The notes beneath the pieces were generated by a model. That model ran no database searches, was not told the origin of the DNA, and worked only from the letters and a program-made list of their open reading frames with translations. A stretch of DNA of 64,000 nucleotides from assembly GCF_900111005.1 (NCBI RefSeq), contig NZ_FOFV01000006.1:310001-374000 (forward strand). The letters are read 5' to 3'. The stretch's first letter is position 1. The number at the start of each line of letters is the position of its first letter. Of the stretch, positions 1-64,000 are shown one piece after another. Origin of the DNA: Lentzea albida (GTDB lineage: Bacteria; Actinomycetota; Actinomycetes; Mycobacteriales; Pseudonocardiaceae). A program made the position numbers and the translations under genes.

Positions 1-788
1 TCTCGGACGTGAGGTTCGCCTACCCGTCCGCGGACAAGGTCTCGCTGGCGTCGCTGGAGGAGGTGGCGTCGCTCGACACGCGGGGCGGCGAGGAGATCCT
101 GGGCGGGGTGTCGTTCACCGCCGAACCCGGTTCGCTGATCGCACTGGTGGGCGCGTCCGGTGCGGGCAAGTCGACCATCGCCTCGCTGGTGCCCCGCCTG
201 TACGACGCGGACTCCGGGACGGTTCGACTGTCCGGTGTGGACGTTCGCGACCTGTCGTTCGACTCGATCCGCGAGACCGTCGGCATGGTGACGCAGGACG
301 GCCACCTGTTCCACGAGTCGATCGGCGCGAACCTGCGCCTCGCCGCCCCCGCCGCGACCGACGAGGAGATCTGGGACGCGCTGACCCGCGCCAGGCTGGC
401 GGACCTGGTGTCGTCGCTGCCCGACCAGCTCGACACCGTGGTGGGCGAGCGCGGCTACCGCCTTTCCGGCGGAGAACGGCAGCGGCTCACCATCGCCCGG
501 CTGCTGCTGGCCAAGCCGCGCGTCGTGATCCTGGACGAGGCGACCGCGCACCTGGACTCGCGTTCGGAGGCCGCGGTGCAGGAGGCGCTGGTCGAGGCGC
601 TGGCGGGCCGCACGTCGCTGGTGATCGCGCACCGGCTGTCGACCATCCGCGCCGCCGACCAGATCCTCGTCGTCGACCACGGGCAGGTCGTCGAACGTGG
701 TACGCATGAAACTCTGCTGGCGAAGGAAGGCCACTACGCCAAGCTGTACCGCACTCAGTTCAGCGAAGAACCGATCGGAGCGCCGTGA
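1..788 (+). CDS. ABC transporter ATP-binding domain (5' end outside window)
   Basis: Nucleotide-binding domain of an ABC transporter, probably the C-terminal part of a fused permease/ATPase exporter half-transporter. The frame is open to the window edge, so the GTG at position 9 is unlikely to be the true start. Counting from that GTG, the Walker A motif GASGAGKS is at residues 48-55, the Q-loop Gln at 96, the signature LSGGE at 152-156, Walker B VVILDEA at 172-178 and the switch His at 208. All catalytic elements are present. The stop codon overlaps the start of the next gene by four bases (GTGA), which indicates translational coupling with the acetyltransferase. Substrate is unknown; the coupled partner suggests export of a drug-like or secondary metabolite molecule, which is inference. 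Confidence 0.9.
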
Positions 789-1420
789 CCATCCCGTCTC
801 CCGACAACCTCTACCCGTTGCCGGACTACGCGCGCACGGTGCTTTTGAGGCCGTTGGTGAAGAACCCCCAGATCGAGATCGGTGAGTACACCTACTACGA
901 CGACCCGCACCACGCCGAGGAGTTCGAACAGCGCAACGTCCTCTACAACTTCGGCAACGAGAAACTCATCATCGGCCGTTACTGCGCACTGGCGGAAGGC
1001 GTGCGGTTCATCATGTCCGGCGCCAACCACAGCATGGCGGGCGTGTCGACGTTCCCGTTCACGATCTTCGGCGGCGTCTGGGGCGAGAAGACGCTCGACA
1101 TCGCGCTGGGAGCGCCTTCGCGGGGAGACACGGTGGTGGGCAACGACGTCTGGATCGGGTACCAGGCGTTGATCATGCCGGGCGTGCGGATCGGCAACGG
1201 CGCGATCATCGCCGCCGGGTCCGTGGTGGTGTCGGACGTGCCGGCGTACGGCATCGTCGGCGGCAATCCGGCTTCGTTGCTCAAGAAGCGCTACAGCGAC
1301 GAGGACGTCGAGACGCTGGAACGCGTCGCGTGGTGGGACTGGCCGGTGGAGAAGGTGACCGAGCACGTGCGCGTGATCATGGCGGGCACGCCGGCGGAGC
1401 TCGCCGCGGTCGCCCCGTGA
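785..1420 (+). CDS. Vat/CatB-like xenobiotic O-acetyltransferase (hexapeptide repeat)
   Basis: Left-handed beta-helix acetyl-CoA-dependent acetyltransferase of the family containing streptogramin A (Vat) and chloramphenicol (CatB) acetyltransferases. Family hallmarks are visible: a GEYTYYDD segment near residue 33, the GANHSMAG motif with the presumed catalytic His82, STFPF near 88, then hexapeptide repeats ([23 protein letters not shown]) and a terminal [11 protein letters not shown]. The 211 residues match the usual family length. The GTG start overlaps the upstream ABC ATPase stop, and the stop overlaps the GTG of the next gene, so the three genes form a tightly coupled operon. In known members the enzyme inactivates antibiotics by acetylating a hydroxyl; the substrate here cannot be read from sequence. 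Confidence 0.85.
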
Positions 1421-1944
1421 AGGCGCTGCTGATCACGGGTCCGGTCGGGGTGGGCAAGACGGCGGTGGCCGAAGCCGTCGGCGACCGCCTCGCCGGGGCC
1501 GGGGTGCCGCACGCGGTGATCGACCTCGACTGGCTGTCGGCGTGCTGGCCGCCGCCTGCCGACGACCCGTTCCACTTCGAACTGCAGCTGCGCAACCTGG
1601 AAGCCGTGGTGCGCAACTACGTCGAGGCGGGCGTGCAGCGGATCGTGCTGGCCGGCGTGGTGGAGAGCCGCGAGGACCGTGCGCGCTACGCGTCGGTGAT
1701 CGGAGGCAGGCTCAACGTCTGCCGGCTGAAGGCCGACCTGCCGGTGATCCGCGAGCGGCTCGCGCGGCGGCACCACGGCGAGGCCGACCTGAGGTGGCAC
1801 GTCGAGCGCGCCGAGGAGCTGGAGCAGCTGTACGCGTCCTCGTGGGTCGAGGACTACGTGGTGCCGGCCGAACAGCCGGTGACCGAGGTGGCCCAGGACG
1901 TGATCTCGTGGTGGCTGGTGGTGGAGCGGTCGCCGGTCACGTGA
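1417..1944 (+). CDS. P-loop nucleotide kinase-like protein
   Basis: Small (175 aa) AAA/adenylylsulfate-kinase-like P-loop protein. Walker A GPVGVGKT lies at residues 7-14 and is followed by an acidic VIDLDWLS segment that resembles the second-strand Asp of small-molecule kinases; an Arg-rich lid region ([10 protein letters not shown]) follows near residue 115. I chose the GTG at 1417 because it places the P-loop at the very N-terminus and overlaps the preceding stop (GTGA). Longer upstream readings run inside the acetyltransferase. Phosphorylation of a small molecule is plausible, and the linkage to an exporter and a Vat-like acetyltransferase hints at a resistance or tailoring role, but the substrate is unknown. 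It converges with the next gene, overlapping by eight bases. Confidence 0.75.
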
Positions 1945-2512
1945 CCGAGTGCTCGGCGAAGACGCGCCGCACGACGGCGAGGTCGACCGGCGTCTCGTAG
2001 TGGTCCTGGGCCCACTTCTGGTATGCCTCGGGCGTGCCGTCGGTCAGCAGGGCGAACATCCAGTCGGCCCCGTCGTCCCCCTCGGTGGGGAAGTCGATCT
2101 CACCGTGCCGCCACGCCGTGTCACCGTGCTCGCGCCACAGGCACACGGTCGAGACCGGCATGTCGAACTCGTCGGCGAAAGCCGGCTCGTCCACGAACGC
2201 CCGGAACGCCTCGGGCACGGAATCGAGCACGCCGGGCCACGGCTCGTCGTCGTCCGTGGCGTACGGGCTCATCGGCGACTCGTGGTCGAACCCGCGCACA
2301 TACGCACCTGCGGCCGTGAACACGATGTCGTACTCGTTGCCAGAACCGTCTCGCATGGACGCCAGCTCCTCGCCGGGTGCCCAAGTGGTGCTGTAGGAGT
2401 GGTGCCGCTCCACGCCGTCGGGATCCAGCAGGACGTCCAGTGCGGCGAACGCACGGCACAGCGCGCGCAACTCCGGGATGCCGGGCAGGTTGCGGCGACG
2501 TCGTACGCGGTC
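1937..2512 (-). CDS. Hypothetical actinobacterial protein with apparent N-terminal frameshift
   Basis: Acidic soluble protein of unknown function, about 190 aa if the frame is repaired. The main frame reads from LPGIPELRALC through conserved-looking FDHESPMSPY and DGADWMFALLTDGTPEAYQ to a C-terminal FAEHSVT. The natural start seems to be the ATG at 2512 (MTAYDVAAT), which lies in a different frame; joining the two needs one extra C in the CC run at 2486-2487. Without that correction the frame extends back to 2602, gives an atypical Arg-rich N-terminus and would abut the divergent patatin start. I recall proteins with this N-terminal pattern in related actinobacteria but cannot check. Either an indel in the assembly or a real lesion. 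Confidence 0.6.
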   Translation of the reverse strand, partial: DRVRRRRNLPGIPELRALCRAFAALDVLLDPDGVERHHSYSTTWAPGEELASMRDGSGNEYDIVFTAAGAYVRGFDHESPMSPYATDDDEPWPGVLDSVPEAFRAFVDEPAFADEFDMPVSTVCLWREHGDTAWRHGEIDFPTEGDDGADWMFALLTDGTPEAYQKWAQDHYETPVDLAVVRRVFAEHSVT

Positions 2513-2602
2513 ATGCCTCCATCCGAGCAGGCACCTGATCTCCTGACCGGCGTCCGGGTGAACTTCACCGACGCTTGGCGCCGACCGCGCGATCATGAGC
2601 AC

Positions 2603-4483
2603 ATGGAGTACGACCGCTACTGCGACCTGACCATGCGCGGCGGCACCACCAGCGGGGTCGTGTACCCCCTAGCGGTCGCCTCGCTGGCCCGCCACTACGA
2701 GTTCCGGCAGATCGGCGGCGCGTCGGCGGGGGCCATCGCGGCGGGGTTCACCGCGGCGGCCGAGAGAGGGCGTGCGTCCGGTGGCTTCGAGAAGCTGGCC
2801 GGGCTGATCGACTGGTTCACCTCCGGGTCGGGCGCGGAGCGGTGGCGGATGGCGCAGCTGTTCCAGCCCGCCGAGAAGACGCGGGCGCTGTACCGCATCG
2901 TCATCGCCTCCATGCAGAAGCGGGAGACGACCGGGCGGAGCGCGATCACGTGCCTGTTCTTCGCGTTGCTGGGTGCGGTCGGGTGGCGGGCGAAGTCGGT
3001 GCTCGCGCTGATGGCGTTGCTGTGGCTGGGCGGGCCCGTGCTGTACTCGGCGTGGCTCGCGCCGTCGGCGTATCCGGGGTGGCTCGCGGTGGTGGTCACC
3101 GTGGTGGCGCTGGCGTGCGTGGTGATCGTGCTGTGGCCGTTGCGGTCAAGTCTGCCCTGGCCCGCCTGGGTCTTCGCGGTCGTGCCGCTCGTGCTCGGGC
3201 TGGCGTTCTCCCGCCACCACGCGACGGCGGCGGTCGTGCTGCTGGTGTGGCTGGTGCTGTCACTGGCGGCGGTCAGCGCGCTGTTCGTGACGTACGGGTA
3301 CGCGATGCAGCGGTTCCTCAAGGACCACGCGCGGTCCATCCACTTCGGACTCGTGCCCGGCACCGGTGACTACCGGCCGTCGTGGCTCGACCGGCTCTCG
3401 GGCGTGCCGAAGTCGACGGGGGTGCCGCCGCTCGCCGACTGGATCGCCGACCAGCTCGACGACATCGCGGGCACCTCGGAGGCGTTGACGTTCGGCGACC
3501 TCGGTGACATCAACCTCGTGCTGATGACGACCGACCTGTCGGAGGGGCGGCCGTACCGGTTGCCGTTCAAGGAGGAGTGGCAGTACTGCGAGGAGTGCCT
3601 CGGGTACGTGCTGCCCCGCAGGGTCGTCGAGCAGATGAACGGCGCCAGGACCTCGGGCAAGTGCCCGCTGCACGAGCACATGCCGTTGCGCGCGCTGCCT
3701 CCCCGCGAACAGCTGCCCGTCGTCCTCGCCGTGCGGATGTCGCTGTCGTTCCCCGGCCTGTTCGCCGCCGTGCCGCTGTGCCGGGACGGGCGCGTGCACT
3801 GGTTCTCCGACGGGGGCATCACCAGCAACTTCCCGATCCACTTCTTCGACACGCTGCTGCCGCGCTGGCCCACGTTCGGCCTGAGCCTGCAGCCCTACCC
3901 GAACGGCGACACGGACGAGGTCTGGCTGCCGGAGCAGGACGCGTCCACGTCCGGCACGCCCTACGCGGCCCTGAACTCCGCGCCGGGCTTCGTGGTGTCC
4001 ATCCTGAACACCTTCCTGGACTGGCGCGACACCATGCAGTCCGCGCTCCCCGGCTACCGCGGCCGCATCGCGCACGTGCGGCAGAGCGGCGACGAGGGCG
4101 GCTCGAACCTCTTCATGCCGCCGGAGACGATCAAGCGGCTGGCGCTGCGCGGGCAGAAGGCGGGCGACCTGTTGCGCGAGCGGTTCGTGCAGCAGCGCAA
4201 CACCGACCGCTACCGCTGGATCCGCCTGCGCATGGCCCTGCGCGAGTACCAGGCGCTCGGTGTGCAGGCCGCCGACCGCGACGCGCTGTACGACGAGCTG
4301 CTCGCGCGGTTCGAGATCCCCGCCGAGCTGCACGAGTGGTTCCGCACTCCCCCTGCCGACGGCGACCCGTTCCGCGCGGAGATCGAGGTCGCGCTGGACC
4401 ACGTCGGGCGGTTGAAGGACGACGGGCCGTTCGACGGGGTGCCGCCGGTCGACCCGGATTTGCGGCTGACGCCACCCGAGTAG
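2603..4483 (+). CDS. Patatin-like phospholipase with inserted membrane segments
   Basis: Patatin-family serine lipid acylhydrolase of 626 aa. The oxyanion Gly-rich motif is RGGTTSG near residue 12, the nucleophile elbow GGASAG has Ser41, and the catalytic Asp of the DG dyad is Asp403 (FSDGGITSNFP). Between the two catalytic elements, residues 115-235 hold about five hydrophobic stretches predicted to span the membrane, an insertion absent from soluble patatins. A Cys-containing region (YCEECLGY with SGKCPLHEH, residues 329-358) might bind metal. I chose the ATG at 2603 because the patatin fold begins there; the open frame upstream is not patatin-like. Probably a membrane-anchored phospholipase or acylhydrolase; the substrate is unknown. 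Confidence 0.85.
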   Translation: MEYDRYCDLTMRGGTTSGVVYPLAVASLARHYEFRQIGGASAGAIAAGFTAAAERGRASGGFEKLAGLIDWFTSGSGAERWRMAQLFQPAEKTRALYRIVIASMQKRETTGRSAITCLFFALLGAVGWRAKSVLALMALLWLGGPVLYSAWLAPSAYPGWLAVVVTVVALACVVIVLWPLRSSLPWPAWVFAVVPLVLGLAFSRHHATAAVVLLVWLVLSLAAVSALFVTYGYAMQRFLKDHARSIHFGLVPGTGDYRPSWLDRLSGVPKSTGVPPLADWIADQLDDIAGTSEALTFGDLGDINLVLMTTDLSEGRPYRLPFKEEWQYCEECLGYVLPRRVVEQMNGARTSGKCPLHEHMPLRALPPREQLPVVLAVRMSLSFPGLFAAVPLCRDGRVHWFSDGGITSNFPIHFFDTLLPRWPTFGLSLQPYPNGDTDEVWLPEQDASTSGTPYAALNSAPGFVVSILNTFLDWRDTMQSALPGYRGRIAHVRQSGDEGGSNLFMPPETIKRLALRGQKAGDLLRERFVQQRNTDRYRWIRLRMALREYQALGVQAADRDALYDELLARFEIPAELHEWFRTPPADGDPFRAEIEVALDHVGRLKDDGPFDGVPPVDPDLRLTPPE

Positions 4484-4501
4484 GCGCGCTAACCTGGTGC
4501 C
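4466..4501 (+). promoter_or_regulatory. Promoter for the leader peptide and PheS-like ligase
   Basis: A -35-like CTGACG at 4466-4471, an 18-base spacer and a -10 TAACCT at 4490-4495 lie six bases before the GTG at 4502. This spacing is typical of actinobacterial leaderless transcripts, so the mRNA probably starts at or very near the GTG of the short leader ORF. Confidence 0.5.
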
Positions 4502-4549
4502 GTGACGCGATTTAGCCACCCCCGACCTGCGTGGGTGGCGCGCGCCTGA
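4502..4549 (+). CDS. Putative leader peptide (15 aa)
   Basis: Short ORF starting with GTG and encoding MTRFSHPRPAWVARA, placed directly behind a good -10 box without room for a ribosome binding site, hence probably leaderless. It ends 57 bases before the PheS-like gene and its coding sequence contains one arm of the competing stem-loops in the region. That arrangement is the hallmark of ribosome-dependent attenuation or translational control. The peptide holds single Phe, His and Trp codons and two Pro codons, but no run of one amino acid, so the sensed signal is not obvious. Confidence 0.5.
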   Translation: MTRFSHPRPAWVARA

Positions 4550-4602
4550 AACTTCCCGTTGGTCGGGGGACTCCGCACCCACCGGACCAAGCGAAACGGG
4601 AA
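4515..4602 (+). promoter_or_regulatory. Attenuator-like competing stem-loops upstream of the PheS-like gene
   Basis: Several mutually exclusive pairings are visible by eye. GCCACCC (4515-4521) pairs with GGGTGGC (4533-4539). CCCCCGACC (4519-4527) pairs perfectly with GGTCGGGGG (4561-4569). GTGGGTG (4531-4537) pairs with CACCCAC (4576-4582). TTCCCGTT (4553-4560) pairs with AACGGGAA (4595-4602), which would mask the ribosome binding region just before the ATG at 4607. Ribosome position on the leader ORF would decide which pairs form. The mechanism is inference; the complementarity is directly seen. Confidence 0.55.
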
Positions 4603-4606
4603 CCCC

Positions 4607-5635
4607 ATGTACCGCACCGAAGAACTCGTGCACGCCCTGAACGTCCGCGACCTCACCGATCCCGCGCAGGGCCCGCACGCGCTGCAGCTGCTGATCGCCG
4701 ACCTGACAGCGGTGCTCGACGCCCCGCTGGAAGTCCGCCACCACCCGCTCGTGCCGGTCGAGCACAACTACGAACACCTGGGCTACCCGCCGGACGCGAT
4801 CACCCGGGACGCCCGCTACACCCGGTACGTCAGCGAGACCTGCATGCTGCGCAGCCACACCTCGGCGATGATCCCGCCCGCGCTGAAACACGCGAAGCCG
4901 GACGTCACGCTCGTCTGTCCCGGCCTGGTCTACCGCCGCGACGCGGTCGACCGCCTGCACACCGGCACGCCGCACCAGCTCGACGTCTGGCGCATCAGCG
5001 AGCACGAGGAACCGCTCGACGACCTCATCCACCGGGTCGTTACGACCCTTCTACCCGGGAAGCGTTACCGCACAACGGATGCCGACCACCCGTACACCAC
5101 GCACGGCAGGCAGATCGACGTCGAGCACGACGGGCAGTGGGTCGAGGTCGGTGAGTGCGGACGGGCCGCGCGGCACGTGCTCAGGCACCACCCGCACGGC
5201 CTCGCGATGGGACTCGGGCTGGACCGGATCCTGATGCTGCGCAAGGGGATCCCGGACATCCGGCTGTTGCGCAACGAGGACCCGCGGATCGCCGCCCAGA
5301 TGCTCGACCTCACGCCGTACCGGCCGATCTCGAGGCACCCGGCCGCGATCAGGGACATCTCGATCATGGCGGACGTCGGCGAGGACGCCGAGACGCTGGG
5401 CGACCGCATCCGCGAACTGGTGCCCGAGGACGTCGTCGAGGAGATCGAGATCCTCGGCGAGACGCACACCGAACAGTTGCCGGCACACGTCCGAGAACGG
5501 CTGAACGCGTTGCCCGGTCAGAAGAACGTGCTGATCCGCGTGACGATGAGGGCGCCGGAGCGCACCCTCACCGACCGCGAGACCAACGAGATCAGGGACA
5601 GGCTGCTTCAGGGCTTGCGGGCGACCGCGCCGTAG
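4607..5635 (+). CDS. srmL: PheS-related mystery ligase with C-terminal ferredoxin-fold anticodon-binding domain
   Basis: 342-aa protein with a class II aminoacyl-tRNA-synthetase core resembling PheS, fused to a C-terminal domain like the FDX-ACB domain of PheT (from about residue 245: RHPAAIRDISIMADVG to the end). The core shows the YVSETCMLRSHTSAMIPP segment (Phe-synthetase-like motif 2 area) and a Gly-rich GLAMGLGLDRILMLRKGI motif 3. It lacks the PheS N-terminal coiled coil and no PheT gene lies nearby, so it is not the housekeeping enzyme. It matches what I recall as the PheS-related mystery ligase (SrmL) of actinobacteria, which may aminoacylate something other than tRNA-Phe. A leader peptide and competing hairpins precede it. 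The 3' end overlaps the convergent methyltransferase by 28 bases. Confidence 0.8.
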   Translation: MYRTEELVHALNVRDLTDPAQGPHALQLLIADLTAVLDAPLEVRHHPLVPVEHNYEHLGYPPDAITRDARYTRYVSETCMLRSHTSAMIPPALKHAKPDVTLVCPGLVYRRDAVDRLHTGTPHQLDVWRISEHEEPLDDLIHRVVTTLLPGKRYRTTDADHPYTTHGRQIDVEHDGQWVEVGECGRAARHVLRHHPHGLAMGLGLDRILMLRKGIPDIRLLRNEDPRIAAQMLDLTPYRPISRHPAAIRDISIMADVGEDAETLGDRIRELVPEDVVEEIEILGETHTEQLPAHVRERLNALPGQKNVLIRVTMRAPERTLTDRETNEIRDRLLQGLRATAP

Positions 5636-6405
5636 ATGCCGACGTGGGCCTCGTCGAAGGAGTCCGGGCGCCAGTCGTTCACCGCGACCACGCCCGGCTC
5701 CAGCAGGTCCATGCCGTCGAAGAACTCGGTGACCTCGGCGTGCGTGCGCATCTTGAGCTTGTTGTCCGAGCTGCTGTAGATCTTCGCGATCTGCTCGGCC
5801 TCGGCGCGTTCCTCGTCGTTGAGGGTGTCCCAGGTGGCGTGCGTGATGGCCAGGTACGAGCCGGAGGGCAGCACCGACATGTACTCGGCGACGGCCTCGT
5901 ACGGGCTGTCGGTGTCCTGGATGAAGTGCAGCGCGGCGATGATCAGGACGCCGACGGGGCGGGAGAAGTCGAGCGTCTCGCGGGCGCCGGCGAGGACCGC
6001 CGAGGTCGCGCGCAGGTCCGCGAGGATCGCGGTCGCGTTCGGGTTGTCGGCCAGCAGGGCGTTGCTGTGGGAGACGGCGACGGGCTCGAAGTCGACGTAG
6101 ACGACGCGCGCGTCCGGGTTGTCGTGCTGGGCGATCTCGTGGACGTTGCCCACGGTCGGGATGCCGGAGCCCAGGTCCAGGAACTGGTCGACGCCCTGGT
6201 CCATCAGGTGGCGGACGGCCCTGCGCAGGAAGGAGCGGTTCGCCTGCGCGCTCTGGGCGACGCCGGGGAAGATCTGTTCCACCTGCTTGGCGGCGGCGCG
6301 GTCGGCCTCGAAGTTGTGCGAGCCGCCGAGGTAGTAGTCGTACATCCGCGCCACGCTCGGGCGCGTGACGTCGACGGTGGACGGGACCCACTTCAGCTCT
6401 TCCAT
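5608..6405 (-). CDS. SAM-dependent methyltransferase, SAV2177 family (DUF574)
   Basis: 265-aa Rossmann-fold methyltransferase typical of actinomycetes. Family signatures are RPSVARMYDYYLGGSHNFEADR near residue 15, FLDLGSGIPTVGNVHE (SAM-binding motif I) near 77, and VVYVDFEPVAVSH (motif II). The ATG at 6405 has a GGAGG about nine bases upstream and removes an implausible N-terminal extension. These enzymes are abundant in actinobacterial genomes but their substrates are mostly unknown. The gene is divergent from the P450-like gene (85-bp spacer) and convergent with the PheS-like ligase. Confidence 0.9.
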   Translation of the reverse strand: MEELKWVPSTVDVTRPSVARMYDYYLGGSHNFEADRAAAKQVEQIFPGVAQSAQANRSFLRRAVRHLMDQGVDQFLDLGSGIPTVGNVHEIAQHDNPDARVVYVDFEPVAVSHSNALLADNPNATAILADLRATSAVLAGARETLDFSRPVGVLIIAALHFIQDTDSPYEAVAEYMSVLPSGSYLAITHATWDTLNDEERAEAEQIAKIYSSSDNKLKMRTHAEVTEFFDGMDLLEPGVVAVNDWRPDSFDEAHVGIYGAVARKP

Positions 6406-6490
6406 CACGTGCGCATCCTCCGTCGTCGCCACACGGGTGTCCACCGCCACACAACCGAACCGGGACCGATTCGGACACGTGTGAGAGGAC

Positions 6491-7201
6491 ATGCATTCCA
6501 GCACCGCTGAACGCCACGCGCGATTCCGCCTCCTCAGGGAACGCTCGCCGGTGCACTTCGACGCCGATATCGGTGGCTGGTGCATCACCCGTTACGACGA
6601 CGTACTGAGAGTGCTCGACCTCGATTCCGGTGCCCCGCAGCCATTACCCAAACGGGCTATCACGCACGCGCTCAAGCTCACCCGGCCGGTGATCACGCTC
6701 GCCACCCTCGAACTGCTCGACGCCGACGACGTCACGTTCGCGCACTCGCTCGCGGCCACGGCGGCCGAGGCGTTCACGCTCGCGCACGGCGTGGAGGCGT
6801 TCGCCGCGACGGCCTTGGAGACGACGCGGGCGTTCCTCACCAACGCCTTGGCCGCGCTCCAAGAACACCCCGATCAGGCGACGCTGCTCAGGACCGACCC
6901 GAGCACCACCAGGGACGCGGTCGAGGAGTTGCTGCGGTTCGACACCCCGATCCCCGTCGCTCCCGCCCGCCGGACGCCCGTCCCCGTCGTGCTGAGCGGG
7001 CGTACGGTCGAAGCGGGTGAGGTGCTCGTGCCGCTCGTCGCGGCCGCCAACCGGTGCTCGGTGAGATTTCCCGGCGGCGACCGCCTCGACCTGCGGCGCA
7101 AGCCCGTGGGCGTGCTGTCGGCGTGCCCCACGAGCACGGCGCTCGCCCGCGTGACCGGCGAGATCGCGCTGGTCAAACGCCTGAGGGCGGTTGCTCGCTG
7201 A
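6491..7201 (+). CDS. Shrunken, degenerate cytochrome P450-like protein
   Basis: 236-aa protein showing parts of a bacterial P450: an N-terminal YDDVLRVL segment, TTRAFLTNALAALQEHPDQ corresponding to the I-helix end, an ExxR-like EELLRF (K-helix) and EAGEVLVPLVAAANR. It is some 150-170 residues shorter than a normal P450. The I-helix AGxxT motif is absent, and the heme-binding loop (normally FGxGxHxC) has become VGVLSACPTSTALAR, with a Cys one residue out of register relative to the conserved Arg. Catalytic heme ligation is doubtful. The frame is intact and codon usage is normal, so it may be a maintained non-enzymatic paralogue or a recent relic. Confidence 0.65.
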   Translation: MHSSTAERHARFRLLRERSPVHFDADIGGWCITRYDDVLRVLDLDSGAPQPLPKRAITHALKLTRPVITLATLELLDADDVTFAHSLAATAAEAFTLAHGVEAFAATALETTRAFLTNALAALQEHPDQATLLRTDPSTTRDAVEELLRFDTPIPVAPARRTPVPVVLSGRTVEAGEVLVPLVAAANRCSVRFPGGDRLDLRRKPVGVLSACPTSTALARVTGEIALVKRLRAVAR

Positions 7202-7241
7202 CAGCGAACACGCCAGGGGAACACCGGCAGACTCCAGTTGG

Positions 7242-7260
7242 TTGAGCGGTACAGACTCAA
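7242..7260 (+). promoter_or_regulatory. HAIR-type HspR operator upstream of lon
   Basis: The inverted repeat TTGAGC-N7-ACTCAA sits 17 bases before the lon ATG. It agrees closely with the HspR-associated inverted repeat (CTTGAGT-N7-ACTCAAG) that represses dnaK, clpB and lon in streptomycetes. This predicts heat-shock induction of lon through HspR; the hspR gene is not in the window. Confidence 0.75.
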
Positions 7261-7277
7261 CTTTGGAGGATGACGAG

Positions 7278-9626
7278 ATGGGCGAAACCCTGGCCCTGCC
7301 GGTACTGCCGCTGGACGACGTCGTGGTGCTCCCCGGCATGGTGGTGCCGATCCGCATCTCCGGTGCGGACGCGAGCGCCGAGGCCCGTGCGGCCGTAGAC
7401 GCCGCCACGACCGCAGCAAATCATCAAGTGCTGCTCGTCCCACGGCTGGACGGGAAGTACGCGGCCGTGGGCACGCTCGCCGAGATCGAGCAGGTGGGCC
7501 GGCTGCCCGGTGGCGAACGCGCTGCCGTCGTGCGCGGCACCAAGCGCGTGCGCATCGGCACGGGCACCACGGGGCCGGGCGCGGCGCTGTGGGTCGAGGC
7601 CACGATCGCGGACGACTCCCCGATCACCGACCGCACCCGTGAGCTCGCGAAGACCTACCGCGCGCTCGTGACGAACATCCTGCAGACGCGCGGCGCGTGG
7701 CAGATGGTCGACTCGGTGCAGCAGATCACCGACCCGTCGGCGCTCGCGGACCTCGCGGGCTACGCCTCGTACCTGTCCGACGAGCAGAAGATCTGGCTGC
7801 TGGAGACGAGCGACGTCACCGAGCGGCTCGAGAAGCTCGTCGAGTGGGGCCAGGCGCACCTGACCGAGCTCGACGTGAACGAGACGATCGCGAAGGACGT
7901 CAAGGAAGGCGTCGAGAAGCAGCAGCGGGAGTTCCTGCTGCGCCAGCAGATGGCCGCGATCCGCAAGGAACTGGCCGAGCTCGACGGCAAGCCCGCCACC
8001 GAGCAGGAGGACTACCGCGCCCGCGTCGAGGCGGCGGACCTGCCGGAGAAGGTGCTCAAGGCCGCGCTGACCGAGGTCGACAAGCTGGAGCGCACCTCCG
8101 AGCAGTCGCCCGAGGTGGGCTGGATCCGGACGTGGCTCGACACCGTTCTCGAGATGCCGTGGAACGAGCGGACCGAGGACTCCTACGACATCAAGGCGGC
8201 GCGCGAGATCCTCGACGCCGACCACGCGGGCCTCGACGACGTGAAGCAGCGCATCACGGAGTACCTGGCCGTGCGCAAGCGCCGTGCCGACCGCGGCCTG
8301 GGCGTGGTGGGCGGACGTCGTTCCGGCGCCGTGCTCGCGCTGACGGGCCCTCCCGGCGTCGGCAAGACGTCACTCGGTGAGTCCGTGGCACGGGCGATGG
8401 GCCGCAAGTTCGTGCGTGTCGCCCTGGGTGGCGTGCGCGACGAGGCCGAGATCCGCGGTCACCGCCGCACGTACGTCGGCGCGTTGCCGGGCCGGATCGT
8501 CCGCGCGATCAGCGAGGCCGGTTCGATGAACCCGGTCGTGCTGCTCGACGAGATCGACAAGGTCGGCTCGGACTACCGCGGCGACCCGACGGCGGCGTTG
8601 CTCGAGGTGCTGGACCCGGCGCAGAACCACACGTTCCGCGACCACTACCTGGAGGTCGAGCTCGACCTGTCGGACGTGGTGTTCCTCGCGACCGCGAACG
8701 TGCTGGAGTCGATCCCGGCGCCGTTGCTCGACCGCATGGAACTCGTGCAGCTCGACGGCTACACCGAGGACGAGAAGGTCACGATCGCGTCCGACCACCT
8801 GCTGCCGCGCCAGCTCGACCGCGCCGGCCTCACCTCCGAGGACGTCACGTTCTCCAAGCCCGCGCTGCACCAGCTCGCGAGCGAGTACACGCGGGAAGCC
8901 GGTGTGCGCCAACTGGAACGGGCACTCTCGCGCGTCCTGCGCAAGGTGACCGCGAAGGTCGCGCTGGGCGAGTCGGAACTGCCCGTCGTGGTCGACCAGC
9001 CCTCGCTGAAGGGCTACCTCGGCAGCCCGAAGAACACTCCGGAGTCGGCGGAACGCACGTCGGTCCCCGGTGTGGCAACGGGTCTGGCCGTCACGGGTGT
9101 CGGCGGCGACGTGCTGTTCATCGAGGCCTCGCTGGCCCCGAAGGACACCGGCTCGACCGGCGTCACGCTGACCGGACAGCTCGGTGACGTGATGAAGGAG
9201 TCCGCGCAGATCGCGTTGTCGTACCTGCGTTCGCACGACGAGAAGGCCGCGGCACTGGCCGACCGGGGAGTGCACATCCACGTCCCGGCGGGTGCGGTGC
9301 CGAAGGACGGACCGTCCGCGGGCGTCACGATGACGACGGCGCTGGCGTCGCTGCTCTCGGGCCGCCCGGTGCGTTCCGACGTGGCGATGACGGGCGAGAT
9401 CTCGTTGACCGGCCGGGTGCTGCCGATCGGTGGTGTCAAGCAGAAGCTGCTGGCCGCCCACCGCGCGGGCATCACGACCGTGCTGCTGCCGCAGCGCAAC
9501 GAGCCCGACCTGGACGACGTGCCCGAGTCGGTGCGCGAGCAGCTGACGGTGCACTTCGTCTCGGACGTGGCCCAGGTGCTGGAGCACGCGCTGTCGAAGG
9601 AGACCGTCGCCACCGTTGCGGCGTAA
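7278..9626 (+). CDS. lon: ATP-dependent protease La (Lon)
   Basis: 782-aa Lon protease: an N-terminal substrate-binding LON domain (residues 5-200), a coiled-coil middle region, an AAA+ module with Walker A GPPGVGKTS (Lys near 362), Walker B VVLLDEID, and the C-terminal serine protease domain. Its Ser-Lys dyad is visible as Ser680 in PKDGPSAG and Lys721 in GGVKQKLL. It degrades misfolded and regulatory proteins in the cytoplasm. The ATG at 7278 follows a GGAGGA eight bases upstream. The gene stands alone between an HspR-type operator and a strong terminator, so it is a monocistronic heat-shock gene. Confidence 0.97.
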   Translation: MGETLALPVLPLDDVVVLPGMVVPIRISGADASAEARAAVDAATTAANHQVLLVPRLDGKYAAVGTLAEIEQVGRLPGGERAAVVRGTKRVRIGTGTTGPGAALWVEATIADDSPITDRTRELAKTYRALVTNILQTRGAWQMVDSVQQITDPSALADLAGYASYLSDEQKIWLLETSDVTERLEKLVEWGQAHLTELDVNETIAKDVKEGVEKQQREFLLRQQMAAIRKELAELDGKPATEQEDYRARVEAADLPEKVLKAALTEVDKLERTSEQSPEVGWIRTWLDTVLEMPWNERTEDSYDIKAAREILDADHAGLDDVKQRITEYLAVRKRRADRGLGVVGGRRSGAVLALTGPPGVGKTSLGESVARAMGRKFVRVALGGVRDEAEIRGHRRTYVGALPGRIVRAISEAGSMNPVVLLDEIDKVGSDYRGDPTAALLEVLDPAQNHTFRDHYLEVELDLSDVVFLATANVLESIPAPLLDRMELVQLDGYTEDEKVTIASDHLLPRQLDRAGLTSEDVTFSKPALHQLASEYTREAGVRQLERALSRVLRKVTAKVALGESELPVVVDQPSLKGYLGSPKNTPESAERTSVPGVATGLAVTGVGGDVLFIEASLAPKDTGSTGVTLTGQLGDVMKESAQIALSYLRSHDEKAAALADRGVHIHVPAGAVPKDGPSAGVTMTTALASLLSGRPVRSDVAMTGEISLTGRVLPIGGVKQKLLAAHRAGITTVLLPQRNEPDLDDVPESVREQLTVHFVSDVAQVLEHALSKETVATVAA

Positions 9627-9638
9627 CGGAATGAGACC

Positions 9639-9684
9639 CCTCGTGGGGGCAGTAGCGGCGACTGCTGCCCCCACGAGGCTTTTT
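9639..9684 (+). terminator. Rho-independent terminator of lon
   Basis: A 17-bp stem (CCTCGTGGGGGCAG arm pairing with CTGCCCCCACGAGG) is followed by five T residues, 13 bases after the lon stop. Confidence 0.9.
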
Positions 9685-9689
9685 CGCGT

Positions 9690-10166
9690 CTACAGGCCGA
9701 CGTCGATGACGAGCCGGCTCGGGTTCGTCAGCGTGAAGACCCGATGCCACGACGAGGTGTTGCCGTACCCGACCGCGATCCCGAGCGTGGCCTCGAAGTC
9801 GCACGTGAGCGCGACCCCGCGGACGTGGCTCAGGCCGGGCGTCGCGAAGTTCCGCGACCCGGTGTACGTCAGGTTCCCGTTCTCGTCGTGCGCGGCCGCA
9901 CCGATCAACGTGACCGACAGGATCTCGTCGACCTGACCGCCCGCGACGGTGATCGGCTCACCGGACGCGCAGTGCGCCACGCTCGTCACCTCGCTGACCC
10001 GGTGCTCGGACGGCGACCCGGACAGGTCCAGCACCACCCGGCTGAAGCCGTTGTGCTGCCCGGTCCTGATGTCCGACAGCGTGGCCGTGCTCTGCGCCGA
10101 CGCCATCGGCACAGCCGTGAAGACCGCCAGCACCGCCACGAGCACCGCGACAAGACGTCTGTTCAT
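9690..10166 (-). CDS. Secreted AMIN-like domain protein
   Basis: 158-aa exported protein: Arg-rich n-region, hydrophobic core and an Ala-x-Ala type cleavage site (MASAQ) at about residue 24. The mature part matches the AMIN-like domain pattern of actinobacterial secreted proteins: IRTGQHNGFSRVVLDL near the start, a Cys pair (HCASGE and LTCDFEAT) and a terminal FTLTNPSRLVIDV. AMIN domains elsewhere bind peptidoglycan or target proteins to the envelope, so a cell-wall role is plausible. It is a diverged paralogue of the next gene, about 65 bp away on the same strand. I chose the ATG at 10166 for the signal peptide. Confidence 0.75.
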   Translation of the reverse strand: MNRRLVAVLVAVLAVFTAVPMASAQSTATLSDIRTGQHNGFSRVVLDLSGSPSEHRVSEVTSVAHCASGEPITVAGGQVDEILSVTLIGAAAHDENGNLTYTGSRNFATPGLSHVRGVALTCDFEATLGIAVGYGNTSSWHRVFTLTNPSRLVIDVGL

Positions 10167-10232
10167 CTCCGGCCCCCTCTCAGGGCTCTTCCGATGCCCT
10201 AGAGACGTATGACCCAAGCCACAGTTGCGTCG

Positions 10233-10700
10233 CTACGAGTAGATGTCGATGACCACGCGGTCGGGGTTGGTCAGCGTGAACACCTCGGCCCGCGAGTCCG
10301 GGTCGTCGTAACTGACGGCGATGCCGAGCGTCGACTCGAAGTCGCACGTGATGGCGATGCCCTTGATGTTGGCCAGCCCCTGCGGCACGAAGTTGCGCGG
10401 ACCCGGGTAGGTGCGGTTGAAGTTCCCGTCGTACGTCGCCGCGCTGAAGAACGTCGTCTCGACGATCTCGTTGCCCGCCATCGGAACCGCCCTGCCCGAC
10501 GCGCAGTTCGAGACCGCGTTCGCCTCCCTGGACACGGAACGGCTCGGCAGGCCGTTCATGTCGAGCACGACCCGCTCGAAGCCGTCGTGCCTGCCCGTCC
10601 GGATGTTCGTGAGCTCGGCATGCCCGCTCGCCGAAGCAGCCGGCACGACCGCGACCATCGCGGCAACGGAGAGCAGCGCAGCGGCAATGCGTTCCTTCAT
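10233..10700 (-). CDS. Secreted AMIN-like domain protein (tandem paralogue)
   Basis: 155-aa secreted protein with signal peptide (MKERIAAALL through AASASG) and the same mature pattern as its neighbour: IRTGRHDGFERVVLDM, Cys in NCASGRA and ITCDFEST, and FTLTNPDRVVIDI at the C-terminus. The similarity of the two in order, length and motifs indicates a tandem duplication. The ATG at 10700 has a GGGGAG four bases upstream. Function is unknown; envelope binding is inferred from the AMIN-like fold. Confidence 0.75.
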   Translation of the reverse strand: MKERIAAALLSVAAMVAVVPAASASGHAELTNIRTGRHDGFERVVLDMNGLPSRSVSREANAVSNCASGRAVPMAGNEIVETTFFSAATYDGNFNRTYPGPRNFVPQGLANIKGIAITCDFESTLGIAVSYDDPDSRAEVFTLTNPDRVVIDIYS

Positions 10701-10774
10701 CGTCTCCCCAGTGGGTTGCTGTTGATGTCGTCCCCACTCAGGTTCACGCGCGCTCCGCCGACCAGGTTGCTCCG

Positions 10775-11548
10775 CTACCCCAGGAAGTCCTCCAGCGGCA
10801 CCGGCGTCAGCCCGTCCTGCTTGGCCCGGTTCAGGAACGCCGTGAAGTCCTCGACGAACGTCGTCCGGAAGTGCATGAGCACGATGTCCCCGGCGTTGAG
10901 CCGATCCCCGTGCTGGAACTGCACCCGCCCGTCGTTGACGGCAGCCGTCCAGTTGACCAGCGCCTTGAACCCGCAACTGGCCGCGGCGTGCCGCGTCGTG
11001 GCGTCGTAGTTGCCGAACGGCGGCCGGAACAACGTGGGCCGCTTCCCGTAGTCGCCCGCCAGGAAGTCCGCGTTGCCGCACATCTCGTGCTTCTGGAACT
11101 CGAACCCCTTGCCGAGCAGGTTCGGATGGCTCGTCGTGTGGCTGTGGACCGTCACCGGCAACTGCTTGAAGTAGTCCTTGTGCCCCTCGGCGTACTTCGT
11201 GTTGAGGAACACCGACGGCCACACCCCGGCCTCGATCATCAGCTCGCGCGCCTTCGGGTGCTGCACAGCACCGTCGTCGATCGTGATGAACACGTACGGC
11301 TTGTCCGTTTGGATCTTCGTCACGACGGGCACCATCCCGTCCACGACCGCAGGCGCCTTGGCCTGCACGGTCCCGTACGGGTACGGCGGCTCGAACATCC
11401 GCTTGGGCCGCTCCCTCGTGGTGGTGGTCGCGGTCGGCGCGGCAGAAGTGGTGAGCACAGGCCCACCGGGCTGCGGCTCGGCCGTGTCCGCACACGACAC
11501 CACACCCGCAACCAGCAAAAAGGCGGCAAACAGCCGCAACCTGGACAT
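10775..11548 (-). CDS. Polysaccharide deacetylase lipoprotein (NodB fold)
   Basis: 257-aa exported protein with a lipobox-like VVSC near residue 19, so probably membrane anchored through a lipidated Cys. A Thr/Pro-rich linker precedes a NodB-type carbohydrate esterase domain. The first motif is TIDDG (normally TFDDG, catalytic and metal Asp), the second HSHTTSHPNL supplies two metal His residues, and RPPFGNYD is motif 3. C-terminal GDIVLMHF is motif 5. Expected to remove acetyl groups from peptidoglycan or another envelope glycan. Located with the two AMIN-like secreted genes on the same strand, which suggests an envelope cluster. Confidence 0.82.
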   Translation of the reverse strand: MSRLRLFAAFLLVAGVVSCADTAEPQPGGPVLTTSAAPTATTTTRERPKRMFEPPYPYGTVQAKAPAVVDGMVPVVTKIQTDKPYVFITIDDGAVQHPKARELMIEAGVWPSVFLNTKYAEGHKDYFKQLPVTVHSHTTSHPNLLGKGFEFQKHEMCGNADFLAGDYGKRPTLFRPPFGNYDATTRHAAASCGFKALVNWTAAVNDGRVQFQHGDRLNAGDIVLMHFRTTFVEDFTAFLNRAKQDGLTPVPLEDFLG

Positions 11549-11636
11549 CAAACTCCCCCTCCACACCGATGACGTCGAGAGGCCCCCACCGGTTGCGCGG
11601 GGATAGGGTCGAACTGATCACAAAAGGAGGACTCCC

Positions 11637-12164
11637 ATGAGCCTCGAGCGCCCAGTCGCTCCCGACCCCTACAAGCTGCTCCCGCAGGTCGGCACCTTCA
11701 CCGTCACCTCGACGGACGTGCGCGACGGCGAACAGCTCGACGACGCCCAGGTCTTCGAAGGCGGCAACACCTCCCCCCACCTGGCCTGGTCGGGCTTCCC
11801 GGAGGAGACCCGCAGCTTCGTGGTCACCTGCTACGACCCGGACGCCCCCACCCCCTCGGGCTTCTGGCACTGGGTGGCGGTCAACCTCCCGGCGAGCACC
11901 ACCGAACTCCCGACCGGCGCAGGCGCCTCGGACGACACGCTCCCCGGCGACGCCTTCCACGTCCGCTCGGACTACAGCACCCGAGCCTTCGGCGGCGCCG
12001 CCCCACCCAAGGGCGACCACCCGCACCGCTACTACTTCGTGGTGCACGCCGTGGACGTGGACAAGCTGGACGTGGACGGCGACGCGTCCCCGGCGGTGGT
12101 CAGCTTCAACCTCGCGTTCCACACGCTGGCGAGAGCGATCATCACGCCGACCTACCAGCACTGA
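11637..12164 (+). CDS. YbhB/YbcL family Raf kinase inhibitor-like (PEBP) protein
   Basis: 175-aa phosphatidylethanolamine-binding-protein fold protein. Diagnostic motifs are [28 protein letters not shown] (ligand-site DPDAP), [13 protein letters not shown] and [23 protein letters not shown] strong AAAGGAGG lies seven bases before the ATG. Cytoplasmic; no signal peptide. Bacterial members have no settled function. The gene is monocistronic and is followed by a large palindromic element. Confidence 0.85.
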
Positions 12165-12625
12165 CGCTGGAGGAGGGCCAGGCGCGCCTGATGGCCGCGA
12201 TGCCGAAGGCGAGCCGTCCTGAGCAAAGAGGTACCGGCGGTGGGGTCCCATCACGAGTCGCGCCACAGCTCTTGCTGCACCTGAGGAGGGGTGTCAAACC
12301 GCCACGCTTTTCGGCGGTTTGACACCCCTCCTCAGGTGTGGCCCGCTCCTGGTGCGGCTTGGGATGGGACCCCACCGCCAACGCAACCAAACAAAGCAAC
12401 CGGCAGCCGCCCTACGCAACAGGCGTGCCATCAACCCGCTACCGGCGCTACCCCCTGATCAGATTGCCGGGGTCTGGGGCAGAGCCCCAGGGGAAGCACG
12501 CAAGGCGACCAGGCCGCCCGCAAAACAACCACCCGCACAAGCTGGCCACCCGCACAAGCCCCCACGTAAGCCCCACGTAACAACCACCGGGAACACCCCT
12601 CCCCAGAAAGTGGTTGGATCCACAC
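12165..12625. other. Intergenic region with palindromic elements
   Basis: No credible gene; the open frames here are shadows with unnatural composition. The region contains the 144-bp nested palindrome (12236-12379), a small hairpin CTGGGGC-AGA-GCCCCAG (12474-12490) of a kind often repeated in actinobacterial genomes, and a tandem duplication of CCCCACGTAA (12560-12569 and 12571-12580) shortly before mtr. Confidence 0.7.
12236..12379. repeat. 144-bp nested palindrome (possible MITE or bidirectional terminator)
   Basis: Outer arms of 17 bp (12236-12252 and 12363-12379, GGCGGTGGGGTCCCATC and its exact complement) enclose an inner perfect 26-bp hairpin (12278-12303 and 12313-12338) with a nine-base loop. 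The sequence between inner and outer arms is imperfectly complementary. No target-site duplication is obvious. The inner stem could terminate the YbhB gene, but it has no T tail. Confidence 0.8.
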
Positions 12626-13999
12626 GTGAGGCACTTCGACCTGGTCATCATCGGCACCGGCTCCGGCAACAGCATCCCGACGGAAGCCATGGCAGGCTGG
12701 CAGATCGCCATCCTGGAAAAGGGCACCTTCGGCGGCACCTGCCTGAACGTGGGCTGCATCCCGACAAAGATGTTCGTCCACACCGCCGACCAGGCGGCAG
12801 CCCCGGCCAACGCCAAGAAGCTGGGCGTGGACGCCACCCTCGACGCCGTCCACTGGCCCGAGATCCGCGACCGCATCTTCAACCGCATCGACCCGATCGC
12901 GGAGGGCGGCCGCAACTGGCGGGCGAACGAGAACGCGAACGTCACCGTCTACGAAGGCACGGCCCACTTCGTCGACGCCCACACGATCGACACCGGCACC
13001 GGCGAGACCATCACCGCCGACCGGGTCGTCATCGCCGCGGGCAGCCGGCCCAGCGTTCCCGACATCGCGGACCTCGACACGACCGGGTTCCACACCAGCG
13101 ACACGATCATGCGGCTCGACGAGCTGCCCGAGAGCCTCATCATCGTCGGCAGCGGGTTCATCGCGTCGGAGTTCGCGCACGTCTTCAGCAGCTTCGGCGT
13201 CAAGGTCACCGTGATCGCGCGCTCGAACCAGCTGCTGCGCCACGAGGACGCGGAGATCTCCGAGCGCTTCACCGAGGTCGCGAAGCAGAAGTGGGACGTT
13301 CGGCTGCAGCGCAAGACGACGCGCGCCGAGAAGACGGCGACCGGGGTGAGGCTCCACCTCGAAGGCCCCAACGGCGAGGAAACCGTTGAGGCGCAACAGC
13401 TCCTCATCGCCACGGGCCGGCAGCCGAACAGCGACCTGCTCCAGGTGCAGAACGCGGGGCTCGAGCAGCACGCGGACGGGCGCGTGAAGGTGGACGCGAC
13501 GCAGCGCACCAGCCAGCCGCACATCTACGCGCTCGGCGACATCAGCTCCGACTACCAGCTCAAGCACGTCGCGAACCACGAGGCGAAGGTGGTCCAGCAC
13601 AACCTGCTGCACCCCGACGACCAGATCGAGAGCGACCACCGGTTCGTGCCGGCCGCCGTGTTCTCGAACCCGCAGATCGCGAGCGTCGGTCTCACCGAGG
13701 AGCAGGCGAAGGCCAAGGGCGTCCGGTACGTCACGGCGAGCCAGGCGTACGCGTCCATCGCCTACGGCTGGGCGATGGAGGACACGACCGGCTTCGCGAA
13801 GCTGATCGCGGACCCGGCCACCGGGCAGTTGCTCGGCGCGCACATCATCGGGCCGCAGGCGTCGACGGTGATCCAGCCGTTGATCCAGGCGATGAGCTTC
13901 GGCCTGGACGCGAAGTCCATGGCGCGTGGCCAGTACTGGATCCACCCGGCGATGCCGGAACTGGTCGAAAACGCCCTTCTCAACCTGCCGCTGGACTGA
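12626..13999 (+). CDS. mtr: Mycothione reductase
   Basis: 457-aa FAD-dependent disulfide oxidoreductase that regenerates mycothiol, the actinobacterial low-molecular-weight thiol, from mycothione with NADPH. FAD-binding GTGSGNS is at residues 10-16, the redox-active disulfide GGTCLNVGC has Cys39 and Cys44, the NAD(P)H-binding GSGFIASEFA is mid-protein, and the C-terminal catalytic dyad is His440-Glu445 (HPAMPE). The GTG at 12626 places the FAD motif at the expected distance; there is no clear ribosome binding site, so it may be leaderless. Presence of this enzyme supports an actinobacterial host. Confidence 0.93.
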   Translation: MRHFDLVIIGTGSGNSIPTEAMAGWQIAILEKGTFGGTCLNVGCIPTKMFVHTADQAAAPANAKKLGVDATLDAVHWPEIRDRIFNRIDPIAEGGRNWRANENANVTVYEGTAHFVDAHTIDTGTGETITADRVVIAAGSRPSVPDIADLDTTGFHTSDTIMRLDELPESLIIVGSGFIASEFAHVFSSFGVKVTVIARSNQLLRHEDAEISERFTEVAKQKWDVRLQRKTTRAEKTATGVRLHLEGPNGEETVEAQQLLIATGRQPNSDLLQVQNAGLEQHADGRVKVDATQRTSQPHIYALGDISSDYQLKHVANHEAKVVQHNLLHPDDQIESDHRFVPAAVFSNPQIASVGLTEEQAKAKGVRYVTASQAYASIAYGWAMEDTTGFAKLIADPATGQLLGAHIIGPQASTVIQPLIQAMSFGLDAKSMARGQYWIHPAMPELVENALLNLPLD

Positions 14000-14063
14000 A
14001 GGCCTCACACCACAGGGACTTCCGCCGCTGCCGAAAACCCGCTGCGCCAACCACGATGCAGCG

Positions 14064-14477
14064 ATGACTGACAGAGTCCTGGTCGCCTACACGTCCAGAA
14101 TCGCCGCCACCGACGAGATCGCCGAGATCATCGGCACCGAACTCGCGGGCTGCGGGCTGAGAGTCACGGTGCTCTCGGTCGCCGCGGCCGAATCGCTGCA
14201 CGGGTTCGGTGCCGTGATCATGGGCGATGCCGCCACGCGTGACGCGCATCGGTTCGTGCGGCGGCACAAGGTTTCCCTCAAGCACACGCCCATGTGGTTG
14301 TTCCACCGCGGCACGCCTCCGGTGCCCCACGACGTCACGCGCATGGTGCGCCGGCTCGGTGCCAGCGGGCCCGTGAGCTTCAGCGGCGCGGCACCGGACT
14401 GGGACCGCGCGAAGGCGTGGGCCCGCTACCTCGCCGACCAGCTCACGGTGCTGCACCGCGGTTTCGCGTCGAACTAG
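14064..14477 (+). CDS. Flavodoxin-domain protein
   Basis: 137-aa protein beginning MTDRVLVAYTSRIAATDEIAEIIGTEL, which fits the phosphate-binding loop of flavodoxin/HemG-type proteins (VAYTSxxxxTxEIA), followed by a FGAVIMGDA strand and a His/Arg-rich segment. It is slightly short for a full flavodoxin, and flavin binding is plausible but unproven. It follows mtr by 64 bases and may be cotranscribed, hinting at a redox role. Confidence 0.65.
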   Translation: MTDRVLVAYTSRIAATDEIAEIIGTELAGCGLRVTVLSVAAAESLHGFGAVIMGDAATRDAHRFVRRHKVSLKHTPMWLFHRGTPPVPHDVTRMVRRLGASGPVSFSGAAPDWDRAKAWARYLADQLTVLHRGFASN

Positions 14478-14483
14478 GGCGGA

Positions 14484-14888
14484 CTAGCCCTGCTGGATCC
14501 GCACGGTGTTGCCCGCCGGGTCGCGGAACACGCAGTCCCGCACGCCCCAAGGCTGGTCGGCCGGCTCCTGCACGACGTCCGCGCCACCCGCCTGCAGCTC
14601 GTCGAACGCACCGTCGAGGTCCGGCGTGGCGAGGTTGATGAACGCGTACGAGCCGTTCTCGATCATCTCGGCGATGGCGGTGCGCTGCGAGTCGGTGAGC
14701 CCGTCCGCCATGGCGGGCGGCTCCAGCACCACGGCGGTGCGGGAACCGGCGGGTGCGACGGTGATCCAGCGCATCGAGCCCTGGCCGACGTCGGCGCGGA
14801 CCTCCCAGCCGAGCAGGTCGCGGTAGAACGCCAGTGAGGCGTCGGGATCGGTGTGCGGCAGGAACGAGGCGTGAATGCTGATGTCCAT
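14484..14888 (-). CDS. VOC family (glyoxalase-like) protein
   Basis: 134-aa vicinal oxygen chelate fold protein with two beta-alpha-beta-beta-beta modules: HTDPDASLAFYRDLLGWEVR at the N-terminus and DLDGAFDELQAGGADVVQEP with FRDPAGNTVRIQQ at the C-terminus. Such proteins include dioxygenases, glyoxalases and antibiotic-binding resistance proteins; the function here is undefined. The ATG at 14888 is preceded by TAGCGT seven bases upstream (minus strand), which predicts a leaderless mRNA; a GTG six bases earlier (14894) is the alternative start. Confidence 0.8.
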   Translation of the reverse strand: MDISIHASFLPHTDPDASLAFYRDLLGWEVRADVGQGSMRWITVAPAGSRTAVVLEPPAMADGLTDSQRTAIAEMIENGSYAFINLATPDLDGAFDELQAGGADVVQEPADQPWGVRDCVFRDPAGNTVRIQQG

Positions 14889-14937
14889 GCTCACAACGCT
14901 AGGACCAGCAGGAACGCGCCCGCTTCTCGATTCCTGA

Positions 14938-16176
14938 CTAAACGTACCGGGGGCGGCCCGCGATCATGCCGAGCACGGTCAACGCGGCCAGCAGCACGAG
15001 TTGCAGCACGAGCGACACGGACCACGTCCCCGTCACGTCGCGCAGCACGCCGAACGCGAACGGCCCGGACGCCGCGATCAGATAACCGAGGCTCTGCGCC
15101 ATGGCCGACAGCCGCGCGGTGTCCGAAGTGGACTTGGTGCGCAGCGACATCATCAGCAGCGCCAGCGGGAACATGCCCATGCCGAACCCGATCAGCACCA
15201 TCCAGAGCCCCGGTGCGGCGGCGGGCGCCACGAGCATTCCCAGGATCCCGGCGAACGACAGCACCCCGAGCACCAGCACCACCGGTCCCTGGCTCGAGAA
15301 CCGCGCGGCGATCGGCGGCACCAGCAGGCTGACCGGGACGCTCAGCAGCATCGACACGGCGAGCAGCAGCCCGGCGGTGTTCCGGTCGACGCCGGCGTCG
15401 ACGAGCATCGCGGGCAGCCAGCCCATGACGGTGTAGGCGAACAGCGACTGCAGGCCGAAGAACACCGTGATCACCCACGCCAGCGGGCTGCGCAGCAGCG
15501 AGCGCTTCTCGGCGGGTGCCGCCGAGCGCACCACGGAGGCCGCGGCCCCGTGCCGTGCCCCGGCGAACCAGACGACCAGGGCACCGGCCGACAGCAACGC
15601 CCACGCGCCGACGGCGAGGCGCCACGAGCCGAGGTAGTCCTCCAGCCGCGGCGTCAACGCGGCGGCGGCAGCGGCACCCGCGGCGAGCGCACCCGTGTAG
15701 ACGCCGGTCAGCAGACCGACCTTGTCGGGGAACGAGGCCTTCACGACGACCGGGATCAGCACGTTCGACACCGCGATGCCCGCGCACGCGATGAAGGTGC
15801 CGCCCAGCACGACCCACGGACCGTCGACCACGCGCAGCACCAGGCCGAGCGTGAGCACCCCCAGGGAAAGTCCGATCGCGCGGGCCATGCCGAGACGGCG
15901 GCTCAACCACGGCGCCGCGAACGCCGCGAAGCCGAAGCACAGCGCCGGAACGGCCGTGAGCGCGCTGGTCCAAGCGGCCGAAACCCCCAGGGCGGCGCGG
16001 ACGTCGACGAGCACCGAGGCCAGACTGGTCACCGCAGGGCGGAGATTCGCGGCAGCGAGGGCGACCCCGATCGCGAGCAACGCGGACCCGACCAGCGGAA
16101 CGTGACAATTGTGGACAACCGTCACCCTGCGACCCCGATCGGTGGCAGGGTGGGCGGCAAGAGTCGTCTGCTTCAT
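14938..16176 (-). CDS. MFS transporter, CynX/NimT-like
   Basis: 412-aa major facilitator with about 12 hydrophobic segments. ANLRPAVTSLASVL near residue 45 is characteristic of the CynX/NimT (cyanate/nitroimidazole) subfamily, and the motif-A-like loop SRRLGMARAIG follows TM2. Located in the cytoplasmic membrane; the substrate is unknown. It is divergent from a FadR/GntR regulator across a 54-bp spacer, a usual arrangement for local regulation. Confidence 0.85.
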   Translation of the reverse strand: MKQTTLAAHPATDRGRRVTVVHNCHVPLVGSALLAIGVALAAANLRPAVTSLASVLVDVRAALGVSAAWTSALTAVPALCFGFAAFAAPWLSRRLGMARAIGLSLGVLTLGLVLRVVDGPWVVLGGTFIACAGIAVSNVLIPVVVKASFPDKVGLLTGVYTGALAAGAAAAAALTPRLEDYLGSWRLAVGAWALLSAGALVVWFAGARHGAAASVVRSAAPAEKRSLLRSPLAWVITVFFGLQSLFAYTVMGWLPAMLVDAGVDRNTAGLLLAVSMLLSVPVSLLVPPIAARFSSQGPVVLVLGVLSFAGILGMLVAPAAAPGLWMVLIGFGMGMFPLALLMMSLRTKSTSDTARLSAMAQSLGYLIAASGPFAFGVLRDVTGTWSVSLVLQLVLLAALTVLGMIAGRPRYV

Positions 16177-16204
16177 CGTCACGCGCTTCACTATCGCAGA
16201 CGTA

Positions 16205-16230
16205 GGATGTTCGGATGAAAGGATGACGCT
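16205..16230. promoter_or_regulatory. Three GGATG direct repeats in the MFS/FadR intergenic region
   Basis: GGATG occurs at 16205, 16213 and 16221, an exact eight-base period, immediately before the regulator GTG. It may be a regulator binding region; the last copy could also serve as a weak ribosome binding site. Confidence 0.35.
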
Positions 16231-16902
16231 GTGCCGTTGGCCACTACCCGACGGGCGGGCCTCGTCGACCAGGTGATCGAGCAGATGCGCTCGGCGATCA
16301 CGACTGGTGAATGGCCCGTCGGGCAGCGCATCCCGCCCGAGCCCGAGCTGGTCACCGCGCTCGGGGTGGGGCGGAACACGGTCAGGGAGGCCGTGCGGGC
16401 GCTGTCCCACGCCGGACTGCTGGAGGTGCGGCAGGGCGACGGGACGTTCGTCCGCGCGACCAGCGAGATCTCCGGCGCGGTCCGCCGCATGTGCGGGACC
16501 GAGCTCAAGGAGGTGCTCGAGGTCCGCCGCACCCTCGAGATGGAGGGCGCGCGCCTGGCCGCGAAGCACCGCACGGACGCCGAGTTGGCGCGCCTCACCG
16601 AGCTGCTGCGCAAGCGCGACGCGGCGATGGAGAACGACCAGTGGGCCGAGGTCGTCGAGCACGACACCGCGTTCCACGTGCTGCTCGTGCAGTGCTCCCA
16701 CAACACCCTTCTGGCCGAGCTCTACCGGGGCTTGACCGAGGCGGTCAAGGCTTCGGTGGCGGCCTCTGTCGACACCAGCACGCCCGGCCGCGACCAGGTG
16801 TCGCACACCGGGCTGCTGCACGCGGTCAGGGACGGCGACCAGGAGAAGGCGGCGATCGAGGCGGGCGGGTTCTTCGAGGAGCTGATCGAGAAGTTCTGCT
16901 GA
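16231..16902 (+). CDS. FadR/GntR family transcriptional regulator
   Basis: 223-aa GntR regulator of the FadR subfamily: an N-terminal winged helix (residues 10-75, [25 protein letters not shown]) and a C-terminal FCD helical bundle with metal-ligand candidates in [10 protein letters not shown] and [12 protein letters not shown]. Divergent from the MFS transporter, which it probably controls in response to a small carboxylate or similar ligand; this is inference from arrangement. The GTG start follows AAAGGATG. Confidence 0.87.
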
Positions 16903-16957
16903 CAACGCTGGAAAACCGCGGACGGCGCTGTCCGCACGAGCTCATTGCGTGGGGGCC

Positions 16958-18061
16958 ATGGAGTTCACTCCGTTCCGCATCGACATCCCGCAGGCCGAGA
17001 TCGACGACCTCCGCGCCCGCCTCGCGAACACGCGGTGGCCGGAGGACGACCTGCCGGGCGTCGGCTGGTCCTACGGCGTCCCGCTGAGCTACCTGCGGCC
17101 GCTGGCCGAGCACTGGCGCGACGGGTTCGACTGGCGCGCGCAGGAGGAGCGGCTCAACTCCCACCCCCAGTTCACGACGGAGATCAGCGGGCAGCGCTTC
17201 CACTTCCTGCACGTCCGGTCGAGGAAGCCGGACGCGACGCCGTTGCTGCTCGTGCACGGCTGGCCCGGCTCGATCGTCGAGTTCCTGGACGTGATCGAGC
17301 CGCTGTCGGAGGACTTCCACCTGGTCATCCCGTCGATCCCCGGCTTCGGCTTCTCGGGACCGGCGCGCAAGCCCGGCTGGAACGTGCTGCGGATCGCGTG
17401 GGCGTTCGCGAAGCTGATGGAGGGCCTCGGCTACGACCGCTACGGCGCGCAGGGCGGCGACTGGGGTTCGAGCATCGCGCAGGAGATCGGCAGGGTGTTC
17501 CCCGAGCACGTCGTCGGCGTGCACGTGAACATGCTGATGACCTTCCGCCCGTCCGGGGTCAACGACCTCTCCCCGGAGGAGCTGCGGTCGCTCGAGACGC
17601 TCGACCACTACCAGAAGGACCTCTCCGGCTACATGCACGTGCAGCGCACCCGGCCGCGCACCCTCGGCTACGGGCTGACGGACTCGCCGGTCGGCCAGCT
17701 GGCGTGGATCGCGGAGAAGTTCTACGACTGGACGGACAACGAGGGCGCGCCCGAGGACGCGGTGGACCGCGACCGGATGCTGGCCAACGTGTCGATCTAC
17801 TGGTTCACCGGCACAGCGGGTTCGTCGGCGGCGCTGTACAAGGAGCAGGCGGCGTACTGGGGTCAGCAGAAGCCGACGACGGTGCCGACGGGCGTCGCGG
17901 TGTTCCCGCACGACGTGAGCCTGCCGGTGCGGTCGCTGGCGGAGAAGATGATCCCGACGATCGTGCACTGGACGGAGTTCGACCGCGGCGGGCACTTCGC
18001 CGCGATGGAGGAACCGGACCTGCTGGTCCAGGACATCAGGAAGTTCTTCGGATCGCTGTGA
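16958..18061 (+). CDS. Epoxide hydrolase (alpha/beta hydrolase with EHN domain)
   Basis: 367-aa protein with the N-terminal epoxide hydrolase domain ([23 protein letters not shown]) and an alpha/beta-hydrolase core. HGWPGS supplies the oxyanion region, GGDWGS the nucleophilic Asp, and [13 protein letters not shown] the catalytic His; Tyr residues of the lid are present. It hydrolyses epoxides to diols in the cytoplasm; juvenile-hormone-hydrolase-type bacterial members act on bulky or xenobiotic epoxides. The ATG at 16958 is the best start; a GTG three codons upstream (16949) is possible. The stop overlaps the next start by four bases. Confidence 0.87.
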
Positions 18062-19155
18062 GCACAACACTCTCCACCCGCACGCTCAACAGGACGCTGC
18101 TCGCCCGGCAGATGTTGCTGGAGCGCACGGACATGCCGGTCGTCGCCGCCGTCGAGCACCTCGGCGGCCTCCAGGCCCAGGCACCCGTCCCGCCCTACCT
18201 CGCGCTGTGGGCACGGCTGGAGCCGTTCGACGTCGAGGCCCTGAGCAAGCTCATCCTGGACCGCTCCTTGGTGCGGATGACGTTGTGGCGCGGCACCCTG
18301 CACCTCATCTCGGCCGACGACGTGTTCCTCATGCGCACGGCGTTGCAGCCCGAGCTGAACAAGTGGGCGAAGACCGTGATGCCGCCGGCCACCCGCGTCG
18401 AGGTCGAGCTGGACGAGCTGGCGCGGATCGCCCGCGCGTTCGTCGACTCCGAGCCCCGGACGGTCGCGGAGATCGGCGCGCACCTGCAGCCGCACTTCCC
18501 CGGGATCAGGGCGCGCGAGCTGTCCACGCAGGCGCAGATGCTGGTGCCGATGGTCCAGGTGCCGCCACGCGGGATCTGGGGTGTGGGCGGGGTGCCGCAG
18601 AACCTCGCGATGGCCACGTGGCTCGGGCGCGAACTGCCCGCGCGGGCCGCCGTGCCCGAGCTGATCACGCGGTACCTGCGGGCGTTCGGCCCGGCGACCC
18701 TGGCCGACGTGCAGGCGTGGTCGAGGCTCACCGGCCTCAAGGCGCACGCGGCAGGCCTCGACCTGGTCGAGTACCGCAACTCCGACGGCAAGGTGCTGCT
18801 CGACGTGCCGGACGGGGTGATCGTGTCCGAGGACGTTCCCGCACCCGCACGACTGCTGCCCTCCTTCGACAACGTGCTGCTGGGGCACGCGGACCGGCGG
18901 CGGATCATGAGCGAGGACGCGCGGGCGCGGTGGGGCGCGGTCCGCAACGGCGTGTTCCCGCCGACGTTCCTGGTGGACGGTTTCGTGCACGGCACGTGGA
19001 ACGTCGTGGAGACCAAGGACACCGCGACGCTGACGATCCAGCCGTACTTCCCGGCCTCGGAGGAGGACATGGCGGGCGTGGTCCGCGAGGCGGAGGCGGT
19101 GCTGGAGGTCATGGCTCCCGGGAAGGAGCACGTGGTCACCGCGCTATCTGCTTGA
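18058..19155 (+). CDS. Winged-helix DNA-binding protein of the AlkZ/HTH_42 family
   Basis: 365-aa protein of the HTH_42 (DUF1006) family, which includes the DNA glycosylases AlkZ and YcaQ that act on crosslinks and bulky alkyl lesions. The Q-x-Q catalytic-loop motif is visible as GLQAQAP near residue 40, followed by [13 protein letters not shown] and the later [15 protein letters not shown]. The GTG at 18058 overlaps the epoxide hydrolase stop (GTGA), so the two are translationally coupled: an epoxide detoxifier beside a putative repair glycosylase is a sensible pair. The 3' end overlaps the convergent LysR gene by 20 bases. Confidence 0.8.
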
Positions 19156-20029
19156 TCACGTCGAGAGCCGCGGTGATGGCGGGCCGGCGCGAGGCCTGGG
19201 TCCGCCACACCGCGTACAGCCGCCGCGTCGGGGTGGGCCGCAGCGGCACCGTCTTGACGTTGCCCGGCACCTCGCCCCTGCCCAGCCTCGGGATCAGCGC
19301 GACGCCGATCCCCTTGGCCAGCAACGCGAACTGCGTCCGGTACTCGCTGATCCGGTAGGCCACCACCGGCTCGATGCCCGCGCCGTGGAAGGTCCGCTCG
19401 AGCCAGTCGAAGCAGATCGAGCCCTCGATCTGGCAGATCCAGCGTTCGCCCGCGAGGTCGACGGGTTCGAGGAACTCCCTGCGCGACAACGGGTTCGTGT
19501 CGGGGATGAGCACCTCGGCGACGTCCTCGACGAGGAACTCGCGGGAGAGCGACTCGGGGACCGGCAGCGGTGTGTTCGCCCAGTCGTGCACGATCGCCAT
19601 GTCGAGCTCGCCGCGGGCGACGGCCTCCGTCGCGTAGGGCGGGTCGATCTCGGTGAGCCGCACGTCGAGGGCGGGGTGCTGCTCCGCCAGCCGCACGAGG
19701 ACGTCGGGCAGCAGACCGCGGGAGGCCGTGGCGAACGCGCCGATGCACAGGCGGCCGATCGCGGCGCCGCGCTGTTCCTCCAGTGCGACCTCGGCCTCCT
19801 CGACCAGCTTCAGGACCTGGCCCGCGGTGTCGGCGAGCAGGCGGGCGGCGTCGGTGAGGCGGACGCCCCTGCCGTTGCGTTCGAGCAGCGTGGTGCGGGT
19901 CTCGCGTTCGAGCTTGGCGATCTGCTGCGAGACCGCGGAGGGCGTGTACCCGAGCACGTCCGCGGCGGCGCCGACCGTGCCGTGCACGGCGATCGCGTGC
20001 AGCGCCTTCAGCCTTCCGAGGTCAAGCAT
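19136..20029 (-). CDS. LysR family transcriptional regulator
   Basis: 297-aa LysR regulator with the helix-turn-helix at residues 3-60 (AAADVLGYTPSAVSQQIAKLERE) and a periplasmic-binding-like effector domain. It is divergent from the EamA exporter, which it likely controls; the 73-bp spacer contains a GTGCTAA-N4-TTAGCAC inverted repeat fitting the LysR T-N11-A scheme. Autoregulation is expected from the family. Confidence 0.9.
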   Translation of the reverse strand: MLDLGRLKALHAIAVHGTVGAAADVLGYTPSAVSQQIAKLERETRTTLLERNGRGVRLTDAARLLADTAGQVLKLVEEAEVALEEQRGAAIGRLCIGAFATASRGLLPDVLVRLAEQHPALDVRLTEIDPPYATEAVARGELDMAIVHDWANTPLPVPESLSREFLVEDVAEVLIPDTNPLSRREFLEPVDLAGERWICQIEGSICFDWLERTFHGAGIEPVVAYRISEYRTQFALLAKGIGVALIPRLGRGEVPGNVKTVPLRPTPTRRLYAVWRTQASRRPAITAALDVIKQIAR

Positions 20030-20068
20030 GTAGCGATGCTAAACCTTGCACCTTAGAAATCGGAACTG

Positions 20069-20101
20069 GTGCTAAATAGTTAGCACGCTCAAGCTTGAGC
20101 G
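20069..20101. promoter_or_regulatory. LysR box and adjacent 16-bp palindrome before the EamA gene
   Basis: GTGCTAA-ATAG-TTAGCAC (20069-20086) is a perfect inverted repeat. It is followed at once by the perfect 16-bp palindrome CGCTCAAGCTTGAGCG (20086-20101), which ends one base before the EamA ATG and replaces any ribosome binding site. The first is a good LysR operator candidate; the second could be another operator or an mRNA hairpin at the start codon. Confidence 0.5.
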
Positions 20102-20102
20102 C

Positions 20103-20996
20103 ATGAGTCCCCGCCACGTCCTGCTCGCCGTCCTGGTCGCCGCCATCTGGGGCTTCAACTTCGTCGTGCTCAAGGTCGGTCTCGACGAGTTCCCGCCCAT
20201 CCTGTTCTCCGCGCTGAGGTTCCTCGCGGCCGCGGTGCCCGCGATCTTCTTCGTCGGACGGCCGCGGGTCCCTTGGCGCTGGATCATCGCCGTCGGGCTG
20301 GTGCTCGGGGTCGCCAAGTTCAGCTTCCTGTTCATCGGCCTCAAGGCGGGCATGCCGGCGGGGCTGGGATCGCTGGTGCTGCAGAGCCAGGTGATCTTCA
20401 CGACCCTGTTCGCGGCGGTCGTGCTGCGCGAACGGCCGAAGTCCGTGCAGATCACCGGGATCGCGCTGGCCGTCGCGGGCATCGGGGTGATCGCGTGGGA
20501 CTACGGGCTCTCGTCGCCGCTGCTCGGGTTCGTGCTGCTGATCGCCGCGGCGGCCTGCTGGGGCGTGTCGAACGTGCTGATGCGGTACGCACGGCCGGCG
20601 GACACGCTGCGGTTCATGGTGTGGGTGAGCGCGGTCGCGGTGCTGCCGCTGTTCGCCCTGTCGGCGCTGACCGAGGACCTGAGCGCGCTCGGCCGCCTCG
20701 ACTGGGCGGGCGTCGGCGCGGTCGGGTACGTCGCCTGGATCTCGACGCTGCTCGGGTTCGCCCTCTGGGGTTTCCTCCTGCGCCAGTACGAGTCGTCGGT
20801 CGTGGCGCCGTACTCGTTGCTGGTGCCCGTGTTCGGGATGCTCTCGGCGTGGGCGTTCCTCGGTGAGGACCTGACGCTGCTGCAGGGCCTGGCCGGCGGC
20901 CTGGTGCTCGCCGGGCTGGCTATTCCGCAGCTGCTGGGGCGCCGGGCGGCACGAACGGAAGTCCTGCCGGAGCCCCTCGTTCCAGCAGGTCGATGA
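20103..20996 (+). CDS. EamA/DMT family transporter
   Basis: 297-aa drug/metabolite transporter with about ten hydrophobic segments arranged as two EamA repeats; [15 protein letters not shown]-type N-terminus and [18 protein letters not shown] at the end of repeat 1 are typical. RhaT/YdcZ-like members export amino acids or other metabolites. Divergent from the LysR regulator. No ribosome binding site is visible before the ATG at 20103. The last 77 bases overlap the convergent cobQ gene. Confidence 0.87.
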
Positions 20997-22419
20997 CGGC
21001 CTTGGTGTCGAGGTGGTCGGCGACCAGGTCGCCCAGCAGGTCCAGCTGGGCCTCGCGGAGGGCCTGGAAGCTCACCTCGCCGGGCTCGAAGTCCCGGCCC
21101 GCCCGTTCCGCTGCCCACAGCAGGAACCTCCGGCGGAACGCGTCGTTCTCCAGCAGGCCGTGCCAGTGCGTGCCGAGGACCCTCTCGGCCTGCGCGCCCT
21201 CGTCGCCGATCAGCGGCTGCTCGGCGTTGCGGACGACCTGGCCGTGGTGGATCTCGTAGCCGGTGACGGGTTCGTCCCACGCGGTACCCGACGGCGTCGC
21301 GAGGGTTTTGCGCGGCTGGAAGCGGATGTCGACGTCGAGCAGGCCGAGGCCGTCGACCGCGCCCTGCCCCGACTCCACCTCGTCCTCGATGCGCTTCGAC
21401 AGCATCTGGAAGCCGCCGCAGATGCCGAGAACAGGACCGTCGAAGCGCTGGATCGCTTGCGCCAGGCCGGTGTCGCGCAGCCAGGCGAGGTCGGAGACGG
21501 TGGCTTTGGAGCCGGGCAGCACGACCAGGTCCGCGTCGGCGAGGCGGGACGGCTCCGTCACGAACCGCACGGAGACACCGGGTTCACAGGCCAGCGCCTC
21601 GACGTCCGTGGCGTTCGAGATGCGCGGCAGGCGGATGACGGCGACCCGCAGCCAGTCCCTGACGGGCGGCTGCGGCCTGCCGATGACGCCGTCCGCGTTG
21701 TAGGACAGGGAATCCTCGGCGTCGAGCCACAGTTCCTCGCGCCACGGCAGCACGCCGAGCACCGGCCGTCCGGTGAGGGCCTTCAGCTGGTGCAGGCCCG
21801 GTTCGAGCAGCCGCGCGTCACCGCGGAACTTGTTGACCACGAAGCCGGAGACCAACGCCTGGTCGGCCGCGTCGAGCACTGCGACCGTGCCGAAGAGGTG
21901 CGCGAACACGCCGCCGCGGTCGATGTCGCCGACGACCAGCACCGGCAGGCCCGCCTTCGTCGCGAGGCCCATGTTCGCGATGTCGTTGGCGCGCAGGTTG
22001 ATCTCGGCGGGTGAGCCCGCGCCCTCGCAGATCACGACCTCGTGGTCGCTCCTGAGTTCCTCCAAAGTGGACAGAACGGTCCCGAGCAGCTGGTGCTTGC
22101 GTTCGCGGTAGCTCAGCGCGGAGACCTCACCGACCGCCTGGCCGAGCACGACGACCTGGGACGTGCGGTCGCTGCCGGGCTTGAGCAGCACGGGGTTGAA
22201 CCGGACGCTGGGCTCCTTGAACGAGGCCCGCGCCTGCACCGCCTGGGCGCGCCCGATCTCGCCGCCGTCGAGTGTGACGAACGAGTTGTTCGACATGTTC
22301 TGCGCCTTGAACGGCACGACGTCGACGCCCTGGCGTGCCAGGAACCGGCACAGACCGGCCACCAGGACGCTCTTGCCCGCGTCCGAGGTCGTCCCACAGA
22401 TCAACATCGCGCCCCGCAT
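20920..22419 (-). CDS. cobQ: Cobyric acid synthase
   Basis: 499-aa glutamine-dependent amidase that converts adenosylcobyrinic acid a,c-diamide to adenosylcobyric acid by four ATP-dependent amidations. The N-terminal dethiobiotin-synthetase-like domain shows GTTSDAGKS (P-loop) and [10 protein letters not shown]; the C-terminal class I glutaminase domain has the nucleophilic Cys in GICGGFQML and the His in GYEIHHG. ATG 22419 gives the usual M-x-G-A-x-L start. No other cob gene or cobalamin riboswitch is adjacent; only 28 bases separate it from the divergent hydrolase. The C-terminus overlaps the convergent EamA gene by 77 bases, unusually long. Confidence 0.93.
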
Positions 22420-22447
22420 GGACGCCAATGCTGCCATCATCACCCCC

Positions 22448-23128
22448 ATGGTCACCGTCGTGCTCATGCACAGCCCGTTCCTCGGCCCGTCGAGCATGCG
22501 CCCGCTCGCCGACGAACTGGCCTCCGACGGGGTGGCCGTGCTGCTGGCCGACCTGCAGATGACGATCAACGAGGCACCGGTGCACCAGCGGCTGATCGGC
22601 GCTTTCGCCGACGCCCTCGAGGACTCCGGCGTCCCCGGACCGCTGGTGCTCGTGGGCCACAGCGGCGCGGGGCCGTTGCTGCCGGCCTTCGCCGACGCGC
22701 TGGAACTCGACGTGGCGGGCCTGGTGTTCCTCGACTCCGACCTGCCGACGCCCGGAAAGGCTTGGCGCGAGACCGTCGACCCCGCGCTGGTGCGCCAGGT
22801 CAAGGCGTCCGTGCGGGACGGCAGGCTGCCGCGCTGGGACCGCTGGTTCGATTCGGACCCGCTGAAGCTCGTGCCGGCCGGACTGCGCGAGGAGATGCGC
22901 GACGAGGCACCCGAGGTGCCGTGGGAGTTCATGAAGGAGCAGCGCCCGGTCGTCGAGTGGTCAGGCGCCTGCGGGTACGTGCTGCTGTCGCCGGTCTACG
23001 AGGACGCGGCCGCCCGCGCGGAGGAGCTGGGCTGGCCGGTCGAACGCGTGGAGTCGCACCACCTGGCGGCCGCGACGTCACCCTCGGCGGTCGCGGCCGC
23101 GCTGAAGTCGGTGGTCAGCAGGCTCTGA
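22448..23128 (+). CDS. Alpha/beta hydrolase
   Basis: 226-aa small alpha/beta hydrolase. The nucleophile elbow is GHSGAG near residue 75, preceded by strand LVLV; a catalytic Asp candidate lies in VFLDSDLP and the His in VESHHLAA near the C-terminus. No signal peptide, so cytoplasmic. Divergent from cobQ with very short spacing, and convergent with the methyltransferase. Substrate unknown. Confidence 0.77.
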
Positions 23129-23134
23129 CCGGCG

Positions 23135-23770
23135 TCACAGGCGGCGGACGCGCGCGAGCCTGGCCGGCACGTCGAGCGGGTCGCCGATCCGCAGACCGGT
23201 GATGCCGGTCTCCCTCTCGTGGCTGATCCGCCCCCGGAACGCCGAGGTCAGCAGTTCCTCGACCGACCACTCCGGCTCGGCGAACGCGGCTCTGACGACC
23301 TCGTCGTCCACCTCCGGGCCGAAGTGCGGGCCGTCGGTCGACATGGCCAGCACGACGACGTGCCCGCCCGGTTCCAGGAGTCCGGCGAGCGACCGCACGT
23401 AGGCGGCGCGGCCGGCGGCGTCGAAGACGTGGAAGAGCGCGCAGTCGAGCACGGTGGCCCACCGCCGCGCGGGGAGCTCCAGTTCGGCCGGCCTCAGCAC
23501 GTCACCCACCACGAACCACGGCGCGACGTCCTCCGCCGCGGCCTTGGCACGAGCCGTCTCGATCGCGCCCTCCGCGATGTCGACCCCGACCGCCTCGTAC
23601 CCGGCGCGGCTGAGGAAGAGCGCGTTCTCCCCCGTGCCGCACCCGAGGTCGAGGACGGGACCGGTGAACCAGCCCTTCTCCTCGGCTTCGACGATCGCGG
23701 GCTGCGGCCGGCCGATGACCCAGGGGGTCACGCCCGACGCGTAGGCCTGGTCGTAGAAGTCCTTGTCCAT
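23135..23770 (-). CDS. Class I SAM-dependent methyltransferase
   Basis: 211-aa methyltransferase of the thiopurine/TehB-like group: PVLDLGCGTGENALFLSRAG (motif I), VGVDIAEGAIETAR (motif II) and LLEPGGHVVVLAMS. The DCALFHVF segment corresponds to the post-II region. It starts eight bases after the stop of the triple-ABM protein and is probably cotranscribed with it. Substrate unknown. Confidence 0.82.
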   Translation of the reverse strand: MDKDFYDQAYASGVTPWVIGRPQPAIVEAEEKGWFTGPVLDLGCGTGENALFLSRAGYEAVGVDIAEGAIETARAKAAAEDVAPWFVVGDVLRPAELELPARRWATVLDCALFHVFDAAGRAAYVRSLAGLLEPGGHVVVLAMSTDGPHFGPEVDDEVVRAAFAEPEWSVEELLTSAFRGRISHERETGITGLRIGDPLDVPARLARVRRL

Positions 23771-23778
23771 CAGCACGG

Positions 23779-24801
23779 TCAGCTCCGGGCGCCGCGCTGG
23801 AGGACCACGCTGCCGGTGATCACGGGCGGGGCCGCGAAGACGGTGCCGACGAGGTCGAAGACCGCCTTCTTGCCCGACGCGCCCTCGATGTGGACGTCGA
23901 GCGCCTCCTGGTCGGTGAACGTGTCGAAGATCCCGTAGGTCTCGTCGTCGACCTTCACCGCGAAGAAGCTCGTCGTTCCCGGCTCGGCGTCCAGGACCTC
24001 CTTGGAGAACGCGAAGAACCTCTCCGCCTCCTCCTGCTTGCCGGGGAGGACCTTCAGCGTCGCCCAGATGGCCAGTTCGCCCGCGGTCCTCGCGACGACG
24101 TCCACGACCGCGAAGAAGTGCGGCCTGAACTCGGCGACGTCCTGCCAGTACACCTCCTCGTCGCGGAAGCCGGCCCGGCCGAGCAGCTCGTCGAAGCCTC
24201 CGAAGGTGGTCCAGGCACCGAGGTTGACCACCTGGCCGCCGTCGAGACTGCGGTGGAAGTTGACCCCGAGCAGTCCGGGCGTGCCGAGGGAGTCGGGCGC
24301 GTGCTTCCTCGCGAGCTCCAGCATCCGCTCCTGGTCGTCCGGGTTCACCGAGAAGACGCCGAAGTGCGCGAGCGGCGTGTCCCGCACCGAGAACCGGGTG
24401 AGGTCGGCGGGAGCGCTGAAGTCCACGGCGTACGTGCGCTTGTCGACCGGTTCGAAGCCCTCGAGCTGATCGGCGACGGACCACTCGGCGGGCACCTGCT
24501 CCGGCGGTTCGCCCTCGGCACGCCACTGGCTGTACACCACGAACTCGCCGTCGAGACCGGCCAGCAGCAACGCGGCGACGAACCCGTCGCGGCTCTTCAG
24601 CACGGACGGCAGCAGCTCACCGGCGCGCACGACGTCCGGGTTCCGGACGACGTCCTCGGGCCGTCCGGCAGGCCGGCGCGGCCGGGACGAGGTGCCCGAC
24701 TCAGTGCTCGTGGCGCCGGCGAAGCGCTCGATCACCGTGATGACCGGCACGTTCGGACGGACGGTCAGCACATCGCCACGCGGCGCGGTTTCGGTGGTCA
24801 T
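23779..24801 (-). CDS. Multidomain antibiotic biosynthesis monooxygenase (ABM)-like protein
   Basis: 340-aa protein apparently built from three dimeric alpha/beta-barrel (ABM-like) modules, at about residues 15-110, 125-220 and 230-325. The modules share strings such as SRDGFVAALLLAG...YSQW, LLGVNFHRSLDGGQVVNLGAW and ELAIWATLKVLPGKQEEAERF followed by GTTSFFAVKVDDETYGIFDTF. ABM domains include small cofactor-free oxygenases and heme-degrading enzymes; fused copies often form intramolecular dimers. AAGGAG lies eight bases upstream of the ATG at 24801. It is divergent from a MarR regulator, with a TTTGC/GCAAA palindrome between them. Confidence 0.72.
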   Translation of the reverse strand: MTTETAPRGDVLTVRPNVPVITVIERFAGATSTESGTSSRPRRPAGRPEDVVRNPDVVRAGELLPSVLKSRDGFVAALLLAGLDGEFVVYSQWRAEGEPPEQVPAEWSVADQLEGFEPVDKRTYAVDFSAPADLTRFSVRDTPLAHFGVFSVNPDDQERMLELARKHAPDSLGTPGLLGVNFHRSLDGGQVVNLGAWTTFGGFDELLGRAGFRDEEVYWQDVAEFRPHFFAVVDVVARTAGELAIWATLKVLPGKQEEAERFFAFSKEVLDAEPGTTSFFAVKVDDETYGIFDTFTDQEALDVHIEGASGKKAVFDLVGTVFAAPPVITGSVVLQRGARS

Positions 24802-24861
24802 GGGGATCTCCTTCATCTGGGGAATCGCTCGTCCGCGATCACGTCTCCGACCGTAGCTTCA

Positions 24862-24879
24862 TTTGCTCGCGCGCGCAAA
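24862..24879. promoter_or_regulatory. Palindrome, probable MarR operator
   Basis: TTTGC-TCGCGCGC-GCAAA, a perfect 5-bp inverted repeat with an alternating CG centre, lies midway in the 117-bp spacer between the divergent ABM and MarR genes. It fits the 16-20-bp symmetric sites used by MarR proteins. Confidence 0.5.
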
Positions 24880-24918
24880 CAATTTCCCTTCAGGGCGCTC
24901 CCCCAGCAGAATGAGCGC

Positions 24919-25401
24919 ATGGCTCACACTTCGTCCGGCATCGACGGCACTGCTCAGGACCGCGGCACGCTGACCCTGGAGGAACAGGCGATGTGGCGCG
25001 CGCTGGGCAGGGTCGTGCAACGGCTGCCCCGCCAGCTCGACGACGCCATGATGCGGTCGACCGGCCTCACGATGACCGAGTTCTCGGTGCTGCACGTGCT
25101 GTACGAGGCGCAGGACCAGACGCTGCGCATGAGCGATCTCGCCACCAGCACCGGCCTGTCGATCAGCCGGGTGAGCCGGGTGGCGCTCGCGATGGAGGGT
25201 CGCGGCTGGTGCGAGCGCCGCCGCGACGAGGAGGACGGCCGTTCGGCGCTCGCCTCACTGACCCCGGCCGGCGTGACCGAGGTACAGCGGGCGAAGGCGC
25301 ACTACAGCGACATCGCCCGCCAGCACGTCCTCGACCGAGTGCCCCGCGAGAGCCTGCACGTCCTAGCCGAGGCACTCACGGCCATCGCGTCCCGCCCGTG
25401 A
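24919..25401 (+). CDS. MarR family transcriptional regulator
   Basis: 160-aa winged-helix regulator with the MarR core: FSVLHVLYEAQDQTLRMSDLATSTGLSISRVSRVALAME (recognition helix) and wing RRDEEDGRSALASLTPAG. The DGR motif of the wing is conserved. Divergent from the ABM-like gene and its methyltransferase partner, which it probably represses until a phenolic or other ligand binds. Confidence 0.88.
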   Translation: MAHTSSGIDGTAQDRGTLTLEEQAMWRALGRVVQRLPRQLDDAMMRSTGLTMTEFSVLHVLYEAQDQTLRMSDLATSTGLSISRVSRVALAMEGRGWCERRRDEEDGRSALASLTPAGVTEVQRAKAHYSDIARQHVLDRVPRESLHVLAEALTAIASRP

Positions 25402-25404
25402 CGG

Positions 25405-26262
25405 TCAGCAGACCGTGAGGATCTCCGAGCCCGTCTCGGTCACCACGATCGTGTGCTCGAACTGAGCGGTCCAGCTCTTGTCCCGCGTGGTGACGGTCCA
25501 GCCGTCGTCCCACATCTCGCCCTCGAACTCGCCGAGCGTGATCATCGGCTCGATCGTGAACGTCATGCCGGGCTCCAGCACCGTCTTCACCGACGGCTCG
25601 TCGTAGTGCAGGACCACGAGTCCGCTGTGGAACGTGCGGCCGATGCCGTGCCCCGTGAAGTCACGCACTACGCCGTACCCGAACCTCTTGGCGTACGCCT
25701 CGATGACGCGACCGACGACGTTCAGCTCACGACCGGGCTTCACGGCCTTGATGGCGCGCATCGTCGCCTCGTGCGTCCGCTCGACGAGGAGCTTGGCCTC
25801 CTCGGAGACGTTGCCCGCGAGGAACGTCGCGTTCGTGTCGCCGTGCACGCCACCGATGAAGGCCGTGACGTCGATGTTCACGATGTCGCCGTCCTCGACG
25901 ACCGTGCTGTCCGGGATGCCGTGGCAGATGACCTCGTTCAGCGAGGTGCAGCACGACTTCGGGAACCCCCGGTACCCGAGCGTCGACGGGTACGCGCCGT
26001 TGTCGCACAGGAACTCGTGCGCCACAGCGTCGATCTCGTCCGTCGTCACACCCGGCACGACGACCTTGCCGGCCTCCTGCAACGCCTGCGCGGCGAGGCG
26101 CCCGGCCACCCGCATGGCCTCGATGACCTCGGGCGGCTGCACCCACGGGTCGGTGCTCTTCTGCGGCGCGGGCTTGTCCACGTACTCGGGACGCACGATG
26201 CGCGACGGCACCTGACGACGCGGGGATTGCACACCGGGTTGCAGCACAGCACGAACAGCCAT
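25405..26262 (-). CDS. map: Type I methionine aminopeptidase
   Basis: 285-aa metalloprotease that removes the initiator Met from new proteins. It has an N-terminal extension (about 40 residues, as in mycobacterial MapB) before the catalytic pita-bread fold. Metal ligands are visible: Asp in VNIDVTA, Asp in GDTNATF, His in FTGHGIG, Glu in TIEPMI and Glu in QFEHTIV. A TAATCT -10 box seven bases before the ATG (minus strand) indicates a leaderless mRNA. The gene lies at the end of the ispG-transpeptidase-map block. Confidence 0.94.
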
Positions 26263-26655
26263 GGTTCCCAGATTAGCCTTGCACGCGCGTGGGGCCCGGA
26301 GTGTGGTCCTTGGGTGGGGTGTGCGCGCACGGCTGTGCACGGCTGAGGTGGGCACCCACGCGCGCACAGCCCGTCACGGCTAGGCGAGCGCCCACGCGCG
26401 CACGACCCGCCACAGCTCAGGCAGCCACCTCGGGCACCCCACGCGCGCACGGTTCACCGCGGCACGCGCGGCAGGCTTCGCACCCACACGCGCGCCACCA
26501 CAACTCGCCGCCCACGCGCACAACCCGTCACGGCTAAGCGGGCGCCCACGCGCGCACGGTTCACCACGGCCCACACGGCGGCCTCCGCCTCACACGCCCC
26601 ACCACAACCCGGCGCCTACGCGCGCACGGCCCACCTCAGCCTGACCCCACTGCGG
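26263..26655. repeat. Intergenic array of degenerate CCCACGCGCGCAC repeats
   Basis: No gene seen. The element CCCACGCGCGCAC recurs at 26355-26367, 26391-26403, 26438-26450 and 26545-26557, with variants near 26483, 26511 and 26615 (CCTACGCGCGCAC). Spacers are 20-40 bases and partly repeated (GCCCGTCACGGCTA, GGTTCACC-CGGC). It resembles a decayed tandem array rather than coding DNA. Confidence 0.65.
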
Positions 26656-26778
26656 TCAGCCCTCACCCCTGCGTGGCTCGTCCCGCATCTCCCCCGGCTC
26701 CGGCTGCCGCGGCGCCGGCAACAGGATCCCCGCCCGAACCAGCCGCTCCCGCACCGTCAGATCCTTGGTCCTGCTCAT
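26656..26778 (-). CDS. Small 40-aa protein coupled to the transpeptidase gene
   Basis: ORF of 40 codons beginning MSRTKDLTVRERLVRAGILLP, basic at the N-terminus and Pro/Glu/Arg-rich afterward. Its ATG overlaps the stop of the upstream transpeptidase by one base (TGATG), so translation would be coupled. The N-terminal half could form an amphipathic helix. No family recognised. Existence as a protein is uncertain but the coupling is suggestive. Confidence 0.45.
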   Translation of the reverse strand: MSRTKDLTVRERLVRAGILLPAPRQPEPGEMRDEPRRGEG

Positions 26779-28568
26779 CACGGCACCGCCTTCAGGAACC
26801 TCGCCGCCACGTCCACGGCTGGAGTCGAAGTCTCTCCGCTGAGCACCAGGGTCGCGAACGCGAGATCGCCCCGATAACCCATGAACCACCCGTGTGAGTG
26901 CACGCCGTCACCGAACTGCGCGGTACCAGTCTTGCCGCGCACGTCCCCGTACGGCTTGAGTTGCGGTGCAGTGCCGTTCTCGACGACCTCGCGCATCATC
27001 GCGCGCACCGGCTCCAGAGCGGCGGCGGGCGGTGCGGTGGGCTGCTTGTCCGCTTTGGTCTCCTTGCCGCGCACCAGTTGCGGCACCGGCATCGAGCCCT
27101 TCGCGATGGACGCGCCTACCAGCGCCATGCCGAACGGCGAGGCCAGCACCTTGCCCTGGCCGAACGAGTCCTCCGCGCGTTCCACGACGTCGGTCGCGGG
27201 CGGGACGGAGCCGGTGATCGTGGTGAGGCCCGCGATGTCGAAGTCGACGCCGAGGCCCAGCGACAGCGCCGCGTTCGGCAGCATCTCCGGGGTCATGTCC
27301 ACGGCGAGTTGCGCGAAGGTGGTGTTGCAGGAGAACGCGAACGCCGAGTGCAGCGGGATCGTGCCCTTGTCGAACTCGCTCGAGTTCGGCACGATCCGGC
27401 GGCCGTCGATGGTGGTCTTGCCGGGGCACGGGACCGGGGTGTCGGCGGTGACCTTGCCGGACTGGATCACGGCGAGTGCCGAGACGGCCTTCATCGTGGA
27501 GCCCGGTGGGAAGCGGCCGGTCAGGGCCAGGGCTCCCTGGGCGTCGGCCGGGTCGTTCTGGGCGACGGCCAGGATGTCGCCGGTGGACGGTTGCAGCGCC
27601 ACCAGGATCGTGGGTTCCTTCACCGGCTCGACGGCGTCCTCGGCAGCGGCCTGGACGATCCTCGACAGCGCGGTGTTCACGGCCTTGGCCGGTTCGGCGG
27701 CCTTCGAGTGCAGTTCCTCGACCTCGGCGCCCTGCGCGTCGACCGTGCTGACGCGGAAGCCCGCGTTGCCGGCGATCTCGTTCTCCATGAGCTTGCGCAC
27801 CGCGGGCAGCACCTGGGAGCCGAACGTGCGGCTCGGCGCGAGCAGCGAGGTCTGCGCGCTGAACCGCACACCGGGCAGTTCGTAGATCTTCGGCTTCACC
27901 GTCTGGTAGTCGGGGTCGCGCAGCGCCGCCACCTGGTAGGCCTGGCCCTCGGGCGTCTTGGCGACGCCGTCGGTGATCGTCTGCTGGGTGATGGCCTTGT
28001 CGATCGGGTTCAACGCCTCGGCGAGGGTCTTGGTGACCGCGGCGACGTCACCGGCCTCCTTCGCGACGAGCAGCACCGACACGACGCGTTCGGGGGCGAG
28101 CAACGGCGTGCCGTCGCGGTCGAGCACCGGCGCCGGGTCCGGGGTGAGCTCGGTGAGCTTGACCGACTGCTGCGGCGCGAGCTTCGGGTGGGCCACCGAC
28201 GACGCCCAGTGCACCTTCCACGTGTCGCCCTCCTGGCGCACGTCGAACTTGGTCGGGTACGTCCAGTGGCGGTTCTTGCCGAGGTTCCAGTCGAGCGTGA
28301 CGGACGCCTCGGACGCGAGCTCGCCGTTCTTGCGGATCTGGTCGACCTTGCTGGTCAGGCCCTCCGGCTTGAGCGCTGCCCGGAACTTGTCCAGGGTCTC
28401 CTTGGCGTCGGTCGGGTTGTCGGTCATCCCGGCGGCACCCTGCACGTCACCGGACGCGAGCTTCGCCAGGAATTCGTTGGTGATCTCGGGTGCCCCCGGT
28501 TCCGATTCGAACAGCCCACAGCCGCTCACCGTCACCAGGACCACCGTGATCGTCGCGAGAAGGCGCAC
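26778..28568 (-). CDS. Penicillin-binding transpeptidase lipoprotein with MecA_N (NTF2-like) domain
   Basis: 596-aa class B-like penicillin-binding protein. It has a lipobox (VSGC, Cys near residue 17) in place of a TM anchor, an NTF2-like MecA_N domain (about 25-140), a dimerisation domain and a transpeptidase domain. Active-site motifs are SxxK in PGSTMKA (near residue 356), SxN as SCN (near 412) and KTG in RGKTGTAQ (near 544). It crosslinks peptidoglycan on the outer face of the membrane. Position next to ispG and the GNAT gene matches the mycobacterial order (Rv2864c region), as I recall it. The GTG start at 28568 precedes the signal sequence. Confidence 0.92.
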   Translation of the reverse strand: MRLLATITVVLVTVSGCGLFESEPGAPEITNEFLAKLASGDVQGAAGMTDNPTDAKETLDKFRAALKPEGLTSKVDQIRKNGELASEASVTLDWNLGKNRHWTYPTKFDVRQEGDTWKVHWASSVAHPKLAPQQSVKLTELTPDPAPVLDRDGTPLLAPERVVSVLLVAKEAGDVAAVTKTLAEALNPIDKAITQQTITDGVAKTPEGQAYQVAALRDPDYQTVKPKIYELPGVRFSAQTSLLAPSRTFGSQVLPAVRKLMENEIAGNAGFRVSTVDAQGAEVEELHSKAAEPAKAVNTALSRIVQAAAEDAVEPVKEPTILVALQPSTGDILAVAQNDPADAQGALALTGRFPPGSTMKAVSALAVIQSGKVTADTPVPCPGKTTIDGRRIVPNSSEFDKGTIPLHSAFAFSCNTTFAQLAVDMTPEMLPNAALSLGLGVDFDIAGLTTITGSVPPATDVVERAEDSFGQGKVLASPFGMALVGASIAKGSMPVPQLVRGKETKADKQPTAPPAAALEPVRAMMREVVENGTAPQLKPYGDVRGKTGTAQFGDGVHSHGWFMGYRGDLAFATLVLSGETSTPAVDVAARFLKAVP

Positions 28569-28586
28569 CCGCGCGAGTATGCCCGG

Positions 28587-29438
28587 TCAGAAGAGGACGG
28601 TGGCGTATTGCCCGACTTGTTCGAAACCGATCCGGCGGTAGGCGGCCTGCGCGACGTGGTTGTAGCCGTTCACGTAGAGGCTCGCCGTGCGGTTGAGAAC
28701 GCGGGTCAGCCGGTCCGCGACCGCCGCCGTTCCCGCTGTTCCGATGCCTTCTCCCCGGCGGTCGGGGCGCACCCAGACGCCCTGGATCTGGCCGACCTTC
28801 GACGACATCGCGCCGATCTCGGCCTTGAACACGACCTCGCCGTGCTCGAACCTCGCGAACGCCCTGCCCGCGGCGATCAGCTCGCTCACCCGCGCCCGGT
28901 AGCCCGCGCCGCCGTCCTCGGCGCACGGATCGATGCCGACCTCCTCGATGAACATCGAGATGGCGGCGGGCAGGTAGCGGTTCAGCTCGCTGGGACGGAC
29001 CTGGCGGACCATCGGGTCCGGGGTGATCTTCGGGGCCGTCGAGAGGGCCATCAGCGGCTGGTCGGCGCGGACCTCACGCGCAGGGCCCCAGTCCGGCTGC
29101 AGCTCGTCCCACAGCGTCAGGACCTGCTCGGCCGGGCCGACGAGGCTGGAACACATGCGGCCACGGCGCCGGGCGCGGTCGGCGAACATGCGCATCGCCG
29201 CGGCGCTGCCCTTGAGCGGGATCAGGTTCGGGCCGGAGAAGCAGAGGCCGTCGACCTTGCCCCTGACCGGCTTGGAGTCCGAGCCCCACATCTCACCGCC
29301 CAGCCGCCACGGGTCGAGGCCGGCGACTTCGACCCTCGCGGCGACCATGCACGCGGCAACGGGGTCCGTCTCGAAGACCCCGCGTACGTCGATCAGGTCG
29401 CGTTCGTCCAGCACGCGCGCTCCGGACAGCCTCAGCAC
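28587..29438 (-). CDS. GNAT family N-acetyltransferase with DUF4081 domain
   Basis: 283-aa protein: N-terminal DUF4081 (residues 1-115), C-terminal GNAT domain with the acetyl-CoA-binding signature VWVRPDRRGEGIGTAGTAAV near residue 225 and a final RIGFEQVGQYATVLF. This two-domain acetyltransferase is conserved next to ispG in actinobacteria (Rv2867c-like). Cytoplasmic; the substrate is unknown. GTG start at 29438. Confidence 0.88.
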   Translation of the reverse strand: MLRLSGARVLDERDLIDVRGVFETDPVAACMVAARVEVAGLDPWRLGGEMWGSDSKPVRGKVDGLCFSGPNLIPLKGSAAAMRMFADRARRRGRMCSSLVGPAEQVLTLWDELQPDWGPAREVRADQPLMALSTAPKITPDPMVRQVRPSELNRYLPAAISMFIEEVGIDPCAEDGGAGYRARVSELIAAGRAFARFEHGEVVFKAEIGAMSSKVGQIQGVWVRPDRRGEGIGTAGTAAVADRLTRVLNRTASLYVNGYNHVAQAAYRRIGFEQVGQYATVLF

Positions 29439-29506
29439 GTCACCTAGCGTGCCAGATGGACCGTGTGTTCGACATCAGCCAACAGTGCCCTGTGCCTGGA
29501 CACACG

Positions 29507-29543
29507 GTGAGGGGCGCCTCTCAGAACGAGAGACGCCCCTCAC
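29507..29543 (-). terminator. Hairpin downstream of ispG
   Basis: GTGAGGGGCG (29507-29516) pairs with CGCCCCTCAC (29534-29543), with an extra CTCTC/GAGAG inner stem. It lies 14 bases beyond the ispG stop. There is no clear T tract, so it may be a weak or processing hairpin. Confidence 0.55.
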
Positions 29544-29557
29544 GTCGTTGCTGGTTA

Positions 29558-30712
29558 TCAGCCGACGGTGACGGCGGGCGCGCCGCCCTCGACCGGCTCC
29601 ATCTCCTCGGCGAGGCGCATGGCCTCCTCGATGAGGGTCTCGACGATCGCGTGCTCGGGCACGGTCTTGATGACCTTGCCCTTGACGAAGATCTGGCCCT
29701 TGCCGTTGCCGGACGCGACACCCAGGTCGGCCTCGCGGGCCTCGCCGGGGCCGTTCACGACGCAGCCCATGACGGCGACGCGCAACGGCACCTCCATGCC
29801 CTCCAGACCGGCCGTGACCTGCTCGGCGAGCGTGTACACGTCCACCTGGGCGCGGCCGCACGACGGGCAGGACACGATCTCCAGCTTGCGCGGGCGCAGG
29901 TTGAGCGACTGGAGGATCTGGTGGCCGACCTTGATCTCCTCGACCGGCGGGGCCGACAGCGACACCCGGATGGTGTCGCCGATGCCCTGGCGCAGCAGCG
30001 CGCCGAACGCGACGGCCGACTTGATGGTGCCCTGGAACGCGGGACCGGCCTCGGTCACGCCCAGGTGCAGCGGGTAGTCGCACTGCTCGGCCAGCAGCTC
30101 GTACGCCCGCACCATCACGACCGGGTCGTTGTGCTTGACGGAGATCTTGATGTCGTGGAAGTCGTGCTCGGCGAAGAGCGACGCCTCCCACATCGCCGAC
30201 TCGGCCAGCGCCTCGGGCGTGGCCTTGCCGTACTTGGCGAGCAGGCGCGGGTCGAGCGAACCGGCGTTGACGCCGATCCGGATCGGGGTGCCGTGGTCCT
30301 TCGCGGCGGCCGCGATCTCCTTGACCTGGTCGTCGAACTTGCGGATGTTGCCCGGGTTGACCCGGACAGCGGCACAGCCGGCCTCGATGGCGGCGAAGAC
30401 GTACTTCGGCTGGAAGTGGATGTCGGCGATCACCGGGATCTGGGACTTGCGGGCGATCGCCGGCAGCGCGTCCGCGTCGTCCTGCGAGGGGCAGGCGACC
30501 CGGACGATGTCGCAGCCGGCCGCGGTGAGTTCCGCGATCTGCTGCAACGTCGCGTTGACGTCCGACGTGAGGGTCGTCGTCATCGACTGGACGGAGACGG
30601 GGAACTCGCTGCCGACACCGACGTTGCCGACCATCAGCTGCCTGGTCTTGCGTCGCTCCGACAGCACCGGCGGCGGCAGTGCCGGCATTCCGAGCATCAC
30701 GCCGTCACTCAT
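29558..30712 (-). CDS. ispG: 4-hydroxy-3-methylbut-2-enyl diphosphate synthase (flavodoxin/ferredoxin)
   Basis: 384-aa 4Fe-4S enzyme of the MEP pathway that converts MEcPP to HMBPP. TIM-barrel segments ([24 protein letters not shown]) are followed by the cluster domain, with Cys in SCPSCGR and GCVVNGPGE plus the conserved Glu. It acts in the same pathway as dxr two genes upstream; the site-2 protease lies between. The operon reads dxr, protease, ispG. Confidence 0.96.
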
Positions 30713-30738
30713 GGGTTGTGCACCTTTCCGTGGATCAC

Positions 30739-31950
30739 TTATTGCAACCTGATCGGGTTGACGATGTCGGCGGTCACGGTCAGCAGCGTGATGGCGCCGC
30801 CGATGAAGATGACCACGTAGGTGAGCGGCAACAGGCGCATGTAGTTGACCGGGGCGCCGGCGGGCTTCCCGCGCAGCTTCCTCACCCAGTCTCGCACCCG
30901 TTCGTAGAGGTTGACGGCGATGTGACCACCGTCAAGCGGCAGCAGGGGCAGGAGGTTGAACACACCGACGAAGAAGTTCAGGCCTGCGAGCATAAGGATG
31001 AAGAACGCCCACAGACCGCGTTCGGCCGCGTCACCACCCAGCCGTGACGCACCCACCACCGAGATGGGCGTGTCCAGGTCGCGCTCGCCGCCGCCGATGG
31101 CCTTGACCACGGCCGGGATGCGCTCCGGGAAGCGCATGAGGCCCTTCCAGGTGTTCACGAACATGTCGCCGGTGAACGCGATGGAGGCGGGCACCGCGGC
31201 GAGCGGGCTGTACTCGAAGTTCTGCTGCCAGGTGACGCCGATGGCGCCGACCTCCTTGACCTCGCGGCCGCCCTTGCCGTCGAGCACCTCGCGGGTGACC
31301 TGCGGCACGTTCACCGTGAGGGCGAGCTCCTTGCCGTCGCGCAGCACCTTGAACTCGGTCGGGCCCTTCAGGTCGCGGGTGACCTTGAGCATCTCCGACC
31401 ACGTCGAGATCGGCTTGCCGGCGATGGCCGTGACCTCGTCACCGGGCTGCAGGCCCGCGTCCTTGGCCGGGGCCGGGGCGCCGGGCTGGCAGGGCGCGGT
31501 GAGGCCGACGGTGTGGTCCTGCACGCAGGGCGTGATCTCGGCGAGGACCGGCAGGTCCTTGTTGTTCGGCAGGCCGAGGGACATCGCGAGGATCAACAGG
31601 ATGATGAAGCCGAGGATGAAGTGCGTGATGGAGCCGGCGGACAGCACGACGACGCGCTTCCACACCTTCTGGTTGTAGAAGGCGCGCTTGCGGTCGTCGG
31701 GGTGCACCTCGTCGAGCGCCGTCATGCCGGTGATCTCGCAGAACCCACCGGCCGGGATCGCCTTCAGGCCGTACTCGGTCTCGCCCTTGCGGAACGAGAA
31801 GAGCTTCGGGCCGAAGCCGATGAAGTAGCGGGTGACCTTCATGCCGAAGGCCTTGGCGGTCAGCAGGTGCCCGAACTCGTGCAGCGCGATGGACACCGCG
31901 ATGCCGAACGCGAACAACAGCACCCCGAGGATGTTGATGAATGTGTTCAC
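30739..31950 (-). CDS. rip1: Site-2 intramembrane metalloprotease (RseP/Rip1-like)
   Basis: 403-aa M50 protease of the regulated-intramembrane-proteolysis type. HEFGH is at residues 24-28 in TM1, a PDZ domain lies in the centre ([12 protein letters not shown]), and the third zinc ligand Asp is in [12 protein letters not shown] near the C-terminus; four TMs are predicted. Homologues (Rip1 in mycobacteria, RseP in E. coli) cleave anti-sigma factors. The GTG at 31950 begins eight bases after the dxr stop and its ribosome binding site (GGAAGGAA) lies in the dxr tail, indicating coupling. Confidence 0.93.
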
Positions 31951-31957
31951 GAGAAGT

Positions 31958-33088
31958 TCAGTTCCTTCCAACCAGCTCGCGGGCACGTGCGCGTGCCCAG
32001 TCCTCGGCGGCCATGACCTCCGCGACGTCCGCGGGGTCGTTCACCCATTCGTTCGCCTCGCCGAGAACCTGGCCGATGGTGTCCACGATCGACAGGAACG
32101 ACGTGTGGCCGGCGACGAAGGAGGCGAGCGCCTCCTCGTTCGCGGCGTTGTAGATCGCAGGATGGCAACCACCGGTGGTGCCGGCCTGCCGCGCGAGCTC
32201 GACCGCCGGGAACGTGACGCTGTCCAGCGGTTCGAACGTCCACGAGGTGGCGGTGTCAAAGGTACAGGCGGGCGCGGCACCCGCGACGCGTTCGGGCCAC
32301 CCCAGCCCGAGCGAGATCGGCAGCCGCATGTCCGGAGGCGACGCCTGCGCGAGCGTCGAGCCGTCCGTGAAGGTGACCATCGAGTGAATGATGGACTGAG
32401 GATGGACCACGACGTCGACCCGGTCGTAGGGGACCCCGAACAGCAGGTGCGCCTCGATCAGCTCGAGCCCCTTGTTGACGAGGTTCGCCGAGTTGATGGT
32501 GACGACCTGCCCCATCGACCACGTCGGGTGCGCCATGGCCTGCTGCACGGTGACCGCTTCGAGCTCTTTGCGGCTTTTGCCCCGAAAAGGCCCGCCGGAT
32601 GCCGTGAGAACCAGTTTGTGCACTTCGTTCTCGGTGCCACCGCGAAGGCATTGCGCGAGCGCCGAGTGCTCGGAGTCGACCGGCACGATCTGACCGGGCT
32701 TCGCCGCCCCCAGCACGAGCGGCCCGCCCGCGATGAGCGACTCCTTGTTCGCGAGGGCGAGCGTGGCCCCGGTCTCGAGGGCCTTGAGCGACGGCTCCAG
32801 CCCCCTGGACCCGTCCATGCCGTTGAGGACGACGTCCGCCGGACACGCCTCGATCAGGTCGACCATGCTGGTCAGCGTCCTGACACCGGGCACGTCGGCA
32901 CCGTTCGCGACGGCGACCGCGGGGACGTCGAACTCTGCTGCCTGCTCCTTGAGCAGGTCCAGCTGACGCCCGCCCGCGCCGAGCCCGACGACCTGGAAGC
33001 GGTCGCGGTTGCGCCGGATGACGTCGAGCGCCTGGGTGCCGACCGAGCCGGTCGACCCCAGGATCAGGACAGTGCGTGGAGTACTCAT
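31958..33088 (-). CDS. dxr: 1-deoxy-D-xylulose-5-phosphate reductoisomerase
   Basis: 376-aa NADPH-dependent enzyme making MEP from DXP, the first committed step of the MEP isoprenoid pathway. NADPH-binding [14 protein letters not shown] is at residues 11-24; the catalytic region shows [18 protein letters not shown] and TASGGPFRG; a C-terminal helical domain follows. It leads the dxr-rip-ispG operon on the minus strand. The ATG start fits the family. Confidence 0.97.
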
Positions 33089-33132
33089 CGCCCCTCATTG
33101 TTCCGGAGAGTGCCTGAGAGCCTCGGCACAGC

Positions 33133-33150
33133 CCGTTACTTTGATAACGG
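33133..33150. promoter_or_regulatory. Inverted repeat between dxr and the GlsB-like gene
   Basis: CCGTTA-CTTTGA-TAACGG, a perfect 6-6-6 inverted repeat, lies 45 bases upstream of dxr and 75 upstream of the GlsB-like gene. A candidate operator for either promoter; the binding protein is unknown. Confidence 0.4.
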
Positions 33151-33224
33151 AGTGGTTTTGGAGGTGTGAAGTCGCCAGATCGAGGGCATTCCAGCGGCGT
33201 CAAGTCGTTGGAAGGAGACTCTCG

Positions 33225-33491
33225 GTGGGCATCCTCGGATGGATCGTGCTCGGCCTGCTGGCCGGAGCCATCGCCAAGGCGATCATGCCGGGCAAAGACC
33301 CGGGCGGAATCATCATCACGATGCTGATCGGCATCGTTGGCGCGATCCTGGGCGGATTCATCGGATCTGCCGTCTTCGGGACCGACCTCGGCTCGTTCTT
33401 CGAGATTCGGACGTGGCTGCTGGCCATTGTCGGAGCGCTGATCCTGCTGGGCATCTACCGGCTGGTCACGGGTCGGCGGAGCCACGCTTAG
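33225..33491 (+). CDS. GlsB/YeaQ/YmgE family stress-response membrane protein
   Basis: 88-aa protein with three hydrophobic segments and the transglycosylase-associated family pattern: LGLLAGAIAKAIMPGKDPGG, then LIGIVGAILGGFIG and WLLAIVGALILLGIYR. Small inner-membrane protein; homologues are stress-induced but of unknown mechanism. The GTG at 33225 is preceded by GGAAGGAG and followed by a strong terminator. Confidence 0.85.
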   Translation: MGILGWIVLGLLAGAIAKAIMPGKDPGGIIITMLIGIVGAILGGFIGSAVFGTDLGSFFEIRTWLLAIVGALILLGIYRLVTGRRSHA

Positions 33492-33507
33492 CCGCTTCAG
33501 ACGTTTG

Positions 33508-33545
33508 GGGCCGTTCGGGTGACACTCGAACGGCCCTGTTTTTTG
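33508..33545 (+). terminator. Rho-independent terminator after the GlsB-like gene
   Basis: GGGCCGTTCG (33508-33517) pairs with CGAACGGCCC (33527-33536), followed by TGTTTTTT. Confidence 0.9.
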
Positions 33546-33585
33546 GTCGCGGCTGTGTTTTTTGCCGCGGCTCCGCCGCGGCGGC

Positions 33586-33682
33586 GAGTTCGCCGGGGAG
33601 CTGGTCGTCCGGCCGCCGCTTCGCCGCGATTGGGCTTCGCCGAATCACGACGAAGGGGCGACCGGACGACCAGCGCGAACTC
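33586..33682. repeat. 97-bp imperfect palindrome
   Basis: GAGTTCGC (33586-33593) and CTGGTCGTCCGG (33601-33612) on the left pair with CCGGACGACCAG (33662-33673) and GCGAACTC (33675-33682) on the right. The 49-base centre contains further GC-rich partial symmetry. No gene lies in 33492-33783. The element could be a small mobile repeat or a barrier between convergent transcripts. Confidence 0.7.
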
Positions 33683-33783
33683 GCGGCTGTGGGCATGGCT
33701 GACCTTCGGCGACGCCAACGGTCAGCGGGCACGCCAGTGTTGCTGGAGCTGCGCGGCGCCGGTCACTCCAGGCATCCCCGGCC

Positions 33784-34434
33784 TCAGGTCGCGATGCCCG
33801 CGTCGCGGGCCAGCAGGGCCGCCTGCACGCGGTTCGTCAGGCCCAGCTTCGCCAGCAGGCGCGACACGTACGTCTTCACGGTCGCCTCCGACATGTGCAG
33901 CTTCGCGCCCACGTCGGCGTTCGACATCCCCTGCCCGAGCAGCGCGAGCACCTCCACCTCGCGGTCGGTCAGGCCCTCGACGGCCTTCTGCGCCTCCTGC
34001 CGCTTCGGCTGGCCGGACGTCGCCACCATGCCGACCACGCGGGACGTGACCATCGGCGACAGGTACGCCTCGCCGTTGTGCACCGCGCGCACGGCGCGCA
34101 GCAGCTCCTCGGGCGCGGAGTCCTTCAGCAGAAATCCAGCGGCGCCGTCGGACAACGCGCGCACGATGTTGTCGTCCTCGCCGAACGTCGTCAGCATCAC
34201 GACCCGCACCGAAGGTGCCACGACCCGCAGTTCCTTCGCGCACGCCAGGCCGTCCATGCGGGGCATGCGGATGTCGAGCACCGCCACGTCGACCCGGCGC
34301 TCGCGGACGATCTGCACCGCCTCGCGGCCGTCGCCCGCCTCCGCGACGAGCTCGATGTCGTCGGCGGTGCCGAGGATGGCCTTGATGCCCGCGCGCATCA
34401 GCGGCTCGTCGTCGGCGATGAGCACCCGGATCAT
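33784..34434 (-). CDS. NarL/LuxR family response regulator
   Basis: 216-aa two-component response regulator. The receiver domain shows DD at residues 8-9, phosphoacceptor Asp in VAVLDIRMP, Thr in VVMLTTF and Lys in FLLKDS. The C-terminal LuxR helix-turn-helix is LTDREVEVLALLGQGMSNADVGAKLHMSEATVKTYVSRLLAKL. Its ATG overlaps the histidine kinase stop (ATGA), so the pair is coupled. Targets unknown. Confidence 0.94.
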   Translation of the reverse strand: MIRVLIADDEPLMRAGIKAILGTADDIELVAEAGDGREAVQIVRERRVDVAVLDIRMPRMDGLACAKELRVVAPSVRVVMLTTFGEDDNIVRALSDGAAGFLLKDSAPEELLRAVRAVHNGEAYLSPMVTSRVVGMVATSGQPKRQEAQKAVEGLTDREVEVLALLGQGMSNADVGAKLHMSEATVKTYVSRLLAKLGLTNRVQAALLARDAGIAT

Positions 34435-36035
34435 TGACCTGTCCTCTGCACGTGGATCTTCTTCTCGACCAGCTTGCCGTCTCGGAAGCAGAAACGCACC
34501 ACCCTGGTGCCCTTCGCGAGGTACGACTGCTCGTCGGTGATGTGGTAGACGCACCGGGCGCCCGGTGGTTCGGGGGACGCCTGCGACTTGCGTTCGCCGT
34601 CGGCCACCAGGGGTTCGTCGCCCGCCGGGAGGAGCGCGAGGACGTCGGCCTCGGGCTGGCCCTCCTGGATGCGGTCCAGGTTCTCCTGCGACACCACCTC
34701 GGTCACCGGCTGGGCGCCGAGGAAGGTGAAGCCGCCGATGATGATCGTCAGCACCAGGGTCGCGCCCGCGATCGAGCCGACCCCCGCCCACTTGCGGATG
34801 CCGCGCGGCGATTCCGCCTCGTCCTGCTCGTCCTCGGGCTCGTCGGGGAGCGCGGTCTCCTCGTAGGGCAGCACGGCGGCGATGCGGAAGCCACCGGACG
34901 GGAGTGCGCCGACGTGCAGGATGCCGCCGGCGACGCGGACTCGTTCGGTGAGGCCGATCAGGCCCACACCCGGTGCACCGGCCGGCGAACCGGCGCGTGA
35001 CGGGTTGTTGCGCACCTCCACGACGAGGGCGTCCGGCTCGTACTTCACCGTCACCTGCACGGCTGCGCCTGGCGCGTGCTTGGCGGCGTTGGTCAGGCCC
35101 TCCTGTGCGACGCGATAGGCGGCGTGAGAGACGCGTGACGGCAACGGGTGTGCCTGTCCGCCGCGCACCAGACTGACCAGAACGCCTGCCTTGCGCGCGT
35201 CGGCGACCAACGAGTCGATGGACTCCGCGGTGCGTGTCGCCGGGTCGTCGTCGGGGCCGTCCTCGGCCCGTAGGACGCCGATGATCGCCCGCAACTCCCC
35301 CATGCCGGTCAACGCCGCCGAGCGCAGCACCCCGATCGCCTCGCGCTGCTTCTCCCCCAGCGACGGGTCCAAAGCCAGCGCGCCGGCGTGCACCGAGATC
35401 AGCGACAGCCGGTGGCCGAGGCTGTCGTGCATGTCCTGGGCGATGCGGCTGCGCTCGCGCAGGCGGACCTGCCGCGACAGCATCTTGTGCTCGCCGCGCA
35501 TGCGGGCCTCGCGTTCCTGCATGGCGAGCACCAGCGCCTCGCGCTGCGCCAGGTACCGCCCGACGAGGAACGGCAGCGCCACGCCCACGCCGAAGATCGT
35601 GATCAGGATGAGCATCCCGTAGACGGGCTCGATGTCGAGCGGGCGCGCGTCCCAGTCCCACAGCAGCACCACGACGACGAACGTGATCGTCGTCGACACC
35701 ACCGCCTTGACCCACGACTCGATCCGGCGGCCCGCCGTGTAGCTCAGCACCACCATCGCCGCGGGCCCGAGGAACGTCAGCGCCGCGCCGCCGATCATCG
35801 CCGTCGCGGGCAGCAGGTGCCGCAACGGCAGCAGGACGACGTAGACCGCGAAGATCCCGGCGAGCGTCCAGCCCGACGCCTTCGTCTCGGCCCACGGCCC
35901 CGGCCACACGTCCAGCAGGAGCGCCGCGACCAGCACGATCAGGTCGCCGACGAGCCGCACCACGGTCAGCCCGCGCAGCCGCGCCAGGGTGTCGGCGCGG
36001 AACACCTCCGCCCTGGTGCGCACAGCAGTAATCAC
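34431..36035 (-). CDS. Sensor histidine kinase (HisKA_3) with C-terminal extracytoplasmic domain
   Basis: 534-aa NarX/DesK-type kinase. Residues 20-160 form five or six TM helices with no large extracellular loop; a coiled coil leads to the dimerisation domain with His203 (AQDMHDSLGHRLS); the HATPase shows the N box NAAKH (316-320) and GVGLIGLTERV. After the ATPase domain an acidic linker is followed by an additional TM (417-440) and a roughly 94-residue C-terminal domain outside the membrane, whose IQEGQPEADVLALLP and FRDGKLVEKKI recall the SmpA/BamE-like fold. This puts the likely sensor domain at the C-terminus, which is unusual. GTG start. Confidence 0.9.
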   Translation of the reverse strand: MITAVRTRAEVFRADTLARLRGLTVVRLVGDLIVLVAALLLDVWPGPWAETKASGWTLAGIFAVYVVLLPLRHLLPATAMIGGAALTFLGPAAMVVLSYTAGRRIESWVKAVVSTTITFVVVVLLWDWDARPLDIEPVYGMLILITIFGVGVALPFLVGRYLAQREALVLAMQEREARMRGEHKMLSRQVRLRERSRIAQDMHDSLGHRLSLISVHAGALALDPSLGEKQREAIGVLRSAALTGMGELRAIIGVLRAEDGPDDDPATRTAESIDSLVADARKAGVLVSLVRGGQAHPLPSRVSHAAYRVAQEGLTNAAKHAPGAAVQVTVKYEPDALVVEVRNNPSRAGSPAGAPGVGLIGLTERVRVAGGILHVGALPSGGFRIAAVLPYEETALPDEPEDEQDEAESPRGIRKWAGVGSIAGATLVLTIIIGGFTFLGAQPVTEVVSQENLDRIQEGQPEADVLALLPAGDEPLVADGERKSQASPEPPGARCVYHITDEQSYLAKGTRVVRFCFRDGKLVEKKIHVQRTGQ

Positions 36036-36091
36036 GCTCTCAAGTTAACGAGACGTCCCATGTCCGCGCGGCACGCTGGAGTATCGATTTC

Positions 36092-36115
36092 CCGCGACGA
36101 AAGTTGATGTCGCGG
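36092..36115. promoter_or_regulatory. Inverted repeat upstream of the two-component system
   Basis: CCGCGAC-N10-GTCGCGG (perfect 7-bp arms) lies 57 bases before the kinase start, in the spacer shared with the divergent secreted protein gene. A possible response-regulator or other operator site. Confidence 0.35.
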
Positions 36116-36220
36116 TCATCCAGGTCGCGTGGAACCCGTTCGACGAGGTTCGAAGAACCCTCCCCGCTCGCGACCGCCTCGGCAGACTCCGCCCCCTGCA
36201 CATCGATCTCAGGGGGAAAG

Positions 36221-36685
36221 ATGAGAAAAGCGTTGTGTGTTCTGTTCGCCGCCGCTCTGGCTCTGATGACGCTGCTGGGGACGGCGTCGGCGTCGGTGGC
36301 GAAGCCGGTCGAGGTCAACCTGAGCGGTCCCGCGGAGGTGGGGGCGCCGGCACAGCCCGACGTCTCGGCCCAGGCCCTGTCGTGCGGTAGCGGCAACATG
36401 TGCGCGTGGCCGGTCGGCGACGGCAGCAGCAGCCGCTGCGGCTGGGGTGTCGCCGACCCCGACTGGCAGGGCGGGGACGTCCGGTGCTCGTGGTCGGGAA
36501 CGCGCGCGGTGCGAGCGGTCGAGAACGCCGGTGTCAGCACGTCCTACACCAGGGTGTGCCTGTACCCCGGGGCGAACTACAGCGGCAGCGTCGCCTACTG
36601 GGTGGCCCGCGGCGCGGAGGCACCGAACTTCCCGAACGTGCTGATCCGCTCCCACAAGTGGGTCACCGGGAACACCTGCTGGTGA
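36221..36685 (+). CDS. Secreted Cys-rich protein, peptidase inhibitor family I36-like
   Basis: 154-aa exported protein: signal peptide (MRKALCVLFA to ASAS, cleavage near residue 25), then a short propeptide-like segment and a Cys-rich beta domain with CGSGNMCAW, RCGWG, RCSW, VCLYPGANYSG and a final GNTCW. The pattern resembles the crystallin-like I36 inhibitors of actinomycetes (SMPI type). Extracellular; target unknown. It is divergent from the two-component system, which could control it. Confidence 0.68.
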   Translation: MRKALCVLFAAALALMTLLGTASASVAKPVEVNLSGPAEVGAPAQPDVSAQALSCGSGNMCAWPVGDGSSSRCGWGVADPDWQGGDVRCSWSGTRAVRAVENAGVSTSYTRVCLYPGANYSGSVAYWVARGAEAPNFPNVLIRSHKWVTGNTCW

Positions 36686-36754
36686 CCGGGTGACCACCTG
36701 GGGCCGTCCGGCACCGTCCGAAGTGGACGCGCGCCGTGACGGCCCCGGCCGCGT

Positions 36755-37591
36755 TCACCGCCCCGCGCCGAGCACCCGCAGCCCCAGCGGGGTGATCAGG
36801 TGACGGGCGAAGTTCTCCTCCCGCTCGGTGGCGATGAGGCCCGCCTCGCGCAGGACACCCGTGTGGTGGCTCACCGTGGCGGGGGCGACGCCCACCAGCT
36901 TCGCCAGCCTGCCGGTGGTGCTCCCGCCGACCACGGACCTCAGGATCGACGCCCTGGTGGCGCCCAGCAACGCGGTCAGCCGGCACCCGGCCGCCCGCTC
37001 ACCGGCCAGCAGGCGGACCTCGGCCCGGATCGGGAACACCAGCGCCGGGTGAGCCGGCGCGACCAGGTGGTGCGCGGCGAAATAGCAGGGGATCACCGTG
37101 AGACCCCGTCCGCCGAGGTGCAGGTCGCGGCCGTGCGCGTGGTCCACGGACAGCACCGGCGGATGCCACCGGGTGGCGGCGCCGAGCGTGCTCAGCAGCC
37201 CTTCCGGACCGCGGTTCAGGTACTGGTGGATCCTGGCCGCCGCGTCGGCGCACAGCCCGTGCTCGATGACCGGCAGGTGCGGCTCGATCACGCACCGGCG
37301 GTAGACGGACAACGCCCGGCGCAGCCGCCGGAGAGCGGCGGGCCCGGCCGCGACGAGGTCGTCAGGCCAGTGGGGCGCCACCGCCAGCACGGTGTGCACC
37401 GCCCTTCGCAGGTCCGGGTCGCGTGCGGCGAGCTCGCGCACGCGGCGGCGCCACGGGCCGAAACACGGGTCGTCCTCTCGTCTCCCCAGGACCAGGGCGC
37501 TGCTGATGGTCTCCCACATCAGGTCGGTCTCCAGCTTCAACCGCGTGAGCGCGATGTCGCGGTCGGTGAAGTGGATGCGCAGCTGCGGCAC
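36755..37591 (-). CDS. ArsR-like winged-helix transcriptional regulator
   Basis: 278-aa protein with a large N-terminal region of unknown fold (residues 1-195) and a C-terminal winged helix. ILRSVVGGSTTGRLAKLVGVAPATVSHHTGVLREAGLIATERE near residues 212-255 is a clear ArsR-type helix-turn-helix. No metal-binding Cys pair is obvious, so the sensed signal is probably not a metal. This architecture (HTH at the C-terminus) occurs in actinobacterial regulators. Target unknown. Confidence 0.78.
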   Translation of the reverse strand: MPQLRIHFTDRDIALTRLKLETDLMWETISSALVLGRREDDPCFGPWRRRVRELAARDPDLRRAVHTVLAVAPHWPDDLVAAGPAALRRLRRALSVYRRCVIEPHLPVIEHGLCADAAARIHQYLNRGPEGLLSTLGAATRWHPPVLSVDHAHGRDLHLGGRGLTVIPCYFAAHHLVAPAHPALVFPIRAEVRLLAGERAAGCRLTALLGATRASILRSVVGGSTTGRLAKLVGVAPATVSHHTGVLREAGLIATEREENFARHLITPLGLRVLGAGR

Positions 37592-37675
37592 GACTTTCCT
37601 CCCCCAAGGAACTGCCGATGGCCTCCGTGAGAGAAGTCGTGCGCGCAGGAGCGGAGATACAGCCCCGGCCAGAAG

Positions 37676-38482
37676 TTAGGCCAGCCGTGCGACGGATCCG
37701 GCCCTGCGCGCACGCCACGACGCGAACACGACACCGATGATCAACAGCAGTGCCGTCGCCGTCACCATCAACGTCGACAGCGCCACGACCTCCGGCGAGA
37801 TCCCGCGCTTCGACGCCTGCGCGTAGACGAACACCGGCAACGTCGTCGAGCCGACACCGGTCAGGTACGACGAGATCACCACGTCGTCGAACGACAGCAA
37901 GAACGCGAACGCCGCACCCGCCGCCACCGCGGGCGCCACGAGCGGCAGCGTCACGGTCCGGAACGCCACGAACGGCGACGCCCCGAGGTCGGCCGCGGCC
38001 TCCTCCATCCGCACGTCCATCCCGGACACCCGCGACCGCACCACGACGACCACGAAGCTCAGCGAGAACGCCACGTGCGCGCACAGCAGCGCCCCGAACC
38101 CCAGCGGCACACCGGCGAGCTTGACGAAGAAGCCGAGCATCGCCACGCCCATCACGACCTCGGGCACCACGAGCGGCAGCGACAGCAGCACCGTCCACAG
38201 AGCACGGCCGGGAAACGCCCTGCGCAGGCCGAAAGCGGCCAGCGTCCCGATCACCGTCGAGATCACCGCCGACGCCAGCGCCAGTTGCAGTGTCAGCTGC
38301 AACGACGCGAAAACCCGTGTGTCGTCAGCGAGTTCCGCGTACCACTGCAGCGAGAACCCGCTGATGCGCGACAACGACCGCGACGAGTTGAACGACGCGA
38401 TGGCGAGCCACGCGATCGGCGCGTACAAGAACAGGAACACGAGGGCCACCACGACACCGAGCACCCACGGACGACGGTTCAC
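37676..38482 (-). CDS. potC: ABC transporter permease, spermidine/putrescine type (PotC-like)
   Basis: 268-aa permease with six TM helices and the EAA loop EEAAADLGASPFVAFRTVTLPLVAPAV, typical of binding-protein-dependent importers. Best fits the PotC component of polyamine uptake systems. Its GTG overlaps the preceding permease stop (GTGA). The ATPase and binding protein are 3.6 kb upstream, beyond a TetR-P450 pair on the other strand. Confidence 0.88.
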   Translation of the reverse strand: MNRRPWVLGVVVALVFLFLYAPIAWLAIASFNSSRSLSRISGFSLQWYAELADDTRVFASLQLTLQLALASAVISTVIGTLAAFGLRRAFPGRALWTVLLSLPLVVPEVVMGVAMLGFFVKLAGVPLGFGALLCAHVAFSLSFVVVVVRSRVSGMDVRMEEAAADLGASPFVAFRTVTLPLVAPAVAAGAAFAFLLSFDDVVISSYLTGVGSTTLPVFVYAQASKRGISPEVVALSTLMVTATALLLIIGVVFASWRARRAGSVARLA

Positions 38483-39318
38483 AGCACGTCCTCCCCACGC
38501 CGTCCGCGCAGGACCAGCACGAACACCACCAGCACAAGCAGCAGCACCGCCATCGCCGAGCCGAGGGGCCAGTTGTTGCCGCCGCGGAACTGGTCGTCGA
38601 TCACCGACCCGAACGTCGACTGGTCCACGCCGCCGAGCAGCTTCGGCGTCACGAAGTCACCCGCCGCGGGCACCAGGACCAGCAACGACCCGGCCAGCAC
38701 ACCGCTCATCACCCCAGGCAGCACCACTCGGAAGAACGTCGACACACGGCCGTGGCCGAGGTCGTACGACGCCTCCACGAGCCGCATGTCGAACCGTTCG
38801 CACGCCACGTACAGAGGCAGCACCATGAACGGCAGGAAGCCGTACGTCAGACCGAGCACCACGGCGCCGTCGGTCAGCAGGAATCCGCCGTCGCGGTCCA
38901 GTCCGACCCACCCGAACACGGTGTTCACGAGCCCCTCGCCGTCCAGCAACGCCTTCCACGCGTAGATCCGCGCGAGGTAGCTCGACCAGAACGGGATCAG
39001 CACGGCCGCGAGCAGCGCCGTCCGGTAGCGCCCGCCGTACCGCGCGATGAACCACGCCAGCGGGAAGCCGAGCAGCAGGCACGCGAGCGTGGTCGCGCCG
39101 GCGTAGAGCAGGGTCCGCCCGAAGATCGGCAGGAACGCCGGGTCCAGCGCCGTCCGGTACGCCTGGACCGTCCACGGCAGCACCGCGCGGGCGACACCGG
39201 TGTGCCGCGTCGCGAAGCTGAACTCGACGACCACGACGAGCGGCGCGATCAGGAAGAACCCCAGCCAGACCCCGGTCGGGGCGAGGAGGGCGTTGGCCTT
39301 CAGCCAGCGTCGGAACAC
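38479..39318 (-). CDS. potB: ABC transporter permease, spermidine/putrescine type (PotB-like)
   Basis: 279-aa permease with six hydrophobic helices; RLVEASYDLGHGRVSTFFRVVLPGVMSGV is the EAA loop and WSSYLARIYAWKALL is a PotB-family segment. The GTG at 39318 was chosen since upstream codons enter the TetR promoter region. Forms the membrane channel with PotC. Its 55-bp 5' spacer is shared with the divergent TetR gene and holds the TetR palindrome, so TetR may regulate it. Confidence 0.88.
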   Translation of the reverse strand: MFRRWLKANALLAPTGVWLGFFLIAPLVVVVEFSFATRHTGVARAVLPWTVQAYRTALDPAFLPIFGRTLLYAGATTLACLLLGFPLAWFIARYGGRYRTALLAAVLIPFWSSYLARIYAWKALLDGEGLVNTVFGWVGLDRDGGFLLTDGAVVLGLTYGFLPFMVLPLYVACERFDMRLVEASYDLGHGRVSTFFRVVLPGVMSGVLAGSLLVLVPAAGDFVTPKLLGGVDQSTFGSVIDDQFRGGNNWPLGSAMAVLLLVLVVFVLVLRGRRGEDVL

Positions 39319-39367
39319 GAGCGCACATCCTGCCACCCGACACGGCCGCGAACATTCGTGTACCGTT

Positions 39368-39385
39368 GTGAACATGAGTGTTCAC
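39368..39385. promoter_or_regulatory. Palindrome over the TetR start codon
   Basis: GTGAACA-TGAG-TGTTCAC, perfect 7-bp arms, spans the ATG of the TetR gene (39374), which suggests autorepression by TetR. A related GAACATTC half-site lies 21 bases upstream, toward potB. Confidence 0.55.
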
Positions 39386-39913
39386 CTGCTGCAGACGGCG
39401 ACGTCCGTGCTGCTCAAGGACCCGACGGCGTCCCTCAGCGACGTCGCGCGGGCGGCCGGTGTCGGGAGGACCACACTCCACAATCGCTTCCCCACCCGCG
39501 CGGCGCTGGTCCGCGCGGTCGCGAGCGACGCGCTCGACCTCATCTACTCGGTCGCGCGCCAGGTCGACTTCGACGCCGACGGAGCACTCGAGGACCTGGT
39601 CACCCGGCTGGTCGCGCTGGGCCCGCGGGTGGAGTTCCTGCTCCGCTTCCCCGGCCTCGAACGCGACGAGGAACTGGCGGCCCGCATCCGCGAGATGGAC
39701 CGGCCCGTGCTCGACCTGATCACCCGGCTGCAGGGCACGACGCTGCGCCGCGACCTGCCCGCGTGGTGGATCCTCCAGACCCTCTACGCCGGGCTCTTCA
39801 ACGCCTGGGAGGCGATCAGCGACGGCCGTCTCGCGCCGCTGGACGCTCCCCGGTTCGTGCTCACCACTGTGTTCGAGGGGGTAGCAGGTGCTGGAGCAAC
39901 TGACCGGGCATGA
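39374..39913 (+). CDS. TetR family transcriptional regulator
   Basis: 179-aa TetR regulator: N-terminal HTH (ASLSDVARAAGVGRTTLHNRFPTRAALVRAV) and an all-helical ligand domain. The start ATG lies inside a palindrome. The 3' end overlaps the P450 GTG by 26 bases, so the two are coupled. It probably regulates the P450, itself and perhaps the divergent permeases. Confidence 0.88.
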   Translation: MSVHLLQTATSVLLKDPTASLSDVARAAGVGRTTLHNRFPTRAALVRAVASDALDLIYSVARQVDFDADGALEDLVTRLVALGPRVEFLLRFPGLERDEELAARIREMDRPVLDLITRLQGTTLRRDLPAWWILQTLYAGLFNAWEAISDGRLAPLDAPRFVLTTVFEGVAGAGATDRA

Positions 39914-41000
39914 AGACCCGCATCCGATCTACGAACGGCTGCGCGCGCACGGCCCGCTGACGACCGACAACGGAATGTGGATCACCACGAGCCACACGAT
40001 CGCCAACAAGGTCCTTCGTGACCGCCGGTTCGGCGTCCGGCTCGCCGACGGCAGCTCCCCGGCCAACGGCAGCCTGCTGCCCGACTCGTTCCTGGAGCTC
40101 GACCCGCCGGACCACACGCGGCTGCGCAGGCTCGCGATGCCGGCGTTCAGCCCGAAGAAGATCGACGAGTACCGGGCGCGGGTCGAGAAGGTCGCCGACG
40201 CCCTGCTCGACCGGGACGAGTTCGACCTGATCGCGGACTTCGCGGCGCCGCTGCCGATCTCGGTGATCAGCGACCTGCTCGGCATCCCCGACTCCGACAC
40301 CGCCGAGTTCGCCGACTACGGCGCGCTCGTCGCCGCGTCGTTCGACTCGGGTGTCACGCCGGAGATGGCGAACGCCCACGACAAGGTGCTCGCGTTGTTC
40401 GACCGGCTCATCGCGCAACGCCGCCGGACACCCGGTGACGACGTGATCAGCTCGCTCGTCGCCGCGGAGGCGGAGCAGAAGCTCACCGCGCAGGAGATGG
40501 TCGGCACGCTGGTGTTGCTGCTGGTCGCGGGCTTCGAGACCACGGTGAACCTCATCGGCAACGCCACGCGGGCGCTGCTCGACCACCCCGCGCAGTGGAA
40601 GCTGTTCAAGGCGAACCCCGAGCTCGCGCCCGCGGTCGTCGAGGAGACCCTGCGGTGGGCGCCGCCGGTGCAGCTGACCAGCCGCATCGCGCACGAGGAC
40701 GTCGACCGGATCGCCAAGGACGAGTGGATCACCGTGCTGATCGGCGCGGCGAACCGCGACCCCGAGGTGTACCCGGAGGCGCACAAGTTCGACGTGATGC
40801 GCGTGCACAAGCCGGAGCACCTCGCGTTCTCCAGCGGCATCCACTACTGCCTGGGCGCGACGCTCGCGCGCATGGAGGGCGACGTGGCGTTGCGCGCGCT
40901 CGCCCGCCGGATGCCCGATCTCCGGCAGACCGGCCCGATCGAGTTCCGCGACTCGGTGGTGATCCGCGGCATGAGGTCTATGCCGGTCAGCCGGTCTTGA
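39888..41000 (+). CDS. Cytochrome P450
   Basis: 370-aa bacterial class I P450 with all key motifs: I-helix AGFETT (214-219), K-helix EETLR (252-256) and heme loop FSSGIHYCLGATLAR with the axial Cys321. It is short at the N-terminus compared with typical 400-aa members but complete in the catalytic core. It needs ferredoxin and reductase partners, not encoded here. Coupled to TetR upstream; the 3' end overlaps the convergent potD by 14 bases. Substrate unknown. Confidence 0.92.
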   Translation: MLEQLTGHEDPHPIYERLRAHGPLTTDNGMWITTSHTIANKVLRDRRFGVRLADGSSPANGSLLPDSFLELDPPDHTRLRRLAMPAFSPKKIDEYRARVEKVADALLDRDEFDLIADFAAPLPISVISDLLGIPDSDTAEFADYGALVAASFDSGVTPEMANAHDKVLALFDRLIAQRRRTPGDDVISSLVAAEAEQKLTAQEMVGTLVLLLVAGFETTVNLIGNATRALLDHPAQWKLFKANPELAPAVVEETLRWAPPVQLTSRIAHEDVDRIAKDEWITVLIGAANRDPEVYPEAHKFDVMRVHKPEHLAFSSGIHYCLGATLARMEGDVALRALARRMPDLRQTGPIEFRDSVVIRGMRSMPVSRS

Positions 41001-42109
41001 CCTTCGTCCAGGCGTCCGCGTAGAGCGCTTCGGCGTCGCCGCCGAGGTCCTTGGTGAACGGGAGCTTCGCGAGCTGGTCGTCCGGCGGGTAGACCACCGG
41101 GTCGTTCAGCAGCTCCTTGTCGATCAACGGCTTCGCGGCGGCGTTGGGGCTGCCGTAGCGGACGGCGTTGGACAGCGCCGCCCCCGCCTCCGCACCGAGG
41201 ACGAAGTCGATGAACCGGTGCGCGTTCGCGGCGTGCGGCGCGTCCTTCGGGATGACCAGGAGGTCCACATAGGACAGTCCACCCTCGCTCGGGATGGCGT
41301 AGCCGATGTCGTCGTTGGTGTCGCTGGCCTGGAACGCGTCACCGGAGTACGCCTGCGCGAGCCGCACCTGGCCCGAGGTGAGCGGTTCGATCACGTCCGA
41401 GGTGATCTGGCCGAGCTTCTTCTTCAGCGACAGCAGGAAGTTCGCGGCGTCGTCGATCTGCTTCGGATCCGTGGTGTTCGGGTCGTGGCCGAGCTTCAGC
41501 AGCCCGATCGCCATGCCGTCGCGGGCCTCGTCGAGGATCGAGCTGCGCCCCCGGGCGTCCGGCAGGTCGAAGGCGTCGAAGCTCGTCACCTCGCCGCCGA
41601 TCTGCGACTTCGAGTACGCCAGCCCCGTCGTGCCCCAGGCCCACGGCACGGAGAACCGGTTGCCGGGGTCGTACTCGGCCTCGGCGAACCTCGGTTCCAG
41701 GTTGCGCAGGTTCGGGATCGCGTCGTGGTCGAGCGGCTGCAGCAGGCCGGACCGCAGGAACCGGCGCAGGAAGTTGTCGCTCGGCACCACGAGGTCGTAG
41801 CCGGCCTGACCGGACGCGATCTTGGCTTCCATCTCGTCGTTGGTGGAGAAGTTGTCGTACGTGACCTCGATGCCGCTGATCGAGCTGAAGCCCGGCAACG
41901 TCTCCGGCGCGATGTAGTCGGTCCAGTTGTAGAAGTTGAGCTTCGGCTCGTCGGCCAGGTTCGCGGCCTTGGCCGCGCTCGCACCGCCGGAGTCCGTGGG
42001 CGCCGGACCGACCGCGCAGGCCGCCAGGGCGAAGAACGCCATCGAGCCCAGCATCGTGCGCCGGGTCACCCGAGGGCTGTCGACGTCCCACAGCCGGGCG
42101 ATCCTGAGC

Positions 42110-42117
<8 letters not shown>
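40987..42117 (-). CDS. potD: Spermidine/putrescine-type ABC substrate-binding lipoprotein
   Basis: 376-aa solute-binding protein. The N-terminus carries RVTRRTMLGSMAFFALAAC, a twin-arginine-like signal joined to a lipobox with Cys near residue 33. The mature protein has PotD-like LNFYNWTDYIAPETL, YDLVVPSDNFLRR and VPWAWGTTGLAY. It delivers the ligand to the PotBC permease outside the membrane. The ATG overlaps the potA stop by eight bases, so potA and potD are coupled. Confidence 0.9.
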
Positions 42118-43267
<1,150 letters not shown>

Positions 43268-43404
43268 GGTCGAACGGGTGGGGCCGCCCAGAGCGTAACC
43301 CGCCCGACCTGGCTCGTAAGGCGTGCGCGCGCGACCTCACACATCCGTGCCCACCCACATGTGCGACGATGACCTCGTAATCCGGATGAGCAGTGGAGGA
43401 AACC

Positions 43405-43662
43405 GTGGCTTCGTCCTCGGAACTGGACAAGCGTCCTGCCGTCGACCCTCACGAGGAGCCGTCGCACGAGTGGGGCTGGCACGGCCAGCTGCCCAAGGGC
43501 ACGCGCATCGCCGGCTGGCTCTCCGCGATCTTCTGCTTCCTGATGCTGATCGGCAACCACCACGGTCAGACCGAGAACATCTGGCTCGTCGCCTCCGGTG
43601 TCTCGATCATCGCACTGCTGCTGTGGGACGCCGCGCGCCGCAAGAAGCCCTGGCGCAGCTGA
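43405..43662 (+). CDS. DUF2631 membrane protein
   Basis: 85-aa protein with the DUF2631 pattern: PAVDPHEEPSHEWGWHGQLPKGTRIAGWL, then two hydrophobic helices (AIFCFLMLIGNHHG and IWLVASGVSIIALLLW) and a basic C-terminus. An actinobacterial membrane protein of unknown function; in mycobacteria a homologue lies near dxr. The GTG at 43405 has GGAGGA six bases upstream; a GTG four codons earlier is less well placed. Confidence 0.82.
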   Translation: MASSSELDKRPAVDPHEEPSHEWGWHGQLPKGTRIAGWLSAIFCFLMLIGNHHGQTENIWLVASGVSIIALLLWDAARRKKPWRS

Positions 43663-43673
43663 TCAGCCTTCCG

Positions 43674-43713
43674 CTCATGCCCCGAATGCGGTCCACCGCA
43701 TCCGGGGCATGAG
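43674..43713 (+). terminator. Terminator hairpin after the DUF2631 gene
   Basis: CTCATGCCCCGAATGCGG (43674-43691) pairs with CCGCATCCGGGGCATGAG (43696-43713) with one mismatch and a four-base loop. The T tract is weak. Confidence 0.75.
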
Positions 43714-43731
43714 CCGTTTCTGACGCCCCTG

Positions 43732-43744
43732 GAGACCTGGTCTC
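43732..43744. promoter_or_regulatory. Perfect palindrome upstream of the HxlR gene
   Basis: GAGACC-T-GGTCTC, 15 bases before the HxlR GTG, together with a following ACCTGGT/ACCAGGG symmetry. Likely HxlR autoregulatory operator. Confidence 0.45.
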
Positions 43745-43759
43745 TGGTAGAAACCAGGG

Positions 43760-44146
43760 GTGATCAGGAACGTTTACAGCAAGGAGTGCCCCTGCCGCGG
43801 CCTGCTGGACATGGTCGCGTCGAGGTGGACCGCGCTGGTGATCGGCGATCTGGAGGACGGGCCGCGGCGGTTCAGCGAGCTGAAGAAGCGGCTGGAGGGC
43901 ATCAGCCAGAAGATGCTCACCCAGACGTTGCGCACGCTGGAGCGCGATGGGCTCGTCACGCGCACGGTCTACCCCTCGGTGCCGTTGCGCGTCGAGTACG
44001 AGCTGACCGAACTGGGGCGAAGCGTCACCGAGCCGCTGGCCGCGCTGCGGTCGTGGGCGCAGCGGAACTACGAGACCGTGGCCGAGGCGCGGGAGACGTT
44101 CGACAAGGCCGAGCCGGTCGGCGCGGAGCCCGCCACGGCCCGCTGA
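43760..44146 (+). CDS. HxlR family transcriptional regulator
   Basis: 128-aa winged-helix protein of the HxlR/DUF24 family. The near N-terminal CPCRGLLDMVASRWTALVIGDLEDGPRRFSELKKRLEGISQKMLTQTLRTLERDGLV shows the conserved Cys (redox or electrophile sensing in several homologues) and the recognition helix. No divergent oxidoreductase target lies next to it. GTG start; convergent with the kinase gene with no spacer. Confidence 0.88.
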   Translation: MIRNVYSKECPCRGLLDMVASRWTALVIGDLEDGPRRFSELKKRLEGISQKMLTQTLRTLERDGLVTRTVYPSVPLRVEYELTELGRSVTEPLAALRSWAQRNYETVAEARETFDKAEPVGAEPATAR

Positions 44147-45720
44147 TCAGGCGAGGACCCACCCCTGCAGGAACTCCTGCTTGTAGCCCTCGCAGTTCTC
44201 CACCACCGAGTCGAAGTGGTGCCCGCCCAGGTTGCAGCGGTAGAGCGGCAGGGTCTTCACGTCGGCGGGCTTCGCGGTGAAGACGTAGCCGAGAACGCCG
44301 CCGTAGCGGGTCTGCCCCTCGCAGGTCGCCGAGGAGGAGGTCATCCGGTCCTCGGAGTTGTTGATGACGCAGCTGTAGAGCGGTTTGGTGTTCGGCTCCT
44401 GCTTCGCGAGCAGCTTGCCCAGGCCACCGGTGTTCTCGACCGCGAAGCCGGGCGGGACGGCGATGTTCGGCGTTCCGCTGTAGTGCCAGCCGTTCCCGTT
44501 GCGGTAGCGGGAGAACGCGAGGCTTTCGCGAGGGGGCGCCGGTGGCGTCGTCTGCTGCGGGGGCTGGCCCGGCTGCGTCGCCTGCACGGACTTCGAGGTC
44601 TGAGTGGACGACGGCGCCGCGCTGCTGCTGCTCGGGGCGGCGCTGCTGCTGCTCACCGCCGTGCTGGAGGGCGCGCTGCTCGTCGTGGAGGACGGCTGTT
44701 CGGAGGCCAGGCCCTGCTGCGCCGCGGCCGCCTCGCCCTGCCGCGTGTCCGGCTTGATCAGGAACACGGCCGCGAGCGCGACCACCACGACCACCGCCGC
44801 GGCACCGGCGAACAGCCCGACCTTCTTGCGGGACTTCGGTTTCTCGTCCCAGTCCGCGTGCGTGGGCGTGTTCGGCGCGACGAAGCTCGTGACCGGCTCG
44901 ATCACCACGGTCTGCTCCGACGGCGACAGCGGCTTGACCGTCGTGGTGGCGCCGCTGAGCCGTTCCCGCAGCTGGGCGGCCGTGAGCCGGCGCGTGTCGT
45001 CCTGGGCCAGCAACGCCATGACCGTGTCGGCGAGCGGGCCCCTGGTCCGCTGGAGGACCGGCTGCTCGTACATGATCGCGTGCATGGTGGCCGCGGTCGT
45101 GTCCCGTTGGAACGGTGAACGGTCTCGACGGCGTGGAACATGGTGGCGCCCAACGCCCACAGGTCGCTCGCCGGTGAGGGCTGCTTGCCCGCGAACAGCT
45201 CCGGCGCCATGTAACCGGGCGAGCCCATGATGCCGCCGGTCGCCGTCAGGCCCGGGTCGTCCATCGCGCGGGCGATGCCGAAGTCGGCGAGCTTCACGCG
45301 CCCGTCGGGCAGCACCATGATGTTGCTGGGCTTGACGTCCCGGTGCACGATGCCCGCCGCGTGCGCCGCCTCCAGCGCGTTGAGCGTCTGCAGGCCGATG
45401 TTCGCGACCTCGTCCTCGGTGAGGCTCCTGCGGGCCATGACCTCGGACAGCGTCGGCGCCTCGACGAGCTCCATGACCAGGTACGTCACGCCGTGCTCGA
45501 CGATGACGTCGTAGATGCCGACGACGTTCGGGCTGTTCAGGCGCCCTGCCGTGCGGGCTTCGCGCAGCACCCGCTCGGTCTCGGTGGTCCGCAGCTCCTT
45601 GAGCGCGACCTGCCGGCCGATCACCCTGTCCTCGGCGAGCCAGACGACCCCCATGCCGCCGCGGCCCAGCTCTCTGATCGTCGCGTACCTGCCCGCGACC
45701 AGCCTCGTCTCGTCCCCCAC
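44147..45720 (-). pseudogene. Ser/Thr protein kinase (PknB-type), frame broken by an apparent 1-base deletion
   Basis: Receptor-like kinase encoded in two overlapping frames. The first, from GTG 45720, carries the catalytic domain: G-loop GRGGMG, Lys41, HRDVKPSN (Asp128), DFG 146-148, MAPE and DLWALGATMFHAVE to residue 199. The second resumes as RSPFQRDTTAATMHAI and contains the end of the kinase domain, a juxtamembrane part, a TM helix, a Ser-rich linker and two Cys-containing extracellular repeats (LYSC...CEGQ and LYRC...CEGY, DUF5648-like). One missing base after GAG at 45124 (GAGGACC read as GAGACC) would restore one 525-aa protein. A TACCAT box eight bases before GTG suggests a leaderless mRNA. 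A sequencing indel is more likely than true loss. Confidence 0.75.
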
Positions 45721-45857
45721 GACGCCGCATGGTAGCCGCACGGTCGTATCGGCCGGTTTCCTGTCCTGTTCTGTCCGCTGACAGTGCGTACCGGGTTCGC
45801 TACCGTTCGAGATGGTCTAGACCGCTTCCCTGTCCTCGCGTTGAAGGCGGTCTGCTC

Positions 45858-47051
45858 ATGTCTCTGGGCGTGTTGTTGGCGGCGTTGACCCTGCTCAGTC
45901 CGATCGTGGACGACCTGCCGGACGAGTTCCGGCAGCCCTCGCCCGCCCTGTCCGTCCAGTCCGTCGTCTGCGACGGCGACGGGGTGAGCGGCAAGCGCGT
46001 TCAGGCCGTGTACGTGCGCGGCGACCAGTCGGCGGACCGGTACCCGCAGCTCGTGGGCCAGTTCCAGTCCTTCGCCGACCAGATCGACAACGCGTTCGTC
46101 GAGGCGGCCTCGCGCCTGGGCGGCGGCGTGCGGCACGTGCGTTTCGTGACGCAGTCCGACTGCCGCGCGAAGGTGGACAACGTTGTCGTGCCGCAGTCGG
46201 CGATGTCGTCCCCCTCCGCGGTCGCCGACCAGCTGGCCGCCCGCGGCCACAACCGCACGGACCGCAAGTACCTGTTCTGGCACGACTCCGGCGGCTGCGG
46301 TGTGGCGTGGGGCGCGCCGGGCGACGACCGCCCCGGCGCCGACAACGGCTACAACTCGGGACCTTCTTACGCCGCAGTGGGAACGGGCTGCTGGACGTGG
46401 CAGGCCAGCGCGCACGAACTGCTGCACACGTTGGGCGCAGTGCAGCGTTCGGCGCCCAACTCCACGGCGTTCGGTCACTGCTGGGACGACGAGGACATCA
46501 TGTGCTACGACGACGGCGGCATCCCGAACCCGCCCGGTGGCCTGGTGAAGGTCTGCCCCGGCGCACCCGAGAACCAGATCGACTGCGGCGGCAACGACTA
46601 CTTCCACACCAACCCCGCCTCCGGCTCCTACCTGGCAACGCACTGGAACGTGGCGCGCAGCCAGTTCCTGACCTCGTCGGGCTCCGGAACCATCGTGGGC
46701 ATCGGCGGGAAGTGCGTCGACGTCAGCAACTCCGGCACCGCTGATGGCACCGCGATCCAGCTGTGGGGCTGCAACGGCACCGGCGCCCAGCAGTGGTCAC
46801 GCGCCGGTGACACGTTGCGCGCCTTCGGGAAGTGCATGGACGTCAACGGTTCCGGCGTCGCCGACGGCACGGTGGTGCACCTCTGGACGTGCAACGGCAC
46901 CGGGGCGCAGGTGTGGTCGCGCGTCGGGAACACGTTGCGCAACCCGCAGTCCGGCAAGTGCCTCGACGCCGCCGGCAACTCCTCGGCAGACGGCACCAGG
47001 CTGAACATCTGGACGTGCACGGGCGGCGCGAACCAGAACTGGCGACTCTGA
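45858..47051 (+). CDS. Secreted metalloprotease-like protein with ricin-type lectin domain
   Basis: 397-aa exported protein. The short hydrophobic N-terminus (MSLGVLLAALTLLSP) serves as signal sequence. The N-terminal domain (40-270) has a zincin motif AHELLHTLG and a Met-turn-like EDIMCYDD, but the usual third His of HExxHxxGxxH is replaced (GAVQ). The C-terminal domain is a ricin B beta-trefoil with three repeats, each G-K-C-x-D followed by ADGT and W-x-C (from about 285, 325 and 365), predicted to bind carbohydrate. Probably an extracellular carbohydrate-bound protease or adhesin. ATG start at 45858. Confidence 0.8.
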   Translation: MSLGVLLAALTLLSPIVDDLPDEFRQPSPALSVQSVVCDGDGVSGKRVQAVYVRGDQSADRYPQLVGQFQSFADQIDNAFVEAASRLGGGVRHVRFVTQSDCRAKVDNVVVPQSAMSSPSAVADQLAARGHNRTDRKYLFWHDSGGCGVAWGAPGDDRPGADNGYNSGPSYAAVGTGCWTWQASAHELLHTLGAVQRSAPNSTAFGHCWDDEDIMCYDDGGIPNPPGGLVKVCPGAPENQIDCGGNDYFHTNPASGSYLATHWNVARSQFLTSSGSGTIVGIGGKCVDVSNSGTADGTAIQLWGCNGTGAQQWSRAGDTLRAFGKCMDVNGSGVADGTVVHLWTCNGTGAQVWSRVGNTLRNPQSGKCLDAAGNSSADGTRLNIWTCTGGANQNWRL

Positions 47052-47169
47052 TTCGCGTCTGTCCCCGCTTGTGTCGGAGTGAGGGCGTTTCTCACGTGAT
47101 GGGCCCACTTGCACGTATGCGCATGCGGCAGTTGGCTCAAGCATCACCCCAGGTGAGAGGAACCGAACC

Positions 47170-47661
47170 ATGTCGGTCACCGACGAACTGCTCGCCAACA
47201 ACGCCCTCTACTCCGCACAGTTCTCCGGCCCGCTGCCCCTGCCGCCCGCCAAGCACGTCGCCGTCGTCGCCTGCATGGACGCCCGCATCGACGTCTACCG
47301 CGTGCTGGGGCTGCAGGAGGGAGAGGCGCACGTCATCCGCAACGCCGGCGGAGTCGTGACCGAGGACGAGATCCGTTCCCTCGCGATCAGCCAGCGCCTG
47401 CTCGGCACCAAGGAGATCATCCTCATCCACCACACCGACTGCGGCATGCTGACGTTCACCGACGACGACTTCAAGCGCTCGATCCAGGACGACGTCGGCG
47501 TGAAGCCCTCCTGGTCCGCCGAGGCGTTCGGCGACCTCGAGGAGGACGTCCGCCAGTCGATCGCGCGCATCACCGGCAACCCGTTCGTCCCCGTGAAGGA
47601 CTCGGTGCGCGGCTTCGTGTTCGACGTGGCCACCGGCGCGCTGAACGAGGTCAAGCCCTAG
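47170..47661 (+). CDS. Beta-carbonic anhydrase
   Basis: 163-aa zinc enzyme interconverting CO2 and bicarbonate. The zinc ligands are Cys35 (ACMDAR, with the Asp37-Arg39 dyad), His88 and Cys91 (HHTDCGM). The length fits the compact beta-CA type of actinobacteria. Cytoplasmic. Its stop overlaps the next convergent gene by four bases. The GTGAG/CTCAC inverted repeat at 47079-47095 lies upstream. Confidence 0.92.
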   Translation: MSVTDELLANNALYSAQFSGPLPLPPAKHVAVVACMDARIDVYRVLGLQEGEAHVIRNAGGVVTEDEIRSLAISQRLLGTKEIILIHHTDCGMLTFTDDDFKRSIQDDVGVKPSWSAEAFGDLEEDVRQSIARITGNPFVPVKDSVRGFVFDVATGALNEVKP

Positions 47662-48086
47662 ACGCAGGCCCAGCAGTACAGCCGCTCGCCGCGCTCCTTC
47701 GCCCCGACGGCCAGCGCGGCGAGCTGCTGCAGGACGTCCGCGAGCACAACGGGATCGAAGCCTTCCAGCTCCTCGGCCTCCGCCCACCGCACCGCGACCG
47801 CCCCGAAGTCCCCGCCGGCCGCCAGCCCGTCCCGCAGCCCGTCGGTGACGCTGATGACCAGCACCTCACCGTCGTGCTCGAGAGCGATGTCGCCACCCCA
47901 CCGCGGGTCCTCGCCGATGTCGTCGTAGTCGCGCCCGGTGAGCAGCTGCTCGAGCTGTCCCATCACGACCATCGGGTCGAGCGACTTGGTCTCCACCGTC
48001 GGGAAGCGGTGCTTCGGTCCTTCGGTGATCGCCGTGGCGGCGTCCTCATCGGACGGCGCGGCGAAGTAGTCGTACAGGACACCCAT
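47658..48086 (-). CDS. Hypothetical protein
   Basis: 142-aa acidic cytoplasmic protein, MGVLYDYFAAPSDEDAATAI at the N-terminus and a Cys-containing end (LYCWACV). Helical, no TM and no signal peptide; VVLADVLQQLAALAVGA may pack in an oligomer. The family is not recognised, though the N-terminal string is the type seen in actinomycete proteins of unknown function. Codon usage matches the neighbours. ATG at 48086. Confidence 0.65.
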   Translation of the reverse strand: MGVLYDYFAAPSDEDAATAITEGPKHRFPTVETKSLDPMVVMGQLEQLLTGRDYDDIGEDPRWGGDIALEHDGEVLVISVTDGLRDGLAAGGDFGAVAVRWAEAEELEGFDPVVLADVLQQLAALAVGAKERGERLYCWACV

Positions 48087-48219
48087 GTGTAGAGCCCTCT
48101 CCAGCGTGCACGCGATGTTCGTCGCAGTAGACCACGACCAGGTGACACTCCTGGAGGCCCTCGTGCCACCGCGCTACGGTCGAACGGATTGCAGATCACG
48201 TCTCTTGGGGAGGACGACG

Positions 48220-49194
48220 TTGAAAAGCAGGTTCTCGAGGCTGTGCCTCGTCTTGCTCGGAGCGCTCACGCTGATCGGGGTGGTGTCGCCCAGCGCGGCA
48301 CAGGCGGCGGAGCGGCCGGGCGGCAAGGAGAGCTACGCGGTCTCCATCGGCCAGGTGGCTCCGGAGGGAACTCCGCCCACGGGCAAGGAGTTCGCACGGC
48401 TCGCCATGTACTACTTCGACCTAGACGGCACCGTGCGCGAGGCGTTCTGGTTCTGGAGCTGGAGCATCGGCTACCCGGCGGCGACGATCGCGCCCACCTC
48501 GGCGGGGTGTGACAACTGCAAGATCCACACCGCCGGCGGGTTCCAGAACGGCGCCGAGGTCAAGGAACTGAGGGGCCGCTACACCACCACCGGTGACCAG
48601 CTCGCCATCACCTGGAGCAACGGCGCCACCGAGAGCTGGACGGTGACCCGCCCGGAGACCGGCATCAGCGTGATCGCGCTGACCGCGTCGAACTACGGCG
48701 CGAACGTCGGCAAGGGCTACGGCAGCAACGTCAGGACCACTGTCTCCGTGCCGGTCAACGACATCCCGAAGAAGCGCTACCCGGGCGAGTTCCGGTACAA
48801 CGCCTGGGACGCCGTGAACGAGAAGATGACCTCCGACTGGGGCACCTCGGGGATCAACCTGCAGCAGTTCCAGAAGTGCAACGACAACTGCCTCAGCGGC
48901 GCCGTCGAGATCACCGACCCGAACTCGAAGGCCTGCTCGGCGTGCAAACCCGGCGAACAACGGGCGGTCCGTTATTACCTGGCGTCCGACGGCGGCCGGA
49001 AGAACTACTACGAGCACTTCTGCACGTGCCTGCTGCAGGGCACCAACAAGTGCTACACCGGCGGCTCGCACCTCAAGCCGCAGCTCCAGGTGATCGACGA
49101 CGCGCAGAGGTTCCGCGGCTGGGTCGGCATCGAGGCCCAGCAACGGGTCGCGAACCGCGGCACGCTCGGCGTGCACTGGTACACCGACGTCTAG
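48220..49194 (+). CDS. Secreted Cys-containing protein of unknown function
   Basis: 324-aa exported protein. The best start is TTG at 48220, six bases after GGGGAGG, giving a signal peptide (LKSRFSRLCLVLLGALTLIG) with an AQA-A cleavage near residue 30. The mature part has two Cys clusters, GCDNCK and NDNCLSG...ACSACKPGE with HFCTCLLQGTNKC, consistent with disulfides or metal binding. FWFWSWSIGY and WTVTRP segments suggest a beta-rich carbohydrate-binding-like fold, but no family was recognised. Confidence 0.7.
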   Translation: MKSRFSRLCLVLLGALTLIGVVSPSAAQAAERPGGKESYAVSIGQVAPEGTPPTGKEFARLAMYYFDLDGTVREAFWFWSWSIGYPAATIAPTSAGCDNCKIHTAGGFQNGAEVKELRGRYTTTGDQLAITWSNGATESWTVTRPETGISVIALTASNYGANVGKGYGSNVRTTVSVPVNDIPKKRYPGEFRYNAWDAVNEKMTSDWGTSGINLQQFQKCNDNCLSGAVEITDPNSKACSACKPGEQRAVRYYLASDGGRKNYYEHFCTCLLQGTNKCYTGGSHLKPQLQVIDDAQRFRGWVGIEAQQRVANRGTLGVHWYTDV

Positions 49195-49216
49195 ACCCCG
49201 GCGGGGATCGCCGCGG

Positions 49217-50323
49217 TCAGCCCTCGGCCGCCAGCTGACCGCAGGCCGCGGCGATCTCCTGACCCCGCGTGTCCCGCACGGTGCACTCGACACCCTGCTC
49301 ACGCACCCGCCGCACGAACTCGCGCTCGACCGGCTTCGGCGACGCGTCCCACTTGCTGCCCGGCGTCGGGTTCAGCGGGATCAGGTTCACGTGCACGAGC
49401 TGCCCGAGGTGCTTGCGCAGCTTCTTGCCCAGCAGGTCGGCGCGCCAGCCCTGGTCGTTGATGTCGCGGATCAGCGCGTACTCGATGCTGACCCGGCGCC
49501 CGGTCTTGTCCGCGTACCCGCGGGCCGCCTCGAGCACCTCGGAGACGTTCCACTTCGTGTTGACCGGCACCAGCGTGTCGCGCAGCTCGTCGTCCGGCGT
49601 GTGCAGCGACACCGCGAGGCGGACCTGAAGGTTCTCCTCGGTCAGCTTCTTGATCGCCGGCACGAGCCCGACCGTCGACACCGTCACGTGGCGCTGCGAG
49701 ATGCCCAGGCCGTCCGGCGCCGGGTCGCAGATGCGGTGGACGGCCTCGAGGATGCGCTTGTAGTTCGCGAGCGGCTCGCCCATGCCCATGAAGACGATGT
49801 TCGACAGCCGGCCGGGGCCACCGGGCAGGTCGCCGTCGCGCATGGCGGCGGCGCCGAGGCGCACCTGGTCCACGATCTCCGCGGTCGACAGGTTGCGTTG
49901 CAGGCCGCCCTGGCCGGTCGCGCAGAACGGGCACGCCATGCCGCAGCCCGCCTGCGACGAGATGCACAGCGTCGCGCGGTCCGGGTAGCGCATCAGCACC
50001 GACTCGATGAGCGTGCCGTCGTGCGCGCGCAGCAGCGTCTTGGCCGTCGTGCCCTCGTCGGTGGTGACCTTGCGCACGACCGTGAACAACGGCGGCATCA
50101 GGTCGGCCACGAGCTTGTCGCGCGTGGACGCCGGGATGTCGGTCATCTCGGCGGGGTCGACGGTCAGGCGGCTGAAGTAGTGGTTCGACAGCTGCTTGGC
50201 CCGGAACGGCTTCTCACCCAGCGCCGCAACGGCTTCCGCGCGTTGGGCGGGCGAGAGGTCGACCAGGTGGCGCGGCGGCAGGCCGCGCTTGGGCGCGTCG
50301 AAGACAAGGGGAAGCGAGGTCAT
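49217..50323 (-). CDS. rlmN: Dual-specificity 23S rRNA / tRNA methyltransferase RlmN
   Basis: 368-aa radical-SAM enzyme that methylates C2 of A2503 in 23S rRNA and A37 in some tRNAs. The 4Fe-4S motif is [17 protein letters not shown] is the SAM-binding GGEP-type motif; the C-terminal [16 protein letters not shown] supplies a catalytic Cys. Minus strand, at the left end of the rpsB-cdsA block. ATG start. Confidence 0.95.
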
Positions 50324-50368
50324 AGCACATCTAGTGTCCCACGAACTTCACCAACACAAGACCGTTGC

Positions 50369-50398
50369 ATCGCGATAGGTTCCGATATATCGTTAACG
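50369..50398. promoter_or_regulatory. Three short palindromes upstream of PadR
   Basis: ATCGCGAT (50369-50376), CGATATATCG (50383-50392) and CGTTAACG (50391-50398) lie in the spacer between rlmN and the padR start. PadR regulators usually autoregulate through such AT-centred palindromes. Confidence 0.45.
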
Positions 50399-50400
50399 AC

Positions 50401-50913
50401 ATGATGATGCGACCACACCACCGAGAACACCACCAGAGGCATCGCCACGGACCCTTCGGGGGCGGCGGGCGAGGCAGGGGCGGCGGCCGCCAGAGGCGCG
50501 GCAACGTCCGGGCGGCGGTTCTGTCCTTGCTGGCAGAACGGCCGATGCACGGCTACGAGATCATCCAGGAGATCGCCAGGCGCACCGGAGGCGTGTGGAG
50601 CCCGAGCCCCGGCTCGGTCTACCCGACGCTGCAGATGCTCGCCGACGAGGGCCTCGTCTCCGCGGAGGAAGAAGGAGGCAAGAAGTTGTTCGACCTCACC
50701 GAGCGCGGCAGGACGGAGCACACGGCCCCGCCCTGGCGCGACATCGAGATCCAGCTCGACCCGGTCGACGGTGAACTGCGCACCGCGGTCCGGCTGCTCG
50801 GCGCCGCGATGGAGCAGATCTCCCACGCGGGCACGCCGGAGCAGAAGGCCCGCGCCGCCGAGCTCTACAACGAGCTGCGGCGCAGGCTCTACGCCATCCT
50901 CGCCGAAGAGTGA
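50401..50913 (+). CDS. PadR family transcriptional regulator with His/Gly/Arg-rich N-terminus
   Basis: 170-aa regulator. The first 35 residues are low-complexity and rich in His, Gly and Arg (several HH pairs and a GGGGRGRGGG run), suggesting metal or nucleic-acid interaction. A PadR winged helix follows: AVLSLLAERPMHGYEIIQEIARRTGGVWSPSPGSVYPTLQMLADEGLV. The C-terminal helices form the dimer. Three palindromes lie upstream. I chose the first ATG of MMM; another short upstream frame is less likely. Confidence 0.87.
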   Translation: MMMRPHHREHHQRHRHGPFGGGGRGRGGGRQRRGNVRAAVLSLLAERPMHGYEIIQEIARRTGGVWSPSPGSVYPTLQMLADEGLVSAEEEGGKKLFDLTERGRTEHTAPPWRDIEIQLDPVDGELRTAVRLLGAAMEQISHAGTPEQKARAAELYNELRRRLYAILAEE

Positions 50914-50914
50914 C

Positions 50915-51892
50915 CTACCACCGATCGTGCACGTGCGGGCGGATCAGCTCGTCGTACACGGCCTCGACGGCCTTGCCGTCCACCGGCTGCAGGTCCGCCG
51001 CCTGCGCGTTGCCCCGAGCCTGCTCCACGTTGCGGGCACCGGGGATCACGACCGTGACGCCGGACTGGTCCACGATCCACCGGAGCGCGAACTGCGCCAT
51101 CGTGGCACCTTCCGGCACCAGCGGCCGCAGCCGTTCCACCGCCTCGAGGCCGACCTCGAACGGCACCCCGGCGAAGGTCTCGCCGACGTCGAAGGCCTCA
51201 CCGTTGCGGTTGTAGTTGCGGTGGTCGTCGGCCCCGAAGGTCGTCTCCGCCGTGTACTTGCCGGACAGCAACCCGGACGCGAGCGGCACCCGCGCGATGA
51301 TCGCGACGCCCGCCTCGGCGGCCTTCGGCAGCACCTCGTCGAGGGGCTTGAGCCGGAACGCGTTCAGGATGATCTGGACGCTGGCCACGTTCGGGCGCTT
51401 GATCGCCTCCAGCGCCTCCTCGACCTTCTCCACCGACACGCCGTAAGCAGCGATCCGCTGCTGCTCCACCATTTCGTCCAAGGTGTCGTACACCTCGTCA
51501 CGGCTGTAGACCGCGGTGGGCGGGCAGTGCAGCTGCACCAGGTCCAGCGTGTCGACACCGAGGTTGCGGCGGCTCCGGTCGTTCCACGCGAGGAAGTTCT
51601 CCCGGTTGTACCCCTCCGCGACCTGCGCCGGCAGCCGCCGCCCCATCTTCGTGGCGACGAAGATCCCGTCGTCCTTGCGCTCTTTGAGGAACCGGCCGAC
51701 GAGCGTCTCGCTGCGGCCGTCGCCGTACACGTCGGCGGTGTCGAAGAAGTCGACCCCGGTGTCGGCCGCCGCGTGCAGCAACGCGAGCGCGTCGCTCTCG
51801 TCCACGTCGCCCCAGTCGGCGCCGAGCTGCCAGCAGCCGAGTCCGACGACCCCGACCTGGCGGTTCAACCTGCCTGCGTTTCGCTTCTCCAC
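50915..51892 (-). CDS. Aldo/keto reductase
   Basis: 325-aa NADPH-dependent oxidoreductase with the AKR TIM barrel. The catalytic tetrad can be placed as Asp in DFFDTADVYGDG, Tyr in VYGDG, Lys in FVATKMGR and His in LVQLHCPP. VVIPGARN is the NADP-binding segment. A TAGGCT box eight bases before the GTG indicates a leaderless mRNA. It converges with padR (one base apart) and shares a strand with the downstream methyltransferase. Confidence 0.88.
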   Translation of the reverse strand: MEKRNAGRLNRQVGVVGLGCWQLGADWGDVDESDALALLHAAADTGVDFFDTADVYGDGRSETLVGRFLKERKDDGIFVATKMGRRLPAQVAEGYNRENFLAWNDRSRRNLGVDTLDLVQLHCPPTAVYSRDEVYDTLDEMVEQQRIAAYGVSVEKVEEALEAIKRPNVASVQIILNAFRLKPLDEVLPKAAEAGVAIIARVPLASGLLSGKYTAETTFGADDHRNYNRNGEAFDVGETFAGVPFEVGLEAVERLRPLVPEGATMAQFALRWIVDQSGVTVVIPGARNVEQARGNAQAADLQPVDGKAVEAVYDELIRPHVHDRW

Positions 51893-51914
51893 GAATCGAG
51901 AGCCTAATGGCGGT

Positions 51915-52658
51915 TCAGACGATCAGCGATGTCGGCTTGCGCCGCACGTGCAGCCGGTACCCGACCGGGAAGCTCAACCCGCTGACGGAGGCGATCGCCC
52001 GTTCGGCGACCTTCGCGGAGAACTCGATGCGCAGCACCGACTCCAGGTCCTCGCGCGTCTCGAACCGCCACTCCGCCGTGACGCGGCGAAGCGAGAACCC
52101 GTTGTCGGCGAAGAACTTCTCGACCGCGGCCGGGTTGTAGCGCGGTTCGTCGGCGCGCAGCCAGGGCCCGTACGGATCCGCCGACCCGTCCAGGTCGATG
52201 ATCACGGTCGCACCGCCCGGCCGCAGTACCCTGTCCGCCTCCTGCAGACCGGGTTCGCAGCCGGGCCCGAAGAAGTACGCGGTGCGCGCGTGCACCAGGT
52301 CGGCGGAGGCGTCGTCGAGCGGGAGCCGTTGTGCGGGACCGGAAACGACGCGCGCGTTCGGCAGGTCTGCGACGCGGTGCTTGGCCCGCACGACCAGTGG
52401 CGGATGCGGTTCGACACCCGTGACGGACTTCGCGGTCGCGGCGAACAACGGCAGGTGGAACCCGTCGCCACAACCGACGTCCACGACGTCCCCGCCGTCA
52501 AACGGACATTCTTCGCTTATCGCCGTCCACATCGCACCGTGGACGTCCTGGGCGCGGTTCTCGACCTCGTAGACGTCGGGCCAGTGCCAGATGTTCGGGC
52601 TCGGCACGACGTCCGCCGGACGCACCGCGTTCAACGCCGCCCGCACGAATCCCCTCAC
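51915..52658 (-). CDS. Class I SAM-dependent methyltransferase
   Basis: 247-aa methyltransferase. Motif I is DVVDVGCGDGFHLPLFA, followed by VTGVEPHPPLV (motif II), LPLDDASADLVHARTAYFF and VLRPGGATVIIDLD. The N-terminal WHWPDVYEVENRAQDV helix is characteristic of a subgroup of actinobacterial enzymes with unknown substrate. A TACAGT box six bases before the GTG predicts a leaderless mRNA. It lies 22 bases upstream of the aldo/keto reductase, likely one unit. Confidence 0.85.
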   Translation of the reverse strand: MRGFVRAALNAVRPADVVPSPNIWHWPDVYEVENRAQDVHGAMWTAISEECPFDGGDVVDVGCGDGFHLPLFAATAKSVTGVEPHPPLVVRAKHRVADLPNARVVSGPAQRLPLDDASADLVHARTAYFFGPGCEPGLQEADRVLRPGGATVIIDLDGSADPYGPWLRADEPRYNPAAVEKFFADNGFSLRRVTAEWRFETREDLESVLRIEFSAKVAERAIASVSGLSFPVGYRLHVRRKPTSLIV

Positions 52659-52752
52659 AGGGCCACTGTAGGGCCTCTATTTGCCTGTGACCGTACGAAT
52701 TCGTCCAATCACGGCGTAGCGTGACAGCATCTCTTCCCTGCAGGAGGCGGCT

Positions 52753-53562
52753 GTGTCGATCGCGCCCAACTCTCCCCAGCTCGCGCCTTTGTTGTCCGGC
52801 AGCCCTTGCTGGGTCGAGAGATCCGTCGACGACCTCAAGGGCGCCATCGAGTTCTACACCGGCCTGTTCGGCTGGCACTACGCCGACGACGCCGTCGCGA
52901 TGGTGGACGGCATCCCCGTCGCGGGTCTCCCTCAGGGCGACCCCGAACCGTGGCGGTTGTACCTGGTCACACCACACGCGCGTGCCACCGCCGAGAAGGC
53001 CTTCCACCTGGGCGGATCGGTGCTGCGCAACCCGGAGGACACCGCCGACCACACGCAGAGCACGGTGATCGCCGATCCGACCGGCGCCGTCGTCGGGTTC
53101 CGGCACGTGATGCCGGACTGGCGGTTCGGGATGGGCGGCCACGGTTCCTACGCGTGGGCCGAGCTGAACACCCGCGACGGCGCCGTGGCCGACGAGTTCT
53201 TCGGCGAGCTGTGCCACTTCGACATCACGCAGATCGGCGACGGGCACCGGCTGGACTACGCGTCGTGGTCCGTCGAGGGCACCGAGGTGATCGGCCGGCA
53301 GAAGATGGGGCGAGAGTTCCCGTACGGAGAGCGCTCCCACTGGATGGTGTACTTCAACGCCGCGCCCGAGATCGGCATCGACTCGGTGGCCTACCGCGTG
53401 CTGGAGCTCGGTGGCCGGGTGACCGTGGAGCCCTACGACACCCCGTTCGGACGCATCACCGTGGTCGAGGACCACGCGGGAATGGCCTTCTCCGTGATCG
53501 ACCCGTCCCGCGTGATCGAGGCCGAGCCGCGCACCGAGGTGGACGACCCGTTCGACGACTAG
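52753..53562 (+). CDS. Two-domain VOC family (glyoxalase-like) protein
   Basis: 269-aa protein with tandem VOC modules: residues 15-120 (CWVERSVDDLKGAIEFYTGLFGWHY) and 130-250 (GSYAWAELNTRDGAVADEFFGELCHF through VVEDHAGMAFSVIDP). The pattern matches hydroxylase/glyoxalase-like actinomycete proteins with two half-sites. Metal-binding His/Glu residues are plausible but not assigned. GTG at 52753 follows GCAGGAGG. Convergent with cdsA. Confidence 0.83.
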   Translation: MSIAPNSPQLAPLLSGSPCWVERSVDDLKGAIEFYTGLFGWHYADDAVAMVDGIPVAGLPQGDPEPWRLYLVTPHARATAEKAFHLGGSVLRNPEDTADHTQSTVIADPTGAVVGFRHVMPDWRFGMGGHGSYAWAELNTRDGAVADEFFGELCHFDITQIGDGHRLDYASWSVEGTEVIGRQKMGREFPYGERSHWMVYFNAAPEIGIDSVAYRVLELGGRVTVEPYDTPFGRITVVEDHAGMAFSVIDPSRVIEAEPRTEVDDPFDD

Positions 53563-53565
53563 CGC

Positions 53566-54420
53566 CTACTGCACGAAGAGGTGCAGCAGCAGCCAGGAGG
53601 CGACGGCGGACGGCAGGAGCGAGTCCATCCGGTCCATCAGGCCGCCGTGACCGGGCAGCAGGGTGCCCATGTCCTTGATGCCGAGGTCGCGCTTGATCAG
53701 CGACTCGACCAGGTCGCCCGCGGTGGCCGTGACGACGAGCGCGGCGCCGAACAGCGCGCCCTGCCACCACTGGCCGTCGAGCAGCGTCGACACCGTGATC
53801 GCGCCACCGACCACACCGGCGGTCAGCGAACCGGCGAAGCCCTCCCAGGACTTCTTCGGGCTGATCGACGGCGCCATCGGGTGCTTGCCCAGGAAGACAC
53901 CGGCCGCGTAGCCGCCGACGTCCGACAGCACGACACCGATGATGAACGCGAAAACGCGGCCCACGCCGTCGTCAGGAACGACGAGCATGGCCGCGAACGC
54001 CGCGAACAACGGCACGTACGCGACCGTGAACACGGACGCGCTCAGGTCGCGCAGGTAGCCGTCCGAGCCGCCCCGAAACCGCCAGATCATGCACACCAGC
54101 ACGGTGACCACGAACGCGGTCATCATGCCGGCGCGCTCCAGCGGCCAGGACAGCCACAGGATCGCCTGGCCGCCGATCAACGCGGGCCACAGGGCCACGT
54201 TGATGCCGGCCTTCTTGAAGGCGGTCGCGATCTCCCACGTCGACACGGCCACCGCGGCCGCGACGATCGCGATGAAGGTCTCCTTCACCGTCAGCAGCGA
54301 CGCGATGATCACCGCGCCGAGCCCGACGCCGACGAGGATCGCCGCCCGCAGGTCACGCCCCGCGCGCGACGGTTTCGACGCGGGCACGTCCGCGGGACCG
54401 CCTGCCACCTGTGCTCCCAT
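53566..54420 (-). CDS. cdsA: Phosphatidate cytidylyltransferase
   Basis: 284-aa integral membrane enzyme that makes CDP-diacylglycerol from phosphatidate and CTP. About eight TMs and the CdsA signature are visible: SPKKSWEGFAGS and ESLIKRDLGIKDMGTLLPGHGG followed by MDRMDS. A hydrophilic N-terminus precedes TM1. Start either GTG 54423 or ATG 54420; GGAGG sits five bases before the ATG. Operon order rpsB, tsf, pyrH, frr, cdsA, rlmN is conserved. Confidence 0.95.
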   Translation of the reverse strand: MGAQVAGGPADVPASKPSRAGRDLRAAILVGVGLGAVIIASLLTVKETFIAIVAAAVAVSTWEIATAFKKAGINVALWPALIGGQAILWLSWPLERAGMMTAFVVTVLVCMIWRFRGGSDGYLRDLSASVFTVAYVPLFAAFAAMLVVPDDGVGRVFAFIIGVVLSDVGGYAAGVFLGKHPMAPSISPKKSWEGFAGSLTAGVVGGAITVSTLLDGQWWQGALFGAALVVTATAGDLVESLIKRDLGIKDMGTLLPGHGGLMDRMDSLLPSAVASWLLLHLFVQ

Positions 54421-54486
54421 CACGACCTCCGCCCGGCCAGGGCCATCACGCCTGCCGCGACTCGGCCGGGCGAACCATCGGGGAAA

Positions 54487-55044
54487 TCAGACTTCGAGGA
54501 GCTCGGCTTCCTTGTGCTTCACGAGCTCGTCGACCTGCGCGACGTACTTGTGGGTGAGAGCGTCGAGCTCCTTCTCACCGCGGGAGCCGTCGTCCTCGCC
54601 GACCTCGCCGTCCTTGACGAGCCGGTCGATCTCTTCCTTCGCCTTGCGGCGGACACCGCGGACGGAGACGCGCGCGTCCTCGCCCTTCTGCTTGGCGACC
54701 TTCACCATGTCCCGGCGGCGCTCCTCGGAGAGCTGCGGGATGACGATGCGGATGATCGAGCCGTCGTTGCTCGGGTTGACGCCCAGGTCGGAGTCCCGGA
54801 TCGCCTTCTCGATGGCGCCCAGCTGGCTCGCGTCGTACGGCTTCACGACAGCCATGCGCGCCTCGGGGACCGTGATGCTGGCCATCTGGTTCAGCGGCGT
54901 CATCGAGCCGTAGTAGTCGATGTGGATGCGGTTGAACATCGAGGGAGTCGCACGACCGGTTCGGACGGAGGAGAGGTTCTCCTTCGCCACCGAAACCGCC
55001 TTTTCCATCTTCTCCTCGGCGTCGAGGAGGGTCTCGTCGATCAC
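54487..55044 (-). CDS. frr: Ribosome recycling factor
   Basis: 185-aa two-domain factor that, with EF-G, splits terminated ribosomes. [34 protein letters not shown] and the C-terminal [11 protein letters not shown] helix are typical; length matches the 185-residue norm. GTG start at 55044. A CGCCCGGCC/GGCCGGGCG hairpin (54430-54472) lies between frr and cdsA. Confidence 0.97.
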
Positions 55045-55105
55045 GACTGCTCCTTGCTCTGCGTGTTCGTGCCTGATTCCCGGTCCTGGAGAGATCCCAC
55101 CAGGT

Positions 55106-55852
55106 CTAGAAGGCCGGACGGCCACCGGGGGTGCTGACCAGGGTGCCGATCTTCTCACCACGCACCGCCCGGGCGATGTTGCCCTCGGTGAGGAGGTTGA
55201 AGACGAGGATCGGCATGTTGTTGTCCATGCACAGGCTGAACGCGGTCGCGTCGGCGACGTTGAGGCCGCGTTCCAGCACCTCGCGGTGGGTGATGTTGTC
55301 GAACATCAACGCGTCCGGGTCGATCTTGGGGTCCGCCGTGTAGACGCCGTCGACGGCCTTGGCCATCAGGACGATCTCGCAGCCGATCTCCAGCGCGCGC
55401 TGGGCGGCCGTGGTGTCCGTGGAGAAGTACGGCAGGCCCGCGCCGCCACCGAAGATCACGACGCGCTTCTTCTCGAGGTGGCGCATCGCGCGGCGGGGGA
55501 TGTAGGACTCGGCGACCTGCGTCATCTGGATGGAGGTCTGCACGCGCGTGTCGATGCCGTGCTCGCGCTCGAGGAAGTCCTGCAGCGCCAGGCAGTTCAT
55601 GACCGTGCCGAGCATGCCCATGTAGTCGGCGCGCGAGCGGTCCATGCCGCGCTGCTGGAGCTCGGACCCGCGGAAGAAGTTGCCACCGCCGATCACGACG
55701 GCCACCTGCACGCCGGACTTGTGGACGGCCGCGATCTGGCGGGCGACCGTCTGGACGACGTCGGGGTCGACGCCGACGCCACCGCCGCCGAACATCTCGC
55801 CACCGAGCTTGAGCATCACCCGGCTGTAGCCGTGGCTGCCGTCTTCGCTCAC
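55106..55852 (-). CDS. pyrH: UMP kinase
   Basis: 248-aa hexameric amino-acid-kinase-fold enzyme that phosphorylates UMP to [12 protein letters not shown] is the phosphate-binding loop, [10 protein letters not shown] and [18 protein letters not shown] are UMP-site segments, and ADPKIDPDA lies near the ATP site. GTG at 55852 preceded by AGGAGAGG; a longer reading to 55891 adds a non-homologous tail. Confidence 0.96.
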
Positions 55853-55937
55853 AGGTCCTCTCCTTGCGCCCTGGAAAACTGGTGTGGACACGCCAAGGGC
55901 GGGGTCGCTGGTACCCGCAACCCCGCCCTCATGCGAA

Positions 55938-56753
55938 TCAGCTCTGGCCGACCTCGAACCGAGCGAAACGGGTCACCGTCACGCCGGCCTCGTCCAGAAG
56001 AGCCTTGACCGTCTTCTTGCTGTCGGTCACGGAAGCCTGCTCGAGGAGCACGACGTCCTTGAAGAAGCCGTTGACGCGACCCTCGACGATCTTGGGGAGC
56101 GCGCCCTCGGGCTTGCCCTCCTCGCGAGCGGTCTCCTCGGCGATGCGGCGCTCGTTGGCGACGAGCTCCTCGGGCACCTCGTCACGGGTGACGAACTTCG
56201 GGCGCATCGCGGCGATCTGCATCGCGGCACCCTTGGCGACCTCGGCGTTGTCACCGGTGTACTCGACCAGCACGCCGACGGCGGGCGGCAGGTCGGCGGC
56301 ACGCTTGTGCAGGTAGACCGACACGGTGCCGTCGTAGTCGACGGCCTTGGCCAGCTCGAGCTTCTCGCCGATCTTGGCGGAGAACTCCTGGACCAGCGCG
56401 TCCACGGTCTTGCCGTCGACCTCGACGGCCTTGAGGGCCTCGACGTCGGCGACCTTGTTGGCCTTGGCGATTGCGACGATGTCGTCGGCCAGGGCGATGA
56501 AGTCGGCGTTCTTGGCCACGAAGTCGGTCTCGCAGCGCAGCTCGACCATCGCGCCGTCCTTGACGGCGACGAGGCCGTTGGACGTGGTGCGCTCGGCGCG
56601 CTTGCCGACGTCCTTCGCGCCCTTGATGCGGAGGATCTCGACGGCCTTGTCGAAGTCGCCGTCGGCCTCGTCCAGGGCCTTCTTGCAGTCCATCATGCCG
56701 GCGGCGGTCAGCTCGCGGAGCTTCTTGACGTCCGCGGTGGTGTAGTTCGCCAT
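55938..56753 (-). CDS. tsf: Translation elongation factor Ts
   Basis: 271-aa nucleotide exchange factor for EF-Tu. N-terminal UBA-like helix [22 protein letters not shown] and the [10 protein letters not shown] core motif are present; C-terminal RFEVGQ closes the dimerisation domain. Encoded 71 bases after rpsB, with a strong hairpin between them. Confidence 0.97.
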
Positions 56754-56784
56754 CGTTTTCCTTCTGCGATGTACGCGCTTAGGT

Positions 56785-56817
56785 CATGAGGTGCCCGCTT
56801 GTCGCGGGCACCTCATG
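56785..56817 (-). terminator. Hairpin between rpsB and tsf
   Basis: CATGAGGTGCCCGC (56785-56798) pairs perfectly with GCGGGCACCTCATG (56804-56817) around a five-base loop. There is no T tract on the minus strand, so it probably attenuates or stabilises rather than fully terminates. Confidence 0.6.
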
Positions 56818-56824
56818 GGGGAGA

Positions 56825-57667
<843 letters not shown>

Positions 57668-58041
57668 GGCCGGTTCGCACCTCATCTGTCGGACGCGCGA
57701 GGTCTCGCCTTCGCACGTCGTTGCCGGTTGTCGCCTCAGGCCGGGTTCGGCCAGTCAGCCCTGGTGCCTCCGCCGCCGCCCGCACCCGAGGAGCATCTCT
57801 GCACCGTCAGGACCGTCGGACGTCGTGACTCGACCAAGCTGGAAAAGCAGGTCGGATCTGCGTTGGCACGCGAAGTCGTCCCGCGCACAGACGGGACGCG
57901 CCCAAAAGTCTACTCCCCATCCCCGACAAAACTCGAATCGCCCCCACCTCCCGAAGGGCAGTTGTCCACAACCGGCGAGTAATCCACAGCTTCGCCATCA
58001 CCCCTGGTCCCCCGCACACCCCCACCCCCACTGTTGACCCC
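57668..58041. other. rpsB / M23 peptidase divergent region with rpsB promoter and leader
   Basis: No gene. On the minus strand a TAGACT -10 box (57907-57912) is followed by a leader of about 230 bases that contains a CGTCCCG/CGGGACG hairpin (57877-57898). A long untranslated leader with an early hairpin is typical for rpsB and may allow autogenous control by S2. The rest is non-coding. Confidence 0.45.
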
Positions 58042-58515
58042 ATGCCCCTCCTCCCCACCGCCCTGCTCCTCACGACGCTCCTGGCCCCACCCCCGGCCCG
58101 CTTCACCTGGCCCCTCCCACCGCCGCACCAGGTGGTGCGCGCCTTCGAGGCCCCGGCCACCCCGTTCGGCCCGGGCCACCGCGGCGCCGACCTGGCCGCA
58201 CCCGCGGGCACCCCGGTCCTGGCCACAGCCGACGCGACAGTGGTCTTCGCAGGCGCGGTGGCAGCAAGAACCCTCGTCTCCCTCGACCACCGCAACGGCC
58301 TACGCACCACCTACGAACCCATCGCCCCAACAGTGACGGCAGGCCACCCGGTCCGCCGCGGCGAGGTGATCGGCCACCTCCAACCAGGCCACTGCCCGAC
58401 CCCCTGCCTGCACTGGGGAGCCCGCAGGGCCAACGCCTACCTGAACCCGCTCCACCTGGTCACGACGGCCCGCGTACGCCTCCTCCCCCTCGCCACCCCG
58501 CCAAGAGGCGGCTGA
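58042..58515 (+). CDS. M23 family metallopeptidase (LytM domain)
   Basis: 157-aa protein with an N-terminal hydrophobic segment (LLPTALLLTTLLAPPP) acting as signal peptide, then a LytM/peptidase M23 domain. GHRGADLAAPAGTPVLATADATVVFAG carries the zinc His/Asp, and the HxH motif appears as CLHWGAR. Cleaves peptidoglycan crossbridges, or acts as an activator if catalysis is lost. Neighbour of rpsB as in mycobacteria (Rv2891-like). No ribosome binding site is evident at the ATG. Confidence 0.83.
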   Translation: MPLLPTALLLTTLLAPPPARFTWPLPPPHQVVRAFEAPATPFGPGHRGADLAAPAGTPVLATADATVVFAGAVAARTLVSLDHRNGLRTTYEPIAPTVTAGHPVRRGEVIGHLQPGHCPTPCLHWGARRANAYLNPLHLVTTARVRLLPLATPPRGG

Positions 58516-59423
58516 CCACCCGCCGCGCAGCCCGAGGCGCGCGGCCCTCGCAGGGCGCTCCCCGCAACCCCGGCGGGTCGACCAGCGGCGCACCCCTCCC
58601 CCGCCGCAAGCGCCCACCAGGGGCCGGGAAGGCGGCACCCCGCTCACTCAGCCGCCTCCCGGCCACCTGGCCGCCCTGCACAGCCCCACCACAGGCGGGT
58701 CCACCCAGGCGACCCAGCCCGCGCACCACCCGCCAACTACCCACGCCCGCCTCAGCGGCTCACACCCGCCCCAGCGACTCCTCGCCCCCGGGACGCCGCA
58801 GCCGCTCCCGGAGCAGCCACCCACCACCGACCGGGCTGCCGCCGACCACCATCCCCGGCTCAGCCGCCGACCCCAGCAAGCAACGCCCCAGCGCCCAACC
58901 CGCCTACGGCCCACACCTGCTCAGCAGCCCACCATCGACCCAACATCCCTGACCAGCCGCTCACGCCCGCCCCGCAGCTCTCCCCGGCCCAGCCGCGCAC
59001 GTCCAACCGCTCAGTTCTGACCCGGCCCTCACCAACGACTCACGTCAGGCGCGGCTGCCCGCCAATTGCCCGGTTGTTAGCGAGACCGCCCATCACCAGC
59101 ACCTGCGGGAGGACTCATGCACAACACGCCCGTCCCAGGCACAGCGGTTCCTCGACCGCACGTCTGCCGTGGCGACAGCCCACGTCTCATGACCTCGGCG
59201 TAGCTGCCTGCAGCCCGTCCGGCTTCACGGTCGCCACGCCTCGAATGCCCGAGCGGGCACGCGGCGTGCCTGGAGGTGCTCCAAGGCCCACCCGTTCGAG
59301 TGAATTAGTCCTGGCAACAGGCGGAAAGGGGTTTTGAGCCGCGTCGAGCGGCCCTGTGCGGCTCTCCCGGTACGGGTGTTCGGCAGCCCGGCGCCCGCCA
59401 GGCTGCTGGGGATCGAGGTGCGG
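58516..59423. other. 908-bp C-rich non-coding region
   Basis: No credible gene: open frames are shadows with unnatural composition. The plus strand is strongly C-rich from about 58520 to 59000. A near-perfect hairpin (GGCCGGGAAGGCGGC at 58622-58636 with GCCGCCTCCCGGCC at 58651-58664, one bulged A) lies 106 bases after the M23 stop and may terminate it. Nothing convincing was found in 59040-59423. Confidence 0.6.
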
Positions 59424-60419
59424 TCAGGCCTCGGACTGCTCGTTGAGCTTGGTGCGCAGGCGCAGGACCGCGCGGGTGTGCAGCTGGCAGACCCTGGACT
59501 CGGTCACGCCGAGGACCTTGCCGATCTCGGCGAGGGTCAGGTTCTCGAAGTAGTAGAGGGTCACGACCACGCGGTCGCGTTCCGCGAGCTGGGCGATCGC
59601 GTCGGCCAGCTGGCGGCGGCTGTCCTGGTCGACGAGGCTCGCCACCGGGTCTTCCGCGGCGTCGTCGGGCAGCGACTCGGCCAGGGACGAGCCGCCCTTG
59701 TTCGGGGCGATCAGCTCGTCGAGGGCCACGACGCTGGTGAGCTGGAGCTGACCGTAGAGCTCGCGCAGCTCCGCCAGGCCGATCTTGAGCTCTGCGGCGA
59801 GCTCGCGGTCGGTGGGCGTGCGCTGCAGCTTGGCGCCGAGGCGTTCGAGGGCTCGTTCGACGTCGCGGGCTCGGCTGCGGACCGAGCGCGGCACCCAGTC
59901 CTGGGAGCGCAGGTCGTCGAGGATCGCGCCGCGGATGCGCTGCATGGCGTAGGTCTCGAACTTGAGGCCGCGTTCCGGCTCGAACTTCTCGATCGCGTCG
60001 ACCAGGCCGAAGATGCCGGACTGGATCAGGTCGGCCACGTCCACGTGGGCGGGCAGGCCCGTGCCGACGCGGCCGGCGACGTACTTGACCAGCGGCGCGT
60101 AGTGCAGGACCAGGCGGTCGCGCTGGTTCTGGTCGCGGGACTCGCCGTAGCTGCGCCACAGGGCGACGATGCCGGCCTCTACGTCGTCACCGGACCGGAC
60201 GTCCGTGCGCGTCACCGCAGTCGGCACGGCCACGGGCGTGCCGTTGACATGCGTGTTGGCACCGGGCTCGGGGGTCGCCTCGGTGCGTGGCGCGCCGTTC
60301 TGACGGTGCCCGTTGCTCGCCTGCTTCGACACTGGTGCGGGCAGGACGGGTTCAGGGGGCACGGTCGCCGTACGCGATCCTCCCCCTGCGGCGTCAGGAA
60401 CGGGGGTGGGTTCGGTCAT
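59424..60419 (-). CDS. whiG: RNA polymerase sigma factor, WhiG/FliA type
   Basis: 331-aa alternative sigma factor. A low-complexity N-terminal region of about 75 residues is followed by region 2 ([13 protein letters not shown] through [42 protein letters not shown]), region 3 and region 4 with [25 protein letters not shown]. In Streptomyces WhiG starts sporulation of aerial hyphae; in motile actinomycetes it drives flagellar genes. The start overlaps the xerC 3' end by 26 bases. Confidence 0.94.
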
Positions 60420-61371
60420 GGATCGCCTTCAGCCGTTCGACAGTGACGTGTGTGTAAAGCTGAGTCGTTGCGAGCGTAGCGTGACCAAGCAGTTCTTGGA
60501 CGGTGCGCAGGTCCGCTCCTCCTTCCAGCAAATGGGTCGCGGCGGAGTGGCGCAACCCGTGCGGCCCGATGTCCGGTGCGTCCGGTACCACGGCGACGAC
60601 CTCGTGCACCAGGGTGCGGACGGCCCGCTGGTTCAGCCTGCCGCCACGGGCACCGAGGAACAACGCGGGCGGCGAATCCGGTGCCACCAGGGCGTTTCGC
60701 CCTTCGTCCACCCATCGCCGCAGCGCTCGTTCGGCCGGCACACCGAATGGTGTGGTGCGCTCGCGTCCACCTTTGCCCAGAACCCGAATCACCCTTAGGG
60801 AGTAGTCCACGTCGTCGAGATCAAGACCACAGAGCTCGGCCACGCGGATACCCGTGGCGTACAGCAACTCCACCACGGCCTGATCACGCAGCGCAACCGG
60901 ATCGCCCTGGGACGCGCCAGAGGATACGGCGCGCATCGCGTCCTTCGCCTGGTCCTCGCGCAACACCGACGGCAACGTCCGGTGCGGTCGCGGGGCAGCG
61001 AGCCGCGGGCCGGGATCCGAGGCCAAATGCCCTGCTCGGTGCGCCCACGCGGTAAACGCGCGCGCGGCCGCGGCACGCCTGGCAAGGGTCGTGCGACTGG
61101 CACCCGAAGTGCGTTGCGCGGCAAGCCACGACCGCAGGTTGGTCAGGTCGATGTCCGCGACGTCGGCGTTCTCCGGGATATTCCCAGCGACGTGTCCAAG
61201 CAGCGCCACGGCATCACCGAGGTAAGCGCGAACCGTGTGCGGCGACAGATCACGCTCCAACATCAGGTACCGCTCGAACTGCCGCAACACGTCCGCAACG
61301 GTCGCCGGCAGTTTTTCGCGCAGGCGAACGAGATCGACACGACGTGTCCGACCATGCGGCGGCGGGGACAT
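60394..61371 (-). CDS. xerC: Tyrosine recombinase XerC
   Basis: 325-aa site-specific recombinase that resolves chromosome dimers at dif. N-terminal SAM-like domain ([22 protein letters not shown]), catalytic domain with Arg in [16 protein letters not shown], Lys in [17 protein letters not shown] (His-x-x-Arg), His in [10 protein letters not shown] and nucleophile Tyr in QLYTHV. Gene order xerC-whiG matches streptomycetes. Confidence 0.95.
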
Positions 61372-61656
61372 AGGCCAAGACGCTGCGCCAGTCGGGGCGA
61401 TAGGTCAAGTATCGCCACACCCTCGCGCCATTTGAGAGCGCTCTCATGATCGAGAAGACGATAACGTTTCAACTCGCTGTGACGACCAGTGGTTCAACGA
61501 CCCGCACAGATCACCTTTCGGAGTAGTGACAGCGGCCGTCACGACTGTCCGGACAGTCGACGACCCCAGCGGACCGCAAGTCGTCCGCACTCCCCGACGA
61601 TCACCGCCGGGGACACCTGCGGCCGACGAGCGCGTTCAATCCACAGTGGACAGTCC
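61372..61656. other. xerC-dprA intergenic region with two perfect palindromes
   Basis: TGAGAGCGCTCTCA (61433-61446) is a perfect 14-bp palindrome of the LacI/CelR operator type. CGACTGTCCGGACAGTCG (61542-61559) is a perfect 18-bp palindrome with no loop. No gene seen. The first may sit in the xerC promoter region; their binding proteins are not in the window. Confidence 0.6.
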
Positions 61657-62841
61657 TCACCTCATCTCCAGCTTCTGCCAGCCTTCGTCGACGTGCAGGG
61701 CCAGACCAGCGAGTTCCAGCTCGGGCAACAACGCCCGCACCCGCTGCAGCGGCACCCCGGACTCGACCGACACGGCCTCGGCGCTGACCCCGTTGCGCCG
61801 CCCCAGGGCCTCGTACACGCGCATGGCCTCGCCCTGGGGCGCCCCGAGCTCGCTCTCCTTCTCGGCGGGCTCCGTGGCGAGGTCGTCACCGAACCGCCCC
61901 ACCGACTCGACGATCTCGGCCACCGAGCTCACCGACACCGCCCGCCCGTCCCGCAGCAGCTCGTGGCAGCCGATGGAGCTGGCAGACGTGACCGGGCCGG
62001 GCACCACCATCAGCGGCCGCCCCAGCGCCTGGGTGATCGCGGCCGTGTTCTTGGCCCCGCTGCGCCGCCCGGCCTCGACGACCACCGTGCCACCACCCAG
62101 CGCGGCGATGAGCCGGTTGCGGGTGAGGAACCGATGCCGGGCAGGCATCACGCCGGGCGGGTACTCGCTGACGATCAGCCCCTCCCGCGCGATCCTGGCG
62201 AGCAGCCCCTGGTGCCCGGCGGGATAGGCGGTGTCCACACCACAAGCCAGCACCGCGATCGTCAGCCCGCAGGCGGCAAGCGCACCGCGATGAGCAGCAC
62301 CGTCGATCCCGTACGCGGCGCCGGAGACGACGGTCAGGCCCGCCGACGCCAGCCCGTGCGCGAACTCACCGGCCACGTGCTCGCCGTATCCGCTGGCAGC
62401 CCGCGACCCGACGACGGCCACGGCCCTTTCCACCGCGTCGGCCAGGAAGTGCGGCCCGCGCACCCAGAGCGCGATCGGCTCTCCCCCGCACCGCCGGGCA
62501 GCGACGTTCTCCAGCGCGAGCAGGGGCCACCGCGGCCACTCCTCGTCCTCGGGGACGACCAGCCGCCCGCCCACCCTGGCGATGGAGGCGAGATCCGCCT
62601 GGGCACGCTCCTCCGCGCGCCGCGCGGACGTCTGGCCGGCCACGGACGGCGACACCTCACCGGACCTCACGAGCTCCGCCGCCTCGACCGGCCCGACCTC
62701 GGCGATCAGGGCCGCGAGCGCCGCCGGATAAGGCTCCGCGACGCGAGACAGGTAGGCCCTCGCGAGGCGAACGGCATCGGTGGCCAGAGCGGCGGCTGGA
62801 GTGGCTACCGGGGTGGCGGAGGCAGTGGGCGGGGTGGTCAC
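61657..62841 (-). CDS. dprA: DNA-processing protein DprA
   Basis: 394-aa ssDNA-binding RecA loader used in transformation and recombination. N-terminal SAM-like domain (RLARAYLSRVAEPYPAALAALIAEVGP), Rossmann core with AVVGSRAASGYGEH, SGAAYGIDGAAHRGAL and FLTRNRLIAALGGGTVVVEAGRRSGA, and a C-terminal winged helix (VYEALGRRNGVSAEAVSVESGVPL). Start is uncertain: GTG 62841 gives a normal length; earlier GTGs add an Ala/Pro tail. The open frame further upstream (to 63840) is not coding. The gene is separated from comM by an unusual 527-bp hairpin region. Confidence 0.9.
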   Translation of the reverse strand: MTTPPTASATPVATPAAALATDAVRLARAYLSRVAEPYPAALAALIAEVGPVEAAELVRSGEVSPSVAGQTSARRAEERAQADLASIARVGGRLVVPEDEEWPRWPLLALENVAARRCGGEPIALWVRGPHFLADAVERAVAVVGSRAASGYGEHVAGEFAHGLASAGLTVVSGAAYGIDGAAHRGALAACGLTIAVLACGVDTAYPAGHQGLLARIAREGLIVSEYPPGVMPARHRFLTRNRLIAALGGGTVVVEAGRRSGAKNTAAITQALGRPLMVVPGPVTSASSIGCHELLRDGRAVSVSSVAEIVESVGRFGDDLATEPAEKESELGAPQGEAMRVYEALGRRNGVSAEAVSVESGVPLQRVRALLPELELAGLALHVDEGWQKLEMR

Positions 62842-63368
62842 CGGAACCACCACCAGGGGAGCCAGCGTTGCCAGGGATCGGGGCGCCACGGGCTCGGCGG
62901 GCTGGCGCCTGACGTGCGCCTTCGGATCGTGCACGGCAGTTGCAGGAAGGCGGGTGTGGCGGCGGCAGCGGTTGCGATGGGGGCCATGGCCGGGATGAGA
63001 AGCGGGGACATGGTCTGGCTCCTTGATGTGGGGTTGTGGGGTGGGGTGAGCGGGCCGCCCGCTGGGGAAGAGGCGGGCGGCCCGCTCAGGGCCGGGCACG
63101 GGCCGGGGCTCGATCGAGGCTCGTGGCCGGGTTCGGGCGTCTGGGTCGGGGCAGACGCCCGAACGTCTGGGGTGGGCCTGTCCGGCTGGGTGAAAAGGTG
63201 CCGGGCGCGAAGTGGGAGTGGGCCTCGCGCCCGGCGGCTTGGGGCGGGCAGGGCCGTGTCGGGTGAGCGGGCGCTCGCTTGGGGAGACGAGCGCCCGCTC
63301 GGATGGGGCCGGGCGCGGAGTCGGGGCGTTGGAGCTCCGCGGCCGGCTGCTTCGGGGCCGGGCCGAAG
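62842..63368. other. comM-dprA intercistronic region (no gene)
   Basis: 527 bp without a plausible gene between two genes that are usually closely linked. It is G-rich on the plus strand and contains the cluster of hairpins described at 63047-63347, plus a small CTTCGG/CCGAAG stem (63350-63368) directly at the comM stop. Confidence 0.7.
63047..63347. repeat. Cluster of five GC-only hairpins
   Basis: Stems: 63047-63062/63073-63088 (16 bp, TGAGCGGGCCGCCCGC), 63131-63143/63152-63164 (13 bp, GTTCGGGCGTCTG), 63200-63210/63225-63235 (11 bp, GCCGGGCGCGA), 63265-63277/63288-63300 (13 bp, GAGCGGGCGCTCG) and 63308-63320/63335-63347 (12 of 13 bp). All are perfect except the last. Loops are 8-14 bases and mostly G-rich. 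Stems 1 and 4 share GAGCGGGC and stems 3 and 5 share GCCGGGCGCG, which suggests duplication of a small palindromic unit. Confidence 0.85.
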
Positions 63369-64000
63369 TCAAGGGGCTCGGCGTTCTCGGAACTGGAGGG
63401 CCGCTGCCACGTGGTCCGGGGTTGGGCGGTCGGCTTCGGCCAGGTCGGCAAGGGTCCATGCCACGCGTAGACAACGGTCTGCCCCTCGGCCCGTCAGGGC
63501 GCCCACTGCCAAGGCTCGGTCCAGCAGGGCCGTCGTTGGTTTTGGCAGTGCGAACTCGCGGCGCAGGGCTGGGCCTGGGACGAGGGCGTTGGCGGGCCAG
63601 GTGTGGCCGTGGGACGACCAGCGGGTGGCGGCTCTCGACCTGGCTTTGAGGACTCGTTCGCGGACTACGGCTGTCGGTTCTGGTGGGGTGGCGTCGGCGT
63701 TGGACATGGCGGTCGTGGCCCTCATGCGGACCCTCAGGTCCACGCGGTCGAGCAGCGGGCCCGAGAGTCGGGCCTGGTAGCGGCGGCGGACTGTGGCCGT
63801 GCAGATGCAGTCGACCTCTTTGGGTGGGGCGCAGGGGCACGGGTTGGTGGCGAGGATCAGCTGGAAGCGGGCCGGGTAGCGGGCTATGCCGTCGCGGCGC
63901 GCGATGCGGACCTCGCCCTCTTCCAGGGCCGTGCGGAGGGTGTCGATGGTCTTCTGGCCGAACTCGCAGGCTTCGTCGAGGAAAAGCACGCCTTTATGGG
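63369..64000 (-). CDS. comM: YifB/ComM-type magnesium-chelatase-like AAA ATPase (5' end outside window)
   Basis: C-terminal part (about 210 residues) of a ComM hexameric helicase that promotes branch migration during recombination of incoming DNA. The frame is open through the window edge. Visible are the Walker B LFLDEACEF, sensor-1 LILATNPCPCAPP with the Cys cluster (CPC...CICTATVRRRYQARLSGPLLDRVDLRV), and the C-terminal helical domain ending CLRVAWTLADLAEADRPTPDHVAAALQFR. Operon neighbour of dprA, as in other actinobacteria. Confidence 0.93.
   Translation of the reverse strand, partial: HKGVLFLDEACEFGQKTIDTLRTALEEGEVRIARRDGIARYPARFQLILATNPCPCAPPKEVDCICTATVRRRYQARLSGPLLDRVDLRVRMRATTAMSNADATPPEPTAVVRERVLKARSRAATRWSSHGHTWPANALVPGPALRREFALPKPTTALLDRALAVGALTGRGADRCLRVAWTLADLAEADRPTPDHVAAALQFRERRAP

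Follow-up and report, generated by a model that had tools for sequence, protein, structure and literature searches.

A phenylalanine-codon leader and alternative RNA helices before the phenylalanine-free ligase gene srmL suggest a ribosome-controlled attenuator

The gene srmL, which encodes a PheS-related ligase almost devoid of phenylalanine, is preceded in Lentzea albida and its relatives by a short leader ORF with a conserved Phe codon, followed by RNA segments predicted to pair in mutually exclusive ways. The best explanation, with a probability of roughly 0.7, is ribosome-mediated attenuation in which a shortage of Phe-tRNA would induce a PheRS-like backup enzyme whose own translation does not depend on Phe-tRNA. 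On comparison of the sequences, the kept Phe codon, the Phe-free enzyme and a phage leader with four Phe codons all point to Phe-tRNA as the signal.

The srmL locus

The elements of the locus in the 64-kb Lentzea window, by which the whole stretch of DNA analysed is meant, are collected in Table 1. The sequence-only reading had described a -10 box six bases before a GTG, a 15-codon ORF starting there and a leader segment with an exact complement downstream, and all of these are present. Leader codon 4 is the only Phe codon in the leader-srmL message of the window. Taken alone, the locus is weak: its 141-nt fold (4466-4606) has a z score of -1.40, and 20 of 200 shuffled sequences fold equally well. 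It is the comparison across srmL loci that makes the observation real. A generic promoter and terminator scan of this region of the window detected nothing, and Rfam elements (T-box and leader families) gave no match at gathering score in the window or in seven related loci.

Elsewhere in the window, positions 785-1420 encode an acetyltransferase close to the Vat family of streptogramin acetyltransferases, whose score of 241 bits stays under the curated cut-off of 300. A 236-aa frame at 6491-7201, perhaps a shortened P450, aligns with cytochrome P450 profiles in their later part alone.

Table 1. Elements of the srmL locus, in window coordinates
Feature	Position	Strand	Evidence or remark
-10 box TAACCT	4490..4495	+	6 nt upstream of leader start codon; presumed leaderless start
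Leader ORF, 15 codons, GTG..TGA, MTRFSHPRPAWVARA	4502..4549	+	start and stop codons exchange among homologues
Conserved Phe codon TTT, proposed sensor	4511..4513	+	TTT in 87/94 and TTC in 7/94 leaders
In-leader hairpin 1:2, 5' arm GCCACCC	4515..4521	+	helix class supported by own-versus-swapped test
Segment 1, CCCCCGACC, partner of segment 3	4519..4527	+	own versus swapped, 0/5000
In-leader hairpin 1:2, 3' arm GGGTGGC	4533..4539	+	own-versus-swapped test
Segment 3a, TTCCCGTT, complementary to Shine-Dalgarno region	4553..4560	+	SD:3a, 0/4000 swaps match observed
Segment 3, GGTCGGGGG, exact complement of segment 1	4561..4569	+	own-versus-swapped test
Segment 4, AACGGGAA, srmL Shine-Dalgarno region	4595..4602	+	own-versus-swapped test
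srmL, 342 aa, PheS-related mystery ligase SrmL (NF051887), zero Phe	4607..5635	+	profile match

A conserved micro-ORF upstream of srmL

The comparison covered 96 srmL loci: the window, 22 named loci (21 Lentzea and one Nocardia sp.), G002 from the same genus and further loci obtained by searches, duplicates being discarded. In 94 of them the motif F-x-x-P occurs in a leader ORF upstream of srmL. The two misses are L091, in which RRFTGPLA is present but no stop codon follows within 40 codons, and L121, a srmL copy whose match lacks the first 79 family positions. In 88 of the 94 loci a -10 box of the form TANNNT stands 6-7 nt before an in-frame leader start, the spacing expected of leaderless messages. 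The full pattern of -10 box, 6-7 nt, start codon and F-x-x-P micro-ORF, found at these 88 sites, has no further instance in the 841,334 strand-bases that these loci comprise, and within the window the box, start and motif come together only at position 4502. A motif search of 20 genomes matched each of the 12 Lentzea genomes once, at srmL, and returned two extra matches (G010:C33 and G090:C1). The canonical pheS of the same genome, read by eye, has no such leader upstream.

The leaders vary among loci: start codons (GTG in 50, ATG in 44) and stop codons (TGA in 64, TAG in 27, TAA in 3) are exchanged, and length changes come as 3-nt indels. The distance from the leader start to the srmL start falls in all three phases within the genus, so the stretch after the leader is noncoding. 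The rare codon TTT predominates at the leader Phe position (Table 1), whereas each of the 15 Phe codons in the 94 srmL bodies is TTC. The sequence-only reading was right that the Lentzea leader contains no codon run, but the single Phe codon in it is conserved.

Could the leader peptide, rather than its Phe codon, be what the locus uses? Macrolide-resistance leaders work by peptide-mediated ribosome arrest, and an R-F-x-x-P peptide might likewise arrest its ribosome, perhaps with a small molecule, in which case the Phe codon would be no tRNA sensor. F and P do stand at a fixed spacing in all 94 leaders, an invariance that is partly by construction since the search pattern demanded F-x-x-P, and Arg precedes the Phe in 69 of the 94. 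However, Trp, Leu, Ser, Phe, Ala and Thr are found there as well, the Pro codon lies inside the paired segment 1 so that RNA pairing accounts for it, and the phage leader described below carries FNFFFSH with no R-F-x-x-P. Peptide arrest would also leave the Phe-free enzyme unexplained, and is highly improbable.

Two further observations concern the leaders. The codon immediately 5' of the Phe codon is the rare Arg codon CGA (4508-4510 in the window) in 68 of 94 leaders. Several srmL copies look decayed, being shortened, split or interrupted by an in-frame stop: L121 (G689), L122 (G555), L123 (G650), L125 (G081), L126 (G044) and L127 (G030). The leader is retained at all of these copies but L121, where the beginning of srmL is missing as well.

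SrmL, a PheRS relative almost free of phenylalanine

The window protein scores 465.4 bits against NCBIfam NF051887 (curated cut-off 300) and stays below the cut-offs of the PheS profiles. Among 89 full-length SrmL proteins (320 aa or more; five shorter ones, with one Phe together, were set aside), 79 have zero Phe, six have one and four have two, giving 14 Phe in 32,267 residues, or 0.04%. Tyr (2.35%) and Trp (1.17%) are both present. PheS, by contrast, is Phe-rich, with 22 Phe in the 355 residues of the protein from the same genome. The 28 coding-like frames of at least 300 codons in the window average 3.1% Phe, the srmL frame being the lowest, and the one Phe codon of that frame lies upstream of its start codon.

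Mitochondrial PheRS is the best sequence match of SrmL, in both the catalytic and the C-terminal parts. It is also the best match (3cmq, 3tup), C-terminal part included, in a fold search with the SrmL AlphaFold model, which is itself modest (mean pLDDT 66, pTM 0.52). The two share a single chain, a class II core and a C-terminal domain; they differ in sequence (20-23% identity over the fold matches), in HPY standing for FPF and in the absence of Phe from SrmL.

The FPF of the PheS pocket is HPY in all 89 full-length proteins, FHQ is PHQ in 88 of the 89, and in at least 38 of 40 aligned SrmL sequences FHQxE has become PHQxD and GGCG has become xECG. With HPY in place of FPF, and HYY in the phage protein, the substrate of SrmL may differ from that of PheS and may not be Phe. 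A reading in which the attenuator senses Phe-tRNA while SrmL loads another amino acid on tRNA-Phe, or performs another reaction, draws on these replacements and agrees with the NCBIfam name "mystery ligase". It is possible, if somewhat unlikely: the loss of F from FPF and FHQ can also follow from a purge of Phe from the whole protein, and SrmL keeps the motif 2 and 3 arginines, Gln124 and the C-terminal part that resembles mitochondrial PheRS. Most likely SrmL would be a single-chain PheRS-like enzyme that recharges tRNA-Phe.

Alternative helices between leader and gene

Pairing was analysed in 92 of the 94 loci, L057 and L118 being excluded because the chosen srmL start lay at least 200 nt away. 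A covariation count on a MAFFT alignment was out of register, and pairing was instead assessed by comparing the score of each locus's own partner segments with that of partners swapped between loci. Segment 1, 8 nt after the Phe codon, occurs as 14 ten-base variants among the 92 loci. With one locus per variant and every swapped pair re-optimised, segment 1 pairs with its own downstream sequence at a mean score of 15.86, against 13.13 (sd 0.67) for swapped sequences, and none of 5000 permutations was as good. This is the clean form of the 1:3 test; the version on 43 divergent representatives is biased to own pairs, since segment 3 was located using the locus's own segment 1.

On the same 43 representatives, no swap in 4000 reached the own score either for helix 1:2 inside the leader or for the helix between the Shine-Dalgarno region and segment 3a (SD:3a), and a control pairing of the Shine-Dalgarno region with the leader was equalled by 1680 of 4000. 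The part of the leader from F+13 to the stop codon pairs with its own 3a better than in all but 2 of 4000 swaps, a test run on 36 of the 43 representatives, seven having been dropped for a weak SD:3a helix. Two further helices are weak: F+12..33 with 3a (137 of 4000 swaps as good) and segment 3 with the bases that precede the Shine-Dalgarno region (130 of 4000).

Together, these results support a set of mutually exclusive helices, 1:2, leader:3a, SD:3a and 1:3, one of which would block expression. The leader would either fold on itself as 1:2 or pair with 3a and 3, whereas 3a has the ribosome binding site as an alternative partner, which it would then mask. The sequence-only reading had the last of its pairs mask the ligase ribosome binding region; masking of the Shine-Dalgarno region stands, by segments 3a and 4, but the leader pair is not what masks it. 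Its wider proposal of a ribosome-controlled attenuator agrees with the leader ORF at 94 of 96 loci, the 3-nt indels, the start and stop codon exchange and the covarying exclusive helices. The homologue comparison that it had offered as its own check thus turned up both a conserved ORF and covariation, and did not refute the idea.

Distribution, plasmids and a phage version

SrmL is patchy. The cut-off is exceeded by 26 of 394 genomes in the class, 63 of 297 in the family and 2 of 396 in the phylum (the genome of the window counted each time), and all 24 genomes of the genus that were searched have the gene. More distant copies have leaders of their own. The srmL of a Glutamicibacter plasmid follows the leader MSWQQRFSSPRPGNGRGVLDVRL and encodes 0 Phe in 372 residues; that of an Azotobacter plasmid follows MNNRSHRFSRPWVRSDQDRAARA, with 1 Phe in 370 and a terminator-like stem plus T-run. 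In G1081 (L145) the leader is MVEHRRRFVSPPEVRGASRWR and SrmL has 0 Phe, and in G807 (L146) a shortened srmL gene follows MAASQRRRFPCPPVVRGVERRSR. On Glutamicibacter nicotianae pGnB68 (L144, 4311-7092), the gene next to srmL carries the annotation of a chloramphenicol efflux transporter. A Corynebacterium diphtheriae plasmid (OV884290.1, 11582-12202) encodes the C-terminal 58% of a SrmL relative at 49% identity, with no gene listed there.

A search of viral contigs with two queries found no relatives. A srmL gene with its leader lies at 2859-4068 of a 635-kb record labelled 'uncultured phage' (L147, LR745206.1; 29% GC over 7 kb), whose protein has 0 Phe in 359 residues. The leader of this gene, MNTNTTFNFFFSHKMV, lies outside the F-x-x-P search pattern and was found by eye; it has TATAAT 4 nt upstream, four Phe codons and a terminator, and its fold lies 5.45 sd below shuffled sequences. 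When the RNA was folded without the second arm of the terminator, 1:2 formed in the absence of a ribosome (P 0.87), 2:3 formed whichever of the four Phe codons the ribosome occupied (P 0.99; 0.00 with it at the stop), and neither formed with the ribosome at the stop. In the full RNA the terminator prevails in all three ribosome states folded. In these folding models the order 1:2, 2:3, terminator is that of a textbook attenuator, in which shortage would turn the gene on.

How the switch would work, and in which direction

In the proposed mechanism, the transcript would open with the start codon of the leader, which a ribosome would begin to translate immediately. With charged tRNA-Phe plentiful, the ribosome would pass the Phe codon and cover the second half of the leader, leaving 3a free of the leader to pair with the Shine-Dalgarno region, so that srmL would be off. 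With charged tRNA-Phe short, it would wait at the Phe codon, on the start of segment 1, and block hairpin 1:2; the remaining leader could then hold 3a, the Shine-Dalgarno region would stay open and srmL would be on. Because the srmL message needs no Phe-tRNA, SrmL could be built during the very shortage that it answers.

Does folding bear out this direction? Equilibrium profiles with the ribosome masked over each codon in turn showed no clear switch. The mean cost of opening the Shine-Dalgarno region at equilibrium is 7.3 kcal/mol in free RNA, 6.95 with a ribosome at the Phe codon and 5.5 with one at the stop (7.6, 7.8 and 4.9 for Lentzea), so that in the actinobacterial RNAs the site stays closed when the ribosome is at Phe and the proposed direction is unsupported at equilibrium. 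Since equilibrium folds fail to give it, the direction rests on co-transcriptional order. In transcripts ended at segment 3, the probability that upstream sequence holds 3a is 0.61 for a ribosome at Phe but 0.21 for one at the stop; the value at Phe is the higher of the two in 25 of 36 loci and the lower in 3. As 3a starts a median of 5 nt past the leader stop and the stop mask overlaps part of it, this contrast is the expected classical effect and no independent proof. Further points count against the preferred explanation: free RNA holds 3a (P 0.63) much as RNA with a ribosome at Phe does; helix 1:3 covaries strongly though a ribosome at Phe would partly cover it; most leaders hold a single Phe codon; the complete phage RNA folds into its terminator in each of the three ribosome states; and HPY in place of FPF may mean a substrate other than Phe.

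The equilibrium values would fit a switch of opposite sense, in which 1:3 pairing opens the ribosome binding site while a ribosome is near the leader stop and a halt at Phe keeps srmL off, so that abundant Phe-tRNA would be the condition for making SrmL. The opening cost falls with a ribosome at the stop, in 22 of 24 Lentzea loci, and does not with one at Phe; helix 1:3 covaries strongly; and in the Azotobacter RNA the terminator has an equilibrium probability of 0.99 for a ribosome at Phe, 0.02 for one at the stop and 0.0007 for free RNA, opposite to the proposal. Yet the lowered cost is partly trivial, because the stop mask covers part of 3a, the phage version folded as it is made shows the classical order of helices, and a Phe-free enzyme has no obvious use under plentiful Phe-tRNA. 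This reversed sense is distinctly unlikely. In Azotobacter RNA that still lacks its last arm, 2:3 forms both when the ribosome is at Phe and when it is absent. We infer induction by shortage of Phe-tRNA, a direction that rests mainly on the phage version and the Phe-free enzyme.

Relation to known systems

A close known parallel is pheM of E. coli, in the relevant passage of PMC5371410 a Phe-rich attenuator leader before the PheRS gene with alternative stems set by charged tRNA. The pheM/pheST and srmL loci share a leader peptide with Phe codons before a PheRS-type gene and the alternative stems. The Phe-rich pheM acts through transcription termination, whereas srmL has a leaderless ORF with a single Phe codon and a Shine-Dalgarno region that is masked; the phage version of srmL is close to pheM in anatomy. 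Among actinomycetes, the auxiliary TrpRS1 of Streptomyces coelicolor is reportedly under ribosome-mediated attenuation (Vecchione and Sello 2010). That attenuator reportedly responds to Trp and is transcriptional, in which it differs from srmL. The likeness lies in a second, auxiliary synthetase with a leader attenuator in an actinomycete. A review table lists TrpRS1 of S. coelicolor for indolmycin resistance.

According to a section of Fasani and Savageau 2014 (PMC4209129), enzymes that must work during a shortage avoid the residue that is short. In the same section the last enzymes of the Phe pathway have a positive cognate bias (median +4.6), and Phe is not among the low-bias cases given there. 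Those cases are biosynthetic enzymes, whereas SrmL is a synthetase relative purged to near-zero Phe. A 2005 survey of actinobacterial RNA elements describes, in the passage concerned, elements for Trp, Cys and branched-chain genes and ileS, and that passage reports no conserved structures upstream of phenylalanine operons. Among the titles listed in searches of an open-access literature collection, none deals with SrmL or with a synthetase that lacks Phe.

Significance

The odds lean slightly towards SrmL being a self-starting rescue synthetase, mobile, single-chain and Phe-purged, whose message would be opened by the halted leader ribosome and which would restore charging after PheRS failure. 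Its presence on plasmids and in a phage record suggests that it may also protect mobile elements from loss of Phe-tRNA. Two independent clues, the Phe-codon leader and the Phe-free enzyme, give the named "mystery ligase" family a testable function. If true, SrmL would clearly exemplify a stress enzyme that does without the amino acid whose shortage it answers, and its leaders would form a class of leaderless translational attenuators in actinobacteria, with a terminator in the versions of an Azotobacter plasmid and a huge phage.
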